This document shows positions 1 through 64,000 of a stretch of DNA of 64,000 bases, in pieces. The stretch comes from Bolinopsis microptera (lineage: Eukaryota; Ctenophora; Tentaculata; Lobata; Bolinopsidae), in contig NC_087084.1 in NCBI RefSeq assembly GCF_026151205.1, positions 7,427,394 to 7,491,393 on the forward strand. The letters are read 5' to 3'. The position numbers were made by a program, and so were the translations under genes. The notes under the pieces are model-generated. The model saw nothing but the letters and a program-made list of their open reading frames with translations. It made no database searches and was not told the DNA's origin. Every line of letters begins with the position of its first letter. Position 1 is the stretch's first letter.

Positions 1-2831
1 CCGATCCTTTATAGTTTTCTAGTTTGTTTGGTGACATACCAAGGACTTTACCGAAAAATCCAAACGCCCTCAGATAACCCTGCCAAATAATGCAAATTTA
101 AAACTCATTCCAAAATAACGAATAATCAATTACATTTATTGAGGCTATGTAACTAGTTAACGAAGCCATAACCTCAATAATTGTTGTCTTGCTGAGTTAA
201 AATAAGAATAGGTTGAGTTAGCATGTTAACATGATGCTAACATTTTAACACAATGTTAACATGATGCTCACATGTTAACACAATGTTAACATGATGCTGA
301 CATGTTTACACACTGTTAACATGATGCTGACATGTTTACACACTGTTAACACGATGCTGACATGTTTACACACTGTTAACATGATGTTAACATGTTACCA
401 CAATGTTAACGCAATGTTAACATATTACCACAATGTTAACGCAATGTTGACATGCTAACACAATGTTAACATGTTACCACAATGTTAACATGTTACCACA
501 ATGTTAACACAATGTCACCACAATGTTAACACAATGTTAACACAATGTTAACATGCTAACTCAATGTTAACATGATGCTGAAATGTTCACACACTGTTAA
601 CATGATGTCAACATGTTATCACAATGTTAACACAATGTTAACACAATGTTAACACAATGTTAACACAATGTTAACACAATGTTAACACAATGTTAACACA
701 ATGTTAACACAATGCTAACATGTTAACACAATGTTAACACGATGATAACATGCTAACACAATGTTAACATGGTGCTAACATGTTACCACAATTTTAACAT
801 AATTTCAACACAATGTTAACATGATAACACAATGTTAACATGATGCTCACATGTTAACACAATGTTAAGTAATCTTCACTGATTACATCCCCCACCACTT
901 GTCCTAGCCCCCTGGGAAACGTAACACTCACCACAACAGTCTTTGTTTCCCCGTATATCTTAGTCATGAGACTGAGAACCGGACTGTACACAGGTTGCGT
1001 TATACCCAGCTCCCCCTCCTCAAAGTTCTCATCGTTGGGGTCTTGTGCTAGACGACCTAACATCCGCCGGATCACTGAATCCTCTGTGGGGGTTTTATTT
1101 TGACTTTTTTAAGGAATATTTTAGCAAACAATTTGAAATGATTCTCTTTATTTGATAAAATTGTGGAGAACATGCCATATTAGTACCATGTCCTATCAAG
1201 CTTTATCAAAACCGTCCTAAGACAATAAGACTAAAATAACTCCTCCCCTCCTCACCCACACCCCTCCCATCCACTCACCTCCCCTACCCCTCCCTTCCTC
1301 CTCGCCCTTTCAACTTACCTCCCCTCCCCTTACCTCCAATTCTCCCCCCTCCCCTCTCCTCTCACCTCCCCTCTCCTCCCCCTCCCCACCCACCTCCCCT
1401 CTCCTCCCCTCCCCCTCTCCTCCCCCTCTCCTCCTCTCTCACCTCCCCTCCCCTACCCCTCTCCTCCCCCCTCTCCTCCTCTCTCACCTCCTCTCTCACC
1501 TCTCCTCCCCTACCCCTATCCTCCCCCTCTCCTCTCACCTCCCCTCACCTCCTCTCCCCCTCTCCTCCCCCTCTCCTCATCTCTCAACTCCCCTCTCCAA
1601 CTTACCTCTCTTAATAGCTCTTGCAATGACCCTCCTGATCAGTCCCCCAAGTCTACTACCCGACAGTTTCTGGATCCACTCGTCTACCTTGTTCTGTGTT
1701 GTTGGATCTGAGTTAATTGAAGGTTAGCTGGTTAACTCGAAATTACACGATATTAGGTTTTTGACAAGTTTATTTGAAGTTTTACCAATGATAAAAACTG
1801 TTACAAGCTGGATATCGGAGCATTGACAGTAATCGCATCTTTAAATCTTTAACAAAACAACACACCGATGTCTTCGAACCCCTCAGGAGTTACATCACAA
1901 ACTAGCTCTAGCTCATCTCCTTCTTCAGTAGCGGATGTCTTGTCTTCAGTAGCAGATGCCTCGTCGTTACCTGCGGATTTGTATCATTCAAAAGAGTGTA
2001 TTGCTAAAAACCATCCTACAGTCGGCACGCGTGGCTCACTGTCGATGGCACACTACCTAGTATTGCTAAACTGTAAACTGAGCGGTTAGGTAAGTAAACT
2101 GAGCGGTTAGGTAAGTAAACTGAGCGGTTAGGTAAGTAAACTGAGCGGTTAGGTAAGTAAACTGAGCGGTTAGGTAAGTAAACTTAGCGGTTAGGTAAGT
2201 AAACTGAGCGGTTAGGTAAATAAACTTAGCGGTTAGCTATAAGTAAGATGAACGGCTAGCTAATAAGGTAAATTTTATGCTTATAGTAGCTAAAAACTGC
2301 CAACAGGTCATAACATGCTTGAATTTTTGAAGAATAAAAATGTGGTTGAAATGTTAACAGTGTTAACATTCTAAAGTAAACACTTTTAGTGTTGATCCGA
2401 AATTGAACTTCGTAAGATATGGGTGATTGAAACAGTTTATGAGCTTTAGAACACCGTCAATAAATGGTACGAGGTTATTAGAGAATAGAGGGTCATATTA
2501 ATAGGGATTAGATAAAATAAACATTCCATCATTAATGTAAATAACAGTGTTCGTAGTATACATACTACAGAATGGGGCTGGGCATGGAGACGTTACTCTA
2601 ATATCCTAACATAATTATCAGTACTCGGAACCGTTAGCTATAATGTAACATTTCAACGTTTACCAACGTTTATTTCGCTGCAAAACCTGATGGCTAATGA
2701 AACAATATGGAAAATAACTGAGTAAGTTAGTTAAGGATTGTTTCAAGTTAACCTGTATTGTCATCAGCCTGACTGTTAACTGGTGTGAGGAGAAGTAGAA
2801 GTGACAGTAACACAACCCTTCTCATCGTCAT
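1..2831 (-). CDS. Secreted protein of unknown family, 5'-complete, 3' end outside window
   Basis: I rebuilt five exons on the minus strand: 2831-2753, 1970-1866, 1707-1606, 1083-932 and 79-1 (cut by the edge). The intron phases agree at every junction (1,1,1,0), and about 172 residues are read without a stop. The product starts MTMRRVVLLSLLLLL followed by a small-residue cleavage region (about residues 16-22), a typical signal peptide. An acidic Ser/Thr/Glu-rich stretch follows (residues 27-45), then a basic segment (KLSGSRLGGLIRRVIARAIK), then GELGITQPVYSPVLSLM and GYLRAFGFFGKVLGMSPNKL. I do not recognise the family. Splice sites are canonical; the donor after 1866 is GTGTGT, weaker than the rest. 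The gene diverges from the SDR gene at 5119, leaving 2.3 kb between the two start codons. Two of its introns are filled with simple repeats. The second ATG (2825) is an alternative start. Confidence 0.7.
219..866. repeat. Degenerate minisatellite in intron 4 of gene 1
   Basis: About 650 bases consist almost only of permutations of short units such as ACAATGTTAAC and ATGATGCTAACATG, with runs of the 10-mer ACAATGTTAA near 630-710. It fills most of the 852-base intron 80-931. No coding potential. Confidence 0.9.
1236..1600. repeat. Polypyrimidine (C/T) tract, intron 3 of gene 1
   Basis: About 365 bases are almost purely C and T on the plus strand (CCTCCCCTCTCC-type units), broken by an occasional A. 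On the gene's coding strand this is a purine (GGGGAGAGG) tract that begins right after the donor of the 1606-1707 exon. Such mirror-like tracts can form triplex DNA; that is inference. Confidence 0.9.
2072..2240. repeat. 21-bp tandem repeat, about 8 copies, intron 1 of gene 1
   Basis: The unit is GTAAGTAAACTGAGCGGTTA plus G, nearly identical in each copy (one A/T change in the sixth and last copies). On the coding (minus) strand each unit reads CTAACCGCTCAG, i.e. a branch-point-like CTAAC followed by CAG. The array lies about 100 bases upstream of the 1970-1866 exon. Confidence 0.93.
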
Positions 2832-2832
2832 C

Positions 2833-2985
2833 AACTAGTGGTTTACTAGTATAAACACTAGTATATACTTAGTTAAGGATTGTTTTAACCTGTATTGTAT
2901 ACACAACCATTTATATACATTAGTGGTTCACTAGTATAAAAACTAGTATATACACTAGTATATACACTAGTATATACACTACTGG
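2833..2985. repeat. ACTAGTATA-type repeats beside gene 1 start
   Basis: Several ACTAGTATATAC units, tandem at 2936-2985 and scattered from 2833, lie immediately upstream of the gene 1 ATG, in what should be its 5' UTR or promoter. ACTAGT is self-complementary. No core promoter element could be assigned. Confidence 0.7.
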
Positions 2986-3360
2986 TTCAAGTAAATAAAT
3001 TAGAAATATTCACAATTTAACACATGAGTTTGTAAAGTAGTCAGTCTTGATTCGCCCAAATGAGGTCCGATAAGGTATAATTACAAATAAAAGGTACTGA
3101 GCTGAAACTTAAATTTCGCCTGTCAGATGTAAGTTCTTAAGCCCGTGAGAGAAAGAAAAGAAAACTAAACAAAAACACCACAAACTTATCAGAGGAGTTC
3201 TTGGGGTACAGATTACAGTATCATGAAGTTAAGTGAAATTGTATCCTTAATGAGATCTAATCTAGGTATGGAGATCCCTAATTTGAGTTTAACAACTCCA
3301 GAGTATAACGCAATTTGTTTCAAACTTTAATCTTATAAACAAGTAGCGAGAGATTAACTA

Positions 3361-3476
3361 TTAGTGCTTTTCAAACAAAGTTACAACGAATTCTTCATGT
3401 AGTGCATCCTGGGTTTGGACAGGATATGCCCGTTCAAAATATTTCCATCACGTTACATTACATAATTCTTAATAAA
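3361..3476 (+). repeat. Dispersed repeat A, copy 1
   Basis: This matches 8849-8956 over about 100 bases (shared core GTGCATCCTGGGTTTGGACA, then GATATGCCCG and CGTTACATTACATAATTCT). Its first 45 bases recur in reverse orientation at 63655-63708. Two copies lie near or inside gene 2 and one in an intron of gene 3. Probably a small non-autonomous transposon; no termini identified. Confidence 0.75.
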
Positions 3477-3651
3477 TGTAATAGATTTGTAGTGTTGTAA
3501 TTAGTTTATGATAGCCTCGGGTTTCAGTAATTGAACGTGGATTTGGGTCACTGATATATTGGGTCACTTCGTTGTAAAGGCCATTTTATTTTTTGTCAAC
3601 ACAGCTACACAATAAAAGTATAAACAACTACCAAAAGTAGGTTTATATGTA

Positions 3652-3738
3652 ATATCCGGATCAGAACATAATTGTTTATTAGTCGCATATTTAGTGATTC
3701 CGTTTATTGCGACAAGGAAAAATGATCTTTTTCAGGAA
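3652..3738 (+). repeat. Dispersed repeat B, copy 1
   Basis: Shared landmarks with 25863-25977 (same strand) and 21411-21508 (opposite strand) are ATATCCGGAT, a TTAT..GTCGCAT block, GATTCCGT and TGCGAC followed by a TTTTCAGG tail. About 90-115 bases, diverged. Likely an old small interspersed element. Confidence 0.65.
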
Positions 3739-5118
3739 AAGGACCTGGTAGACGTTTCAATGTCACAACAACCGAAAGTAGGGTTATACCGAAGACAACA
3801 ATTACAACAAGAAATACCAAACTAGAAATACCAAACTAGAGTGTGACAAATGAAATCGGATCAGTATTTCTTATACGATCATTAAAGTTACACACACGAT
3901 AAAAAACAACAAATCCGGAATTTGGGGCTCCTAGATCAAGCCACCAAACAATTAGATGCCTTAGTGCTTTAGTGTGAGGGTTGTAGGTGAGACTCCTACC
4001 GTACCACCCTCGTCTAGAATTGACCTTAGAGCCCCACTGCAGCCGTCAATAGCCCACTCCAGCGCCCTTGCGGTAGTAGTATAATCGGTTTCCTAATTGT
4101 TATCTTAGCTGTCAACTGTTATTGATTATAGGTTCAGTTTAATCGGTTTAACTTCCCAGGTAATCTTCAGTAGGAAGAGAATAGTTTGTACGGTTTACGT
4201 ACCGGACTGTTGGTTTTTAGTGGCAAATGACAAAACTTCTGTGGGAAACAGCCGCTGAAACTTCATTAGCGGGCGAGCCCCTACTCACTTATTTGTTTAG
4301 AATTGCTAATGCTATGACATGCGCTAAGTTACTAAGTTACGCATTGTAATAATACAGTGTTATAATCTATAAGGGTAAGAACTGGAAATTTTAAGGGGTC
4401 GAGATTGAGTATGATTTTGAGATTCTTATACGTTCAAGGTTGAATAATATACCCGAACTTTAAACTTTTAAAGACGTTCCCCTCCCCCCATCCGAACTCG
4501 ACACATCAACATTTCCAGCTCATGCTAAGTGGAAGAGGCGTTCACAGAGCAGCTCGGGACGGAAAGTGAGCCGTGTGGAAGAGGCGTCACTTTGCAGGGT
4601 TATGCAGCTTACCTGGTGACGTGGCAAGGATCAGTACTCCACGCTCCACCCGCTATTACTGTGCGGTTTGTGATTTCGTCAGCAATTTAGTGTTTGTCAT
4701 GCTGTGTAGATAATTATGAGGTTTGTTTGACAGTCTTGCGGTAGAGTTTGCATGGTGTTTACTAATGGGTTTCCATCATATATCATACAAACGTGCCGAA
4801 TCTCGTAGTTTTACATGTACAACTTGCTCCAAAGTCCAACTTTAGTAAATATGTTACCACTGATGGTATTATCTCCCGTAAAATGTAAATTGATAGATGC
4901 AGATTGGTACTTCAAATGGTAAAGGTGTCAGGTTCCTGTACAATCTGTAGCAGTAACAACAAGAAACACCCATTATTAAATTATAAATTATGGAGCACAG
5001 CCAAGTGCTTTATTATCCCTCAGAAAGATTACAATTTGAACACCTCATTAAGAGATAAAGACACTCAATTAAGTGATTAAAACACCCAATTAAATGATAA
5101 AAACACCCTGTAATCAGG

Positions 5119-8100
5119 ATGGGTTCCACTCTACTGGCCCTGGTCAGCCTCCTGGTGGTAGCAGCTCACTCAGACGAGGTGTACGTGAAACCTAAGGAAG
5201 CCTTCATTTTCGGAGGAAACGGTCAGATCGGTGCAGCAGTTGTACAGGTAACCAAAGCTCCATAGCAACAGTATACATTACCTGACCTTATATGGTAATG
5301 TAACTATAGCAATTCAGTATACATTACCCGACCTTATATGGTAATGTAACCATAGCAACAGTATATATAATCCGACCTTATAATATGGTAATGTAACCAT
5401 AGCGACAGTATACATTACCCCACCTTATATGGTAATGCATAACCATAGCAACAGTATACATTACCCCACCTTATATGGTAATGTAACCATAGCAACAGTA
5501 TACATTACCCCACCTTATATGGGAATGTAAGTTGTAACTGCAGGTTTGGAAACCTCGAATTATTTTCCGAGTTTTCTGAAATTCAATTTATGCAGGTCGT
5601 TCGTCCGGCTTTTCTGCACTGATCTATGATTAATTAAGCACGATGTTCGGCAAAAATCTATTTGTCAAGACACGTAAATTAATTAAAGTCTTCATATGGA
5701 ATATACAAGGGGATTAATGGATAATCACTGATTTTGGCCATCATAGATATCAAACATATTAAAACTAAATCTTTTCCCATTCTTTTCATTTTCAATGTAT
5801 CGACGCTTTCTCCATGAACAAGAATTGCGCCGGTTAGCGGACGCTAGATTTCCATCGCCCGTAATTAATTACAATTAACAATCGTTTCATATTGGTTAAA
5901 TTACCAAATTTCTTTGGGGCGTTACAGAGAACAAAATGGAGGGATTGCCGTTGTCAATTATTTGAATCGAAAGTTAAACGACCGGACACCGTAGCGCAGC
6001 CTGTGCGGTGATATGCATGATGCAGTTAAAAGGACATCTGTCCGACAGCGACTCTTGTCCGACTTAATATGTTACCAGAAAAAAAAGACATCTGTCCGAA
6101 ATTGTGATCTAATTGCGATACGACACATTTCCATTTTCCAATTAGAGACATGATCTGAACTGAGATATGACCTGAGCTGAACTCTACCATAGTTTATTTT
6201 CATTTGATGTCAAAAATTGGACAATAGTTTAAATGTTATATAAATAACTGATCTCCATACCGCTCTCCTGTGTGTAATGTAGGCTGTGATGTGATTGGCA
6301 GCTTGTTACAGCTTGTTAGTGTACGGCTAGCATGATCCTGTCCTCAAATAGTCAATCACGTATCGATGGATCAGATCTCAATGGATCAAATCAGCATTAT
6401 ATTAGGACTGTGGGAGCAACGTCACAAGATTACACGTGAGCTTGTGAAATACGAACGTGATCTGAAATTGCAAATGTGATCCGAAAGTTGGACAGATGTC
6501 GCCAAAAACGACTCCTATCTGACAGCGACTCTTGTCCGAAACCGGTAATTCGACTGTCGGACAGATGTCACCCAATCAAATCTGTGGTAGTTAATACAAT
6601 GTGAATCATAATAAAATGTATCGTTCATTTCGTCTAAATATAATGAATCAATCTATGGGCAATCATGTTCAACATGATAGTCATAACATCATAATTTATA
6701 CAACAACATAACGGATTACTAATATCGGGTTGCACCAAGCACCCACAACAAAATGAGAAGTTTGTATCGCATGAAGTTAACGAAAGCTTAAACGACAAAT
6801 ATCAATGCGAATCAAAATGTATAATAGCGAAAAGAGATATACATGCGCGCCGTACACGATTTATTAGCTCGATTCTTGGTATAGAGTACACCTTGACATA
6901 AAAGCATTGTAAAATGCGCGCGCGACCATCAAAAGATAATTTGTAAAGGAGCACGTGTTTGCGGAGGTTAATGCATGTTTTGCTTTGTGACACGACGAAA
7001 AACCTATACCCACTATACCCATTCTCAAATCCTACCACTTCTAACCATCTATTGCCTTTTTAGGCGATGGAAAAAATCTAGCTTCCAGTACCTCCATCGT
7101 CTCTCATCATACCATTAATTAACCACCCTTATTAACCTCCCACAACCAAGCACCATGCCTAGTAGTCACTAGTCAGGCATTATAATGATCCTGGACCTAA
7201 GTGGCAAGTAGCTATATATTTATCTAAAAAATTAACCACCTTCAGATGCTACTAAAGCAGAACTACCAGATAACAACACTAAACCGGGGGAGCGACTACT
7301 ACAACTCCAGGAATACTAAATCCCCTAAAGTTACTGTGCTTGAGTGCGATAGGTTCAAGGGACTTAAGAAGCAGTGTCCTGCTTTCATGGAATACCTTGC
7401 TGCTAATGCACACGTGAGTTAACTAGTATTTACAATAATTAACATGTTATCAAACTGACATTGACTAATATTAATATGCCGAATTTCTATATATAATTTG
7501 AAAAGTATTTAATAAAAAAATAGACAAAATTTTTTCAAAAAGCACAACCATTTTTTCAAAAAGCACAACCATGGGAAAATACATGTTTTATAATCGTGAT
7601 CATTATTATATTGACATTTAAAACAGTCTATGATCTCCCAAATAACACAAGATTCTCTTTAAAAAGTAAAAAAACCAACCTTAATAACACAGGTAGACGT
7701 GGTTGTAGATCTCAACGCCTTCACTACTAGATACATGAAGGAATCCGCCGACCTTTTCAAAACTATAAACGTAGGTAAGATCAGCGTGTTAACCATTTTC
7801 GTTTTTTTTTCATTTTTGTCGCTGACATTTGTTTAGCAATATTTCTTTTAAAACTATAAACGGTGAACGCAGATTTTCAGATGACGTTATTCCCTAACGT
7901 TTTCTTTTTCGACAGGGGTATACCTGTTTATAAGTCCAGATAATGTGTACGATGTAAGCATAAAAAGACATCACGGTCCGACTAAAGAAACAGACACAGA
8001 AAGACCTGTTGACAAGGTACGAGAATTAATTAGCTAATTAATGTTTTTTTGGTTTTTTATAGAACCTGTTTCCAATCTCGTATTGGAAAATGACCCAACT

Positions 8101-11100
8101 TAATTCTGAGTATAAATACGGATGGTACCTTCAAGGGTAGCTCATTTATAGTTACAGTTAACTCATCTATTGCCATTTACTTATTACTTTATTAATATCT
8201 TATTGTAATGAATAAATCGTGCAGTCATGTAACGGTGACTAAGTTGTTTATAAAGTCGGATTTAATGCAGACGTTATCCGAGCGGACATTGCGTGACCAG
8301 ACATAATTTTAAACGAACATTAGAATTAACGCTCAATGAGCCATCTACTTAGAACGTCCACCAATATTTGAACGGACAATTAAAGAATTAATGGCTCTAG
8401 CGTCCAATTAATGTCCGTTCAAATAACATCCGATAAGGTAGCTAAAATTGTGTGATATATAAACTAACATGGACTAGGAGGAGTACGAGACGTACGCTGA
8501 TGTGGACAGGTTCGGTCACTACAAACTGCTTGCGGAGGAATATCTCGCCTCCAGCGGACTAAACTATCTCATCTTTAGAGCCCCTGATGTTATCGGTAAC
8601 TTTTATTAGATTATTTATTAAAATCCCAATATTCTGTTCGATTTGCACCCTGTAGGTATTATTATTATAACGAATTTTTGAAAATATCTATTGTGTTCAG
8701 TGTCTTCGTCTTGAGAACCTGAGTTACCTTAATGGACAAGAACTAGTATATTTACCAAAGCCGTTTTTATTTCATCCCTTCTTGAAAGTTTCTCCTTTTA
8801 ATTAAAAGCCTGGATAATTTATGATAAATTAAATTATATCTATTGATGTTTTTCATACAAACAAGTTAAAACAAATTCTTTATGTCGTGCATCCTGGGTT
8901 TGGACAGGATATGCCCGCTTAAAATACTTCCATCGCGTTACATTACATAATTCTGAAACATATATTATATTTACAATAAATTATGTAATAGGAAATATGT
9001 CTATAAACATGAATATAGCCATGGTAATAATAGAAAATGTAATACTGTATTTTTATGAAAGACATGTGTGATTTTAATTTTCATGTTGTATCCCTTACAT
9101 TTCCTCACAGTAACATCCCAACCGAGGTTGGCTACAACGTTTTTTCAAGTCAAGTTCTTAGATATGGTAATGTTTGCACTAGATTGGATATCTTTACCTC
9201 CCATCTTCACAAAATATTCAAAATTCTAATTGATAGAGGATATAGCCGTAATAGACTGATTAAAGGCATTAAACGTTGTCTGAGGAAATATGATAACGTT
9301 TTCAGGAAGTTCGGTATTCTAGATGACCATAACATTATTAAAGAACTCCCCTGATATCTTTTGATTTATTGAAACACGGGTACTAACTCTGCTAAACTTA
9401 ACAAATTCTGAAACTTAGGTGAATAAGTGTACAACGTGCTAAACCGAAGTTCAGACTGACCAGTGAAAATGGGCGAGCGTACCAAGTGTCATTTTAATTA
9501 GAAGTTTTAGTCAGTGATTTATTATTGAAGCTTGTAATTACAATATCTAATGCTCCTATAAATACTTTAATTAATTGTTTGTTCCGTTATTCTTTTTCCT
9601 TCCTCTTGTCCTTGTCATCCCCTTTAGTTTTAAGATTCTTGCTATAAATGGCTACAGCTAACACTATTAATGCTAAGTACCAAACAACAAGTGGGAGGGG
9701 GATCGTTGGTATACCATTAAATCGATTTAACACCGCAATTCCAGTCGCAAGCCTGGGACCACTACTAGCATAGTCACAACATCTACAAAGCTGCCATATA
9801 GCCTGACTGACAATTTTCTCGACTGACTGACAATGTTTCTTCTTTTCCCCATTTAGAATACAGTGATTTATTATTGAAGCTTGTAATTACAATAACTAAT
9901 GCTCCTGTAAATACTTTAATTAATTGTTTGTTCCGTTATTCTTTTTCCTTCCTCTTTTCCTTGTCATCCCCTTTAGTTTTAAGATTCTTGCTATAAATGG
10001 CTACAGCTAACACTATTAATGCTAAGTACCAAACAACAAGTGGGAGGTGGATCGTTGGTATACCATTAAATCGATTTAACACCGCAATTCCAGTCGCAAG
10101 CCTGGGACCACTACTAGCATTGTCACAACATCTACAAAGCTGCCATATAGCCTGACTGACAATTTTCTCGACTGACTGACAATGTTTCTTCTTTTCCCCA
10201 TTTAGAATACAGTGATTTATTATTGAAGCTTGTAATTACAATAACTAATGCTCCTGTAAATACTTTAATTAATTGTTTGTTCCGTTATTCTTTTTCCTTC
10301 CTCTTTTCCTTGTCATCCCCTTTAGTTTTAAGATTCTTGCTATAAATGGCTACAGCTAACACTATTAATGCTAAGTACCAAACAACAAGTGGGAGGGGGA
10401 TCGTTGGTATACCATTAAATCGATTTAACACCGCAATTCCAGTCGCAAGCCTGGGACCACTACTAGCATAGTCACAACATCTACAAAGCTGCCATATAGC
10501 CTGACTGACAATTTTCTCGACTGACTGACAATGTTTCTTCTTTTTCCCCATTTAGAATACAAAGATTAGTTCATTTTAGCTTATGATTAATATTATATTT
10601 TTACCTATAGTTTACCTAGATTCAATTTTCAGGTGCATAGTTCAAAAGGATCAAACTAGGTTGTTCCTTTTGTTAGATATCTAAACTCCGTTCACTTGCA
10701 GGAGCGAGGGACACTTCGTCAAAGTTTTGGATATACCATATGTGGGTGAAGTATTACGAAACCCTCAACACTCCAATCCACATGCCTTATGAGATCAAGT
10801 AAGTTACACGTGCACGTGCATTTAATGCTGTTGAATATGCATAATTGCTGTTCAATGTGCAGAATTGGGACTTTTTTGAGCCATGGCTTCGAGGAATCAG
10901 CCGTTCTTTTAGTTTTCGCGAACGAGATACATCCAACTATAATATATTCGTTCGGGTTCCTGAGTGAGAATTAGTGGGAAGGGTCGCGGGATTCATACCT
11001 CAAAATAAAACTATCCGGTTTTTCATCTGACGACTATAAATTTATTTCACTTTTTCAGAGAGCTGGTATCAAGTTATGTCTATCTGGACGATGTTGTTCA

Positions 11101-13165
11101 GGCGTTTAAAAAAGGAATAGAATCAGAGGTACGAAATGAAACTTTCAACATAGCGTTCAAGGAGCCAGTTACCTTGACAACATTGCTTCTGGAGATATCC
11201 CACGTGCTAGAATCGGTAAGTTAGTAAAGTAGTATAAGTACTGACTCTTATATTAACTCTTATATAAACTCTTACTATAACTATAACTAAAACTCTTACT
11301 ATAACTATAACTCTTACTATAACTATAACTATAACTCTTACTATAATAAATATAACACAATAATACTCTCGCGCTCTCATGAGGGCCGCGTATGATAACG
11401 CCCGAACGTAGTGAGGGTGTTTGCGCGGCCTGATAGAGTGAGAGAGTATTATCAGTTATAACTATACCTAGCTGACTTATCGACTGACTCGGTAAGGTGT
11501 AAACTTCTCGGTCTCCAATTGTTTTTCGGAGTGGGGAGCGAGCTTATTATCTTTTTATTGCTGATGGGGCGTTTAGCAGGGGACCCCTGCTAAAGAGGTT
11601 TTCCCTCGAAATATGTCGTATATTTATATGCGAAATATTTAATGATATTGACCTGGGCCAGGGGTGAGGAATGTGGGGGAAGTTTTAGAGAGCGTTGAAA
11701 TAATTCAAACAAAAGTATCGGCCTGATTGTATCAGTACTTCGCTTATTGTTGTACTAGCTATCTGCTATATGTTGTATCCTAGCTATCTGCTATATGTTG
11801 TATCCTATAGCTAACAGAGCTCGACCCCTTGTATCCTAGCTATTATATTAATTGGTACTAGTTTCTGGTGGTATTTACAATAATCATCTGTACTCTCAGC
11901 CTATAAAGTTCAATCATGAAGTCACAACCGACAACTCCTATCATCTTTACCCATCATCAGGTAAATATAAGCGCTACATTTACATTTTATATGTAATCTT
12001 TGTAATCGATGTTTTGGGACAAAGTGAAAGCCTCCACTCAGTTTTTCAAACAAATAGTTGTAGTTTTAAACTGATTACAAGACTACAAATCTATTACAGT
12101 TATTAAACTATGTAAGAAATTAAGAAGTAATTGTTACGTCTCGTCCATTGTTACTCTCAGTGTCCCAAAACATCAATTATATGATCGACCCGCTCAGGCG
12201 CTCAAAAGAGCGAAAACAGATTATTATCGTTGTAATCGTCGTAATCTTTGTAATTGTCGTTGTAATCGTCGTTATCGTTGATAATCGTTGATAATCGTTG
12301 ATAATCGTTGTAATCGCTCATGTAATCGTTGTAATCTTTTTAATATTTGTAATCGATATATTCGCTATAATCGTTGTAATCGTAAAACCCTGATTTACTG
12401 CATCTATTTCCTTCCCACAAATTAGGAATTAACATATTATTAATGTGACAATTTCAAAACCCCGATTTGTCGCGGAACCTGCGTACTATCCGCGGTGTTA
12501 AGTGTTAACCTTTCCCCAGACTGATTCAACGTATGCTAGAGAATGAGAGTTCTAAAAAACGTTACCGTTTCAGCACGAGGACAGCTAGATATCAGCAAAG
12601 CGGAGTTTATGCTTGACTTTAAACCAACAAAGCTTACCTCAGCCGTTAAAAAAACTGTTAACTATTACGAACGTGCCCAAAAATTGTGAGTAGTTAAATT
12701 TATTTATTTAAATCGGGCCAGATCTTGAAATCAATATTCAATATTTACATGGGATATATGGCCTGATCGGTGCTTTAATTTCGAACTGTATAAAACATTT
12801 CTAGTATGACAGCTTGTAACTGGTAACACTAACAACACGAGGTTCCACTTGTAAATTGACATGCTGACAAAGGTTGGAGTGATACAACGTTTAAATAAAT
12901 ACCATCCCACATCTTAAAACTGTTCAATTTTCAACAGCAATATTGTAACGTCAGTTATCTGTTTGAAAGCAATTTGAAAGCAATTCTAACGTTTATCTTT
13001 AGGTTTTGAATAGAAATTGTAACGTCAGTTATTTTCAGGTTTGACAGTGAGCGGAGGAAAGTTATGGAGGAGCTATCCAACAACATCGCTACTGATCAAA
13101 CAAGAGTTAAGTTCATGAGTATGGTAATGGCTGAGGCGTTGTCAGGGAGACGAGATGAACTCTGA
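5119..13165 (+). CDS. ER-lumenal extended short-chain dehydrogenase/epimerase-like protein
   Basis: Ten exons: 5119-5247, 7246-7413, 7693-7774, 7916-8016, 8478-8595, 10702-10798, 11059-11219, 11862-11960, 12574-12685, 13039-13165; 397 residues, phases consistent. Residues 1-18 form a signal peptide (MGSTLLALVSLLVVAAHS). A Rossmann glycine motif GGNGQIG (32-38) and LNRG (55-58, Arg favouring NADP) follow. The fold continues with VDVVVDLNAF, a VYLFISPDNVYDVS strand, RAPDVIG, a YPSSARGQLDISKAEF segment typical of the substrate half of extended SDRs, and a helical tail. The C terminus is RRDEL, a KDEL/HDEL-type ER-retrieval signal, so I infer an ER-lumen enzyme or pseudo-enzyme. The usual YxxxK is FGHYK (Phe172, Lys176), so the catalytic Tyr seems replaced; other SDR groups such as CSP41-like proteins also lack it. 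The exon 7 donor is GTTAGT at 11220; the better-looking GTAAGT at 11216 would break frame. The substrate is unknown. Confidence 0.85.
5262..5535. repeat. 45-bp minisatellite in SDR intron 1, six copies
   Basis: The unit runs ACCATAGCAACAGTATACA, TTACCC(G/C)ACC, TTATATGGTAATGTA, repeated about six times directly after exon 1. Each unit carries GTATACATTACC and GGTAATGTA, so each can fold into a hairpin. Confidence 0.92.
5811..5862 (+). repeat. Dispersed repeat C, copy 1
   Basis: It shares GAACAAGAATTGCGCC, GCGGACGCTA and ATTTCCA with 49047-49108 on the same strand. Short, diverged, no ends recognised. Confidence 0.55.
6030..6570. mobile_element. Foldback/MITE-like element in SDR intron 1
   Basis: GACATCTGTCCGACAG at the left end (6033) faces CTGTCGGACAGATGTC at the right end (about 6550-6566). 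A second inward pair occurs inside (GACATCTGTCCGA at 6087, GGACAGATGTCGCC at about 6493), and GACAGCGACTCTTGTCCGA is repeated directly at about 6045 and 6520. The ends thus look like two nested copies of the same terminus. No coding sequence and no clear target duplication. Confidence 0.6.
7494..7522 (+). mobile_element. Isolated LINE 3' tail in SDR intron 2
   Basis: AATTTGAAAAGTATTTAATA followed by an A-run matches the 3' terminus of the LINE at 34447-35765 almost exactly. It is either an extremely 5'-truncated insertion or a shared tail motif. Confidence 0.45.
8849..8956 (+). repeat. Dispersed repeat A, copy 2 (SDR intron 5)
   Basis: Same orientation as 3361-3476 and roughly 85% alike by eye across the GTGCATCCTGGG core and the CATTACATAATTCT end. 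Confidence 0.75.
9512..10560. repeat. Three tandem copies of a 349-bp unit, SDR intron 5
   Basis: Copies start at 9512, 9861 and 10210 (CAGTGATTTATTATTGAAGC) and differ at only a few sites, so the expansion is recent. On the minus strand each unit holds an open frame. In the third copy (10551-10285) it gives 88 residues with a lysine-rich start, a hydrophobic segment (PLVVWYLALIVLAVAIY) and a charged Lys/Glu tail, as in a small tail-anchored membrane protein. The other two copies lack one T in the run near the start, which puts the ATG out of frame. I do not recognise the peptide and see no promoter, so coding is doubtful. Confidence 0.9.
11240..11345. repeat. ACTCTTACTATAACTATA simple repeat, SDR intron 7
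   Basis: Short imperfect tandem units of CTTACTATAACTATAA. It lies just downstream of the exon 7 donor. Confidence 0.8.
11360..11452. mobile_element. 93-bp GC-rich hairpin element, SDR intron 7
   Basis: Left arm ATAATACTCTC..GGCCGCG pairs with right arm CGCGGCC..GAGAGTATTAT, with an inner pair AACGCCC/GGGTGTT. It is much more GC-rich than its surroundings and sits inside a simple repeat. It behaves like a tiny foldback transposon; TSD not certain. Confidence 0.6.
12214..12385. repeat. GTTGTAATC-type 9-12 bp minisatellite, SDR intron 8
   Basis: Imperfect repeats of CGTTGTAATC and CGTTGATAAT over about 170 bases. A fragment resembling the AAAACCCTGATTTAC end of the small element at 17404 follows at 12383. 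Confidence 0.8.
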
Positions 13166-13174
13166 GTTATAATG

Positions 13175-13299
13175 AACTAGTTCACCTAGCCATGAGTCTA
13201 CGCGTACTGCGTGACGCGCTTGTCTCACAATCCTGTGCCGCCTTCGGCGGTCGCGCGCTACTGCAAGCGAGAGGGCTCTGAATAGAGCAAATGAACTAG
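13175..13299. mobile_element. 125-bp GC-rich insertion with 13-bp target duplication at the SDR stop codon
   Basis: The 13-mer CTGAGTTATAATG occurs at 13162-13174 and again at 13300-13312, bracketing a GC-rich insert. The insert's ends form short inverted repeats (CTAGTTCA / TGAACTAG) and it contains hairpins (GCCGCCTTCGGCGG). The left copy contains the SDR stop codon (13163-13165), so the insertion landed next to the stop without changing the protein. Confidence 0.7.
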
Positions 13300-13312
13300 C
13301 TGAGTTATAATG

Positions 13313-16300
13313 CTTAACTAAATGCTAAACTAAATTATTGGGTTATATATATATATTTATCAAGTTTATATACTTGGTAGTTTTCTTTTCGTATCTCAGA
13401 GCTTGATCACCGCCAATCTCTTTTCAAATCCTAATCAAATCTTGTGACTGGAACTTTCAAAAGATAACCGATAACGTAAATTTTATTATTTTCCTTTTGG
13501 TTGTGAATATAACCAGCCAAACATTTTGAATCAATTTGAAACATGAGTTTAGTTGTTTTTTATTTTTTAGGGATGTATTTTGTCTTGAATTTTATCAATT
13601 TATAATTCACCATGTTTCCTCGAAAGTTGAACTTGAATCATTGATTGTCGTTTATGCATTATGGCTTATGGAGGTAATTTCGAGATCAAGTAGAATTAGA
13701 ACTCAAAAAGTTGAATGTAACTATAATTTATTGGTCCATTTTCACAACTAACAAATTAAACAAATAATAATAATATTATACGATCATATTACTATGATCA
13801 TATTATAACAAAAACAAACCAAGAAATTCGTATTAGTTGCGCATTATATTTAATATTTATACGTTTGTTGTTCTCCCTCCCCACTCTTTGATCCCTCACT
13901 CCCTCTCTCCTTCTCTCAACTGTTTTAGACAAGGGTTTATTCTAATAAAATGGTGCGAGGAGGTAAAACACCCCCTTAGTTAAATATATTACTAAGGGTT
14001 TAGTTATATAATATATAAATAAGGGGTTATATAGTATATACTATCCATAGTATATAAATATACTATTACTAATACTATGGAGGGTACACATTACGCTAAT
14101 CACACGCAAATATCTTTGTTTATAATTATATGTGCGAATATATCATGTAACATCAGCGAGTATGGAGCACGCGGCACGCACACTTATAAATACAGAAACT
14201 ATAAAACAATGTGTGTTTATACTTATACTGCTTTTAATAGATACTTACTGACTATAACTGTTCCAAATTGGTACGTGTCCTATGGTCCGTCAGAAAGTCT
14301 TGGCATGTTTCGTATCCGTACAAGTTGAACAGAGAGACAGGTAGTGGTAGTTATTGAAATGGTACGGCTTCCACAATTCATTTCCCTTCTCGTGCTTATT
14401 CCCATTCGGTTAATTCAATAATTCCTCTGCACCATTCCGGCCACTGCGGCTCTAACTAAAATATTCCAGTTATGAACCTTGACATAAACGACATTAGTCA
14501 CCATGGTTTAAAGAAACTCGATAGCATACTTCAACACATAATGAAACCCTTAATTCAACTACTCGCAGTAGTGAAACTATTCACACCTCAGCTCTGCTAT
14601 TGTAGATTCGTCCGGGTGTTAATAAGTGAGAATAGAACTGATCCAGCTGTTGTTGAGGCCGGCACTGCTTTTACGGCACTGCTTTTACAGCTTTTAAAGT
14701 GTCCATCAGTCATTATTCAATTTGTTTTTAGATATTTCGTGGTTGTATCAAATCTTCAAATGTATTGTCATTTGTTGAGTTCATTGAGTTACTTTATCCT
14801 TTGATCCTTTGTTCGGGTATATTCAATATTCGACACTGCCAGTGCCACCATGTAACAGGATTTAATGATTTAATGGATACAGACATTATCAATGTAGAAA
14901 ACCTAATAGCTAGTATTAGTATTAGAGTATTAGTATAGAAGCTGCATGAGTGACGCGATAACGGATAGCTTCCGGTACCGTTACATTTGATATGTTGCAA
15001 AACCGTTGTAGGGTTTTATATCATGGTCTTGAACAAATTTATCAACAATCAAGTCCTTTTTTTACAAATGAAAAATATTCATCTTTTTATTTTTAGAGAG
15101 TAACTGATCTTTACCGAATATTATTATATTATAAAACAAATGACTTTTGACCCTCAAAAGATCTATGATCATAGTTTCGTTTGAACTGTGAAAATGGCAA
15201 CTATATGTCAAACTGAGGAAGTAAAATTCACATTTTAACGCAAGCTTCATTTTTTCCTAAAAATTGAAGATCTAGATCTAGAGTTGATACATTAATTCGT
15301 ATTTCATTAATTATATAAGCGGCAAATATAAATGAAAGTTGTTCGAGTTGCGCAAATCACAATTTTAAAACTTTTGCATCTTTATTCTTTAATCATACTA
15401 TTTAATATCACATGATATAAGAATAATCCAATCTGATATACAGAGTGTTCCAAGTACGTGGAAATCCGACCGCATGAAATCTTTAATTCTCATATAAATA
15501 GACCCTCTTTAGCCAGTTAGTCTCTACGTAATAAGTGTTGAGAACTTGTAAACATTCTTTCTAAAATCCAGCATCTGGTGACAGGAGCTCACGTGAAGAG
15601 TCCTCTCTAATATCTAGATTGTGCTGACAGGAACGTGCGTGATGATTGACAGAAACGTGCAATATGACTGGCAGGAACGCGTGCGATGACAGTAACGGGT
15701 AACCGCCAGTATAGCGTTTACAGAGTACAACTTCACGTTTCTGTATATAACTTAATCGGATATAATTGTTTTGTTGTTGTTCTAGCACTCTCTCCTCTGT
15801 AATTATCCCGTTTATATTAAAGAATACTTGTCATAATATAACTCAAATTTAATGTTGCTCGTGAGGCGTGAGCCCGGTAAAACCTTTGAATATGCGTCGC
15901 GTCGTTCGCGTTTATGATTTATTACACGATAGTACCGGTAGTACGTGTTTATTTGCCTGGTGTGAGCCTAGTCTGCTTTATATTTTTTGTAAACATTAAT
16001 TATATGTAACCTCATAGCCGCCCGGGGCAACACTCTCTATACTCCTGTTACTCAGTACTCTAGTTTACGTGGACCTATTGAACTTATTGCAGCTCTTTGG
16101 TGCGCCTATATTTTCACACTAACATACTACAATATATTCAGTCACAAAGAGCACACATTAATGCTCCTATCCCATGTTACATGATAAGTCCATTGTTAGC
16201 TATTCTCCCTGCAAGTGCACCACTGTAGGAAACGTAAAGAGAGAGGGAGAGCTGAGAGAGAGAGAGGGTTCACAAGGGACGAGATGGTTATAATGCCTGG

Positions 16301-17401
16301 TGTTACCTTTGTTAACTGTAGACCCTAGACTCTAGCTGAGGTGTACTCATCAGGTTGTTTGTTGCGGTTAGTTAGATTAATGTGTATTGTGGTATGCGGT
16401 TTTAGAGCTTTAGCGGTATTTTGGATTCATCTGGATTCTGGAGTATATGAGAAAATATATTTTCATCGATAAGGTTTTACAATAACAGTACTTGTAGAGC
16501 TCAATAGATTTGTTATTACTTATAGAGCTCAATAGGAATTGTTAATTATGATAATATGCTGTTAAGATTGTTTGTCATTGTCCGTGATCAGAATTGGATG
16601 ATTTGATTAAAATTCCGTTTGTGATATTTCATTACCATGTACTTATATACAAGCCCTCAATTGTAATATTAGCTGCAGACCTCTATCACTATCAGGTTGC
16701 TATTTGAATTTCCTCTGATCCTGTTTTTCCGGTTTAGCTTTATCGCCTGATCCAGAAATCCTGAGGAATGTTTATTGAGCCTACAGAATGTTTATTCGGC
16801 TGATCATTGTTCAATGTATCGACCGTGGAATACCGAAACACCTTTCTTTTCGCTAAGATGAGGCGATTTATAGGCTCATAGAGATGCCTAGTTATTAGGA
16901 ACTATTTTACAAGTCACGATTCACGCACTCGTCAACTGCAAAGTTCGCCGAAAATCACGCACTCTATTTCGAAAACTTTAGGTTTTGACGAACTGCAGTA
17001 CGTGCATACTGTATACTATAGATTGGGGAGGGGGCTATTTGGACTTTGGAATTGGACTGTTGAAAGGGAGCTTGCTCAAAAACAGCGTCCGTAGATTATA
17101 TTTATAACTATATTTTTCTGTCGCGGCAGAATCGGATATAAACTTGTTAAGTCGGAGAAGCGTGTTTAACTCAGAACCAGGCTTATTATAGTAACGGTTT
17201 CTTCTTCAATTTAAACGTTTAGCACAAAAGTGTGTGATTAGCTAGTTAGTTTACATGATCAAACCCAAAATTGGGATGAGTAGACTGTTTTGTGCAATAA
17301 TTTCCTAATTAAAGTATTATTGACACTGTTATTAGTAAAGTTAGTCGCCCGCTTTTCTTTCAATCTTTTGACTCATGCAGTTAAAGTCATGGTTGGTCAA
17401 A
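13313..17401. other. Intergenic, no established gene
   Basis: AT-rich DNA. Several 60-110-codon open frames (e.g. 14472-14804) show no recognisable domain. A short block with GATTCGTCCGGGTGTT (about 14605) recurs in reverse at about 19325. Near 15620-15700 there are three degenerate TGACAGGAACGTGC-type repeats. A possible tiny exon with good splice signals (about 13927-13961) could not be linked to anything. Confidence 0.5.
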
Positions 17402-17403
17402 TA

Positions 17404-17483
17404 CAGTAAAACCCAGATTTACCGCAAACCCTGATTTACCGTGGCTGTTTCCTTTCCCCAAACTCTAAATTGAGGTTTTACTG
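17404..17483. mobile_element. 80-bp Tc1/mariner-type MITE
   Basis: The ends are CAGTAAAACCCAGATTTA and TAAATTGAGGTTTTACTG, inverted, and the element is flanked by TA on both sides (17402-17403, 17484-17485). CAGTAAAACC is close to pogo/Tigger-type termini. Partial relatives: GGGGTTTTACTGTAGTACG near 28173 and AAAACCCTGATTTAC near 12383. Confidence 0.7.
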
Positions 17484-18436
17484 TAGTTGACAAGAACGTA
17501 CACAGATTCTTTTGTCAAAGTCAGGGCTATTATTATAGTCAGGGTTATAAAGTCAGAGGTTGATCAAAAGGCATAGAAATATTTTGTAGTCAATGTGCAG
17601 TTGTGCTGATCTATAAAGATCACGCCATCCCTTCCAGGAAAACCTGGCTATGAGCCAAGTTTTCAAATATTTATCATTCCAGCTCAATTAACGTAGCGCT
17701 CGTATGATAATGATAACGATCATAACATATTGTTATTCTTCTGTTTGCACACTATGTTAACCAGTTAACCGTTAACAATTTTCGCTCCGCAGAGATTTTT
17801 GTCATGTTGGATTTGTCCTATTTGGATCAAATATTTTGAATGTTTATGGTAATGATTTATATTATGATGATTACCATGGTTATGATGATTTAGGGTGAAA
17901 CATGTAACCCTTTTGTAACCATTTGTAAACTTCGCGAAGCTTTAAAAACTTCCAAAACATTAATTAGTGGGGCTTCCACAATCAACAAGTGAAACCCAGC
18001 AGCAATCAGCATAGACTATATAAATGTAACTCAACCACCGATAACTTAATATTCTACCCAGGAATGAGATGAAGGTATTAGTTTGAATATTGTTTATTCG
18101 GTCACCGCGCAAGAGTATTCCACTTTAAAACTTTAATAACCTTTTACTTTTAACTCAATAAATTTCCGTAATTTCAGTAATCGAATATAAAATAGTATGC
18201 TCACATACTGTCTTTGAAAAAACATTATTTGTCCATTTTTCCGGTTCCTATAACTTAATAATTCACACTATACTAGTCAGAACATGAGACGGACACATTC
18301 ATTTACAATTAGAGCACACAAGTGATACTTGTCACGGCAGCCAAAATAGAGAATGTTTGCTTGACTATGTTAGCATGGTTTACACTTTACAGAGTACGTT
18401 TAACTTATAAAACATAAGTTTTTCTTTTTATAATGT

Positions 18437-18640
18437 GAGCCTAGATTAGTCTCGAATATTCAAACTTCTAGAACAAGGCTTTTTTAAAATATAAAGACGT
18501 TCAAATCTAAACTGTCTAGAATAAGGCTTTGCTTGATCTTTCTGCGGTTTATTTTTTATTTAACATGTGAGCCTAGATTAATCTCGAATATTCAAACTTC
18601 TAGAACAAGGCTTTGCTTGATCTTTCTGAGGTTTATTAAC
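18437..18640. repeat. Partial tandem duplication
   Basis: GTGAGCCTAGATTA(G/A)TCTCG and the following ATTCAAACTTCTAGAACAAG occur twice about 130 bases apart. The AAGGCTTTGCTTGATCTTTC block occurs at the end of each copy. No function seen. Confidence 0.8.
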
Positions 18641-21410
18641 AATAACCCGACAGGTGTTAAGTTATTAAGTAGCTTTAAATTAGCTGATGTAGTAAATCTT
18701 TGTAGTCCGTGCCGAGAGCATGCAGGAGTAAGTTCACTAAAGCTTTCTTCGGTGGTCACGTGACTAGAAAAAAGGGTAGGGCTAAAAGGCACATCCATTT
18801 GAAGCTATAACAATATACATCTCTTCAAACATCAATGTGCCATTAATGTGTGCTATTATGTTGCATATGCGAGATTTTCTTGCTCATTTTCAGATATATT
18901 TCGGCGCGAATTATTTCAGTGTATTAATCATCAACTTATACTTTCATTCATGGTGTGTAACCCTGTTGTTAGTGACACATGCCTCCCCCCTGTTGTTAGT
19001 GACACATGCCTCCCCCCGGCCCCCTTTACATATACAAGACAAGCCCCCCGCCCCCCCCCCCCCCCCTTGTATGAGCACCCCTTTGAACAATGTGCAATAG
19101 TCACATACCATTGTAATACCTGTATACAACCCCCTACCATTGCTTATCGACTGCAAGGAGCCGGCCCTTTTATATTATTCTGTTATGTTATGTGAGTGAG
19201 TTTAAGGTAGACTAGGTTACCTTGTTACATGTTGGTACCATGGTAACAGACCCATGTTGTTACACGCGCGGACGATAGCTTGTTGTAACGTGTTTAGTTC
19301 AGATAGACTCTTCTCACTAAAACACCCGGACGAATCTATAACGTGTTTATTATAATACCGCTAGACTACGCGTGCTTGTATGATCGTACCAACTTTATAT
19401 AAGAGTAGTTTAGAAAATGTTTCCTTGTATGTACGTTAGAAGTAAGATCGCGTGATTATGTTCCTCTTTGTATGTGAGGCGCCTGAATTGACAGAATCAC
19501 GAGATGTTGTTTTCCTTACTGTATACTATAACGTGTTTACTATTATACCGCTAGACTGTGCTTATAATCGTGTCAGCGTTATCTTATCGTTAGTCAGTGT
19601 TAACCAGTTATAGTTTCTTTCTTGTCTCTTCCGTCAAAGTGTAAAACGTTACTGAATTTTTACGGAGAGTTTGAAAAGAATACCGCGGGAGGTAAAGAGT
19701 TTGGTTAAGTCTTAGCTGGAATGTGATCTGAATCTGCAAATAGATACGAGTCTTCTATAAATTAGTTAAATAATTAATAACTTTAATTGTGTTGATAAAA
19801 GGATCATAAAAGACCTGCAAGTGTAAAAACGAATCAGTATCTATTTCATTTACAATTTTTACATTCCATTATTTTTATAATTAAATTTCTAAAAATTCCA
19901 ATATTTTCTAGTCATTTTCAACTCGATCAAATATATATCGTTCCAAAATATTTGCAGTGTAGATATAAATATATTTTTATAAAACTCGTAATTTGATTAA
20001 AACTATAAAACTTAAACTTCATACTTTATAGTTTGTCCAAAACAAATAGGTGGCGTGCGCTGGCAGTCATATTTCCCATATTCAATACGTTCATAATATA
20101 TATCAACAGACTATAATTTGTTGTAAAGTTGTAAAGTTGTAATAGACAACTTAATAGACTTATGAATCACTTTTCAACTTGCAGTTGCAGTTCAAGTTTT
20201 CTTTCGGGCAGTTTCAGGCCACCGCGCGCAGACCGCAAGGTCGTTCGCCCAATTCTCAGTTATATTAATATGGTGCGTAGTGTTGATTGTTATCGTTATT
20301 TTTTTGCACCTTTGTAGAAAACCCCCCACCCCCCACCCCCCCCCCCGTTAGATTTCCGGTTTTCTAGTTGTCTCTGAAAAAACATGCTTGACTTCAAAGA
20401 AAACTGAGCAAATTTAAAAAATAGTTCGATGTTCCTCTTTTACGTCTTTAAAATCTTTTTAGAATTATTTTACCTCTTTTTATGAATAATCATAAACGGT
20501 CCCTTAAACAGCAACTATACTGTGAGCGAATCTGGCGGTTTTTCAGATAATTGCCACTGCAGCAGAGGCAACATATAAGTGCGGTGGGTCCGGAATCGCA
20601 CTATTGACCCACATACCGAACTGTTTCGCACCATAGGCTGCTATTTGTTCTTTTAGATATGTGCATTTGGTACCGCTGTGTACTATGACAGTATGACTTA
20701 TGAGATAAGGTCGTCATGCCCACAGCTATGATTAGGTTTTTTGCGCGCCTAGGCCTAATTATAAAATATGGGGGTCTACGGGCCCCTTTGCTACACAACA
20801 GAACGTAATCCCTCAACAGATTGAAATTGAGTCACTTTAGTCACAATTGTATATATTAGTTGGATAATATTATAGTTATAGCAGGAATTTTAGCTTATAC
20901 ACACAATGTATTGGAATCTAATGTTCTAAAGTTACAATAATTTACTCAGTACTTATGCTCTGAAACTAACATCACAACTACAGTTGTACCCTCATCACTA
21001 AAGTGTCGCTATTATATTGTAGAGCACGTCCATATCTCATTTTCAAACATTCTAAATATCATCCTCATTGTCATTACAGTATTCATGCAGTATTCATGTA
21101 GTTATACAGGTCCACATTAGGGACAAAAGGAAATCGGGGCATGTATACGGGATCGCGATTTTTCCCATTATTTGCGACAAACTTTTTGTATAGTTTTATG
21201 TATAGTCTGTCAAAAATAATCGCGATTTTCTTATGTTCCCGGTCCACATCTAGTTGTCTGTCAACTCCTAATCTGCTCTTAGCACACCAACTGATGTCAT
21301 TTCTCTACGTTTTGGAACGTTCTCGATTCTCGTGCGTATATCAATATGACTACTGTAACAATATTCCAGCATTAGTGAGAGTATTGTTTCCATGTAAAAA
21401 TGTCTAATAT

Positions 21411-21508
21411 AATTCCGTAAATGCGACCAAGGGAAAATTTTTGGATACAATTTCTTGTCAGAAGCAGCACAACAATGCGACTCATAAATAAAGTTCCTAT
21501 CCGATATT
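21411..21508 (-). repeat. Dispersed repeat B, copy 2
   Basis: Reverse-complement relative of 3652-3738 and 25863-25977. Landmarks are GGTCGCATTTACGGAA and TTTATGAGTCGCAT on the minus strand. Confidence 0.65.
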
Positions 21509-22489
21509 GCGTATATGAGTACACGAGTTAAAATATTTCAGCAGGCCCAGTAAGCAGTATTGTACTTAGCTTTGAAATGATTCTCAGAGTTGGGCACTGT
21601 ATTATACAGTAATAATAGTGGTTCTTAACCAGACTAATCTCCTCCACCTTTCTATAATAGCCCTCATTATGATCACTAATTAGGGGCCTCCACCAAAGCG
21701 ACAACTCCGGAAGAAAACCAGTGCTGTGCTAGATGCATCCCTAATTCCACTTTACAATTGTAAAGCTCCTAATGGTACCCATATCTACCAGCTGAATAAT
21801 ACGGGGGTATCTATAAGGGGGTATTAAGGGGGTACTTATACGGGGGTATCTAAGGACCAAATACAAGGACTTCTTAACAGGATGTGAGGACTGAGGACGA
21901 AGTACAGTTACTTCTAATTGGGATGAACTGCAGATAATGATATACTTACTACTCTACTAGTGGGTCAGAACTAAGTCCGAATCAGTCCGATCTCTACACT
22001 AGATAACCCCCTTCATATATCCCTGTCCCGCATCACGGTTCGCAGTTCTTCTTTAGACTTTGTCCCAACAAAATCCGTCAATAAAATATTATAGAAATTA
22101 TTATGTCTCGGTCGGCTTGCTAATGAGCTAATGCTATGCCCTACCATACACTCATACGACGTAATATAAGATATCCTGATCACAGTTGATTATTAATTGA
22201 CTGTCGGGATACCTAAACCCTACAGTTCATCTAAATAATTATTCAAATGCACTGTATGTATCCCGAGCTAATGACATTTGGCTGGCACGGTAGTCATGGT
22301 ATTGGGGAGAAGTATTGTTTATCTTATAGAGGAGTACTACTACTTATATAAATTAGGAGTATAATAATTGGAGTATATACTTTCATTAGTGAACCATACT
22401 TTCATATTATATTCCGGTAGAGTATATTTCTTTTTTGATAATTTCTTTCTGAATTGTTTTCGCGACATCTGACTTACTCTTGACTTAAG

Positions 22490-22700
22490 GCGGCTTCAGC
22501 GTCCGAATATTGATGCGCTGTCTCCATAGAACTCTATCCGCCATAAGTCCGCCCATTTCTCCAGTGTCGTTGAGACCTGTGTGAGCTCGTAGGCTATCAA
22601 CATAGGTCATGGCTGGTCTCCCCCTACTCCGCAGTGAGTTGGTTCCCAAAGTAGCAAGCGGTTAGGGACTAGTTCTGGGTGCCGGTTGATTGATTATTTA
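22490..22700 (-). mobile_element. LINE ORF2 C-terminal remnant
   Basis: Minus-strand translation gives RGRPAMTYVDSLRAHTGL, then EMGGLMADRVLWRQR and a stop near 22493. This is the familiar RGRP..TY.D.L..DTGL..LM.DR..WR tail of non-LTR retrotransposon polymerase ORFs. Upstream the frame changes (LWEPTHCG reads in another frame) and nothing more is left. Old fragment, not functional. Confidence 0.7.
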
Positions 22701-23204
22701 ATGGTCTTCCTCCAGGATCAGGTTATCTTCAGTACGCCCCACATAAATAAACTCAAATTATTGTTCAGCAGTGGAAGAGTCTGAGTGAGTGAGTGGCACA
22801 AAAAATATTTATTTGCCATATTTATTGTTATTTGTCTCGAATCCCAGTTCTTACACCCAATATTTCATGACTCACATAATGTAATCTTAGATCACATACG
22901 GCAATTCTACAAATTTGATTACAAATTTGATTACAAATTTGATTATAACTTAACGTAATTCCTTTTGCAAAGTTGCTTGGTCGGCCACGTTCGTGGAAAC
23001 TAAAAACTTAGTCATATCAAGCTGTCCCCTTATTTAGAGAAATCCCTCCGCATGCAGCCAGATCAAACTCCTCCGCATGCATTCAGATCAGGCGTGATGG
23101 TTGGCCCCAGTAAACCAGTATATGTGACCACTGAAAGATTATACAAACAATTATGCTTGCATGCAGTAACATCAGGTTGCCCCCAGTAAACCAGTATGAA
23201 GTTG

Positions 23205-23302
23205 GGGGAGGGGCTGGATGGTAAGACAAAGGAAAAAAAGGGGGGTTGCCGGGGGAGGCGGCCAGGGGGACTGGGGAGGTGGAGAAGGGGGGGGGGGGGG
23301 AA
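23205..23302 (+). repeat. G-rich tract, potential quadruplex
   Basis: At least eight separate G-runs of four or more lie in about 95 bases, ending in a run of fourteen or so G. It meets the usual spacing for G-quadruplex formation on the plus strand. Function unknown. Confidence 0.75.
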
Positions 23303-24486
23303 TTAATAAGTTTCGCCATGGTACTATTGCAGCTATTGTCAGCACACCCAGCAGGTCTGCAGAGCTAATTAAAATATAATTAGTTAATTGAGGTGTAATT
23401 AGAATTGTGTGCAGTGCTTGGAATTTGCAAAAGAACGTGCAGCTTCTTAGGTACCTATAACGCTAATTATAATTCTCCGTGTATTAGTTATTTTCATGCG
23501 GTGAAAATATGTAAAAAATCTCTGTTTTTTCGATTTTCGGCTGTTAATTCTTTTTTAATTGTGCGGCGGAGAAATTTGTCATTTAAACAATTCTGTGCTA
23601 AATACCGTTTTATTCAGTTCTTTGAATTCTGTTTTTTAAAGTACTGCAGATAATTCGTCCTGGCTCATGTCAGTCGTCACCAAATCATGGTGGCCAGCTC
23701 TTTTTAAAACTCATTTTAACGTATTAGTACGTAATATAAATAGGACATTATTTCTGAAACACCCTGTTTAAAGATATCCGTAAGTCAACACACATTAGGT
23801 TGTTTATCAAGTTAGGTTGACGAATAAACTTGCTGCTGCAAAGTTCCGCGGGGCTCGTCTAGGATACGGGACAAATTCAACCTCCCTCCCTATCCCAGAG
23901 AAGTGAACACCTCACTATTATAGTAACGGGTGTTTGTCACATCATAATATTATATTATATAAGCTCCAACTGTCGATTATGCAGCTCCACTGATTATTCG
24001 GAAGTTTGCACCATAATTTAGAGCTCCAGACTAACACCCCAGGACTGTGATCATACCCACTTTGGCATAAACAACATGCTTTATCTATAACATTATATCA
24101 CATAATATATAACATTATGTGTATAACATAATATATATATATTATATTATATGTAATGTTATATACTGTCCACCATTACAAGGTTGTGCTTCATGTGATA
24201 ATGACAAGTGCCTTGAGTTGTTGTTGAGGACATTGCACTTGTTTCAAGCCCAGTCCTTGTAGAAACATAACTTATACTGGGCTATCATTATACAGTCTTT
24301 AACTGCTCAACATTGTGCTCAACAGTTAACAGTGTGTTCAACATTCAGCATTGCAGGGTTATATACTCTTAATCTAACAAAGGTTAATTACTGCGTTGAG
24401 TGATGCACCTGTCCTAGCTAATTCCTTGTTTTGTTATTGTACACACTATCTATTCAGCGCTGAACAATGCCTTTTTTATGGATCGT

Positions 24487-24489
<3 letters not shown>

Positions 24490-24522
<33 letters not shown>

Positions 24523-24552
24523 TCTCTCCATCTCTCTCCTTCTCTCTCTTCT
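24490..24552. repeat. (CT)n microsatellite
   Basis: An almost pure TC dinucleotide run continues as a CTTCT-rich pyrimidine tract to about 24563. It is directly followed by a short open frame ending in a stop at 24627, which has no usable acceptor. Confidence 0.9.
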
Positions 24553-25150
24553 TCTCTTCTTCTGACGAAGAATTAATGAAGCCGGAGAAGGTCCATCAGA
24601 TGTTTAAGGAAGCAAATAGACCTAGTTAATAGTGATGAAATATGAACAGTGAAGAGTTCAGTCAATTTACTTGCAAAATCGTTATTTGAGTATTTGGGAG
24701 AAGGAAATTGATCCTGTAAATCCAGGAATACAGTAAATAGAAACTTAGAAGCACATAGAGAAGCCTCTGTAATTTCTTGTAATTTTACTGTAATTTGACT
24801 GTAACGATTACGCGGGTTTTATAACCTTAATTGTGTAAACTCCTGTAGACTTGTAGAGATAAGAGGTTAACTAATTTGCAACCTTATGATCAGCTGCTCG
24901 TTACTTGTAGCAATATAACTTTGCGGAGGGCGGTTACCAGTAGCAATATAACTTTGCAGGCTTCCTCCGTACTCCCTCAGGAGCTTTTTAGGTTTCCTGA
25001 TTTCCGGCCAACTATCAAGTATCTTTTGTGTATATCCGGTTATTAAGTGCGCGTGTGTGTCTGTGTAGATTAGACTTTAATGTATCTTTTCCGTTATTTG
25101 CTGCTTTATTTCTTATCATCCGTATCTCAATGTTTTATTTTTGATTTTAG

Positions 25151-25266
25151 TTGTACTGGGTAGTCACCCTGAAGCTGACCAGGAATTACTACTACCCACT
25201 AAAGCCGCATTGGGCGGAGCGCACGTCATAGCAGTACTTTTATTGGAGTCCACGAACTTAAGATAA
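25151..25266 (+). CDS. Possible orphan terminal exon, unknown protein
   Basis: After a good pyrimidine-AG acceptor (TTTTTGATTTTAG), a frame entering in phase 1 reads about 37 residues (VLGSHPEADQELLLPT...AALGGAHVIAVLLLEST) to a TAA stop. Its composition is protein-like. No upstream exon with matching phase was found and the opposite strand is also open, so this is only a candidate. Confidence 0.2.
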
Positions 25267-25862
25267 AGACTCAAGACGTGAAGGGCATAATATGGTGGTA
25301 GTGGTTGAGGTAGTGGTAGAGGACATATATTGGTGGTGAAGGTGGCAGTCCCATTTATTTTCATATTTACAGTTCGTACGTATTACTATTATTCCTGCAG
25401 AGCTACATACTGTAACTTGGGTATTACTTCAACAAATCCAAGGTTGCCAGGAAACCAGCTACATTTATGTTTATAGAGTCCTTTGTACAGAGCCCAGAGG
25501 GCTACACAGTACACTCCAACTGAGAGAAACACAATATTACTTTACAACTTAAGAAATATCTTTTCATTTCTTATATTAGTCTCTGCCTCACGCACATGCT
25601 CGGATAATGTGTTGATTTGAATATTATGATCATAATATTATATCAGTACTGCTTTATTCGTTTCAACATATTAGGACGAGTAGTTTGTGCTTGCTAAAGC
25701 GATGGTTCAGATCGCTGAGAGAATTGAATCCCCGCCATGGCTCTATTTGCAGATTTTTCCGATTAATCTGTAAATTCTAATATCATCACAATCAGGATGA
25801 CCAGATGCCTGATCACACCTGGAATTTTAAATTGTTCCACTTTACTTTGCAAATTCTATGTT

Positions 25863-25977
25863 ATATCCGGATAGAAACATTATTTATGAGTCGCATAATT
25901 GTTATGATGTTTCTGATGACAATTTTTGATGATTCCGTATATGCGACAGGGCAAATTCTCTTTTCAGGTTGAGGAAA
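25863..25977 (+). repeat. Dispersed repeat B, copy 3
   Basis: The fullest of the three copies, from ATATCCGGATAGAAACAT to TGCGACAGGG..TTTTCAGG. Confidence 0.65.
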
Positions 25978-28370
25978 TTGTTCATTCTGAATTCTAATCA
26001 GGCTAATCAGGTCCGCACGCCTGGAACTTCAAATATTTCCTTTTTGCTTTGGCTACGCTATATTGTTAAAACTTGAATAACTTCTCCTGTTTAATATCCA
26101 ACATGCCAAGAATTTGTTAAGACCTCAGTTTATTCTCAGCTATTATATATCATATCATGTATCAAGTATCAACTGTATTCCAATGTTAAAAGTGAAGACA
26201 GGAATTCCCGAGGTTTTCTCATTAATCACACCTTTACTACTTCTTGTTTATAATATTACTAGTTGTTAAAACTTTACTTTACTCATAGTTCACTGATCAG
26301 ACATAGTCTGTTCCTATTGTTTTTATCCACCCTTCCTGTTCATTCTACAAGTACACTTTTTTTTAAACCGTGTTTTTATTTGTAGACTTGTGATGAATTA
26401 TTTCCATTTTCATTACCGAACTGACAAGCGCGACTGCCCTTTTTCTATCCCCTGCACTCTAGACTTGAACAAGGAAGGTCTTACTGAATTCAGAATATTT
26501 AAAATTCTCAAAATGAAATTCGTCTAAAGGTCTGATAACTTGATATTACAAAGTGAGTCTCGATATAATGTATATATTGGAGAGTACTAGTACATGACAG
26601 ATACAGAACTTAAGTGTTTCGTAAGAATTAGTATTCCGAATAATATGGAAATTAACATAAATATATATTACCATACCTCCCCATGCTAAATAAGGCCATA
26701 TCAGTCCTCTGAATACATTGTACTCATCCTCAAAACACAATTCTGGAAGTGGGCGACTAGAAGTGTAACTATGGTAACTAAAACGTCTCATCCTATAAAC
26801 GTTTGTATTTTGTCATAATACGTTTAGCGTAGGAATTTAAGATTTATGTGTTTATTTTTCCGCTCTTTGAGTGGTACGTGCTTTATGAAATATATCTTTA
26901 CGCAGCTGCAACATATGAAGATGTTGCAGAACTTTAGCAACATTTTAATAAATGTTGTTAAAATGAGTATATACAATATAACTAGCAAAAGCCTACAAAT
27001 GTTTTAACTAAAATGAAAATGTAACTTGTAATATCGTGAGAAATAAACAAACGCTAAAGAATCACGTTGAAATAATCCACATTCCCCATCATCACAAAGT
27101 GGGAACAGTTAATAAACTAGGAATTACACATCTTAACATAATATTTAAACACATATGGAAAGTATAAGTATGGCACATTCATCGCACTTCTGACTGAATC
27201 GACTAAATGAATAAAAGTTCCTTACATCACTTTCTCACTTTCCAAGTGTATCTAATCCAATATCCCTCACTTACAATAGAAGAATAGACTGAGATAACCG
27301 TGTTGATAGCCGGATTTCTGCGTTTGATGAGTGCTGGCTGCCACAACTGCCACAAGTTAATAGCCTTTACATCATTTGCGTACTGTAAAATATTGGAGTG
27401 GTATGTTAGGGCATTGTCTGCATGTTCCTCTCGGTAATGCGTTTCCCCATGATTGCTGTTGATTTGTTGCCGTCCCTCACAGCTTTGCAGTGTTTCCAGG
27501 CTCTATTTCTTTTGAACCTGTCAGTAGGTCTCCTGGTAAACCTAGCATTTTAGTTGTTACCACACGATTACACATTTTAGTTGGTAGCGGATGTTTTTGC
27601 AGGATCTGTCGCACTGGAATTTATTTTTGTATGGAATTTTTACTTAATAAGTATATATTTTATTGTTTTGCTAAAATTATTTAATATATTTTGAAATCAT
27701 CAAACCTTTTAAAAGTTTGGTTACGTGTAAAATGATTTGACATTTCGCGAGTGCGGTCAGGAACAGGTGAGGTCCACAAAATAAGGGTATCAAAAGGTTT
27801 AAAAAGGTTTAAAAAGAACCTGCCAAACTGGCAACCTGCCAAAGCCCACGGTGCGCTGGTGTGAGAGGGGTAATTCCGAATATTTGCCACTATCCAAGCT
27901 CTGTCGTGTTTTTGTATAAGGCCACCATGACTGGCTGTCACCACTTACAGGTGTATAATAGAGGTCAGACTTTCTTTTGTCTTTATATTTTATTTGTGAT
28001 TCCCATTTTGTACTATCTGCTTTGAGTCAAATTTTATCAAGGTGCACATTTTTCTAGTTCTCTCCACGTTCAATCTCTTAGATTTGCAGGTATCCTGATT
28101 TATGTCACTATCAATACATAGTACATAATGTCTGTTAAGCTCTATTCGGGGGAAAGGAACGGGTATATCGGGGTTTTACTGTAGTACGCTGTTAAATATT
28201 TTACTATTTCTAGATAAGTAGATAACCAAACCCCGGTATTATACGTACAACCTTGTGTAAAACATTATGCCATGTTTAAAACCTTTTGTCCAAAACATTA
28301 CTTATGAAATGACCATCACTTGGTGAACAAATTTACCATATCTGCTCTATGAAAGTATGAAGTTACCGTC

Positions 28371-28413
28371 AATTGAAAAAAAAACAGAGCCAATATATTT
28401 AAGCCTTTACCAC
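28371..28413. repeat. Left copy of a ~45-bp direct repeat flanking the foldback
   Basis: TTGAAAAAAAAACAGAG(C)CAATATATTTAAGCCTT is repeated in the same orientation at about 31131-31175, just outside the other end of the element. The copies differ at a few sites. The TTAA target duplications lie inside this pair, so it is a separate, older duplication or part of a larger nested element. Confidence 0.7.
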
Positions 28414-28422
28414 GTGCTTTAA

Positions 28423-31089
28423 CCCATTAGGGACGATAGGGTCGTTTACGACCCACCTTTTCTAGAGGCTATAGAGGACAAACCAAAATACTAAACGCCA
28501 CGAATCTTTCGCACATATGCTCAAAATTTATTGGGCTACAATATTGACTTTCCAGTCGAGACCCAATTAATCACTAACAATTAAATAATTAGACTAATTA
28601 GTCGTCATAATTGGAAAATATTTAACTTAACTTCTTGCCTTGATTGGGACATTAAAACTTTATGTAGGCTTATTTTTTTGAAAACAAAATAGTTGCGGGC
28701 AACGATTTCCTTGGCACAAATGAAAAGCCCGTGATAATCAAATGTTCACAAACAGAGCTAGACGCTGTTTACTAACTGCGGTCGCATACGACCCACTCGT
28801 CCGGGTCGCAAACGACCCATCACGGTTTTTCGGCTATTACTTCTGAAACAAAGACGTTAGGATAAAATAAAAACTGTAGCATAAGTTAAAAACGTATGGT
28901 CAATACTGTGTGACTCTAACTTTTCAAAAATAGAGAATTTGGGTCATTAACGACCCACTCGGCTCACTTGCTTATTACTACATTTGTCCATGTAACTTCT
29001 TGAATTCAGCCTAAAACATGACATCATAAGTGCAAAATCGCCTCTCAGCAAGTGATTATCATCATAAACTGCGAAAAATCGGTTAAATGGGTCATTAGCG
29101 ACCCACTAGGACCACAAAATTGATTAATTAAATATAATGTTGTCAAACTTTTACAAATATTAGTATAAAAACATATTATATCTTGGTCATTACTCCTGTA
29201 CGTTGATTTAACTTCTTAAATCGATCAACTGGGTCAATAACGACCCACTCGGAAGTTGAACCACTTCATTAATTATCAGTATCATGCTGTTCCACCATCA
29301 AGAAAGACACTCGTAGGTCTTAATTCCACACAAACCACGGTGGCTGACAACTAGTCCTTCTGAGATCCAGGGCCAACTGAAGGGCAGTCATCACTCATCA
29401 AAGAGCTGCGAGGATAACACGACTGCATATGCCTGGAGTTGCGTCCTGACTATGGTGCGTGGAAATCTGTACCGAAAGGACCGTGGCCGTGTCGCAAAAG
29501 AAAAGGAGATCGGCCCTCGTTCCTAACTTGCTAGGTAATAGCCATGCTGTTGTTGTTGCTTATTAGATTCTGTTACCTTTTTCGTCAATTTCGAATCTTG
29601 GTAAACGACCTGCTACAACTCACCGCTTGAGACCCAGGGTCCCACGGTGATCAGATCATGTCACTCAAGAAAAATCCCCTGAACGAAGTTTACGAGATAT
29701 CCTGTATCCTTGGGTAAATACTGAAAGAAGAGCGGTCAAATTGCATATTCTAATCCAACATGCCAATCTGTTTGACATTCCTAGAAAGTACAAGAATAAC
29801 TAAACAACTGCTGCATTCAGATGGCTAAATCTACAGCTCTGTGAAGAAGGACAAGGAAAAAGCCCCCCCCCCCCCCCATCTGGCTGGCGGTGCTGCAACC
29901 TGCAATCTCTCAGACAACTACTTCGTTGTGGGTAACAACCCCGCAACAACGAGGCAGCTTTCAAAACGAAACCAAGTATTACGTAATCGGCCGAGAGGGA
30001 GGGGGGTTTCCAAATAATTACGCTAGTGTAATTTTGACATAATAGCTATGTGGTGAGGGGCGGGGGGCGGGGCTAAAAATTGTCCAATAAGTGATTACGT
30101 AATATTATGTCAATGTGAACGGCCCCTAAGAAGTAAAGAAAGGCAGCTGCGAAATGAGTAGATGCAGCCATCTGAAATCTGAATCCAGCAGTTGTATAGT
30201 TCTTCTTGGACTTTTTAGGAATCGGGAAAAGATAGGCATGTTGTTTGTTGTCTCACGACATTACGGTCGTGTACTAACAGCTGATAAACTCACCTACCTA
30301 TCAATCCAATTCTGTCCATTATTCGTCAGTGATTGGGTGACGTGATCTACAGATCACCTTGAGACTCCAGATCTCAGGAGGGCTAGTGGTCATCCACCCG
30401 TGGTTTGCGTGGAATTAAGACCTACAAGTGTCTTTCTTGATGGTGGAACAGCATGATACTGATAATTAATGACGTGGTTCAACTTCCGAGTGGGTCGTTA
30501 TTGACCCAGTTGATCGATTTTAAAAGTTAAATCAACGTACAGGAGTAATGACCAAGATATAACATGTTTTTATACTAATATTTGTAATAGTTTGACAACA
30601 TTATATTTAATTAATCAATTTTGTGGTCCTGGTGGGTCGCTAATGACCCATCTAACCGATTTTTCGCAGTTTATGATGACAATCACTTGCTGAGAGGCGA
30701 GTTTGCACTTATGATGTCATGTTTTAGGCTGAATTCAAGAAGTTACATGGACAAATGTAGTAATAAGCAAGTGAGCCGAGTGGGTCGTTAATGACCCAAA
30801 TTCTCTATTTTTGAAAAGTTAGAGTCAGACAGTATTGACCATATGTTTTTAACTTATGCTACAGTTTTTATTTTATCCTAACGTCTCTGTTTCAGAAGTA
30901 ATAGCCGAAAAACCGTGATGGGTCGTTTGCGACCCGGACGAGTGGGTCGTGTGCGACCATAGCTGTATCTTTTAAAGTAAACGAGATACAGATTAGCTTA
31001 TTTGGATATCTCATTTTTGCTGTAATGTGACCTAGTGTGTTAAACGGCATCAAAATCGGCAAACTTTAAAACTCGTCGTCCCTAATGGG
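28423..31089. mobile_element. 2.7-kb piggyBac-like foldback element with phased palindromes
   Basis: The element is bounded by TTAA on both sides (28419-28422, 31090-31093) and ends CCCATTAGGGACGA / TCGTCCCTAATGGG; a TTAA target plus CCC..GGG ends is the piggyBac signature. Inverted arms of about 590 bases (28781-29368 and 30369-30957) are highly similar by eye; the outer few hundred bases of the two sides differ. Near-palindromic GGGTCGTTAACGACCCA-type motifs stand at 28439, 28779, 28803, 28941, 29089 and 29231 and, mirrored, at 30492, 30634, 30782, 30920 and 30944, with 138-148 base spacing in the inner set. The centre (29369-30368) has no recognisable transposase and includes a C-run near 29863. 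I infer a non-autonomous derivative. Confidence 0.75.
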
Positions 31090-31130
31090 TTAAAAACCTT
31101 TATCATCTGCTTTATGATAAGTTAACGTCG

Positions 31131-31175
31131 CTTGAAAAAAAAACAGAGACAATATATTTAAGCCTTCACCATGAC
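31131..31175. repeat. Right copy of the ~45-bp direct repeat flanking the foldback
   Basis: Partner of 28371-28413, in the same orientation (GAAAAAAAAACAGAGACAAT then ATATTTAAGCCTTCACCA). Confidence 0.7.
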
Positions 31176-31499
31176 GTGTTTTTTATTTGATCTGCTCTAA
31201 TTGGGATGATTTATCTATCATCAACCAGACTTAAAGATTTGATTGTAGTACTTTCTGCAACATTACATTTCATTTACGTGTAGTGTTGCCAGATCTCAGA
31301 TCCTTTTTAAGTTACGGAGTTTTATATTAACAGGAAGCGATGTAACAGATTTAATGTTGGGGTGGCAAGTCCACATTCATCGCAGACCGCTAGTTTGACT
31401 GCCTCTTAACATGATAGCTGTGTAGGGTTACTATTAAGCTATTAGTATGCCACTTATTGTTAACATTATCAATAGGTCACTATTGCCACAAAAGCACCA

Positions 31500-31612
31500 T
31501 TACCAGTACTTCTAAATATATTGTTACCACCATTACCACTGTTACGGGTTACCATTACCAGTACTTCTAAATCTATTGTTACCACCATTACCACTGTTAC
31601 GGGTTACCACGA
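31500..31612. repeat. 55-bp tandem duplication
   Basis: TACCAGTACTTCTAAAT..TTGTTACCACCATTACC..GTTACGGGTTACCA is present twice with a single clear difference. Confidence 0.85.
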
Positions 31613-32190
31613 TTAGGAGTACACGGGAACTGACAGTGCTAAATAAAACAGCTGCTTCTTCTCTTCTTACATGGTCTCGTATCTCCAAACATTGACACCT
31701 AACTGTACTAATTCCTTTTGTTTCATGAAACGCGATATGAGATATCACCTAAAGTGAGTCAATGTTACAAAGTAACTAGTCTTCAATTCAATCAGAGAAT
31801 TAGGAGACCTGTAAAAGAAAGGTTAGAGTTTAGAGACTCTGTAATACTGCAGTGTATTACTGGTGTCGAGTGAAGTAAACCCCTTATATATAGTACTCAT
31901 GCAGTTTACTGGTTTGTTTGTTGAATGGGCACCCTTTCTACTTCAATAGTCAATACTTTCTTGCTTATTGTTGTCAATTTATTACCTTCATATTACATTC
32001 TACCTACTACTCATTTCTCAAGATGTCCACTACATGATGTTGCTCTACCACAATGACTTATGTCCCTTAAGCGCTTTTAACTACCGTTCACCGAACCTTG
32101 ACTGCGGCTTTGTTAACAAGGTTTGGCCGGTAGAGGGTCCGCAGTAGTCCCATTACCTTAGTATTGCTGTACATCTACTATACTTACTTA

Positions 32191-33467
32191 CCTTAATTCC
32201 CAAAAATTTGGGCGACAAAAAATTTGAGCGGGCCTCTCGCCCAAATTTTTTGCAGACCAAATTAATTGCATAAATCTTTTCCGTCTGCTAAATTTTTTGC
32301 TAACCAAACTTTTGGCATTCGGCCTGTGGCCCTGAAATCTATAGAAAGATGGCTTTTTCTTCATATCCAAGTGAAATAATATTTGAAATTTTAGTTTTCT
32401 AATCTGTCATTCATGGCTTGACCAAGTAAAAAGGCTTACGGTATATTTTAAATGAATAGAAATAACTGGAATAGCTAACAGCTACTAATAAAACAAATGG
32501 CTAGAGGTACGGATAGCTAGAGATTTAAACAAGATCTGCAAATGGATTATCATCCACCGTAAAGTCTGATCTACAAGCATCAGTTATACCCGACTTCTCA
32601 AAGCCTTTTCTTATGTCATCTGGCCTCTCTTTTACATATACAAAAATTTCGTTGATCCAACGAGTGTGTACTTCACGGATCACTGTCAAGCGGGTATCAA
32701 TTTTCACATTGTCTGATGAAACTCCTCCATTGAGCTGACACACTAATATGTTTTTCGCGTACCAATCTTCGTACTTATTGCGCATGGATTTCTTAGCCAG
32801 TCCATGATAGATATGTCCAGGGGCTGTAGATGATGGGTCATATTAGCTGGAACTTTCTGTAGGATGCAGTTGTTGGCTGTCATCAGATCTTTTAGTGTCT
32901 GTGTGTGTTGGGCCCGAAACACATCTGATATCAGTAGCGCTTTCTGCTCAGGGTTGTTGATGGAGGCTCGAACTGATTCTATGTGGGTAAGAAGGATTTT
33001 CTCAAAGAACTGGACACTGGCCAAACCTTTCGACCATCTGGTGAGGCGTCATAATGATAATTGTATGTGAAAGGGGTATGATAAGATATATGCTGAGTGT
33101 AAGTAGACTTAACTATCTGATTGAGAGACTAAATATCACTATTGTATGTATATCTATCATTTTGTACTGTGCCATCATCACTGTATTTTTAGTAGTTACT
33201 GGGCAGATCGTAAATTTCATAATGTGAAACAACTCAGGCTACCACCTACATGCTTAAAATTGAAAGCAAAATGACTGGAATAATAAGGAATAATAATGAA
33301 CTAAGGCAAATATCTAACTGAAATTTTCGTGGAAAATCGTTCATTTTTCGAAGAATTTGTGCCCAAATTTTCGGTCGCCCAAATGAGTTCAAATTTTCTG
33401 CCCAAATTTTTCGGGCTCAAATAAATTGTGCTCAATATAATGGCACACAAATTTTTGGGAACTAAGG
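32191..33467. mobile_element. Internally deleted pogo-type (Tc1/mariner superfamily) transposon
   Basis: Terminal inverted repeats CCTTAATTCCCAAAAATTTG (left) and CCTTAGTTCCCAAAAATTTG (right, reversed) are flanked by TA (32189-32190, 33468-33469). Both subterminal zones carry many CCCAAATTTT motifs, probable transposase-binding repeats. At 1277 bases with only a C-terminal piece of a transposase inside, it is a non-autonomous derivative of a larger element. Confidence 0.85.
32525..33060 (-). pseudogene. pogo/CENP-B-like transposase fragment (DDE C-terminal part)
   Basis: The minus-strand reading starts LTRWSKGLASVQFFEKIL and continues KALLISDVFRAQ and KVPANMTHHLQPLDISIMDW. In a second frame it runs NKYEDWYAKNILVCQLNG, DTRLTVIREVHTRWINEI and GITDACRSDF. 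These match the DDE_1-type transposases of pogo-like elements (ISDVFRGQ, VPANMTHxxQPLD, RLTxLKPLHxxW). The N-terminal HTH and CENPB domains and the first catalytic Asp are missing, and the frame is broken between the two parts (about 32770), so it cannot act. It lies wholly inside the element 32191-33467. Confidence 0.8.
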
Positions 33468-33792
33468 TACTTTAAGTAGGAAGGCTAAGTCCACCAACTG
33501 GGTAGACGTTTAAAGGGGCCGTTTAGTGAGCTTACAACTGAACAGTTAACTGGTTTACTGGTGTCAGATGAAGTAAACCTAGTACAGTATAACTGTGATG
33601 TTGCATGCTTTTCAGCGCACCCATCAAATGGTATACTGATCATATCAATATCCACGTGCGTCCTTTGTTGTTTATCTTAATTTTTACATAATTAACATAT
33701 TATAGTTTCGAAGTTGTTGCGTTCTTTCGCGAAAATACCTTCGTAAATACACAACGAGCACGATTCACAAAATTCACAAGTTCATGCTTGAC

Positions 33793-33910
33793 ATGTGAAG
33801 AACTTGCTTCTCATTTTCCAAAACCTGCTTCTCAAATCCTAAAAATGAGAGTAGTAGATCTTGCTTATCATTTTCCAAAACCTGCTTCTCAAATCCTAAA
33901 AATGTGAGTA
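33793..33910. repeat. 58-bp tandem duplication
   Basis: CTTGCTT(C/A)TCATTTTCCAAA and CCTGCTTCTCAAATCCTAAA occur twice in a row, followed each time by GAGTAGTAG. Confidence 0.85.
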
Positions 33911-34446
33911 GTAGTGACCTACAGTGCGCAGGAAGTATATATTTTATTAATCTGAGATTTACTCTCCTTTCTTTACCATAAAATGTCTATTATATACGTG
34001 TGTTACGAGAGTAGGGCTATTTCAAGAAAATGTTTGATTTTTTCTGAATAGACTCAGTGATGACCATTTTCTAATCAGAAAATTTCTTGAAAGAATCATC
34101 AAATGAGACTCAATAGCACTACTTAATCAAATCAAATAAAGCTACACGACTTGGTACATGTAACGTGAGTAGGCCTCAAACTAACTGCTAAACGTTTGTA
34201 GGTCTACACCCGTTTAACTTTATGTGTCCGCCAGCTACTTTCAAGCACAATCGCTCTCAAAATTACGATAAGCGGCGACCTTCGGAATTTGAAACCTCCT
34301 CAAGCCTCCTCTGATTTACTTACCATTATTGATATTACTACATCGTGCCGTAGAAATAAATAATTGTTTTATCAATCATACGTTTTATCAATCATACGTT
34401 TTTTTTAATTAAAAAAAGTTTTTAATTTTTTATTTTTTTATTTTCG

Positions 34447-35765
34447 ATACAAAAATCTGGCGTAAAATACATTCATCTTCTGATAATACTAATTTACAAA
34501 TGGATATAGACTATCTCTCTGACTGGGCACTAAGAAACAAAATGCGATTCCATCCAGCAAAATGTAAAGTGCTTATTGTTTCAGGAAAACCATCTTTATC
34601 TCCTCCATTCGCATATAATCTTGATGGCTCTCCTCTTGTGTATGTAGAGTTAGAAAAAGATCTTGGAGTCGATGTTACTCCTAAGCTAAGTTGGAATAGT
34701 CAGTGCGACAGAATTTATACTAAGGCCTGCCAACAACTTGGTATGGTCAGAAGAGATGGCCATATTGTCATTGATCAGAAACGTCGCCGGGCGCTTTACC
34801 TCTCCCTGGTTCGTAGCCAATTCGAAAATTGTTCCATAATCTGGCGCCCTTGTAATAAATCACTTAGTGATAAATTAGAAAGTCTCCAAAAGAGAGCTAT
34901 TAAATGGATTCTGTCTGAAGAGGGCCGCAGTTATCCACCTGAGCAATATGTCAAAAAGTGCAAGCTTGTCGACATTCTCCCTTTGTCTCAAAAGTTTGAC
35001 TTGAATGATCTTATTTTTTTCCACAAAGTTCTTAACAATTTAATTCCTGTATCGCTGCCTCACTATCTCTCTTTATATCAGGGCACTTCTCGACTAAGAC
35101 GTTGCCACCTCGACAGTCTGTCTATTGTGTCATCAATTTTACCTAAGTTAAGTCAGAATTCACACACCACATGTACCTCAAATAGCCCACTGGCAAAATC
35201 ATTTTTCTACAGAACCCATATAGGTACTGTGGAATGGACTCCCTTTACAGGTAAGACAGATTGTGTCTACTAGTCTTTTCAAAGCTGAGGTCACTAAGCA
35301 TCTATGGAAATGTTTATTGGATAGTGAAACAACAGTCTAGCCTAGTCTCTTTGCTCCCCATATTATTATTATTTTTGTTTTATTAATTTTTTTATCTACC
35401 TTCCTATACTTTCAACTTCATATCACACTTCACCCGCACACCTTCTCACACATTAATGACCATTTCAGACCTGTATCTAATGTATCTGGAATTTGACGTA
35501 TTGAAATACCAATTTTGACTCTATATCCACAGTTATTCACCATGGATTTGTTTGTTCTTAAATAGTTTTTCATAAATTTTTGGATTTAGATTAATTCGAT
35601 GTAATGGGTCCAAGTTACTGCGGACATAGTTCACTATGTGTTTACCGTGTTTGGGTGCCCATCATATTTTACAGATGGGGGCGATATTTTGAACGATTCT
35701 ATTTTATATTCATCTATTGCTGTACTCTGTAAAATTTGAAAAGTATTTAATAATAAAAAAAATGT
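34447..35765 (+). mobile_element. 5'-truncated LINE (jockey/CR1-type reverse transcriptase)
   Basis: The open frame begins DTKIWRKIHSSSDNTNLQMD, which is the segment just after the RT catalytic [FY]ADD box. It continues with LSDWALRNKMRFHPAKCKVL, KDLGVDVTPKLSW, RSQFENCSIIWRPCNKS and KLESLQKRAIKWIL, standard landmarks of the RT thumb and C-terminal region. The copy is therefore cut at the catalytic site and has lost endonuclease and most of RT. A single frame change near 35229 separates this from the last part (WNGLPLQVRQIVSTSLFKAE...HLWKCLL, stop at 35340). The 3' UTR runs to a TATTTAATAATAAAAAAAA tail at about 35762. A long A/T run precedes the 5' junction; no clean target duplication. Confidence 0.85.
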
Positions 35766-35920
35766 GTCTATAAGTATATGTGTTCACGGACGCTTTCAAT
35801 CTAGAATGTGTCTGTAGAACAAGGCTGCTCCCGGCTTACTGCTCAATGTTTGTAAATCTTTGTTATTAACGGCTGTGACATGTTAATTGTTAAGCAGTGC
35901 TTTAAAGATTATTAAAATTA

Positions 35921-35951
35921 CAGTGTTATATTTTATTAAAATATAACACTG
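35921..35951. repeat. 31-bp near-perfect palindrome
   Basis: 14-base arms CAGTGTTATATTTT / AAAATATAACACTG are separated by three bases. It looks like two transposon termini meeting head to head, but no element surrounds it. Confidence 0.8.
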
Positions 35952-36149
35952 ATCTTTGTCCTATGATCATGTGATTATTTAGTCTGGTGGAGTCTAATCA
36001 TGCATGTGCTGTGTACTGCTATTTAGTTTATCAGACGGTAGATTCAGGGTTGTAACTTCTTATACTCTTATAGAAATACAAGGTGACTTCAGGCCAGGTC
36101 GTCTTCCAATTATCTAAGAATAGTGCTTACTCGTTGTTATCAAAAACCA

Positions 36150-36215
36150 CTATGCAGATATAGTAACCACTATGCAGATATAGTAACCACTGTGCAGATC
36201 TAGTAACTCAGTGGT
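36150..36215. repeat. 22-bp tandem repeat, three copies
   Basis: Unit AACCACTATGCAGATATAGT; the third copy has two substitutions. Confidence 0.85.
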
Positions 36216-38331
36216 TACTAGCAACTTTAGTGACTCACGTTACTTCAGCCCGGCCATCTTCCACTTATCAGAAAATAGTTTTTATTGGAAACCGCACTGG
36301 CTCACCGGGGATTTATACCTTCACTCGATCAATTAGGATTTAGTCAAGTTCAAGATCCTTCTATCAGCAAAATATTGCATTTACACTCATAATATTATAT
36401 ACTACATAATATTATATACTACATTTATGCGTACAAATATGCATGTTCGGTAACCTGAAGTTACCAGACCGTGGCAGCTTTACTTGAGTTCAAAGTTACA
36501 GTCACTTGTTTGCTTATTTACCGTTATCATGATGTTTTGGCATAAGATTACAGATCCGGGGCGCCCGTTGGCTTAAAGTTGGCTTAAAGCCAACAGTTAT
36601 TGGCTTCAAGCCGCTCACCAGAGCAAAGGTCACATTCCCCTTTGTTTAGAGCTGTTGTTGATCTACGGTATTCAACTTTTATTAAAGCTTATAAAACTTA
36701 TAATCTTGTCTCGTTGAATAATTCAATTTGTTAATGAAATATGTTGCTAAATTCATAAATTCAACATTTCCACAGTTCTTTTCACTCCGCATACTTTTCC
36801 CTCCGCATACAATCCACATAGTCACTCGTTTCTCGTGCTCAATGCGGTGTGAGCACCCCACATTATATGTGACAAAACCTAATGAGCTGTATAAATTATA
36901 AAACCTGTTGAACCGGTTAAACCTAGTTGTGGGGGCAAAGAGCGCACTATATTGATTAGGAACACTCACACACGTCCTGTTATCGTTTTATCTTTCTCGT
37001 CTGTATTTATTTATTTTTTTAAATTTCCTAATTAAACAACTGTTAATATGTATTTATAATGACGAATTAATTGGCGTCGCTGTGTCCTGTTTTAATTCAG
37101 AAATTGAGACGTTTTTCTCACGGAATATAGTAACTTATTTAATGTTTGCACTTGAATTTCATGAGTAGCTCAAATTTCTTTAAATAACTTCATTACATAC
37201 TTAAATAAGTTACATCATCAAGAATTGCTTGACTGCTTCTTAGTCAGGAAATACTATAACATAGATTGTTGAATTAATTATTAACAAATGGATACTGGAT
37301 ATCGTTAAAACATTTGAACTTCTCATTTTATTTCACCCTTAGTCTTACAATGCCTTGTGATTTACCTTACATTAGTTGTAGCGTTAGTAGGTGCTTCTGG
37401 TTGCTCATTTTTAACTCTGCAAATTGTTGGGAAGCGAAGTTATGGCTCCGTGAACATTTTTTGTTTCACACTGTTCGCATTGTCGTGATTGGAAGTGACG
37501 ACCATCTGTACACTGCATGTCTAGAGAGTCTTAAGTTTAACCGCCAACACTCGAATTTAATTATTCATGAAGATTCTTTCAGAGCAGTGAGATGTGAAAA
37601 GTCACACTCGCTTTTCAGTAAATTGTTATAGAAATTGTTTCAATATATAGTGCAGAATGTGTAATCTGAGCTGCCACAATTGTTTGTTCTCGAAGTGTAG
37701 TCGTCGGCCGCCAGATCGGACACGAATTTTCAGCATTATCCGTTTAATTTTATTAATAATATTATTATTATATTAATTAACGGCGTTATGCTGAATTTCT
37801 GTCAACATTCCTGTTATTTTTAGATGTCTTATATTATTGAAACTCTATGACGGTAACTTATTTGTGACAGTTTATATTATTTAATTTAATTTATTTACAG
37901 ACCTTGCTGTTGAGTAATAACACTTTTAGCTCCATGGTTACCTCACAACCTTCCTTGTATCGTTATTCGTTACTCATCTTGAAGATTCAATTTCATAGTT
38001 ATTTAAATAATGTAAACCATGCGCATACAGCTTCCACGTTCCTTTAGATATCGAATTAAATTGCATTGCGATAATTATTATTGTAATAAATGTCATAAAA
38101 TTTAAATTATGTTCTTGCCATTGAAACCTGTGAAATAATTATATTAGATTCCATAATACCTCCATAATTTAACAAGGGATATTGGCAGAACCTACAGTGA
38201 AGTTTTGATTTTTAGTTATTTGTTTCAAGGAAGGATTAGACTTGGGCGTTGTTCTTAACTATCCATTGTTTAGAACGTTTATTTAATAATAATAAGCTAA
38301 CAATCTCGCACAATCTAGAAACTTGTGAACA

Positions 38332-41300
38332 ATGGGCGTAGCTATCTTCGGATTCAAGATTATCGACGATGACGGGTGCATTAGTATGAAACTAGTGAGG
38401 GAGATTATAGCAGAGATGCTGGGAACATTCTTCCTAATCATCCTAGGATGTGGAGGTATATAGATAATTAACTATCAATATCATGTTAAATATTAGTATT
38501 ACAATGTAAATTGATAATTAAATTAAAAAATACAGGGTGTACCGCATAAAATGACGACAGTTTTTAACAAGTTTCAATATATTAAAAAACATTCCTAAAT
38601 ACATTATTTAATTTCAGTTATCACTTAAAAGCTGGTCACAGAGACGCAACCATTAATAAATAGAGTACATAAATATTGAAGTTATTACCGCATGCTTACT
38701 ATTTAAAAAACTATGTTTATGTTTTTTGTTTGTCTCAGAAATGAGACGCCAAGCTATTAGGTGATTAATTAATTACTACTGTTTCTATAATTTCTCTAAT
38801 TTCTCTAATTTGCAGGTGTACAGGGTGCTATTACTGACAAACCCGCGGACGAAATCTTGGGATCTGCCAGAATTCTTCAAATCGGATTCGCTTTCGGTCT
38901 AGGTTAGTCATGTTAACCAATTCATTAAAACAAAGTTATCAATAAAACAATCAGATCAGATAATGTTAATCCTCGCCATTACTGATTGCTCACACTGACT
39001 TGCTCAGAGTTCAGACGTCTACAGTAAATTTTAAGAGTTTAAGGTTGCTTCAGTATTCATTATTCATTATTCATTATTCATTATTTATTGCTAGCTCCAG
39101 AGTCCAGCTATAATTCAGTAACTGTGTAGTAGTAGTGTTACTATGGTTACCTGTACTTAAGTGCAACCATGTGTAGTAGTAGCACTGTTACTATTGTTAC
39201 CTGTATAAGTGTAACCATGGATATACTCCTGCAGTAACTGTGTAGTAGTAGTGTTACTATGGTTACAAGTGTAGTGTTACTATGGTCCTAGGTCAATATC
39301 GTTGTACTCAGCAAGACCAATGAGTACGACCGAATTCGGTGAAAAGTTTGAAAATTTGTCATTTTAAACATTTTTAGCGCAGCCAGTTTAGCGAATTTAT
39401 GCTAGATTGAATCATAAACGTTCTTCGTATAATGACAATAGAATCGATTTAGGACACATTGGCGGGCCCGCCGGCACTATAACACTATAATCATCACACT
39501 ACACTCATGTTTGAATTTTGAGAATTCCTTCCGTCCCCGGGCAGAGCAAGGCTCCGTACTGTCTTCATAAGTTTATTTCGGTTTCCCTTGATACTTTAAT
39601 ATTGAGGGTAATTTTGGTCTTGGTCTTGATTGCAAATTCGATACTTTGAGTTTGATACGTTTTGAGTTCCATGAGTACGGCTGAGTGCCACTAATTTTTT
39701 TGAGGACGCGGTGCTATCATAACATCACATAGAATAACTAGTTGAAGACAGGCACAGACCGCCGCAGACCTAGCCGGGATATCGAGAGAACGCGGAGAGA
39801 GTGTACATATAATTTCAAATTCGGAGGAAGTGAAAGTCTAAATGTGTTGACTGTTGTCATCACTTCATTACCGCAGGGAAAAATTACTTTCCGGTTTGCC
39901 GTTTGATTGTTCACTTAATTTTGAATATTATCATATTAAAGATGACATGATTATAAACATGTTAATTCAGATTGAAGTTGGTCTATGTTTAATAACTTTA
40001 TCAATGATTCTGAAGTAGCAGTAAAGTTGGTAGTAGATATCTTAACGGTGAACGGCTTTACCAACTGCTCGTTATCCTCTCATTGCTTATTGACGTTGAC
40101 ATCATGATTCATGAGACTTAGACTTTAATCAGTGACTGTTATTAAGGGCCATCCTACCATTCATTGAGATACAAGGATTTCTTGCATTGTACTACCAATT
40201 GTATTTGCGGATCTAACTTTCGGTTTAGTGGCCACAGTTTCTCAGCAAGTTTGCAATATAAGGTAGGTTTCCACCGTTATAATGTCGAATGAATAAATAA
40301 GCTAGAATCTCAAGCTTGGAAGAATGTATTTGCACCTATTCAATTATTTACTTGGTTTCGAGGTTAACTTTACATTCATTAAATGATACTAACGTAGTCG
40401 ACAGAAGTTTATGGCTTATGTATCTCGTCAGAGAAAAACTGTTCGCTGCTCACATTGCGGATCAATTCTCAAGGACAATAACAAGAAACAACATGAAAGT
40501 CGACGTGATCACAGGTTAAATTTTATTGCATTTGCAGTATCATGCTTTTATGCCGATTATTTTTTTCTTTCGAGACCATTTATTTTTATGATCACTGCTC
40601 ACATGAGTATGACGTCAGTGTGCAAAAAACCAGGACCTATCTTGATTTTTCACGTGAGCTAAGATAGTCAGGGGTAGGATTCTATTGAACTTTCGTGCTC
40701 CAATTATTATCTGCTTGAATAGCTGCATCATGATCGACGTTACTAATTTAAACAGTTGTAAAACTGATTCGCGAAAATTGCTTCAGAAACCAGCAAGTGC
40801 TCTGGACAACTGTACGGGACAATTTACCAGGACAACAGACGTTACCACTACGCAGTTTGGCCGCGCCGATCTCGTCCCAACCATCTCACCCTCCTTCATC
40901 GAGAGGAGGGTTTCCTTTCGTTGCAACAAGACCTCATTTGTTTACCTTACCAGTGCAACCATTAGTCACACTTCCTCCAGGTCCCATTCATCCAGTAGCT
41001 CTTCAGCCATTGATAGCTGGTCCAAGTGTCCCCAATACCCAGATTGGTGCAGTGATAGCTGGTCCAAGTGTCCCCAATACCCAGATTGGTGCAGTGATAG
41101 CTGGTCCAAGTGTCCCCAATACCCAGATTGGTGCAGTGATAGCTGGTCCAAGTGTCCCCAATACCCAGATTGGTGCAGTGATAACTGGTCCAAGTGTCCC
41201 CAATACCCAGATTGGTGCAGTGATAACTGGTCCAAGTGTCCCCAATACCCAGATTGGTGCAGTGATAGCTGGTCCAAGTGTCCCCAATACCCAGATTGGT

Positions 41301-44300
41301 GCAGTGATAGCTGGTCCAAGTGTCCCCAATACCCAGATTGGTGCAACTTTCAGATTTCCTATAGCAACTATAACATCAGCTTCAGTTCCTCGCCTCAGAT
41401 CGGTAACAGGAGTTTCCACAAATCTAGGCTCTCAGCCGAGATCATCAGTTGTCACCTTAAATCCAATATTACCGGCCACACGTGCAGTACCATTACTGCC
41501 TTCTTCGTCACGCCACAATTCAGGAAATGTAACATCATCTACAGCTGTGGACAATCAAACTGCTTGGAACAATGCTGTTTATTGGTTGAATTTTCTCAGT
41601 CCTAGTACTCAACAATCATCCGTTCAACACACCATGGGCCAGAATTTACAGCAAACAGTACACAGACCCTCTGTTGCCTTCTCGGGTTTGTCACGTGGCG
41701 TCATTCCTCCAGGTCTTCGAGCAACAGTGGCAATACCACCAACATTGAATGCTAATAGTAGAATTAACAGACGTGGTCATACAGATATACTTCGAACAGA
41801 CCAAAAACTAAATCTTCTGCAAAATGCTACATGTATTAGTGACATAACCACAGCAGAACCACTCTTTCGAATAAATAATCAGGGCGATATTGAATGCTTA
41901 TGCTGTGATAACACCTCATTTGGAGTGCCAGCCTCAGTCTACACTGCAACAAATGGAACCAATAGACGCACAACTACTCGACGCTGGAAAGACATGAAAA
42001 GTGCCTTAAAACGTCACATACAGTTACCAAGACATCAGGAAAATGCAAAAACTTACTTGACAAGGCAGAATTTAATACCCTCATTCATAACTTCGGATAC
42101 AGGGGCCGGGCTTAACTTGATTAGAATGGTGTATGAGAATGTAAAATCCCAGAGATCATACGCAAGTTTCCCGCTTTCGGTTGCAGCACGTTACCAGGAA
42201 AAAACCAATGTTGGGTTTCAAAATCATTCCCCTGCATTTCCACCTAAGATTATAGATTGTGGATATGACTTACTTCTCGGGAGGTTTCAAGCTTACTTAT
42301 CCTCACTTACGCCATTTGGGACAGTAATAACTTTTGGTATTTCCTGTGATAAAGATAAATCTCAGAGTAGGTCAAGGCAACTAGCTGGTTTTCGTTTTCC
42401 TTGCTTCGATAGTTCGTTATCCACCCCTTTCATTAACTATGTTTACGTTGGACATCCAGCATGTCAACAGTTTGACGGGTTCTATCTCTCAACGAAAATA
42501 AAAGAACAGTTGACTCAATACGGAATCCTGAATACCCAGTTTACAGAGGGCTACTCTGGGTCAGCTTATGACGGTCAATACCTAAACTTGAAACTTCACG
42601 ATCATTTGAGAGCATCTTACGGTATAAATAGCGACGACCCTCAAGCAACTGAAGTTTGGGACGGGGCACATATCGTGGACCTCATCTTCAAGCATGCATT
42701 AAGAAACTCTTGGGCTGTAGAAAATGTACGTTATATCGTCAAGAAAGTCAATAATATCCTGAAGAATAACATATTTGAGACATATCTCGCCTCATCTCGC
42801 TCCATGGGGACTCCGTTCCTGAAACCCAAAACTTTAAAAGATTTAAAGTTCTTAAAACATGGTTTAGACCAGCTAGAAACTTTTCAGAAAATGAAGCCTG
42901 TGATAGTTGATGCCCTAACAAATGTTTCAAATTCAACTCATAAATTAGCATCTACATGTAAAGCCTATTTAACTCAAATAAACTGTCCAAGATTCGGCCT
43001 AATCCTGTCATTCCTTATAGATGTTATGAAGCCTTTATCTGCATTCAGCCTAAAATTTCAGGATAAGTTCCTCTTTGTTCATCAGTATTATAATCTCACG
43101 GTGATGCTGAAGGAGTTTTTGTCCAATATTCATCTTTCCTATGATACAACTACAATGCCTGTGGACCAAAGATTCATTTTCAGTCATTTTTGTCGGACAG
43201 TTCAATCTGGACCATCGCAGTACTTTGGTCCTCGTTATTTGCTCCGCCAAGGAAGATTTACTCCTACTACATTCCCAGATACAGTGAGAGCAGCAGTTCA
43301 ATGTTGTAACCGATTTATTGATCTCCTAAAGAGATATACTCTTGGTTACTGGTTTGCGAATGGGTACTGGAAAGATGATACAAAACGGCTTCTACCAAAT
43401 TGTGCCGCATTGTTAAACTTCTTGACGGACGACATTGAAGAACAGAAAAAATCATTTATAACACGAGGTCATGAAATGTGTGCTGACTGTGAGAACTTTT
43501 ACCCTGAAGCTCGCCAAGCCGAACATTCTACACAATGCACCTCTAATATTTGGCTGACAGTCCCGTCTTTATTACCAAATTATAATCCAAACAAAGGTCT
43601 GAATTTGGAAATACTTAAGCAGCTCATTCCTTCGAGTTTAAGGCACCATATAACTCAAGTTGCCCTGCATGATTTGAAAGTGCAATTGAACTTAGCAAAG
43701 CAAGAAGTAACCCGTCGAAATCTCGTTGTAACCTTTGACCGTGTTGTCAAATGTTTATTCACATCTCGCAGTTACTGGGACAAGTGTCTAAAGGGTGCCC
43801 TATTCCTCTTAGTCAAAGTTATGACTATCCCTACATCAGAGGCACTTATGGAAACATTTGGATCCATAATGGAGACATATCATGGTCGCTTCTCCAACGG
43901 CGATCCAAAATTCGATGATACAAGACTGCAGAAAGAGATGTTTTTAAAGCTTAATGGGCCGCCACTGATTGTTGCTGAACCGTTCTTTAAGAAAATCTTG
44001 GAGAAATACAGAGCGGAAGGCGGTCACAGGTTCGCTCATGAACAAACCCATTTAGCTAGACTCACTGCATCATCACTTACAGTAAAACGTCTGCAAAGAG
44101 AGGCAGCAAGCGACTCAAGTAGAACTGTGTGCATTGAATTTTCGTAAGCGGCTTACTAACAACTATAAAGCATGTGATAGATAAACATAATGTAGGTATA
44201 AGGAACTTCACCCTTTCATTCTATTGCTTTTAAGAGTCAAATACGTTAGCATGTAGAAAGTTCTAATCAGAATAAAGGTTTGTTCATGACCGTTTGCCAT

Positions 44301-46228
44301 GTTATTGTTTTAGAATTATCACGAGATTAATTCATGATACGTTTCATTAATTAATTTTGACGAAATTTCCATTAATAAAAAGTACATTAGAGTTTTTATT
44401 CCCTTGTTGACATGTATTGTTTAAATTAAAATCTCTGCTCTTCCACACCAGCTGATCTTGGTCCAACGGCGGTCAGTAAAATGTTAATTAAATAAAGTCA
44501 CGGTTAATTAAATTTACGGTTAATTCGATAATTGGTAAGTAAGACATTTGGAAAGTCTGAGTACGACCATTCGAAAAAGATATTGACCTGGGACTATGGT
44601 TAGAAGTGTAACCATGGATATACTCCTGCAGGTATTGGTGGAATAGTACATCTCTTTTCTGACATCAGTGGAGGACAACTCAACCCCGCTGTTTCATTCG
44701 GACTCTTCTTTGCTCGTAAACTCTCTCTGTACCGTGCTGCTATCCTCTCTGTTGCTCAGATCATTGGTGGAATCATCGGTGCTGGTGAGATTTGTTAATT
44801 ATTATACGTGGGGTGGGCTGGAATGAACTTTATCGTGAATGAATTAACAATGTTAATGTTATCATGATTAACATGGTTATGTCGAAACGTGAATAGTCCA
44901 ATGGTGACCGTTTCTAACCACTTGTTTAGCGTTGTGGAAATCTACTGAAATTGAAACTATAAAATTTCGAAATGCTTGGTCCGAAGTATTGATAATATAT
45001 GATTTATGAACTTTTTTTTATTTCTTGATTGACGGACTTATTTCTTTAATAAGGTGAATTAACTAATACTAATCACCCAACCTCGCAGTGGTCCTGAAGA
45101 TTGTGTTCGGCAGTACTCCAGGAGTAGTCGCCATGTCCGTCTCCGGATTTAAAGGACTGATTCTTGAGTTCCTCGGTGCTCTCTTCCTGGTTCTGACTGT
45201 CCTGGCTACTATTAATGACAAGAGAGGGCACGCTGCTGGGTACCTCCAACCCCTTTCTATCGGTATCGCTATCTTTGTCGCTCACATGTTCCTCGTGAGT
45301 ACTGCCCTCTTTGTAATTAGCTTATAATTAGCTCATAATTGGTTTATAATTGATTTATAATTAGTTTATAATTGGTTTATAGTTGGTTTATAATTGGTTT
45401 ATAATTGGCTTATAATTAGTTTATAATTGGTTTATAATTGGTTTATAATTAGTTTATAATTGGTTTATAATTGGTTTATAATTGGCTTATAATTAGTTTA
45501 TAATTGGTTTATAATTGGTTTATAATTGGTTTATAATTGGTTTATAATTGGTTTATAATTGGTTTATAATTGATCCCTTATCCTTTGTCCCAATTTATAA
45601 TTGGTCCCTTGTCCCTTGTCCCAATTCATAATTGGTCCATTATCCCTTGTCCCAATACAATTTTCATATACCTCGTTTATATATGGTTGCCTCCTTCAAT
45701 TTCGTCATTTGAGCATTAAGTATCTAATCCCAATAAGTATATTTCCATACACCTTGTTTATTTATGGTTATCTTCCTCAGATTCCTTTGACTGGATGTGG
45801 AATTAACCCTGCCCGAGCCCTCGCTACCAACATTGTAGCTGGAGAGATTAAGGGAGACTTCTACGTAAGCTCATTTTATCACAATGCTGGCAAGCATTAC
45901 CGTCGCCCTTATATTCATTAACTTAATTGATTTATTAGCTTTAGATTAATTATATCTTGATGTGTTTTGTTATGGGTTGTTGCAACTTAAGTCTTGTTGA
46001 TGCAATTAATGTTAGATGGATTGTTAAATTTCACTACACGGAACTAGTGATTTCAACAAAACTATGATCTATTTTGTCCTCTACTTTACTTTACTACCAC
46101 AGGCTTACATTCTTGGGCCCATCCTCGCATCTGCTATTGGTGGTCTCGTCTACGAGTTCGTCTTCAACCCCCACTACGCCTCCGCTTACGAAGGCATTGA
46201 GAATGGAGAAGGAGAGGAGATGAAATAG
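38332..46228 (+). CDS. Aquaporin, water-selective type, complete
   Basis: Six exons: 38332-38455, 38816-38902, 44632-44784, 45089-45294, 45781-45864, 46103-46228, phases 1,1,1,0,0; 259 residues, the usual length. Membrane channel of the MIP family. NPA boxes are GGQLNPAVSFG (Asn88) and TGCGINPARA (Asn199). The aromatic/arginine filter by alignment to human AQP1 is Phe68, His187, Cys196, Arg202, the classical water-only set; spacings (F-N 20, H-C 9, C-R 6) match exactly. Cys196 corresponds to the mercury-sensitive Cys of AQP1. Hydrophobic segments fit six helices (e.g. IIAEMLGTFFLIILG, GLILEFLGALFLVL, YILGPILASAIGGLVYEF). The short N terminus starts MGVAIFGFKII; the tail is acidic (GIENGEGEEMK). 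Intron 2 (5.7 kb) is long because a hAT transposon sits in it; the other introns are about 240-490 bases. Confidence 0.97.
39119..39278. repeat. GTAGTAGTGTTACTATGGTTAC minisatellite in aquaporin intron 2
   Basis: Imperfect units of GTGTAGTAGTAG and GTTACTATGGTTACCTGT occur three to four times. The hAT element inserted in the last unit; the interrupted sequence resumes at 44593 (ACTATGGTTAG). Confidence 0.8.
40411..44147 (+). CDS. hAT-type transposase with zinc fingers and a 14-residue repeat array
   Basis: Two exons, 40411-40514 and 40787-44147 (phase 2, donor ACAG|GTTAAA, acceptor CTTCAG), give 1154 residues. Exon 1 is a C-x2-C-x11-H-x5-H finger (CSHCGSILKDNNKKQH...H). The large exon has eight repeats of GPSVPNTQIGAVIA (about residues 110-221), then a second Cys/His zone (ECLCCDN...HIQLPRH), an RNase H-like core with ITFGISCDKDKSQSRSRQLA near 553 and WDGAHIVDLIFKHAL near 658 (compare the DGAH/CxxH segment of ZNF862-like hAT proteins), and a C-terminal dimerisation-like stretch IPTSEALMETFGSIMETYHG near 1049. 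Catalytic residues cannot be fixed by eye. No stop or frame break; possibly active or recently domesticated. Exon 1 could be missed by a single-exon annotation. Confidence 0.85.
41012..41345 (+). repeat. 42-bp coding minisatellite, eight copies, in the hAT transposase
   Basis: Copies of GATAGCTGGTCCAAGTGTCC..CAATACCCAGATTGG..TGCAGT differ only by G/A in GCT versus ACT (Ala/Thr). They keep the frame exactly (42 bases, 14 residues). The unit has no stop in several frames on both strands, which creates long shadow open frames there. Confidence 0.97.
45315..45585. repeat. 12-bp minisatellite in aquaporin intron 4
   Basis: About 22 units of TTTATAATTGGT with A/G and T/C variants fill the middle of the 486-base intron. 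AT-rich, no coding. Confidence 0.95.
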
Positions 46229-47797
46229 AAAGTGATAATGCTGTTTGTCGTCATGACAACAAGCTAATGCACGCATTAGAATACTATGGATGTTGAGTGA
46301 AGGTGTGAGAGCAGTTTTGTAGGCTGGACGGGAATGTCGGTTATGTTATAATCTTATTTTAAATTTGGTAAACACTTAACTTTTTCTTTGGAGGCGTGGA
46401 TGGAGTGGATAATCATTTGGTATACGAAATATTTGCTTTATTTTCGTTAGGGTATAATTGGCGCGCGCGATGAACTTTGTAAATGTTAAACTGAGATGTT
46501 TTCTTCTCTTTTTGTTTCCATTTAAATTGTTATTCAGATTTTGTTTTTTGTTGTTGTTGTGAAGCCATAGTAAATCTCAAGTTGACAAAAACTTTTGGCT
46601 GTGATTTGAAACAATTTTCATGAAAATCGCTTTCGATCATTTAAGTCTTAATTTTATGTTATCTTTGGGGATTTTTCATACTGGGCTGCTAGTGGCATGA
46701 GGAACATTTTCTTTAGTTTTATTAAGAGACTTATTTTTGTCTGTTGCCAATAACAACAGTACTACGTTTGTACTTAGTATTTTTAATCTGCACTGTATCT
46801 CCATTATTGTTTATGCATGATTATGCACTAAATTTTCATTCAGTTTTACAACTTATGTTTTGTTGAAACGTTGGTATGCTGAATGGTTACTTATTGCCAT
46901 GGTTACTTAACCATGGTTACCATGGTTACTTATTACTCTTTGATGAATGATAATCTGTTTACTATAACTTTTGATTTTAGGCTTTGGTCCTTTTTAAAAG
47001 TTTGAGCAGTACGACAGGATGTTGTGAATTAAAAAAAGAGGAACTGTTATATTTAGAAATATTTTGAACAAACATAGATTTTGAACTGACATCATGTGTT
47101 TACATCATCGGAATTAGATCCAACCAATCTTAAAATCTCTAAATGCTGCATCCTCAATTGCTCAGCATTTAAGAATAGGTTAGATTGAAATGTTTCAAAC
47201 CTAGTGCATGACCTAGTGTTTCAAACTTAGTGTTTGGTTTAAAATGCGTATACGTCTAAGTGCACACCAACAAATTTTGGTTGTTAATTTGACTAAAACC
47301 CATAATTGGGTAGAGTGGACCGCTGCCAGTGTCTCTCTTTTCCAGACAAAAGTGAATGATATTAATTTGAATGACCGTCCGTAAATACAAAATGATACCG
47401 AGAATGAAATCGGTCGCTTCTTCTTCCAGGATTGTAGTGACCACTGACCTAAGGTAATAATAGTTTTGACGCTATTTCTTTTTAATATGAAAGCGAGACG
47501 GGAGTTCTATTTTAATCTCAATAAAACTCCTCCCTCACCAGAATGAATGCACTCATCTGTACTTGAAAAAGTCAACTTAAATAATTTAGCAGCTAAGGAC
47601 AATGGTATTACTCAAATGGTATTACTGAAATGACGTCTAATAATTTTTCGATTGAAATTGAATGAATGACTTGATGTGGCGTATAAATAATTTTTAGATG
47701 AACGGAATTATTAAAAGCGAGAGATTTATATTGCAAAAAAGTTAAATTTTAATACGTTGTGATAAAACGTTATGTTTCCTAATCGGTTCTATTTCGA
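46229..47797. other. Aquaporin 3' UTR and intergenic DNA
   Basis: T-rich DNA follows the aquaporin stop; I could not identify a clear AATAAA. CCATGGTTAC units repeat near 46890-46925. No other exon recognised. Confidence 0.5.
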
Positions 47798-48175
47798 TTA
47801 TTCTTTGTCGAAAGTAAGAATCCCACGTTCATATGTTTCAGCTTCGATCTGATCCATAATATCTTTAAGTATGTCAATAGGGTAATAATAATGGACTAGC
47901 CCGGCGCACGTTTCGAGAAGAAAGCTGCGCGCTACTTCGAAGCAATTTAGACGAGTACCATCCATCAACAATAAGTGTGAGAGGGCTCTGGTTCAGGTTA
48001 AAGCAAGTCTGTTGGAACTTTAAAGAGAACCAGTCTGTAAGGAGAGCCACACGTTTAGAGACCAAGCCTGTCTGCCTGTGAGGAGAGCTACTTGGCCTAC
48101 TACGAGATCCACACGTTTACATATCGATTAAGTGAACAACCCCTCTGATGCTTCGATCTCACCCTCCGATTCCAT
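47798..48175 (-). pseudogene. Decayed minus-strand gene, unknown family
   Basis: Protein-like readings follow one another on the minus strand. MESEGEIEASEGLFT begins at an ATG at 48175 in good context. After an in-frame stop the same frame reads SICKRVDLVVGQVALLTG. In a second frame LTDWFSLKFQQTCFNLNQSP follows. From 47965, in a third frame, a 55-residue open frame starts MDGTRLNCFEVARSFLLE, contains LVHYYYPIDILKDIMDQIEA and ends LTFDKE with a stop at 47798. The words KRV..VALLT and AAACGTGTGG occur twice, suggesting a small internal duplication. I do not recognise the family. The last block could instead be a genuine terminal exon (acceptor CCAG at about 47987). Confidence 0.35.
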
Positions 48176-49743
48176 TGTTCTGAGAGAATACCTAGGACAG
48201 TATAACGTGATTACAATGGAGCAATGCCATTGGTTAATCCAAGAGTCGTACTCAGTCTACTCAACAAAATATTGTTATCAGATTACATAGGATAGTCGTA
48301 TATAATCTGACTTTTATCTCACTAATAATCCTTTTTCGATCCCGTGACTCTGCCAGCTACTATCACGTGACTATGAGATAATAACTGTATCTCCTCATCA
48401 TGAAGGTGGATTGCGAACCAAATCTGCGATAGAGTAGCATAAACTGGTTTGTTCGGGGTACCGTGCCAAAATGGAACAGCGAGTTTATTTCTGTGAATCA
48501 AATTAATATTTTGTTTACTGTTCCAAGTTTTCTAGCCCGCAGAAGTCTGGCCGGTATAATATTTTAAATTTAAGTTTCACAATACAATAAATTAATATTA
48601 CTCCTCTTCATTTTTAACATCCAGTCGTAAGATTAGTATATCCCTGATCCCAGTAGCCCAATTAGTGATTCGTTTCTTTAAAAAATTCAGTCATATGATT
48701 AGGATATCATAATCAAGCTCGTTTGAACTGTACCTTAAATATACCAAATATGCATGCCGCGATTTTCGAGAGTTTTGCTTGTCGTGGCACCGTGATTTTT
48801 GGTGTAAATAAACGCGATTTTCTTTTGTCCTTGAACGGAACAACATGTACTACCGTTAATCGTTATACTATTATAATTAGATAATGCTTTAATTTTCCAT
48901 AACTACAGGCCCCGCACTCCGCAGTTACAAAGGATAAAACTTGTATATTTGAAGACTGTTGTCAAACACGAGGATTTATTTCTTCTTTATGTCCCTCATA
49001 ATTTATTTTTCTGTTTAGCCTTTCCCCCCTTTGCAGAGATTTATCATTGAACAAGAATTGCGCCCGTTGTTTCGTTTTGGCGGACTGCGGACGCTATATT
49101 TCCAATTACAATAACTATAAATATAAGCTCCAATCAGATCACTTCATAATAATAATATTGATACACATCAGTACACTATATTACGCATGCCACGTACAAA
49201 TTGGGCTTATTACGTAATGCTATACATTACATAGTATACATTAAAATTCTCTGATCGCGCCGCGCATTCATTGACATGCTAGCTATATACATTACATCTC
49301 CGCAAGCAATACACTCGCGCTTCACTGCGCACTAGTTATCACATGGTAATTAACGAACTGACACCATATTCAGACCCGCCTACCACTATCTCCAAAATCC
49401 ACGTTTTTCTGCAAAAACGTCCATTCGTAACCTTTCACTATTGCCTTTTTACAAAAGGGTGAATGGAAAAATGTTGATTTCAGCGTCTAGTACCTTAGTA
49501 GCTTAGTAGACTAATAGAGTTATACTAATGACCAACTAACTATAATTACCTATTATAGTTCCAGCTAGCATTGTGAGGCTTACTATTAAATCTATATTTA
49601 GAAAATCACCTGCCTGAGCGTATTGTTGAGTAGGTCATGTGGTTATCGTCTGACAATTAGGGGTCAGGTAATTACTTAATTACTTAATTACCGAGGATTG
49701 TAATGGATCAAGTATTACAAACTGCACTCTGTAAACGTACAGT
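48176..49743. other. Intergenic
   Basis: It holds repeat C copy 2 (49047-49108) and a stretch near 48745-48835 related to 21140-21240 (CGCGATTTTCTT(A/T)TGT). Otherwise AT-rich with no exon seen. Confidence 0.5.
49047..49108 (+). repeat. Dispersed repeat C, copy 2
   Basis: GAACAAGAATTGCGCCCGTT and GCGGACGCTATATTTCCA match 5811-5862, with about ten extra bases between the two blocks. Confidence 0.55.
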
Positions 49744-49979
49744 GTTGTTATTAGCCCGGTTCATAAAACAAAAATATTATCCAATAATTACGGCGATAGG
49801 CTTATCTGTTGTTCCTTAGGCCAAATAACTACCAAAAAAATTTTGAAGCTTCAACTCCAACCGGAAACACCCCCACATGCCACGCCCATTTTTTTCATCA
49901 ATTTTTAACAGGTAAAAATCTTCATATCATCAATTTAGGCATGAAGGAGTGCTTTTAGTGCTCCAACAGTTTGGGGTCT

Positions 49980-50157
49980 AATAGTAATGGTAGAAAAAGG
50001 TTAACTTTAGTCAAAGTCTCAAGTCTCCACGGCGCTTGGTTTAGGCGCACCGGATCTCGCGTCTCGCGCCTCCGCCGCGAGATTTGTTGCGCCAAAACTA
50101 AAGGTCGTAGAGACATGAGACTTCGACTAAAGTTAACCTTTTTCTACCATTACTATT
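49980..50157. repeat. 178-bp hairpin inside the left TIR
   Basis: Arms of about 48 bases begin AATAGTAATGGTAGAAAAAG and close with the reverse complement at 50157, two mismatches. Pairing continues imperfectly inward to the GC-rich centre (CTCGCGCCTCCGCCGCGAG). The same structure is at 52851-53028 in the right TIR, so the element carries four copies of this arm. Confidence 0.92.
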
Positions 50158-50526
50158 AGGAAAGCACATCAACAATGTCTCAAACACATTACTTCATGCT
50201 TTAATCAACAATTTTATAGATTTTACCTGTTAAGATATATTTAATAATTATCTGCTGGATATTTCATTAGTGGGATTCCCTTCAAGTTAGCATAGACGAT
50301 ATAGACCATCCTCGATCACATGATTTACAGGTGGGTGTCAGGACCATAACAGGTGCCACCCACAACAGGTGCCACCCTCAACAGTTGGCAACATGTTGAT
50401 TTTTGAACCAACATGGTGTCAACTCTGTTGTTGATTATAGCTGACAGCACAGTTAATTGTACTATATAGCCGAATGATAATTATCAATAACTATCTAATT
50501 ATCAATCTCTACAATCAACATTCAAC

Positions 50527-52450
50527 ATGCCTAAACGAAAACTACCACGAAGAGAACTTCCCCTTCTTTCAACCCTGCTTGAGAAGCTGTCGTTCTCTAA
50601 ACTCCCAACATATGGCGCAGTTACTCGGAGGATCATGTTCGAGCTGGAGCAGAATCACGGCAGCTTGAGCTTAACTGAAGCTGTCCAGATTGTAAAGACC
50701 GAACTGGTGGAGCTTTGGGAGTACGCTGGATACGGAGATATCTTGAACTGTCGATCTACTATTACCAAACGTATGATAGAACTTCATTTCGACTACAAGC
50801 AAATCATGAAGATTCCTACATCTCGACGAGGAACCGAAGCCCATAAGAAGAAGGAAGCCGCTTTCCTATCGACGTTGGACAGCTTATTCGACATCACAAA
50901 TCCCTCCCTAAGGTCATCCAATCTCATCACAGAGGAAGACCGTGATTTCCTTCTTAACCATTGGCAGAACACGATCTCTTCCACAAGGGATTTACAAACT
51001 AAAGTAGCAGTGGAAAAGAAACTAGCACGAGCGGAGAAATCTCTCAAGTTTTCCCTTACAGCTACTACACCTCAACCTTCCTCTTCGCTCACCCTGGAAC
51101 CCTCTCCCGACGGTGACTCGAAGAACTCGATATCCTCTACGGAGGAGTACACGCCTAAACGCCTCTGCTCTCGCCCATCTGGGACTACAGTCGACATCTC
51201 CAAGGACTGCTTAAAGAAGCTGGGCCCTGTTGCTGACCGGCTAAATCTCTCCAACTCTCAGATGACAGGTATGTTTGCAGCAATTTCTAATCACGGGGGT
51301 GGGGACATTAACAAAATATCTCTCAGTAAATCTACAGCAAGACGACATCGGGCTACTGCGAGGAAGGAGGTTGCTGCTACGATCAAGGAGAACTATACCT
51401 GTGACGTCGGTCAGATAAACTTCGACGGGAAGCTCCTACCAAACTTGTACGGTTTTGGGAAGGTGAACAGACTAGCTGTTGTCCTGATTCAGCATCCGGA
51501 GAACAAGATCCTCAGCATCACTAAGACTGAATCCTCAACTGGGAAGGTGGAGGCAGAGACGGTCAAAGCAGTCCTGGACGAGTGGGAGTTGACGGATAAG
51601 ATCATAGCTTGTGGTTTCGATACCACATCCTCCAATACAGGGATACGAAATGGGAGCTGTGTCCTTCTTCAGCAACTCCTTTCCCGTCAACTCCTGTGGC
51701 TCGCCTGCCGTCATCACATCATGGAGCTTGTGATTGGAGCAGAAAGTATCCAGTTCCACAGCGCAGGTTATCAACAGACACACCTGGTACCTAACTGAGG
51801 ATCTCGTCCCTCTGGCTGTGTTTGACGAATCCCTATCTTTGGAGACGAGGAACCTGATCGCAAAGAAGATTGGTCAACTTCCATCAGTCCTGCCTGAAAT
51901 CAGCAACGACCTAAAGCTGCACAGGAGAATCCAGAAGTTCTCGAAGGTGAACAAGAAAGTATCCAGTTCCACAGCGCAGGTTATCAACAGACACACCTGG
52001 TACCTAACTGAGGATCTCGTCCCTCTGGCTGTGTTTGACGAATCCCTATCTTTGGAGACGAGGAACCTGATCGCAAAGAAGATTGGTCAACTTCCATCAG
52101 TCCTGCCTGAAATCAGAAAACCAACGCTTCCAGCCCTCGCTAAGGAATCTTCCCTGATTGATTTCGTCGGTCCTCGTTCAACCTTGATCTTCAGCCTACT
52201 TGAAGTTCCACACACCTTCTTGGATGCTGAGGATTGGATATCTACACCTTCTTACAGCAAGTCACGTAGTTTACTTCAAAAACTCACTCCTCTGAATGAC
52301 TCATCAGAACAGGCACTTGCCTTAGCAACAAGACTCAACTCACACATGACAAGAGACGAGGAGTCCTTTCAGGAACTGGTCCAAGCGGTGGAGTCACACA
52401 GGAAGAGATTTGGACTGGAGACCAAGGACGATCTTAGGAAGCTTTATTAG
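50527..52450 (+). pseudogene. Transposase-like gene, frame-broken, of the 49752-53256 element
   Basis: The first frame (50527-51798) opens MPKRKLPRRELPLLSTLLEK and has a basic N-terminal region, a Ser/Pro-rich linker (about residues 185-220), SKSTARRHRATARKEV, then QINFDGKLLPNLYGFGKVNR (about 296), IIACGFDTTSSNTGIRNGS (about 363) and LLWLACRHHIMELVIG (about 396). The last two resemble the second-Asp and Cys/His segments of hAT-like DDE transposases and of uncharacterised proteins common in cnidarian and aphid genomes. The C-terminal part continues in another frame (to 52450, ..RKRFGLETKDDLRKLY). At the junction (about 51735) a central segment seems to be missing, and a 213-base in-frame tandem duplication (51745-51957, repeated to about 52130) follows. 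Confidence 0.75.
51745..52130 (+). repeat. 213-bp tandem duplication in the transposase gene
   Basis: AAGTATCCAGTTCCACAGCG to CTGCCTGAAATCAG is present twice, 213 bases apart (71 codons), identical by eye. It copies the VSSSTAQVINRHTWYLTEDL..VLPEI segment. The identity implies it arose very recently. Confidence 0.93.
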
Positions 52451-52850
52451 ATTTTATGTGTAAATGTTGTTTGATATTGATTTTATTTTATTCTTAAACA
52501 TAAACTGTCGTATTTAATCTATTAGCAAACCAAATATATACTTTGTCTTGACGTATCCTCGTTAGTCTCGAAGAAATCATCAGACCTTATTAAAAGTAAT
52601 CGGTTACCCTGTCAGTGACGAGCTATGAAGGAATTATTGGACCTCATCGATGCTGATCCTATCAGTGACGAGTTATGAAGAAATAAGAACCTCATTTAAA
52701 TCCTAGTTTGACGAAAATATTCCTCTGGCAACGAAGATTAGACAGCCTGCTGATTTTAAAGGATCAGTTCCACTTTTACAGGCAAAATCCATATGATTGT
52801 TGTTTTAAGGATGAAGGAATGTGTTTAGAGCTCTGAAACTGTGATACTCA

Positions 52851-53256
52851 AATAGTAATGGTAGAAAAAGGTTAACTTTAGTCGAAGTCTCATGTCTCTA
52901 CGACCTTTAGTTTTGGCGCAACAAATCTCGCGGCGGAGGCGCGAGACGCGAGATCCGGTGCGCCTAAACCAAGCGCCGTGGAGACTTGAGACTTTGACTA
53001 AAGTTAACCTTTTTCTACCATTACTATTAGACCCCAAACTGTTGGAGCACTTAAAGCACTCCTTCATGCCTAAATTGATGATATGAAGATTTTTACCTGT
53101 TAAAAATTGATGAAAAAAATGGGCGTGGCATGTGGGGGTGTTTCCGGTTGGAGTTGAAGCTTCAAAATTTTTTTGGTAGTTATTTGGCCTAAGGAACAAC
53201 AGATAAGCCTATCGCCGTAATTATTGGATAATATTTTTGTTTTATGAACCGGGCTA
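52851..53256. repeat. Right 406-bp terminal inverted repeat
   Basis: Reverse complement of 49752-50157, including the inner hairpin (52851-53028) and the outer 228 bases ending ..ATGAACCGGGCTA. Confidence 0.93.
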
Positions 53257-53340
53257 GTTGTTATCTGTTAGGTAGAGGGTTATGATTTATTAATAGTTAG
53301 TTATATATCGTAGAAGAAGGCCTTATTCTGCTTAAAATAC

Positions 53341-55170
53341 GCTAGGGACCCCAGATAACCAGGGTTATCGTGCGGGCAGATATTAGGATCTACACACTAG
53401 GTACCCCAGATAACCAGGGTTATCGTGCAGGCAGATATTAGGATCTACACGCTAGGGCCTCCAGATAACCAGGGTTATCGTGCGGGCATATATTGGGATC
53501 TACACACTAGGGACCCCAGATAACCAAGGTTATCGTGCAGGCAGATATTAGGATCTACACGCTAGGGACCCCAGATAACCAGGATTATCGTGCGGGCAGA
53601 TATTGGGATCTACACACTAGGGACCCCAGATAACCAGGGTTATCGCGCGGGCAGATATTAGGATCTACACACTAGGTACCCCAGATAACCAGGGTTATCG
53701 TGCAGGCAGATATTAGGATCTACACGCTAGGGCCTCCAGATAACCAGGGTTATCGTGCAGGCAGATATTAGGATCTACACACTAGGGACCCCAGATAACC
53801 AGGGTTATCGTGCGGGCAGATATTAGGATCTACACGCTAGGGACCCCAGATAACCAGGGTTATCGTGCGGGCAGATATTAGGATCTACACGCTAGGTACC
53901 CCAGTTAACCAGGGTTATCGTGCGGGTAGATATTAGGATCTACACGCTAGGTACCCCAGATAACCAGGGTTATCGTGCGGGCAGATATTAGGAGCTACAC
54001 ACTAGGGACCCCAGATAACCAGGGTTATCGTGCGGGCAGATATTAGGATCTACACACTAGGGACCCCAGATAACCAGGGTTATCGTGCGGGCAGATATTA
54101 GGATCTACACGCTAGGTACCCCAGATAACCAGGGTTATCGTGCGGGCAGATATTAGGATCTACACGCTAGGGACCCCAGATAACCAGGGTTATCGTGCGG
54201 CCGGCAGATATTAGGATCTACACGCTAGGTACCCCAGTTAACCAGGGTTATCGTGCGGGTAGATATTAGGATCTACACGCTAGGTACCCCAGATAACCAG
54301 GGTTATCGTGCGGGCAGATATTAGGATCTACACACTAGGGACCCCAGATAACCAGGGTTATCGTGCGGGCAGATATTAGGATCTACACACTAGGGACCCC
54401 AGATAACCAGGGTTATCGTGCGGGCAGATATTAGGATCTACACGCTAGGGACCCCAGATAACCAGGGTTATCGTGCGGGCAGATATTAGGATCTACACGC
54501 TAGGTACCCCAGTTAACCAGGGTTATCGTGCGGGGAGATATTAGGATCTACACGCTAGGTACCCCAGATAACCAGGGTTATCGTGCGGGTAGATATTAGG
54601 ATCTACACGCTAGGGACCCCAGATAACCAGGGTTATCGTGCGGGCAGATATTAGGATCTACACACTAGGGACCCCAGATAACCAGGGTTATCGTGCGGGC
54701 AGATATTAGGATCTACACACTAGGGACCCCAGATAACCAGGGTTATCGTGCGGGCAGATATTAGGATCTACACGCTAGGGACCCCAGATAACCAGGGTTA
54801 TCGTGCGGGCAGATATTAGGATCTACACGCTAGGGACCCCAGATAACCAGGGTTATCGTGCGGGGAGATATTAGGATCTACACGCTAGGGACCCCAGATA
54901 ACCAGGGTTATCGTGCGGGTAGATATTAGGATCTACACGCTAGGGACCCCAGATAACCAGGGTTATCGTGCGGGCAGATATTAGGATCTACACACTAGGG
55001 ACCCCAGATAACCAGGGTTATCGTGCGGGCAGATATTAGGATCTACACACTAGGGACCCCAGATAACCAGGGTTATCGTGCGGCCGGCAGATATTAGGAT
55101 CTACACACTAGGGACCCCAGATAACCAGGGTTATCGTGCGGCCGGCAGATATTAGGATCTACAGTCTACA
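53341..55170. repeat. 55-bp satellite, about 33 copies
   Basis: The unit CCCCAGATAACCAGGGTTAT then CGTGCGGGCAGATATTAGGA then TCTACAC(A/G)CTAGG(G/T)A is repeated head to tail. Each unit contains the inverted repeat GATAACC-AG-GGTTATC. Variant units (CAGTTAACC, GGGTAGAT, a CCGG insertion in GCGGCCGGCAG) recur at intervals of 5-6 units (e.g. CAGTTAACC near 53893, 54235, 54510), a higher-order period of about 275-335 bases. It begins 77 bases after the transposon's target duplication. Confidence 0.97.
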
Positions 55171-56469
55171 CGCTTGCTTTCTAACACTATTTGCTCGTTA
55201 TAATATGCCTCTCTATACACAGTATACAGTAATTATATTTATACTTGGTAACACTAACTCAGTATACCTGCCTACCACCATGCAGACCACCTATCTATAC
55301 ATACTTAATTAAAATTTAACTTTGAAGTCAATAGATTATAAGTGACGACAAAATTATGATTTAAGACATCCATTCTGCGCAGTGTTTCCAAATCCAATAT
55401 ATTAGAATTTATGATATGTATTTTGCTTGTTATCGGTCTGGGAGCAAGGAAATGCGTGCGGCTTAGCTTCGTACGGGAACCGGTCACTGTGGCGGAAGTC
55501 ACTGCGGCGGTGTACAGTCCGGCGGAGGACGGTACAGCGCAGGCCGGTACGGCGGTACTTTCCAAAAAGGTTGGACGGAACGGCGGATCACATGACACCC
55601 ATTACTTTGGACAGTACTGCGGCACTACTACTACTACTAGAAATTGTACCTAAGACAGAACTTGCACATTCAACTTGTTTTTAAGTTTTGTTCTAGATTC
55701 GTATTATAAGTTTTATTTTTTCTTTTCTCTTTATCATTTTGTATAATTCTTGTTAGTTTAGTAGTTCATTTTTTTTATTCAGGGCTAGGCAGACAATGTA
55801 AATCAACAAGAAATGCGGCCGCTTTTTTTTTGTGCATGGCCGCTCAATTTCCCGATCCGTGATGGCGTATTTTATCATTTTCTATACAACCTGGGGACCC
55901 CAGTTTTTACTGTTTATAAGTATGCAGATATGGCGAAGTGACAGGCCGAGCGCCACCAAGTTAATATAATTCCATATTGAATTTGAAAATCGTGTATATT
56001 TTTAAAAACCATATGCTTATTGTTTATGCAACCTGACACCCGACACGGATGTGTGCAAAATAGTATAAGTAACTCAAAATAATAATAGTATGCTATCAAT
56101 TAGTGCCTAGTGGGATATGTACATGGTGAAATTAACAATGTACTTGGTCAGTTCAGCGCCGCGCGCCAACAATTAGCTAATTTGGATTATTCCGCAAAAT
56201 AACTTTGCGCAGGTAGTCACGTGGGCGATTACAGTGTGTGTAGGCAGGTACGGTCGCTCGCAGGTACGGTCGCAAAGCTACCATATACAAAAAAAAACCT
56301 CGTTCGCTAACCCTTGTCCTTGACTCTTTTGTGCCTCCGGCACTTTGAGTCATGGATCGGGAAAAAATATTGAGTTGTTGAAAATCAAAAAGTTTATATA
56401 AGTATAACTCAATAGCAATAATATCTGAATCCCACAAATCATTATCAAGAAGTTAGAGCAATCAATAGT
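55171..56469. other. Intergenic, GC-richer patch, no gene established
   Basis: Bases 55430-55600 are GC-rich (CGGCGG, CCGGTCAC, GGTACGGCGG) and open on both strands; a plus-strand frame starts MICILLVIGLGARKC, which could pass for a signal peptide, but it has no matching exon. GGTACGGTCGC occurs twice near 56245-56270. Possibly the rest of the MULE element lying to the right. Confidence 0.4.
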
Positions 56470-57082
56470 TCACATAACACTTCTGAGAAGATCCAGGTAA
56501 ATCAAGGCATCATCTTCGTAAGAGTGGTAGTTCTGCACGATGCGGTGAATCCTCCTGTCCTTGTCGCCAGTCGCTGTGAGCTTTCTTCCTCTTCGGTGGG
56601 TTCTCTCCGACCAGGTAGGCTGCGTGATTCCCATCTGTTGAACTCTGCTCCATCTGAAGTGCTGTGATGAAGTTGTAGATGGTGGGGTTGGAGTGTCCAA
56701 GGATAGCGGAGAACTTCTTGTTCCAGGTCTCCACGAAGTTATTCGTTCTGTTCGTGTGGAAGTGGGTCCGATCGTAAGCGTTCCAGGAGAGTGGTCGGAA
56801 CTTGGCTCGTCCAGTACCAGAGGAGGTGGTGAGTCCCTGGATCCATGTCGTCTGGAAGTAGGCGAGGAGGTCGTCGATGTCCAAGGTCGGTGGCATCTGG
56901 TCCAGGATACTGAAGAAGGCGTCTGGGACATCCGCTGTAGGAATGTAGGCGAGGATCAACAGTCTGCGTATCCAGATCCGGGTAGGAGTGTAGGTTTTCT
57001 GACCAGTAGTGGGATCCGTCGTAACTCGCTCGTACTGCTCCTTGTAGCCAAGTCGCTGGACAGCCCGCATCAGTGCCATCAC
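56470..57082 (-). pseudogene. MULE (Mutator-like) transposase fragment
   Basis: On the minus strand 57082-56510 reads RAVQRLGYKEQYERV, IRRLLILAYIPTADVPDAF, MPPTLDIDDLLAYFQTTWI, RPLSWNAYDRTHFHTNRTNN and GHSNPTIYNFITALQMEQS. This is the C-terminal half of FLYWCH-associated MULE transposases (ALAFLP..V..AF, WN.YDR....RTNN.VE.WH, HP.IW.FI..L..EQ). The true tail (KDRRIHRIVQNYHSYEDDAL..LDLLRSVM, stop at 56470) lies in the next frame, so one frame change occurs near 56560. The N-terminal zinc finger and the DDE catalytic part are absent; the frame closes at about 57085. No terminal repeats found. Confidence 0.85.
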
Positions 57083-58970
57083 CGCTTAAAGAGAGGCTGG
57101 GCCAAGATAGCCCACGAGAGGATAGCATTGAGATGCTCTGCCTACCTCTGGGGTGTGGCAACCCTGGGGAAGGTCGCCGGTGAAATCAGAGTGAATGGTG
57201 GAGGATGGTATAAGAAGTGATATGAGTCAAAATGATACGCTTAATTGCCAGCTAGGTTTGGAAAAGTAAACGAAACGAGACAGCATATGAAATAATACTT
57301 TAAGTCACTCCGGTAGTTTCTTTTAAATCTTCATCAGATAAGGAGTTTGATCAATAATTTTCAAGTTGGTACCAACTTGAAAACTGCTATTAATAATAGT
57401 AGATTATCGTTACTGATTTAATTTTAGTCATGGACATTTTGTTAACTCACGCATAAAGTCAAGTCTGAGTCAAACGAAGTCATTTCGTTTTTTTAAGCAA
57501 ATATGCATTGAAAGTGGAAGTGGAAGTGTAAGTAGCTGTAGATAAGTTGAAGTGAAAGTTCTAACAATCTATAGTTCAGCATTACACAACTCTACAACCT
57601 ACAGTGCACATTCGTATCTTCAGACAGTCCTTAACTAAAAAGCAAAACCAACCATTTGATAGATCTTAAACTTTACTCTTCCAACATGTTACATGATGCA
57701 ACAGCGTTATAATAGTAGTGCAAGTCAGTGTGCTTTATTAATATTAAGTCTCATTTATAGCTCACTTACTATTGGTCATTTAAATTAGTGCTGACAATTT
57801 TCTTAGCGTGGTCCCTTTTTGTTATAAAGAGTTTAGGCAGACACCTGCCAGCTCAAGTAGCACGTTGCGACAGATCTTCAGGCGTGTTGTTTTCCATTTT
57901 CTAGCTCATTGTAAATTAGTCCGGGTGTTTATCATCCCCAACCATTCCCGGCACACTTCTCCGCAATCCACGTCAGCTGCTCAACTGTAAAGTTAGTGGA
58001 TTTTCTCACCGTTTGTCCACAACATCAGAATACGATCGTATTTTTGTTCAACTTAACTGCTTAACTGTCACAGAGATGAAGATTGAGGTGATGATTTGTT
58101 TTTTATGCATATCACAGCTTTACTGATATTAATATAGAAATTACTGTATTTTCTGCTAATATTTGACAATTTTTTGGTACGGTGGATAATGACCATATTT
58201 CAATGGTCCCCCTGTCTCCCTCCCTCCCTGCCAGTGAGGGAGCCATTGTAGTAGAGATCTACCGCAGATTTGTAATAGAGATTACAAGCGAGTAATGACA
58301 AACATTTCGACCATCTGCAGATTGTAAAGCTGTCGGAATAATATTGTCATTACCCACGTACAGCTGTGCAGCCCGTGGATTCAAGGCGCCATCTCATGCT
58401 CAATGCTCAATGCTCATTGCTCATGCATTTAAACAACAACATTAAGAAGCCTGATCCAGGCCCTGCACGTATAACCCAGGGTATAGAAGCTAGTGTAGGT
58501 CCGGGTCCCTAGTCCACACAATGAGGGAGAGCAGTGTGGACTCTCAGCACGGCTAACAACAGTGGGATTATCCTCTTATCCCGTTATATACGTTAGCCGT
58601 AAAACGCAAAAGCTCTAGCTTTTCCCTTGGGTAACCAGTGAGCTGCTTTCAAGATAAAGGATTCTATAAATAGATGCGGCACCGACCCTTTTCCTTTTGG
58701 TAACTTCCCCCTCTTCCACAGCCTACTCACTTACTTGAAGCTCTCGCTAAGCCTTCGCAGGATACCCTGTGATAATCACAGGAGGCGTTCATAACCACCA
58801 CTCAGCCTCTTACACAACCCCCAGCGCCGCGCCGCTCCTTCGTGCAAGAGGCGGGGCTACGCCTCTTCCACTATCTCCACCGCCCAGCTGCTGTACCCAG
58901 GGCGGGAGGCTGAGATAACGAGAGCTGTACTATTAGAGTTGCATCATACGTATTAAGATTAGGAGCAGGT
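57083..58970. other. Intergenic
   Basis: It holds a perfect 26-base palindrome (57358-57383), purine-rich AAGTGGAAGTGG repeats (about 57510-57555), an ACGGCTAAC..GTTAGCCGT inverted pair (58550-58600) and a GC-rich patch with AGGCGGGGCTACGCCT hairpin (about 58850). A plus-strand ATG at 58076 opens MKIEVMICFLCISQLY but lacks a donor. Confidence 0.45.
57358..57383. repeat. Perfect 26-bp palindrome
   Basis: Arms TTTTCAAGTTGGT / ACCAACTTGAAAA with no spacer. It could bind a dimeric factor or be a fused pair of element ends. Confidence 0.9.
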
Positions 58971-58972
58971 GC

Positions 58973-59060
58973 TATATAATCTGTAGCTCGCTCTGCTGAT
59001 GCTCAGTTCTCTCTTAGCCAGTTCGTTTGCGGTGCTTCTATTCGAAGAGATGTTGTTCCA
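58973..59060 (+). promoter_or_regulatory. Possible core promoter, perhaps of gene 3
   Basis: A TATATAAT box (58973-58980) is followed about 27-30 bases later by GCTCAGTTC, a plausible initiator, then a possible non-coding or very short first exon ending near the CCAA|GTAACC donor (59059). Another TATAAATAG stands at 58666. The distance to the first clear coding exon of gene 3 is 1.3 kb. Inference only. Confidence 0.25.
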
Positions 59061-59516
59061 AGTAACCAACTAATTTTTTCTCCTATTAATTTTTAAATTT
59101 TGTTTAAGATTTTTGATATTGAATGATTTTTTATATGGTTTGACATAGTTAAACAAATTTGTCCGTGCCCAGTTGTACAATCGTGCAGCAGTGTGATGCG
59201 CAGGTTGACAGCAGGTAGACAACACAGTGCCATGTTTTAGGACTGAACTTTAATTTAATTAGTCAATCTCAATTTTATCCGTGTGCTCACTTTGTTGATA
59301 ACACTAATACTTCTCCTTAGAGAGAAATAAATGTCCAGACGAAGAACAGCAGAAACTAAATGTATCCTTTGAAAAAAACTAATGAGGGAAGGGGAAAGGA
59401 AAGGGAAAAGGGAGGAATATAGTATTCGAGACTAAGTTGTGGAACAAAACAAGAAAATTGAGAATAATCTTGTGCGAGAATAATCTCCTACTCGGATCCG
59501 AACTAGATTTATAAAT

Positions 59517-59945
59517 TAGTTCCCATATATCAGCTTATGTTATCGAAGTTGATAACATATATTTTACTCTACCCTGGCTGTATAGAATGAAAATAAATTT
59601 TGAGGTTCAATTTCCGTGTTTATTAGTAAATTAGTTCCCATATATCAGCTCATGTTAGCGTGAGTTGATAACATATATTTTACTCTAACTCTCATTTCCC
59701 AGTCCGCTGCAAAAAGAAGACTACAGAGGAGTGAGAGTGGTGTCGTATCCTTTTAATAGGCAATTCGGGTAGTGGGTTGGAACAGGGGCAGTGGGACAGG
59801 GAGATAGTGGAATTCACACTATCTCCATGGTAACTACACTGTTACCAGGCCATGGTAACGGGACAGGGAGATCTAGAAACTACTACCCTGGCTGTATAGA
59901 ATAAAAATAAATTTTGAGGTTCAATTTCCGTGTTTATTATAAGGT
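59517..59945. repeat. Partly repeated 80-110 bp block
   Basis: TTAGTTCCCATATATCAGC..ATGTTATCGAAGTTGATAAC..ATATTTTACTCTA occurs at about 59517 and 59630. CTACCCTGGCTGTATAGAAT..TTTTGAGGTTCAATTTCCGT occurs at about 59570 and 59882. ATGTTATC/GATAACAT makes a hairpin in the first. Structure suggests decayed terminal repeats. Confidence 0.7.
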
Positions 59946-60339
59946 GTAGGTTTCTGTCATCAAAATTTGACCGACCTACCCAGATTTGGAGGGATTTGAG
60001 AACCTTTCTCCGAAGAATGGACTTGAAGGCGGCACTGGAACCAGTATCGTGGACCAAAGTGGCGTTACCATTTATACCAAACTAAACGACCTAAGTCTAG
60101 CTGAAGAAGGTTACTATTCTAATAACAAACATGTACCTGAATCTTAATTCAAACCAAGATGTTGATTACAAATTGAGTAACCGTTTGATAATCCTTATCC
60201 GACCACAAAGCACACCTAATAAGCATGGGCAACCTAATTCCTTTAAAATAATGAGACTGATAAAAAACAGAGAATTGCATGAATAGAATTAGAAATTAGA
60301 AAGATTTAGATTACATGAGTTATACAATATCCCTTTTAG

Positions 60340-63300
60340 TGTCAGCAAGTGAGTTCATAATCACGCTCGCGACAAAAGATGACTCTATCGCGGTAGTTAG
60401 GTGGGGGGTTTACAAGGTCATATTGTACGCTAAGGATGACACGGCCGACATGGACGGATGGACGGTAAGGAATCCTAAAAACGCTATTTTTCCTAGCTGA
60501 GCTATTGTTTTTTGTTTGTTTTAATGCCTTGGTTGTCACTTACTGAATGGGCGTCAAATACCCTGATAATCTTAGATAACTTTATAATCGGTACCTGCAC
60601 TAACCGAGAAATGAAACATTCTTTTAACCTCAGGTAGAAGTTGAGTTCCCAACCGGTACCAGCACTAACCGAGAAATGAACCATCCTTTTAACCTCAGGT
60701 AGAAGTTGAGTTCCCAACCGGTGCCAGTACATCCGCACAATCCAACCAGCCTGCTGAGAGAATCCCTTGCGAGGCGAAACTGCCAGATTCCACAGGTTCA
60801 AGAGACTACTCCTGTCCCCCCAACACAGCAGCTAATAAAGTGTACGTTAAAGGTAGTGCGAACCCCTCGAAACTTGCTGAGATCGTCATCGGTGGAAACG
60901 CGTGGGGTAAATATTTACTCCTTATTGGTTCTATTAATTGAAGTATTTACTGTTTTTTTCTTCATAAACTGATTTATTGTATCCATTTTTTGTCAAGGCT
61001 TCGTTATTATAGTTTATTGATAATCTTTGGGATTTTTACATCGCTGTATCAGCTTAACTAGTTTGGAATTATATAAAATTACGTTTTCATCTGTATTATC
61101 TTATAATAATATAATAGATGTTTAATATCAGTACTTTTCCAGATAAGTTCCCGTGTGAAAAAGGATACTATAACCCTGGAACAGGAAAACATTCAGAATC
61201 TGGGCAGGACTGCCAAGTGTGCAATGATGGTGAGTTTTAAAATGGATTAGTGTGGGAAAAGGTGATTGTAATTATTTAACTAATTAAAAAATGTGATTGT
61301 AATTATTTGGTGGTTAATTTCAGCGTGATCGTTACAAACACATTATTCAAATTAGCCTTTTTCCTATAACTTTGAGAGAATTCATCATGTAAAGCTTTGA
61401 CACTAAAAATAATAGAAAAACGCAAAATATTCGCCTATATTGCATATTTAAGGTAAATTGTTTGCTCCTACAGGAGAAAGAAACCACGAACGGGGTAAAA
61501 CAACATGCACTCCCTGTGACAACTCATCCAAAAACATCTTCTACACTGTTAAATTTGATCACAAGACCGAGCCGGGCTGTCAAGTATGCCTCAACTATCA
61601 AGTAGCTAACGGCGACAAGAACGGCTGCATGGATTGTCCTGCTGTAAGTTAATTAGTTAATTAGTTAATCTATATAGACTAAAACTCGAAACTTAACCAA
61701 TAAACTAATAAATTAAAAACTTACTGCGAAAAAAAATTTGGAAAGCCAACCAATATATTAATATACCAATATACCAATATACTCTCGGTTTTTAGAGTTC
61801 TGATAGTCTTTATGAATTGCTGTATTACCAAAACGAGTTCGTTAGTGTTCTCCTTGGTCATTTCATGTTTAATTCCTGTTTAATTCCTGTTTACTAATCC
61901 CAGGGAAAGGAATTCGAGACAGCGGGCTGCAGTGCTGAAAACCCAACTACTCCAACCCAGTTATTAACCTGCTCAACTGTAGTGTGCAGGTCGTGTCCAG
62001 GAGGGAAGTTCAGGGAGGGGTTAACTGCTGATGAGACTTGTACCGACTGTCTTGTTAACCAGTATTCTAGTGGTAAGTGTATTTTAGGATGAAGATGTAA
62101 CCATGGTAACTAGGCACGATTGGTAGTTGGTATGTTTAAGTGTGTTTTTAGGTTATCTGACCCAAGTTTGGGATTAGCAATATATTGCTGTAAACCTCCG
62201 GTTAAAGCACCACAATTGTGAGATTCAATGTTAAATATTAAACTCTATCTACCACAGTTTGTGCAGAAGTTTGCTCACATATTGCACATATTGCACATAT
62301 TATTATTACTCAAATTACTCATATTGCACATATTACTCACATAATTATAACACATATTACCTAAAAACCCTCTCCTCCACAGTTGGAGCACCAGTCTGCA
62401 AAGGATGTGAAAAACACAAGCACTCATCAGCTGGCTCTGAGACCTGCACTGACTGTCTAGGACAGACTTACCAGGATATGATAGCAAATGAAGATATGAA
62501 AGAAAATGATAAAAAACTACCCGTGGACGAGTTCAACAAATGCCTCAGTAAGGATTTAGAGTATCTTCTGTAAGAGTTTCATTTTGACTGATCAGTGATT
62601 TATATTTGATTGTATATATAATTATATATATATGCATTTATTATATTCATCTATTTATTTAAGTTGGAGTTTGTGCAATTTGGTAGTCAGGTTCAGAAAT
62701 CAATACCATAATACGACAAGTTCAGTTCTTGAAGCTTACTCTAACCCCCTGACAACCGTTTCCACGACAACTGCCTCGACAACCCCCTGACAACTGTTGC
62801 TAACCCCCACTTGTTTCAGTGGATACGGGGGAGGCGTGTGTCACCACCTCCGACACCATCTCCGCTTACGGAACCTACGACCTCGGACATGCTCAACTAG
62901 GTGAGAAGAAATGAAATTTTCTAAGATGTTTATTGAATTTTTATATAGAATTTTTATATAGGGTTATTGTTATATTATGTGTATATTGTTTGAATTTATT
63001 CCTTTTACTAGGTGAGGAGAAGGCGTTTAATTGCGAGTTCGACTGCACGAATCCTGACCCTGCAGTCGTATGCGATCTGAAGGCTGTGTTCACTTGCGTG
63101 GAGCTGGAGGGTGGGAAGTTGGGATTTACGCCGTTTTATAACTGTAGTAAAACAAGGGTGACGAATGCGTATGCGGAACTAAACAAGCAGGTGCAATTCT
63201 TTAGAATTTTATAAATCTTGCAAAATGAGTAACTCATATGTTTGGAAAGCTTCTCCGGACAATTCTCTTCAGTTGAAGTATAACTCAATTTTATTATCAA

Positions 63301-64000
63301 CTCAATATTTTTCAGGGAGACAAAAACAAAGAATTGTCGGCAGCATTCAAAAAATTGTCAGAAGACAGTCTCAACTCCAACGGACTGGGTGACCTAGAAC
63401 AGGCTGCTGAGATCATAGACTCTATATCAGATCAGGCACAAGACGAGGTCAGCTTCATATACTTGATTTTTTATTAATTCTTAAAATCCCAACATTATTT
63501 TTGAATAACCCTGTAAATCTGTTTCTGGTGGGAGGTGAGCCTCATTGGTTTCTGACTCGTGATTTTCATTAACCAATCAGCATCCAGTATTAACCGATTA
63601 AAATCCATTAAATCACTGCCACGTGTTAGAAATCGCGTTTTTAAGTAGTTTCTGAAAACTTATAAAGAAGAATTCGTTGTAACTTTGTTTGAAAAGCATT
63701 AATATGATTGGTACTGCACACTCTACCTCACTTCTAACAGGTAAACGACGAGGTACTGAGTAACTTGATCGGGGGAGTCTCCAACATCGTGGAGGGAGAT
63801 CTGACCACCGACAACAACCAGAGGTCCAATGTCTTGAACAGGTATGTAGAAAATATGCTAAATATGCGTAATAATTATGTAAAATATGTAAAATATGCGT
63901 TATAATTATACAAGAAATTTGTAAGATTTATGTAAAACAGGCATTTTGACTTCATTCCAGCAATAGTTTCATTGATACGTTCATGTGTTCACTATTTCCT
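60340..64000 (+). CDS. Cysteine-rich receptor ectodomain, adhesion-GPCR-like, both ends outside model
   Basis: Eleven exons with matching phases: 60340-60464, 60699-60906, 61143-61229, 61474-61643, 61904-62072, 62383-62547, 62820-62900, 63012-63190, 63316-63447, 63741-63841, 63961-64000 (cut); about 485 residues. Residues 1-111 form a beta-like module (VYKVILYAKDDTADMDGWTV). From about 113 to 300 come CxxC repeats (FPCEKGYYNPGTG, DCQVCND, CTPCDN, GCQVCLNYQVANGDKNGCMD, CRSCPGGKFREG, CTDCLVNQYSS, CKGCEKHKHSSAG), the GCC2/GCC3 or ephrin-receptor/TNFR-like pattern. A further Cys-containing part (FNCEFDCTNPDPAVVCDL, FTCVELEGG) leads to helical LGDLEQAAEIIDSISDQAQ and VLSNLIGGVSNIVEGD, like the start of a GAIN domain. 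A GPS and seven helices would be expected beyond the window. A possible earlier exon near 59985-60110 (GFENLSPKNGLEGGTG..) could not be joined; the first acceptor may also be at 60346. Confidence 0.75.
60590..60719. repeat. 65-bp tandem duplication across an intron-exon junction of gene 3
   Basis: The unit runs from GGTACC(T/A)GCACTAACC through TTTTAACCTCAG to GTAGAAGTTGAGTTCCCAAC and occurs twice (60590, 60655); a third start follows at 60720. It duplicates the acceptor: using 60634 gives a stop within the repeat, using 60699 keeps the frame open. Confidence 0.92.
63655..63708 (-). repeat. Dispersed repeat A, partial copy 3 (gene 3 intron)
   Basis: Reverse complement of the first about 45 bases of 3361-3476 (GCTTTTCAAACAAAGTTACA, ACGAATTCTT). 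It lies just before the acceptor of the 63741 exon. Confidence 0.65.

Follow-up and report, generated by a model that had tools for sequence, protein, structure and literature searches.

The 64,000-nucleotide stretch of DNA analysed here (the window) contains a complete DNA transposon (Table 1), which in our judgement is likely to be a recently mobile, apparently autonomous cut-and-paste element from a divergent hAT-like branch. We established its exact ends, two insertions whose target site duplications (TSDs) differ, selection on the coding sequence in the comparison of the two copies, and termini common to a family of short elements. Being low in copy number and apparently coding-intact, with exact ends known and a matching short-element family, it makes transposition activity directly testable.

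Table 1. Features of the transposon and of its aquaporin host gene, in window coordinates.
Feature	Position	Strand	Remarks
Aquaporin exon upstream of insertion	38816..38902	+	read by eye
Aquaporin intron	38903..44631	+	5,729 bp, or 415 bp once element and one TSD are subtracted; read by eye
28-nt exact duplicate of acceptor region 44604-44631	39207..39234	+	donor side of element
Left TSD ACTATGGT	39279..39286		8 bp, exact duplicate of right TSD
Complete DNA transposon	39287..44592	+	5,306 bp; aligned with second full copy
Left terminal inverted repeat CCTAGGTCAATATC	39287..39300	+	14 bp
Subterminal motif AGTACGACC	39323..39331	+	direct repeat at 44560-44568
Exon 1	40411..40514	+	34 codons plus 2 bases
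Proposed intron	40515..40855	+	GT..AG; contains 2 of the 5 inter-copy indels
Exon 2	40856..44147	+	remainder of 1,131-aa transposase plus stop
42-bp (14-aa) in-frame tandem repeat	41011..41345	+	8 copies, equal number in second copy
BED-like finger C382-x2-C385-x36-H422-x5-H428	41895..42035	+	pattern alone, without Pfam match
D533, proposed catalytic Asp 1	42348..42350	+	10/10 family-alignment rows
D607, proposed catalytic Asp 2	42570..42572	+	12/12 family-alignment rows
D637-x2-H640, C/DxxH motif	42660..42671	+	D in 12/14, H in 14/14 family-alignment rows
E1034, proposed catalytic Glu in SEALMETFGS	43851..43853	+	17/17 family-alignment rows
AATAAA, candidate poly(A) signal of transposase mRNA	44271..44276	+	sequence motif
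Right terminal inverted repeat CCCAGGTCAATATC	44579..44592	-	14 bp; ~600-bp short elements end in same 14 bp
Right TSD ACTATGGT	44593..44600		8 bp, exact duplicate of left TSD
Aquaporin NPA exon	44632..44784	+	Pfam MIP E 8.5e-12
Next aquaporin exon	45089..45294	+	Pfam MIP E 7.3e-9

Ends, copies and short elements

The exact 8-bp target duplication and matched ends described in the initial annotation were both recovered, with ACTATGGT at both sides of the element and inverted repeats that agree at 13 of 14 positions. Two further occurrences of ACTATGGT in the flank (at 39140 and 39256) would leave this TSD, on its own, open to doubt. Identical copies elsewhere in the genome had been named as a check, and we found a near-identical one: a different chromosome carries a second full copy (C1:23655606-23660920; 99.3% identical to the window copy). 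Its termini are the same as those of the window copy and it is flanked on both sides by a different TSD, TTGATACC (8/8), which fixes the boundaries, demonstrates past mobility and rules out a chance duplication in a repeat-rich intron. The terminal bases are CCTAG and CCCAG; position 2 is C throughout, in the two full copies as well as in every short element read. The subterminal motif AGTACGACC is expected 0.02 times in 5,306 bp, for a motif picked after inspection. An Rfam search over the window returned nothing at gathering score.

Genome searches yielded two full copies and two fragments, every one at least 98.5% identical, and these counts are lower bounds. Both short fragments lie on C13 in a TE-rich interval (C13:9.81-9.93 Mb) whose recognised pieces are all on one strand. 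When the assembly was searched with 44601-45300, a single locus was returned and no empty allele was found.

The two full copies differ by 23 substitutions over 5,304 aligned bases, 11 in 3,396 coding and 12 in 1,910 non-coding positions, and by five indels, all of them non-coding if the acceptor is 40855 (P 0.006). Seven of the 11 coding substitutions are synonymous (P 0.007), which indicates that selection acted on the transposase. All six changes in residues 300-1131 are synonymous (P about 2e-4, for a boundary set after the changes had been seen), and four of the five substitutions in residues 35-299 alter the protein. The earlier description of the element as young and structurally intact is thus borne out by a second copy with its own TSD, few substitutions and mostly synonymous coding changes, and movement in the recent past is supported.

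At least 18 short elements of about 600 bp carry the same 14-bp end (18 matches with at least 93% identity, rounded, over positions 1-605, among 50 that include the query's own). They are 570-608 bp long and non-coding, with conserved 14-bp inverted ends and a TSD, the features by which MITEs are recognised. The TSD is 8/8 in all seven single insertions read, two of which (L053 and L054) are interrupted by other DNA, and it is likewise 8/8 on the outside of one composite insertion. Neither blastn nor tblastn detected sequence shared between the full element and the short elements beyond the 14-bp end. For the distant paralogues L041 and L042, the shared stretch continues almost as far as the locus ends.

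The transposase and its proposed action

The long open reading frame (40752-44147) runs for 1,131 codons from stop to stop. The initial annotation had described a two-exon open transposase of 1154 codons, in which the reading frame is real and, for the window copy, the 40514/40787 junction does stay open over 1,154 codons; in the sister copy, however, a 5-bp indel at 40839 throws this junction out of frame. We disfavour it because donor 40514 joined to acceptor 40855 (junction 40514/40856) is open in both copies, with a product of 1,131 aa; the remaining acceptors are either open in just one copy or shorten the protein further. The transposase is therefore probably 1,131 rather than 1,154 codons long. 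Exon 1 has neither substitutions nor indels relative to the second copy. A translation start at M295 was also disfavoured, since the sister copy has Ile there. A sense-strand AATAAA is present as a candidate poly(A) signal.

Exon 1 encodes a finger pattern, C-x2-C-x11-H-x5-H, at residues 13-34. A Pfam scan of this exon gave zinc-ribbon and zf-BED scores that are all under the cut-off (15.6 bits for zf-BED, against 20.6; zinc-ribbon scores higher and is also below its own). The D, D, C/DxxH and E residues of hAT enzymes, assigned here by motif and not by structure, are present and conserved across the family alignment, and the order along the protein is finger, D, D, DxxH, long insertion and SxAxxE. 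For residues 498-1103, AlphaFold run on the sequence alone gave a model with a mean pLDDT of 37, too low to be of use in judging whether an RNase H fold is split by an all-alpha insertion domain, as in hAT.

We propose that a two-exon sense gene, with the predicted splice site, would yield the 1,131-aa transposase, and that, by analogy, its zinc fingers may bind the 14-bp ends and subterminal sequence. Cutting would be carried out by a putative catalytic centre of D533, D607 and E1034, helped by D637xxH640, and insertion across an 8-bp stagger, followed by host repair, would leave the 8-bp TSD. The same enzyme or a close relative may also move the ~600-bp short elements in trans, and the element may still be active today.

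Affiliation with hAT and alternative readings

The interpretation given in the initial annotation is supported in part. Its hAT label is plausible given the 8-bp TSD, the short ends and the motif order, and one profile comparison agrees with it; the label lacks a Pfam match, and two of the three comparisons fall within the shuffles. With hhalign, the family C-terminus scored 18.3 against a Hermes-centred hATC alignment, a value reached by 0 of 100 shuffles, and IPTSEALMETFGS was aligned with IPASSAASERTFS; the SxAxxE motif falls on Hermes around its last Glu. An L063-centred hATC comparison scored 14.3 (equalled by 11 of 60 shuffles) and a comparison of the catalytic-core (N) profile with hAT scored 13.3 (equalled by 9 of 60). 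The Pfam scan of the long ORF, whose filters discard most matches above E 0.1, returned 0 families, and in a search of the animal's own genome with Dimer_Tnp_hAT (PF05699) the element was absent among the 150 matches scored out of 365 candidates. PDB sequences gave one chance-level match (E 1.6) and the profile search none, and one peptide pattern scanned in each of IMG/VR and the GTDB genomes revealed no relative. The hAT terminus is YARNG, which the CCY terminus of the element does not fit. The available text of PMC3942097 gives inverted ends of 10-25 bp and a length of 2.5-5 kb for hAT, so the 14-bp ends are within range and 5.3 kb is slightly above it. The enzyme looks like a distant hAT relative that standard protein-family models miss.

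It is unlikely, in our view, that the same transposon encodes a transposase from one of the other groups known for TSDs of about 8 bp (P, KDZ/Zisupton or Merlin) or represents its own superfamily, with hAT-like motifs that are convergent or shared more widely. The missing hAT profile match, the two comparisons within the shuffles and CCC..GGG termini unlike usual hAT ends all lean that way, and Merlin does produce a TSD of about 8 bp; yet the long ORF matches no Pfam model, those of P, KDZ and Merlin included, so that no other named family is favoured, and its SxAxxE aligned with Hermes around the last Glu. DxxH is common to hAT, Kolobok, P, MuDR and Dada (in the available text of PMC3706591) and 8-bp TSDs are also made by Zisupton and Dileera (likewise PMC12730594), but the order finger, D, D, C/DxxH, long insertion, E is that given for hAT in the accessible part of PMC4763223. 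Somewhat less improbable is that the window copy has lost its activity, both copies, although recent, being dead or silenced, for example through loss of frame in one of them by the 5-bp indel at 40839. Acceptor 40787 does leave the sister copy out of frame, only two full copies were found, and the two fragments sit in the one-strand interval on C13, which could be a silencing locus; against this, acceptor 40855 leaves both copies open and the majority of the coding changes are synonymous.

As to the host gene, the proposed location in an aquaporin intron was confirmed by two exons after the insertion that match Pfam MIP, and so was the sense orientation, the transposase gene and its AATAAA being on the same strand as aquaporin. 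That the insertion alters aquaporin expression, because transcripts end at the AATAAA in the same orientation (44271) or splice into the 28-nt copy of the acceptor region that lies on the element's donor side (39207-39234), seems to us quite improbable, since the last 31 bases of the intron, acceptor included, lie outside the element and TSD. Its place in the intron is most simply that of a tolerated insertion and, 31 bp from the acceptor and beside a duplicate acceptor, it offers a natural experiment on the tolerance of insertions within introns.

A more far-reaching reading is doubtful: the transposase and its genome paralogues might form a deep separate branch missed by profile libraries, which would be either a major group within hAT or an independent superfamily that makes 8-bp TSDs. 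The element would be young, with its own satellite short elements and composite insertions, and fragments of it would already be trapped in a locus that collects TEs on one strand (C13:9.81-9.93 Mb) and might supply small-RNA silencing. Should this branch be real, elements of its kind are underestimated by current hAT and BED profiles.

Comparison with known transposons

The element resembles P, KDZ (Zisupton/Dileera) and Merlin in a TSD of about 8 bp, and P also in DxxH, and differs from them in that its long ORF matches none of the Pfam models. Its short elements recall hAT MITEs such as those of BuT2 in having ends in common with a full-length element. In the available text of PMC3942097, the BuT2 MITEs of D. 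willistoni have conserved ends and TSDs, and BuT2 MITEs appear to derive from BuT2 by internal deletion, whereas here the 14-bp end alone is in common. Relative to hAT elements (Hermes, Ac, Kat1), ours is unlike in having no hmmscan match to the hAT dimerisation domain, a transposase of 1,131 aa and CCY termini, and it lacks a counterpart of Hermes W182 (as described in the accessible part of PMC4763223), with no Trp two residues past the first Asp. It is like them in its 8-bp TSD, its short inverted ends, a Cx2C..H finger pattern ahead of the proposed catalytic core and the succession D-D-C/DxxH-long insertion-E, with the E inside SxAxxE. For Kat1, the same part of PMC4763223 lists D310, D377, C402xxH405 and E895, and the element's spacing of 74 between the proposed first and second Asp, together with its long insertion, resembles that of Kat1.

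Boundaries of the element and its place in the aquaporin gene

The initial annotation had described an 8-bp target-site duplication (TSD) and matched ends for the element, a transposon with a candidate hAT-like transposase in the aquaporin intron at 38903-44631. Because ACTATGGT recurs in local repeats nearby, at 39140 and 39256, the duplication called for independent support. This was provided by a second full copy, the sister copy, whose first and last bases coincide with those of the window copy and which has a TSD of its own on both sides, so that both duplication and ends are borne out. The ends differ by T/C at position 3 in both full copies, and this mismatch was thus inherited and is not damage to the window copy.

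The initial annotation had also suggested looking for copies elsewhere, and a genome-wide search (264.7 Mb in 232 contigs) returned at least four DNA matches, the counts being lower bounds: both full copies and a pair of fragments, one of 408 bp at 98.8% and one of 200 bp at 98.5%. Aligned over 5,304 bases, window and sister copies show 23 substitutions; five indels also separate them. The element lies in sense orientation within an intron of an aquaporin gene, whose next two exons match Pfam MIP; the TSD ends 31 nt ahead of the first of these. Upstream of the element lies a duplicate of the intron's final 28 nt, so that two copies of the acceptor region are now parted by the insertion. An assembly search with 44601-45300 found a single locus, plus three weaker matches (73-76%) on contig C7, which are probably other aquaporin genes. 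The simplest view is that the element is a tolerated intronic insertion.

Features of the element, its copies and related loci (bare coordinates are window positions)
Feature	Position	Description
Element	39287-44592	5,306 bp
TSD of the element		ACTATGGT on either side
Ends of the element		left CCTAGGTCAATATC; right, inverted, CCCAGGTCAATATC
Copy of intron end	39207-39234	exact copy of 44604-44631
Sister copy	C1:23655606-23660920	5,315 bp; TSD TTGATACC
First finger	transposase exon 1	C-x2-C-x11-H-x5-H
14-aa repeats	41011-41345	eight, as eight 42-bp in-frame repeats of the transposase gene; copy number equal in both full copies
Second finger	after the repeats	Cx2Cx36Hx5H
D533, D607, D637xxH640	after the second finger, in that order	
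Insertion	after D637xxH640	~390 residues; contains a CxxC..H..C finger
SEALMETFGS	after the insertion	includes E1034
Composite in L060	L060:52-1626 = C7:10892481-10894055	two short elements around 435 bp of other DNA; outer-only TSD TTCTCAGC
ORF inside a short element	L054:986-2311 (-)	441 aa; resembles reverse transcriptase by eye
Piece of a short element	11597-11657	61 bp; matches the ~605-bp short element at one of its ends (95%)

Coding sequence of the transposase

The junction 40514/40787 of the initial annotation leaves 1,154 codons open in the window copy, but not in the sister copy, whose frame is shifted by a 5-bp indel at 40839. Donor 40514 with acceptor 40855 gives 1,131 codons in both copies. 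With that pairing, none of the five indels lies within a coding exon (P 0.006), an argument that depends on the junction, since this was picked partly for sparing both frames. Substitutions number 11 in 3,396 coding bases versus 12 in 1,910 elsewhere, and 7 of the 11 are synonymous (P 0.007). Six of six are synonymous in residues 300-1131 (P about 2e-4) and one of five in residues 35-299; as this boundary was set after the changes had been seen, the P value for the whole gene is the better guide.

An iterative search over the ORFs of a set of collected loci yielded a family alignment of 52 rows, partial and full, some of which repeat the same copies, including the element's own. Among rows having a residue at the position, D533 was kept in 10/10, D607 in 12/12, D637 in 12/14, H640 in 14/14, E1034 in 17/17 and R1046 in 18/18.

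Short elements and a possible locus collecting transposon pieces

When the genome was scanned for the left end with one mismatch allowed, 89 matches were forward and 97 reverse; the reversed control had 35 and 50, respectively. Many of the matches listed were the 14-mer CCTAGCTCAATATC, perhaps another repeat family; the remainder included inward-facing pairs, mostly about 600 bp apart. These bound short, non-coding MITE-type elements. Of nine regions read, seven carry single insertions with TSDs matching at 8/8; in L053 and L054, which are among the seven, the insertion is split by other DNA. The eighth, L060, resembles a composite (macrotransposon) insertion: its outer flanks match at 8/8, each element singly at 3/8, and its two short elements are identical at 570/570 bases, which would point to very recent activity. 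In the ninth (L061) a single end is exact, with no partner in the 761 bp read. Searching with one short element returned 50 rows, 19 covering the full 605 bp, 18 of these at ≥93% identity (rounded, and counting the query itself) and the other at 79%. Since sharing with the element is limited to the 14-bp end, beyond which blastn and tblastn found nothing in common, we can only infer that the short elements were moved by its transposase; a related transposase could have moved them instead.

Both fragments of the element lie at C13:9.81-9.93 Mb (four loci, L037-L040; 30 kb read), in an order that does not fit one broken copy, together with pieces of related transposases. ORFs of ≥85 aa (n=44) are 33 minus and 11 plus. 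A Pfam scan covering 11/11 plus and 16/33 minus ORFs found TE-type domains on the minus strand only (DDE_Tnp_4, DDE_1, Dimer_Tnp_hAT, Exo_endo_phos_2, and HTH_Tnp_Tc5 just below cut-off); the remaining matches were a C2H2 finger plus one chance-level match on each strand. The region may thus collect TEs on one strand, in the manner of a piRNA cluster, which we take as a lead only, since the bias is weak at 60 aa (71 minus vs 57 plus) and other loci compared show imbalances too.

Relation to the hAT superfamily

The element probably belongs to hAT, as initially annotated: the 8-bp TSD, the short ends and the motif order favour this membership, but Pfam gave no match and two of three hhalign comparisons were reached by shuffles. 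With a nominal limit of E 10, and filters dropping most matches above 0.1, Pfam scans of the long ORF found zero families, and none of eight paralogue ORFs matched a transposase model; exon 1 gave only sub-cut-off zinc-finger scores, including zf-BED at 15.6 bits (cut-off 20.6). Of the 365 Dimer_Tnp_hAT candidates that its own genome yielded, 150 were scored and the element was not among these; a PDB sequence search with the transposase gave nothing beyond one match at E 1.6. Against L063, a canonical hAT of this genome, the family C-terminus scored 14.3 with an L063-centred hATC alignment (reached by 11/60 shuffles) and the first half of the catalytic core 13.3 with a piece of L063 (9/60). 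A shorter Hermes-centred alignment scored 18.3 with the family C-terminus, reached by 0/100 shuffles (best 16.2), and set E1034 on the Glu of ASERTFS. Because this comparison was designed once the two others had failed, the resemblance of the C-terminus to the Hermes hATC region is suggestive only.

Zisupton and Dileera also make 8-bp TSDs (PMC12730594), and DxxH is shared by Kolobok, P, MuDR and Dada as well (PMC3706591). In the literature listings covered, which did not include Repbase, no named element could be tied to this transposase or its ends. Hermes and Kat1 carry a BED finger and DDE residues, with CxxH and an insertion domain ahead of the Glu (PMC4763223; PMC10368747), and the transposase of the element resembles them in motif order: finger, D, D, DxxH, insertion, Glu.
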